This document shows, in pieces, positions 1 to 5,915 of a stretch of 5,915 nucleotides of DNA. The position numbers and the translations under genes are program-made. The stretch is from an uncultured Eubacterium sp. (lineage in GTDB: Bacteria > Bacillota_A > Clostridia > Lachnospirales > Lachnospiraceae), in the NCBI GenBank assembly GCA_947653505.1, contig CANTHI010000251.1, forward strand, positions 1 to 5,915, read 5' to 3'. Under the pieces are notes generated by a model that had not been told where the DNA came from, searched no databases, and saw only the letters and a program-made list of their open reading frames with translations. Numbering within the stretch: position 1 is the stretch's first letter; each line of letters opens with the position of its first letter.

Positions 1-106
1 CCAGCCCAAAATCATAGTTTATCACAATCCGGTTCGTACCAGTACTACACGGATGGAGCGCCCGCAGCCACTATACTTTTCTCAGGGCCGCACGGAAGAC
101 GTCCAC
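1..106. other. Flank beyond the aat operon, no gene recognised
   Basis: No convincing gene is visible here. Two plus-strand frames stay open from base 1 (one running to 336), but both run into sequence antisense to aat, have no recognisable protein motif, and no start or ribosome binding site inside the window. A 3' end of a convergent plus-strand gene entering from the left cannot be excluded. Confidence 0.3.
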
Positions 107-137
107 AAAAGACAGACTCTGTGCTGGCCCGTCTGTC
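107..137 (-). terminator. Possible rho-independent terminator of the aat operon
   Basis: On the minus strand a 7-bp perfect stem, GACAGAC (137-131) with GTCTGTC (117-111), encloses a 13-nt loop and is followed at once by TTTT (110-107). It lies about 53 nt past the aat stop, in the right place and orientation to end the leftward operon. The stem is short, has 4 of 7 GC pairs and the T-run is only four, so it would be weak. There is no competing T-rich terminator nearby. Confidence 0.4.
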
Positions 138-140
138 AAA

Positions 141-232
141 ATATCACCCGTCTGAAAAACATCCCTGCCCAGGCAGTGTCTTGTATATATCACCCGTCCG
201 GAAAGCATCCCTGTCCAAGCAGTATCTGATAT
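141..232 (-). repeat. Diverged 46-bp tandem duplication over the aat 3' end
   Basis: Two adjacent 46-bp units, 141-186 and 187-232, match at 38 of 46 positions. The right unit holds the last codons and stop of aat. The left unit is downstream of the stop and still reads, on the minus strand, GQGCFSDG-stop against GQGCFPDG-stop in the gene. The unit is not a multiple of three and the aat stop lies between the copies, so the extra copy is not translated as part of aat. It appears to be an old local duplication. Confidence 0.75.
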
Positions 233-849
233 TCTTCCCACGAAATGGCTCTTCCACCCATATGCTCCAGATGCTGCGTATGAAACTGACAGTCGATCAT
301 AAAAAACTTCCTCTGCTCCAGCAAACGGGCAAATAAAATCAGCGCTGTCTTTGAACCGTTTGGCAGATCCGAATACATACTTTCCCCAAAAAAGCACCGG
401 CCAATGCAGACGCCATAAAATCCGCCTGCGCAGACCCCATCCTCAAACGCTTCCACACTGACCGCATAACCGCTGCGATGCAGACGGAAGTACGCGGCTT
501 CCATCTCGTCCGTAATCCACGTACCTTCCTGATCTTCCCGTTTCATCCGGCACTGGTGCATCGTATGTGCAAAATCCCGGTTCAGGACAAGCTGCAGCAC
601 ATGCTTTTTCATATATTTTTTCATAGAACGGGAGACGTGTATTTCTTTTGGAAAAATGACAAAGCGTTCTTTTGGACACCACCACAAAATCTCCTCCCCC
701 GGCTCATACCAGGGAAAAATCCCATGTGTATAAGCAAACAGCAGACGCTCCTCACACAGATCACCGCCTACAGCCAGCAGCCCATCCGCACGCGCAAGCG
801 CCGGATCCGGAAACGATATTTCATTTTTGTTCAGACGATACACCGGCAT
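190..849 (-). CDS. aat: Leucyl/phenylalanyl-tRNA-protein transferase (Aat)
   Basis: Aat transfers leucine or phenylalanine from charged tRNA to the N-terminus of proteins that begin with Lys or Arg, creating a destabilising residue read by ClpS; it acts in the cytoplasm. From the start at 849 the protein is 219 residues (E. coli about 234). Visible family motifs are FPDP near residue 13, GLLAVGGDL (23-31), GIFPWY (43-48), WWCPKERF (56-63), GESMYS (155-160), SKTAL (166-170) and DCQ (186-188). Glu156, Asp186 and Gln188 fall at the numbers of the functional residues in E. coli Aat. The start at 849 is preferred because the protein then begins MPVYRLNKNEISFP as homologues do and has GGGAG 6 nt upstream. 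An in-frame ATG at 879 abuts the clpA stop but has a poor ribosome binding site. It is the third N-degron gene of the operon. The C-terminus is short and ends within a tandem duplication. Confidence 0.95.
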   Translation of the reverse strand: MPVYRLNKNEISFPDPALARADGLLAVGGDLCEERLLFAYTHGIFPWYEPGEEILWWCPKERFVIFPKEIHVSRSMKKYMKKHVLQLVLNRDFAHTMHQCRMKREDQEGTWITDEMEAAYFRLHRSGYAVSVEAFEDGVCAGGFYGVCIGRCFFGESMYSDLPNGSKTALILFARLLEQRKFFMIDCQFHTQHLEHMGGRAISWEEYQILLGQGCFPDG

Positions 850-855
850 ATCCAA

Positions 856-860
856 CTCCC
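856..860 (-). promoter_or_regulatory. Ribosome binding site choosing the aat start at 849
   Basis: GGGAG on the minus strand (860-856) sits 6 nt before the ATG at 849. The upstream ATG at 879, directly after the clpA stop, has only a weak AGG in front. The signal therefore favours the internal start and puts the aat ribosome binding site about 20 nt past the clpA stop. Confidence 0.6.
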
Positions 861-879
861 TGTTTATCATTTTCTCCAT

Positions 880-3174
880 TTACACAGCCTGGCATGAGGA
901 TGTCACAAGCCGGAACTGCTCCCTGTCCGCCGTCAGGGTACACATTCCACCCTGTCTTAAACTGCCAAATAAAATCTCATCCGCAAAAAGCGGCTTAATT
1001 TCGCTTTGAATCACACGCACAATCTCTCTTGCGCCATATTCTTTGCTGACGCCTTTCTTCCGGATCAGCGATTTTGCCGTATCATCCACAGTCAGACTGA
1101 CCTGTCTGCGTGACAGCATATTTCCAAGCTCACGCAGCTTCTTTTCTATGATCTGTACCGCCATTTTTTCATCGATACCATGAAACGCGATGATTTTATT
1201 CAGACGGTTGCGAAATTCCGGCTGGAAAATCCGGCGGACTTCTTCCTGTACAATATCTGCCGTCGTATCTTCCCCTAAAAATCCAATGCCTGCCTTTCCA
1301 ATCCGGCTGGCCCCTGCATTGGAAGTCATAATAATAATGACATTGCGAAAATCCGCTTTTCTGCCCTGATTGTCCGTCAGTGTCGCATAATCCATCACCT
1401 GCAGAAGAATGTTATAAATATCCGGATGTGCTTTTTCAATCTCATCCAGCAATAGCACCGCATGCGGATGCCTGCGGATTTCTTCCGTTAACAGACCGCC
1501 TTCCTCATACCCCACATATCCGGCCGGCGCACCGATCAGCTTTGCCGCGGCATGTTTTTCTTCGTATTCGCTCATATCAAAGCGGATCAGACGGACGCCA
1601 AGCTCTCTGGCCAGACTTTTTGCGATCTCTGTCTTGCCGACGCCGGTAGGTCCGACAAACAGCAGACTTGCCAGCGGTTTGTCATCCTCCAGCAGTCCGG
1701 CTCTGGAAAGCTTTACCGCACTTACCACCTGTTCTACCGCCTCATCCTGGCCAAATACAAGCTGTCCGAGACGATCCTTAAGCGTTGCCAGCGATTCCGT
1801 CTCATCCTGCTCCACTGTCTGTTTTGGAATCTGACATGTTTTTGACACAATCTCATCGATCAGATCTTTACCGATGGTCTGCGGCCCCTGCTCCAGCGGA
1901 TGCATCCGCCGGAATGCCCCGGCCTCATCGATCAGATCAATCGCCTTGTCCGGCAAAAAGCGCTCTGTCATGTATTTTGCACTCACGGAGACGGCGTATT
2001 CCAGCACACCGTCTTCGTAAATGACACCATGAAACGCTTCATAATTTTCCTTTAGTCCTTCCAGGATTCTGACCGCATCCGCTTCCTGCGGTTCTTTGAT
2101 TTCCACATTTTGAAAACGCCGTACCAGACTTTTGCTTTTTTCAAAGTGTTTTTTATATTCGTCAAACGTTGTAGCTCCGATAAACCGGATATGCCCATCC
2201 GCCAGATATGGCTTTAACAGATTGGAAATATCAAGGCTTCCCCCGTTGACAGAGCCTGCGCCTACGATATTATGAATCTCATCAATATAGATCACCGGCT
2301 TTTCCTCACGGGCAATGCTGTCCAGTACTTTTTTCAGCCGCTTTTCAAACTCCCCGCGGTACTGCGTGCCTGCGATCAGACTGCCCAGATCCAGCGAAAA
2401 GATCTTTGCGCCGCGCAAAGGCTCCGGGACCTTCCGTTCCTGAAAAAGCTTTGCCAGCCCGTACACAACTGCCGTCTTTCCGACTCCCGGCTCTCCCAGA
2501 TGCAGCGGATTGTTTTTCTCTCTGCGGCAGAGAATCTGCATCGTCCGCTCCAGCTCTTCCTGCCTTCCTATCAGAGGATTGCGCCCCTCCAGATCCTCAT
2601 TCATACAGACCGCATACTTTTTCCAGTAGCCGCCCTGCGTACTGGCAGCTTCCGTTTCCTGCCCGTCCGGTTCAGACTCTGTCTGCCGATTCCCCGAACG
2701 GGACCTGCGCCTGCCGCCGGACGCAGGCGTTTCCTGCGTCTGCTCTTCCTCCACCAGCAGCATTTCCTGCAAAAGCTCTGCCTGCTCCACTCCCTGCAGG
2801 CGCATATAATACACCGCATAGCTTTCCTTCAGCTCATACAGGGCATGTACCATATGCGGCAGCTCTACCGTTTTCCTGCCGCTGTTTTGTGCTGATTCCC
2901 ATGCACGCGACAGCAGCACGGCAGCGCCCTGCGACAGCTGCGGCGTAACATCCGCATCCTGTGCGCACGGCTGCATATATTCTTCCAGATACGTCTTTAA
3001 CTGCCGGTCCAGCTCCTGCGTCGTTCCGCCGCAGTTTTCAAATGCCCGTGAAAACACCTGATTCTGGCATGCCACATACAGCATCAGCTCCGGTGTGACA
3101 TATTCAAACCGGGCATTTGCCGCCAGCAGAAATACTGTATCAAGCATCTGCGCTACTTCATCCGATACCTGCAT
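880..3174 (-). CDS. clpA: ATP-dependent Clp protease ATP-binding subunit ClpA
   Basis: ClpA is a hexameric AAA+ unfoldase that threads substrates, including ClpS-delivered N-degron proteins, into ClpP in the cytoplasm. From the ATG at 3174 it has 764 residues, close to E. coli ClpA (758). Approximate order: Clp N-domain 1-138, hydrophilic linker 140-185, D1 with Walker A GEPGVGKT (227-234), pore loop YRG (272-274), Walker B VIYIDE (294-299) and RRF arginine-finger region (352-354). D2 follows with GPTGVGKT (508-515), pore loop GYVG (552-555), VLLLDE (573-578), an IGF ClpP-docking loop (630-632) and sensor-2 GAR (714-716). D1 and D2 join directly without a ClpB coiled-coil M-domain or ClpC UVR segment, which identifies ClpA. 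The start at 3174 is chosen because AGGAGG lies 7 nt upstream; a GTG at 3180 would add two residues but lies only 1 nt from that site. Its stop abuts aat; no clpP is present in the window. Confidence 0.96.
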   Translation of the reverse strand: MQVSDEVAQMLDTVFLLAANARFEYVTPELMLYVACQNQVFSRAFENCGGTTQELDRQLKTYLEEYMQPCAQDADVTPQLSQGAAVLLSRAWESAQNSGRKTVELPHMVHALYELKESYAVYYMRLQGVEQAELLQEMLLVEEEQTQETPASGGRRRSRSGNRQTESEPDGQETEAASTQGGYWKKYAVCMNEDLEGRNPLIGRQEELERTMQILCRREKNNPLHLGEPGVGKTAVVYGLAKLFQERKVPEPLRGAKIFSLDLGSLIAGTQYRGEFEKRLKKVLDSIAREEKPVIYIDEIHNIVGAGSVNGGSLDISNLLKPYLADGHIRFIGATTFDEYKKHFEKSKSLVRRFQNVEIKEPQEADAVRILEGLKENYEAFHGVIYEDGVLEYAVSVSAKYMTERFLPDKAIDLIDEAGAFRRMHPLEQGPQTIGKDLIDEIVSKTCQIPKQTVEQDETESLATLKDRLGQLVFGQDEAVEQVVSAVKLSRAGLLEDDKPLASLLFVGPTGVGKTEIAKSLARELGVRLIRFDMSEYEEKHAAAKLIGAPAGYVGYEEGGLLTEEIRRHPHAVLLLDEIEKAHPDIYNILLQVMDYATLTDNQGRKADFRNVIIIMTSNAGASRIGKAGIGFLGEDTTADIVQEEVRRIFQPEFRNRLNKIIAFHGIDEKMAVQIIEKKLRELGNMLSRRQVSLTVDDTAKSLIRKKGVSKEYGAREIVRVIQSEIKPLFADEILFGSLRQGGMCTLTADREQFRLVTSSCQAV

Positions 3175-3176
3175 CC

Positions 3177-3494
3177 TCACGCCTCCTCCACTGTCATGCG
3201 GAATGGAAATCCCTCTTTCTTTGCCTGATCCGATGCTGCCTGCACTTTTGTAACAGCCAGATCATACGGATAAGCGCCTACCGCTGCCCTGCCGCTTTTA
3301 TGCACCAGCAGCATCAGCCGTTCCGCCTCCAGCGGATCTTTATGAAAAATATGCATTAAAATATCCACGACAAACTCCATCGACGTAAAGTCATCGTTAT
3401 GCATAATGACCCTGTACTGTTTCGGTTCCTTTATTTTTATACGTTCTTTTACATGCTCCCTGAGCTGTCCGTTTGTCTGTCCCTGTAAAGACAT
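3177..3494 (-). CDS. clpS: ATP-dependent Clp protease adaptor ClpS
   Basis: ClpS is the N-recognin that binds proteins with N-terminal Leu, Phe, Tyr or Trp and hands them to the ClpA N-domain. At 105 residues it is the usual length. A flexible charged N-terminal tail (about 1-25) precedes the folded core. The core has the N-degron pocket signature HNDDFTSMEFV (32-42), with Asn33, Asp34, Asp35, Thr37 and Met39, then VHKSG with His65, and the AVGAYPYDLAVTKV stretch (71-84). All the pocket residues known from E. coli ClpS appear present, so the adaptor should be functional. AGGAGG lies 9 nt before the ATG. The stop is 2 nt before the clpA ATG (or overlaps the alternative GTG as GTGA), indicating translational coupling of adaptor and unfoldase. 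A long leader separates it from the rhomboid-fold gene upstream. Confidence 0.96.
   Translation of the reverse strand: MSLQGQTNGQLREHVKERIKIKEPKQYRVIMHNDDFTSMEFVVDILMHIFHKDPLEAERLMLLVHKSGRAAVGAYPYDLAVTKVQAASDQAKKEGFPFRMTVEEA
3182..3189 (-). promoter_or_regulatory. Ribosome binding site of clpA inside the clpS 3' end
   Basis: GGAGGAGG on the minus strand (3189-3182) is made from the last clpS codons. It is 7 nt from the ATG at 3174 but only 1 nt from the GTG at 3180, so it decides for the ATG. Its position inside clpS suggests coupled translation. Confidence 0.7.
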
Positions 3495-3634
3495 TCCTGT
3501 ATGCCTCCTGCCCCCTCATTTCTGCAATCCGGATATCCCCGTCTGCCATCTGTCCGGTTCCTTTTCTGCATGCCGCATATCCTTCTGTCCGGATTTTATT
3601 TCTTCATCCGGTCACTCCTGCACCTGCAGACGGG
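3495..3634 (-). other. 140-nt spacer/leader before clpS with repeated TCCGG
   Basis: Between the rhomboid-fold gene stop and clpS there is no gene and no clear terminator, so read-through into clpS is plausible. Plus-strand TCCGG occurs four times (3528, 3553, 3588, 3607), and CTGTCCGG occurs twice, 35 nt apart. AATCCGGA (3526-3533) and TCCGGATT (3588-3595) form an 8-bp inverted repeat around 54 nt. A lone TAAAAT-like -10 on the minus strand near 3596 has no matching -35. AGGAGG for clpS is at 3509-3504. The spacer could be an mRNA processing or regulatory leader, but nothing proves this. Confidence 0.4.
3504..3509 (-). promoter_or_regulatory. Ribosome binding site of clpS
   Basis: AGGAGG on the minus strand (3509-3504) lies 9 nt upstream of the clpS ATG at 3494 and supports that start. 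Confidence 0.7.
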
Positions 3635-4486
3635 CTACTGAATATGCTGATGCGTAAACAGATGATCCTGACAGTACTCATAGTTGCCCGTACATTTGGA
3701 GCAGAACCGAAATTCAAGCGACGGATCATCCTGCTCTGTTCTGCCGCAAATGGCACATTTATGCTTCGTAATCCCTGCATTCTGCGGACGCCTGACCGCC
3801 TGCCGGTAGACCTGCCTGCGATGGACTTCCTTTGGAGAAAACCGGTACAGATCTCTTGTCGACAAAAAGAAAATGACAAAATTAAGCAATGACATAATCA
3901 TGACGATTCTCTGCGGCCATGCGCTCTGCACAAGATCCAGCAGCATCAGAAACGCATACACATATGCCATCCACTTCATTTTAATCGGAATGATAAAATA
4001 CAGTAAAATCTGCATATTCGGATAACAGACAGCAAATGCCAGAAAAATAGACATGCAGATGTAATATGTGCTGACCTGCCCTCCGACAATCACGCCTGTA
4101 AGCGCAGCATTCCCATAAAGCGCCGTCATAATCATCCATGTAGCAATTGCCCCGATAATGGTATACAAAATCCCGCCAAAAATATAAACATTATAACGGA
4201 AGCACCCCCATGTATGCTCCAGATTTGTGCCCAGCTGATAATAAAACATCATCATGATAATATAAAATAATATATTCTGCGCAGACGGCGGTATCAGCAC
4301 CCATGTAACCAGCCGCCAGATCTGCCCGTGCAGCACCTGATACGGATCCAGCGTCAGGAAATTCAGCATCGCTGGCGACAGTCTGCCCAGTACATATCCA
4401 ATCACATAGCCGAAAATCAGATACATGGTCAGATTTGGAACCGCATATCTCGAAAATTTACGCTCCAGTTTATTCATAAATTTCAT
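3635..4486 (-). CDS. Catalytically dead rhomboid-fold membrane protein with C-terminal zinc finger
   Basis: From the ATG at 4486 this is a 283-residue integral membrane protein with about six hydrophobic segments (near 18-36, 70-87, 98-120, 138-155, 173-189, 193-209). The rhomboid L1 signature is visible as QIWRLVTW (55-62, Trp57-Arg58), followed by a TM2-TM3 region with LGTNLEHTWGCFRY (85-98). Where active rhomboids have GxSG in TM4, this protein reads STYY (139-142), with Tyr141 in the serine position. No catalytic histidine is present in the last TM. It is thus a pseudorhomboid (rhomboid/derlin fold) with no expected peptidase activity. The cytoplasmic tail carries CxxC (244, 247), CxxC (262, 265), Cys272, His275, His279 and His281, a likely zinc-binding finger. 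GGAGGT 4 nt upstream fixes the start; an in-frame ATG at 4528 lies next to the promoter -10 and is rejected. It is the first gene of the clpS-clpA-aat unit. Function unknown. Confidence 0.85.
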   Translation of the reverse strand: MKFMNKLERKFSRYAVPNLTMYLIFGYVIGYVLGRLSPAMLNFLTLDPYQVLHGQIWRLVTWVLIPPSAQNILFYIIMMMFYYQLGTNLEHTWGCFRYNVYIFGGILYTIIGAIATWMIMTALYGNAALTGVIVGGQVSTYYICMSIFLAFAVCYPNMQILLYFIIPIKMKWMAYVYAFLMLLDLVQSAWPQRIVMIMSLLNFVIFFLSTRDLYRFSPKEVHRRQVYRQAVRRPQNAGITKHKCAICGRTEQDDPSLEFRFCSKCTGNYEYCQDHLFTHQHIQ

Positions 4487-4490
4487 TGGG

Positions 4491-4496
4491 ACCTCC
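4491..4496 (-). promoter_or_regulatory. Ribosome binding site of the rhomboid-fold gene
   Basis: GGAGGT on the minus strand (4496-4491) lies 4 nt before the ATG at 4486. The next in-frame ATG at 4477 is 13 nt away. The site supports the 4486 start rather than the 14-residue longer version. Confidence 0.65.
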
Positions 4497-4530
4497 CTAT
4501 GGCTCTTTGCCTGTTCTTTCTCTTGCAAGA

Positions 4531-4559
4531 ATTATATAAATACAGGCGTATTTTGTCAA
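4531..4559 (-). promoter_or_regulatory. Consensus sigma-A promoter of the pseudorhomboid-clpS-clpA-aat unit
   Basis: On the minus strand a perfect TTGACA (4559-4554) and a perfect TATAAT (4536-4531) are separated by exactly 17 bp. Transcription would begin near 4524, leaving a leader of about 38 nt before the ATG at 4486. An A/T run (TTTTTTATAAA) lies about 15-25 bp upstream of the -35. A full-consensus promoter predicts strong housekeeping expression unless repressed. Confidence 0.85.
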
Positions 4560-4584
4560 TCGGGCGGGTGTCTGTTTATAAAAA

Positions 4585-4594
4585 ATTCATGAAT
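4585..4594. repeat. 10-bp palindrome between the divergent promoters
   Basis: ATTCATGAAT is a perfect palindrome about 26 bp upstream of the leftward -35, in AT-rich sequence. It could be an operator half of a divergent regulator site, but palindromes this short arise by chance in such sequence. Confidence 0.25.
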
Positions 4595-4628
4595 GAAAAA
4601 TCCTGGTTTACAACCGGACGATAGGAAA

Positions 4629-4641
4629 ATTTCAACGAAAT
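4629..4641. repeat. Short inverted repeat (possible operator) between divergent promoters
   Basis: ATTTC and GAAAT flank AAC, giving a perfect 5-3-5 dyad roughly midway between the two promoters. No known operator consensus is matched, and assignment as a protein-binding site is a guess from position and symmetry. Confidence 0.25.
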
Positions 4642-4695
4642 GTGTATCATAACGATATCTAAAATTGTTCAATAGCAGCTCCAAAATCCTCTCCC

Positions 4696-4724
4696 TTGAC
4701 TTTTGTCCCCCATCCTTCTATACT
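4696..4724 (+). promoter_or_regulatory. Sigma-A promoter of the PHP phosphoesterase gene
   Basis: TTGACT (4696-4701) and TATACT (4719-4724) are separated by exactly 17 bp, one mismatch from consensus in each box. The transcript would start near 4731, giving a leader of about 26 nt before the ATG at 4757. The promoter overlaps any upstream in-frame start at 4703, which rules that start out. Confidence 0.8.
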
Positions 4725-4740
4725 GGATACATCTGACACG

Positions 4741-4747
4741 AGAGGAG
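4741..4747 (+). promoter_or_regulatory. Ribosome binding site of the PHP gene
   Basis: AGAGGAG lies 9 nt before the ATG at 4757 and just after the predicted transcription start. It decides the start against the in-frame ATG at 4703, which lies between the -35 and -10 boxes. Confidence 0.7.
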
Positions 4748-4756
4748 TTTAATATT

Positions 4757-5608
4757 ATGACAGATACACGCATGATCGACATGCACGTACATTCTTCCGC
4801 ATCCGACGGAACCTTTTCGCCTTCCAGCCTGCCCGCCGAAGCAAAAAAAGCCGGATTGTCCGCGATGGCTTTAACAGATCATGATACGATGGATGGTATC
4901 AGTGAAGCCGCTGACGCAGCCGGAAAACTGGATATTGAGCTGGTTGCCGGCGTTGAACTCTCTACGGAATACCAAAACTGTGAGGTTCATGTACTGGGCT
5001 ACTATGTATCGCCGGATTATCCACAGCTTAAGGCCATGCTGGAGGAATTTCGTGAGTTCCGTGCCACACGCAACGTACGCATGGTGGAACGGCTGCAGGA
5101 AGAAGGATTTTCCATTACAATGGAACAGCTGACCGGAAAATTTCCAGACAGTGTACTGACAAGAGCGCATATGGCCAGATTTTTATGTGAAACCGGGCAG
5201 ATTGCGGATACGCGGACCGCTTTTGCACAATATCTGGGAGAAAACTGCTGCTGTTATATCGACCGGCCAAAGATCTCTCCTGTGGAGGCTGTCACGCTCA
5301 TCCGCAATGCCGGCGGACTGGCCGTGCTGGCGCATCCGGTGCTTTATCAGCTCTCTGAAGAATCCCTGCGCCAGATGATCGCTGAAATGAAAGACGCAGG
5401 CATGTGCGGTCTGGAAGCGGTTTATTCAGAAAATACTGCGGATGATGAAATCCGGATGCGCAGGCTGGCAGAAGAATATGGCCTTCTGATTACGGGCGGA
5501 TCCGATTTTCACGGCAAAAACAAACCAGATATCCGGCTTGGAACAGGGAAAGGCAATCTGCAGATTCCTTATGCGTTTCTGCAGGCTCTAAAAGAACAAA
5601 GGGCTTAG
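4757..5608 (+). CDS. PHP-domain phosphoesterase, YciV/RNase AM (nucleoside 3',5'-bisphosphatase) type
   Basis: The 283-residue cytoplasmic protein is a metal-dependent PHP-fold phosphoesterase. Ligand motifs run in the family order: DMHVHSSASDGT (8-19; Asp8, His10, His12, Asp17), TDHDT (40-44), GVELS (65-69, Glu67), EVHVLGY (76-82, His78), TRAHMARFL (135-143, His138), LAHP (191-194, His193) and GSDFHG (248-253, Asp250, His252). The TRAHMARFL segment and overall length match E. coli YciV, characterised as RNase AM (5' trimming of rRNA precursors) and as a nucleoside 3',5'-bisphosphate/oligoribonucleotide phosphatase, rather than histidinol phosphatase or DNA polymerase PHP domains. The exact substrate here is inferred from the family. 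The upstream ATG at 4703 lies inside the promoter, so 4757 is used. The gene is divergent from the clp operon and its stop directly precedes a structured RNA. Confidence 0.92.
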   Translation: MTDTRMIDMHVHSSASDGTFSPSSLPAEAKKAGLSAMALTDHDTMDGISEAADAAGKLDIELVAGVELSTEYQNCEVHVLGYYVSPDYPQLKAMLEEFREFRATRNVRMVERLQEEGFSITMEQLTGKFPDSVLTRAHMARFLCETGQIADTRTAFAQYLGENCCCYIDRPKISPVEAVTLIRNAGGLAVLAHPVLYQLSEESLRQMIAEMKDAGMCGLEAVYSENTADDEIRMRRLAEEYGLLITGGSDFHGKNKPDIRLGTGKGNLQIPYAFLQALKEQRA

Positions 5609-5915
5609 GCTGCAGACGGGGTAAAGCCCCACAGGCGCGAACTTAAGTGGAAATGCAACAATTTACTTAAAAGTGTTGCGTATTGGCTATGAGGACGCCG
5701 GATGGAAGGCGGTGACCTGTCTGCCTGTGACTTTTCCAGAATGCAAGAAGTTCTAAGTATTCTGCATCAACTCTTTGGTACCGGACGGGCGCGACACCTG
5801 GTTCGCTTCTGGCGTTCCGCCAGCAGCTAAAGGTGCCGCTTCGGCTACGCCGCCTGTGTATCGGGCAGAATACTAAGAACTTCTAACCATTCTTCCAACG
5901 TCTCAGGCAGACAGG
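5609..5915 (+). ncRNA. Large structured RNA, possibly raiA-motif type, may continue past the window
   Basis: This stretch of about 300 nt without a gene has extensive complementarity. Local hairpins are GGGG/CCCC (5618-5621/5627-5630), GCAACA/TGTTGC (5655-5660/5674-5679), AGG plus CGCC/GGCG plus CCT (5692-5718), CTGGC/GCCAG (5809-5813/5819-5823) and a UUCG-capped or GCCG/CGGC hairpin (5835-5845). A long rod is formed by 5716-5726/5905-5915 (11 perfect pairs), 5729-5731/5900-5902, 5738-5743/5888-5893 and 5746-5765/5865-5884 (19 of 20 pairs, one A-A mismatch). GCGAAC (5637-5642) can pair with GTTCGC (5801-5806) as a pseudoknot. The size, host type and pseudoknotted architecture suggest the raiA-motif RNA of Firmicutes, but this is a memory-based guess. 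No clear own promoter is visible, so it may be cut from or read with the PHP transcript. Real boundaries are uncertain, and a terminator would lie beyond 5915. Confidence 0.7.

What the first reader, a model, noticed from the sequence alone, without database searches (positions are those of the whole stretch)
5609..5915. Elaborate pseudoknotted RNA directly after the PHP gene
The 307 nt after the stop codon contain no plausible ORF but support a nested rod of about 39 base pairs: 5716-5726/5905-5915, 5729-5731/5900-5902, 5738-5743/5888-5893 and 5746-5765/5865-5884. The rod encloses a branched domain of about 100 nt and follows a 5' domain with several GC-rich hairpins. Chance pairing does not give an 11-bp perfect and a 19-of-20 long-range helix in correct nesting. 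It could be the raiA-motif RNA, whose biochemical role is still unsettled, or a relative.
Basis: partly seen in the sequence, partly recalled or inferred. Interest (0 to 1): 0.7.

Follow-up and report, generated by a model that had tools for sequence, protein, structure and literature searches.

The report
Arm of a paired mobile hairpin
The folded stretch after the PHP gene is real, but it looks like one arm of a repeated, apparently mobile unit made of two inverted hairpins in related gut bacteria, a relative of the poorly understood TwoAYGGAY "RNA" family rather than raiA RNA.

Summary
The rod is real: 39 of 40 listed positions are Watson-Crick and the fold beats all 100 shuffles (z -7.5). 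On 41 copies, 45 of 79 pairs show compensatory changes. It is not raiA (no match), not tied to PHP, and is cut off at 5915; 5609-5683 is not part of it.

It is one arm of a dispersed two-armed element. In chosen loci of four genomes, 25 of 26 neighbours under 3 kb form the same inverted pair; whole-genome lists show 17 of 19. Units are present in one genome and absent in relatives at two loci, once with a passenger gene.

The nearest known family is Rfam TwoAYGGAY, on the minus strand (41.6 bits, cut-off 43; a sister copy 45.1). The name-giving AYGGAY loops are absent (0 of 38), but a mixed pair exists, and TwoAYGGAY copies are inverted pairs too. Mismatch counts favour the minus strand in window-type arms (37:8 events) but no strand in TwoAYGGAY arms (72:84). 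RNA or DNA is open; the mobilising enzyme was not found.

The parts
5684..5692 (+). outer flank motif TGGCTATGA, shared in similar form by most other copies
   Evidence: absent in the G003 copies
5693..5701 (+). conserved outer end GGACGCCGG
   Evidence: reads GGACGATGG or GAACGATGG in several G003 copies
5697..5731 (+). 5' arm of the outer stem; the partner of 5716-5731 is 5900-5915, the partner of about 5697-5715 lies beyond the window
   Evidence: 29 of 36 outer pairs have compensatory changes in A4
5738..5765 (+). 5' side of the core rod (5738-5743 and 5746-5765)
5766..5864 (+). branched inner domain; the two ANGGAY hairpins of TwoAYGGAY are absent here on both strands
   Evidence: (helices 3-6)
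5865..5893 (+). 3' side of the core rod (5865-5884 and 5888-5893)
5900..5915 (+). inner part of the 3' arm of the outer stem, cut by the window end
   Evidence: compare other copies
5732..5899 (-). full-length match to Rfam TwoAYGGAY, 41.6 bits (gathering score 43); 47.5 bits with model R2 at 5731-5900

Best explanation
It is one arm (half) of a two-armed, non-autonomous mobile element of gut Clostridia (mostly Lachnospiraceae-type by record titles), in one superfamily with Rfam TwoAYGGAY. A full unit is: outer motif, ~250-nt structured arm, spacer (usually without a clear gene, sometimes tandem repeats, sometimes a passenger gene), inverted second arm, outer motif. SHOWN: structure kept by compensatory change; many copies; strongly preferred inverted pairing; presence or absence of whole units between relatives at two loci; homology to TwoAYGGAY on the minus strand; arms of one unit more alike than arms of different units. 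INFERRED: units are moved in trans by an enzyme coded elsewhere, which recognises the folded single strand (ssDNA hairpin or RNA) of the arms.
For: Copies: 2, 42, 10 and 40 blastn matches in four genomes, only 40 candidates being scored in the two richest; R1 matches in 11 of 61 relatives. Structure: 45 of 79 pairs with compensatory change, 0 of 500 shuffles as high. Pairing: 20 of 20 neighbours under 3 kb in G009 and G004 loci, 4 of 4 in G011, 1 of 2 in G010. Insertion: truA-rplM and the transporter operon. Unit recurring in six loci of G010. Arm likeness 0.797 against 0.707, 0 of 2000 permutations. Homology. Passenger genes.
Against: No mobilising enzyme and no sure target-site duplication were found. 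Single arms exist (17 of 57). Exceptions to inverted pairing: one - + neighbour in G010 and two same-direction RF01731 neighbours (G008:C23; G280:C1). TwoAYGGAY-type arms show no strand bias (72:84), against recognition of one folded strand. A passenger gene could have entered a spacer later. The first 200 kb of G010 contig 1 hold no arm.
Confidence: 0.65

Rival explanations
1. An ordinary MITE: a palindromic parasite moved by a common transposase through short terminal repeats; the long stems are a by-product of palindromy (repair or hairpin copying) and no folded strand is recognised.
For: Both strands fold; wobbles are rare (59 of 3198 cells, both kinds); no strand bias in TwoAYGGAY-type arms; terminal-repeat-like sequences outside the arms in G010 and G003.
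Against: A conserved branched core with covarying inner helices; 37:8 strand bias in window-type arms; ANGGAY loops on one strand only in TwoAYGGAY-type (27 of 32 against 0 of 32); the outer sequences of G010 and G003 differ although the arms are related.
Confidence: 0.2
2. A trans-acting small RNA from the minus strand that has been spread by mobile DNA; for TwoAYGGAY a CsrA-binding role has been proposed.
For: Minus-strand wobble bias like that of RNase P RNA (47:12 against 22:4); proposal in PMC4333381 (passages).
Against: 0 of 38 window-type copies have ANGGAY hairpins; CsrA not found in 4 of 17 RF01731-positive genomes tested (drafts); tens of copies in inverted pairs are unusual for an sRNA (my judgement).
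Confidence: 0.12
3. An intergenic repeat with a local role, such as an attenuator, insulator or topological site (as argued for BIME/REP repeats).
For: The units looked at lie mostly between genes.
Against: No consistent orientation to flanking genes in the loci inspected by eye; passenger genes; empty sites.
Confidence: 0.07
4. raiA-motif RNA or a relative, read from the plus strand.
For: Size and elaborate fold only.
Against: No RF03072 match; many copies; minus-strand homology; wobble bias against the plus strand.
Confidence: 0.01

Closest known systems
TwoAYGGAY RNA (Rfam RF01731)
   Same: Same overall rod with a branched inner domain and same end motifs; detected on the minus strand (41.6 bits; a sister copy 45.1); same inverted pairing; one mixed pair
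   Different: Window-type arms lack the two AYGGAY hairpin loops (0 of 38); the window copy is 1.4 bits under the gathering score
REPINs (inverted REP pairs moved by RAYT, a Y1 transposase) - recalled
   Same: Two inverted structured units forming one dispersed non-autonomous element
   Different: Arms about ten times longer; spacers may carry genes; Y1 genes do not track copy number
MITEs and mobile insertion cassettes with passenger genes - recalled
   Same: Non-autonomous, multi-copy, inverted ends, occasional passenger genes
   Different: Ends are ~250-nt branched structures kept by covariation; no transposase family identified
raiA-motif RNA / ModT (RF03072)
   Same: Elaborate fold, Bacillota
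   Different: No covariance-model match, other gene context, many copies

Membership tests
TwoAYGGAY (RF01731) | score at or above the gathering score of 43 bits | tested here: inconclusive
   window 41.6 bits (not reached); sister window-type copy L199 45.1 (reached)
TwoAYGGAY (RF01731) | two hairpins with AYGGAY loops | tested here: not met
   0 of 38 window-type cores on either strand; 27 of 32 TwoAYGGAY-type cores have at least one ANGGAY hairpin, 17 two
TwoAYGGAY superfamily (wider than RF01731) | recognised by a profile of TwoAYGGAY-type copies on the same strand, same pair geometry, same end motifs | tested here: met
   R2 47.5 bits on minus against 20.7 on plus; mixed pair L233; end motifs
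raiA-motif RNA (RF03072) | covariance-model match | tested here: not met
   no match up to E 10
CsrA-binding sRNA | ANGGA in hairpin loops | tested here: not met
   (window-type); met by most TwoAYGGAY-type copies
MITE | multi-copy, insertion polymorphism between relatives | tested here: met
MITE | defined terminal inverted repeats, target-site duplication and a transposase in trans | tested here: inconclusive
   terminal-repeat-like sequences in G010 and G003 only; no duplication could be fixed; no enzyme found
REPIN/RAYT | Y1 (RAYT-type) transposase in the genome | tested here: not met
   G002 0 Y1 matches with about 40 copies; G001 54 Y1 matches with 2-3 copies
integron attC / gene cassette | attC core sites and an integron integrase | not tested
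   considered from recall only

The most novel reading that the evidence does not exclude
TwoAYGGAY and the window-type arms are two kinds of recognition arm of an undescribed class of bacterial mobile cassette: passenger DNA held between two inverted ~250-nt folded arms, recognised as folded single strands (ssDNA or RNA) by an unknown enzyme acting in trans, with the two arms of a unit kept alike.
Probability: 0.35. Interest if true: 0.82.

Novelty: new variant of a known kind. Interest (0 to 1): 0.6.

Why it matters
A curated RNA family of unknown role, for which CsrA sequestration was proposed, appears to be half of a mobile two-armed element. That would explain its copy number, warn against taking its covariation as proof of a regulatory RNA, and point to an unidentified enzyme that reads very large folded ends. 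Stem positions where all four Watson-Crick pairs occur among copies (columns 25/230 of A4) make it a good test case for telling DNA-level from RNA-level palindromes.

Tried and rejected
Other Rfam families: only TwoAYGGAY is credible; mir-59, RybB, STnc150, snoU54 and the rest score far below their cut-offs and I take them as chance. Phage and plasmid records: no match for the window stretch, nor in plasmids for a TwoAYGGAY unit. One exact pattern in IMG/VR: 0. Y1 transposase as mobiliser: rejected. PHP-linked element: rejected. A tRNA wobble control was discarded: only 4 tRNAs and a wrong geometry. A first RNase P control was folded on the wrong strand and discarded; the corrected one uses 8 of the 17 loci L303-L319. 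The RNAalifold pair counts for A3 and A4 (A4 plus: 11 G.U, 39 A.C; A4 minus: 86 G.U, 6 A.C; A3 given strand 47:28; A3 opposite 33:25) were not used as evidence because folding one strand picks pairs that favour it. Literature: the word TwoAYGGAY is in 7 records, 5 listed; in the passages I read of these five none mentions mobility or pairing of TwoAYGGAY; further searches gave nothing more on it.

Rows dropped: A2 has 38 rows, the window and 37 of the 42 other copies; A4 has the window and 40 of the 41 copies (L110 left out). One search left out opposite-strand shadows and one weak R2 match (L218 19433, 34.6 bits), and used E <= 1e-3 for G009 and 1e-8 for G004. Match numbers may include opposite-strand shadows.

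Full report
WHAT IS IN THE WINDOW. The 307-nt stretch folds 7.5 standard deviations better than 100 shuffles; its reverse complement does so too (z -6.7), as expected of a long palindrome. No ORF of 60 aa or more overlaps it. Pfam names four of five neighbouring proteins: Leu/Phe-tRNA-protein transferase, a ClpA/ClpB-type ATPase, ClpS and a PHP protein; the fifth has only a match under the cut-off and looks to me like a membrane protein.

NOT raiA. In 326 nt, Rfam gives one credible match: TwoAYGGAY (RF01731), full length, on the MINUS strand, 41.6 bits against a gathering score of 43, E 1.5e-5. raiA is not among the four matches up to E 10.

A REPEAT, NOT A PHP ELEMENT. The closest PHP loci (L001-L004, PHP 76-84% identical) have no copy downstream of PHP; L003 has one on the other side of the gene. 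The genomes of these four loci give 2, 42, 10 and 40 blastn matches, fragments included, with only 40 candidates scored in the two richest. A covariance model of 38 copies (R1) matches in 11 of 61 relatives of G004; seven have 40 or more matches, 45 being the number scored and opposite-strand shadows possibly included; two of the eleven (G005, G008) have only weak matches, probably to the TwoAYGGAY type.

THE STRUCTURE IS REAL. On 41 copies (A4: the truncated window and 40 others), 96.2% of 3198 cells pair, 45 of 79 pairs show a change on both sides, and 368 cells carry one. None of 500 shuffles reaches these three values; the number of further pair types is reached by 34 of 500. Sliding the partners drops pairing to 34-48%. 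The outer stem is hypervariable (29 of 36 pairs with compensatory change) between conserved ends, in most copies TGGCTnyGCGGACGCCGG and CCGGCTGG. The copies are related, so these are not independent events.

PAIRS. In 787 kb of loci taken from G009 and G004 on contigs that hold copies, I counted 57 arms; 20 of 20 neighbours under 3 kb are in the order + then - (window orientation), so 40 of 57 arms are in such pairs. G011 adds 4 of 4 (21 arms in 366 kb); G010 one + - and one - + (5 arms in 393 kb). Total 25 of 26. In the lists of RF01731 matches, neighbours under 3 kb have the same geometry (divergent in that family's orientation) in 14 of 15 cases and 3 of 4 (my count from the printed lists, which are capped); the exceptions, G008:C23 and G280:C1, point the same way. 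Some of these are the same pairs as above. The arms of one unit agree at 79.7% of variable columns, arms of different units at 70.7%; 0 of 2000 random matchings reach this (18 pairs of G004). Core-to-core gaps run from 232 to 2437 bp. Three of four loci tested hold tandem repeats between their arms (45-187 bp units), and one unit (L108) contains the arm's end motif. Of the spacers examined, five hold recognisable or long ORFs: two GNAT acetyltransferases (L109/L253, L196), an HTH protein (L104), a flagellin N-terminal piece (L223) and a 434-aa protein without a Pfam match (L221).

INSERTIONS. At truA-rplM, G004 has a pair just upstream of the rplM promoter; in the five relatives where both genes lie close together on the fetched locus (G001, G006, G007, G009, G011) 196-258 nt separate the aligned ends, and R1 and R2 find no arm there. 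In a sixth (G017) about 1.0 kb separates them; it holds two other ORFs and no arm. Six further loci did not show both genes. In G009, a TwoAYGGAY-type pair and the 434-aa gene lie between an ABC ATPase gene and a permease gene, 3.0 kb apart; in 9 of 10 relatives' loci examined the two genes are adjacent, with 33-361 nt between aligned ends and no arm between them; the tenth (L254) is cut by its contig end. L263 has arm pieces elsewhere on the locus. In G010 an arm-spacer-arm unit of about 0.75 kb recurs in six loci at 81-93% identity, in two of them as separate pieces. I could not fix a target-site duplication.

RELATION TO TwoAYGGAY. The two kinds share end motifs. A model of 32 TwoAYGGAY-type copies (R2) finds the window on the minus strand with 47.5 bits and on the plus strand with 20.7. 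A sister window-type copy passes the gathering score (L199, 45.1 bits). L233 holds a mixed pair, one arm of each type. But the name-giving loops are missing: 0 of 38 window-type cores have an ANGGAY hairpin on either strand, against 27 of 32 TwoAYGGAY-type cores, 17 with two. I therefore place it in the same superfamily and do not file it as a member of RF01731. RF01731 matches occur in 8 of 41 relatives of G004, in 28 of 291 genomes drawn from the class (20 over the cut-off) and in 0 of 14 control genomes.

RNA OR DNA? In window-type arms, mismatches that are wobbles on the minus strand outnumber those that are wobbles on the plus strand 47:12 by cells, 26:8 by columns (p 0.003) and 37:8 by pair-and-genome events (p 1.5e-5); an arm-against-arm alignment of 67 copies gives 123:56. 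RNase P RNA from 8 relatives gives 22:4 on pairs with a Watson-Crick majority and 81:5 on all predicted pairs. So the plus strand is unlikely to be the folding one. Against a simple RNA reading: minus-strand wobbles are rarer (1.5% of cells against 3.5% in RNase P) and TwoAYGGAY-type arms show no bias (72:84, 32 copies). I leave ssDNA and RNA both open.

MECHANISM. Most likely (inference) a non-autonomous unit moved in trans, its arms recognised as folded single strands. Y1 transposases do not track the copies: 0 matches in G002 with about 40 copies, 54 in G001 with 2-3. No other enzyme family was tested.

LITERATURE. TwoAYGGAY stands in the 2010 table as probably RNA and probably not cis-regulatory (table row, PMC2864571), although Rfam types it Cis-reg. 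It was proposed as a CsrA-binding sRNA of Clostridia (passages, PMC4333381), is among 26 Rfam families with improved structures (passage, PMC11701678) and serves as an example in PMC11661157 and PMC7657543 (passages). CsrA was not found in 4 of 17 RF01731-positive genomes tested; these are drafts, so this is weak. Of the raiA/ModT paper PMC11706538 I saw the outline and abstract. Nothing I saw describes TwoAYGGAY as paired or mobile; that is a statement about and the passages named, not about all literature.

Noticed in passing
L205 (G011), truA-rplM intergenic region: A short perfect palindrome beginning GTAACAGTTCAGATAGG, flanked by an 8-bp direct repeat (GTTTTGAA), looks like a tiny MITE at the very site where G004 has the two-armed unit; the same motif borders the arms of G003 and one of G011.
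   Followed up: partly
L180-L185 (G010), outside the arms: The G010 units end in a terminal-repeat-like sequence (GTTACTTTTCAYGGG), best kept on one side.
   Followed up: partly
L110 1517-3458 and L108 1153-1545: Spacers made of tandem repeats of 54-187 bp; in L108 the unit contains the arm's own end motif, as if ends had been duplicated repeatedly.
   Followed up: partly
L085, upstream of the + arm at 1551: The outer motif TGGCTGCGCGGAYG is tandemly repeated outside the arm.
   Followed up: no
L223 16113-16457: A piece of a flagellin N-terminal domain (PF00669, E 6.8e-19) lies between two arms.
   Followed up: no
genomes G002, G003, G004, G006, G007: Several CsrA-family matches per genome (3-6), one of usual score and others weaker and longer.
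   Followed up: no
G010:C1:1-200000 (L322-L331): No arm in 200 kb of this contig, although one search lists 31 RF01731 matches in the genome: copies are unevenly spread.
   Followed up: no
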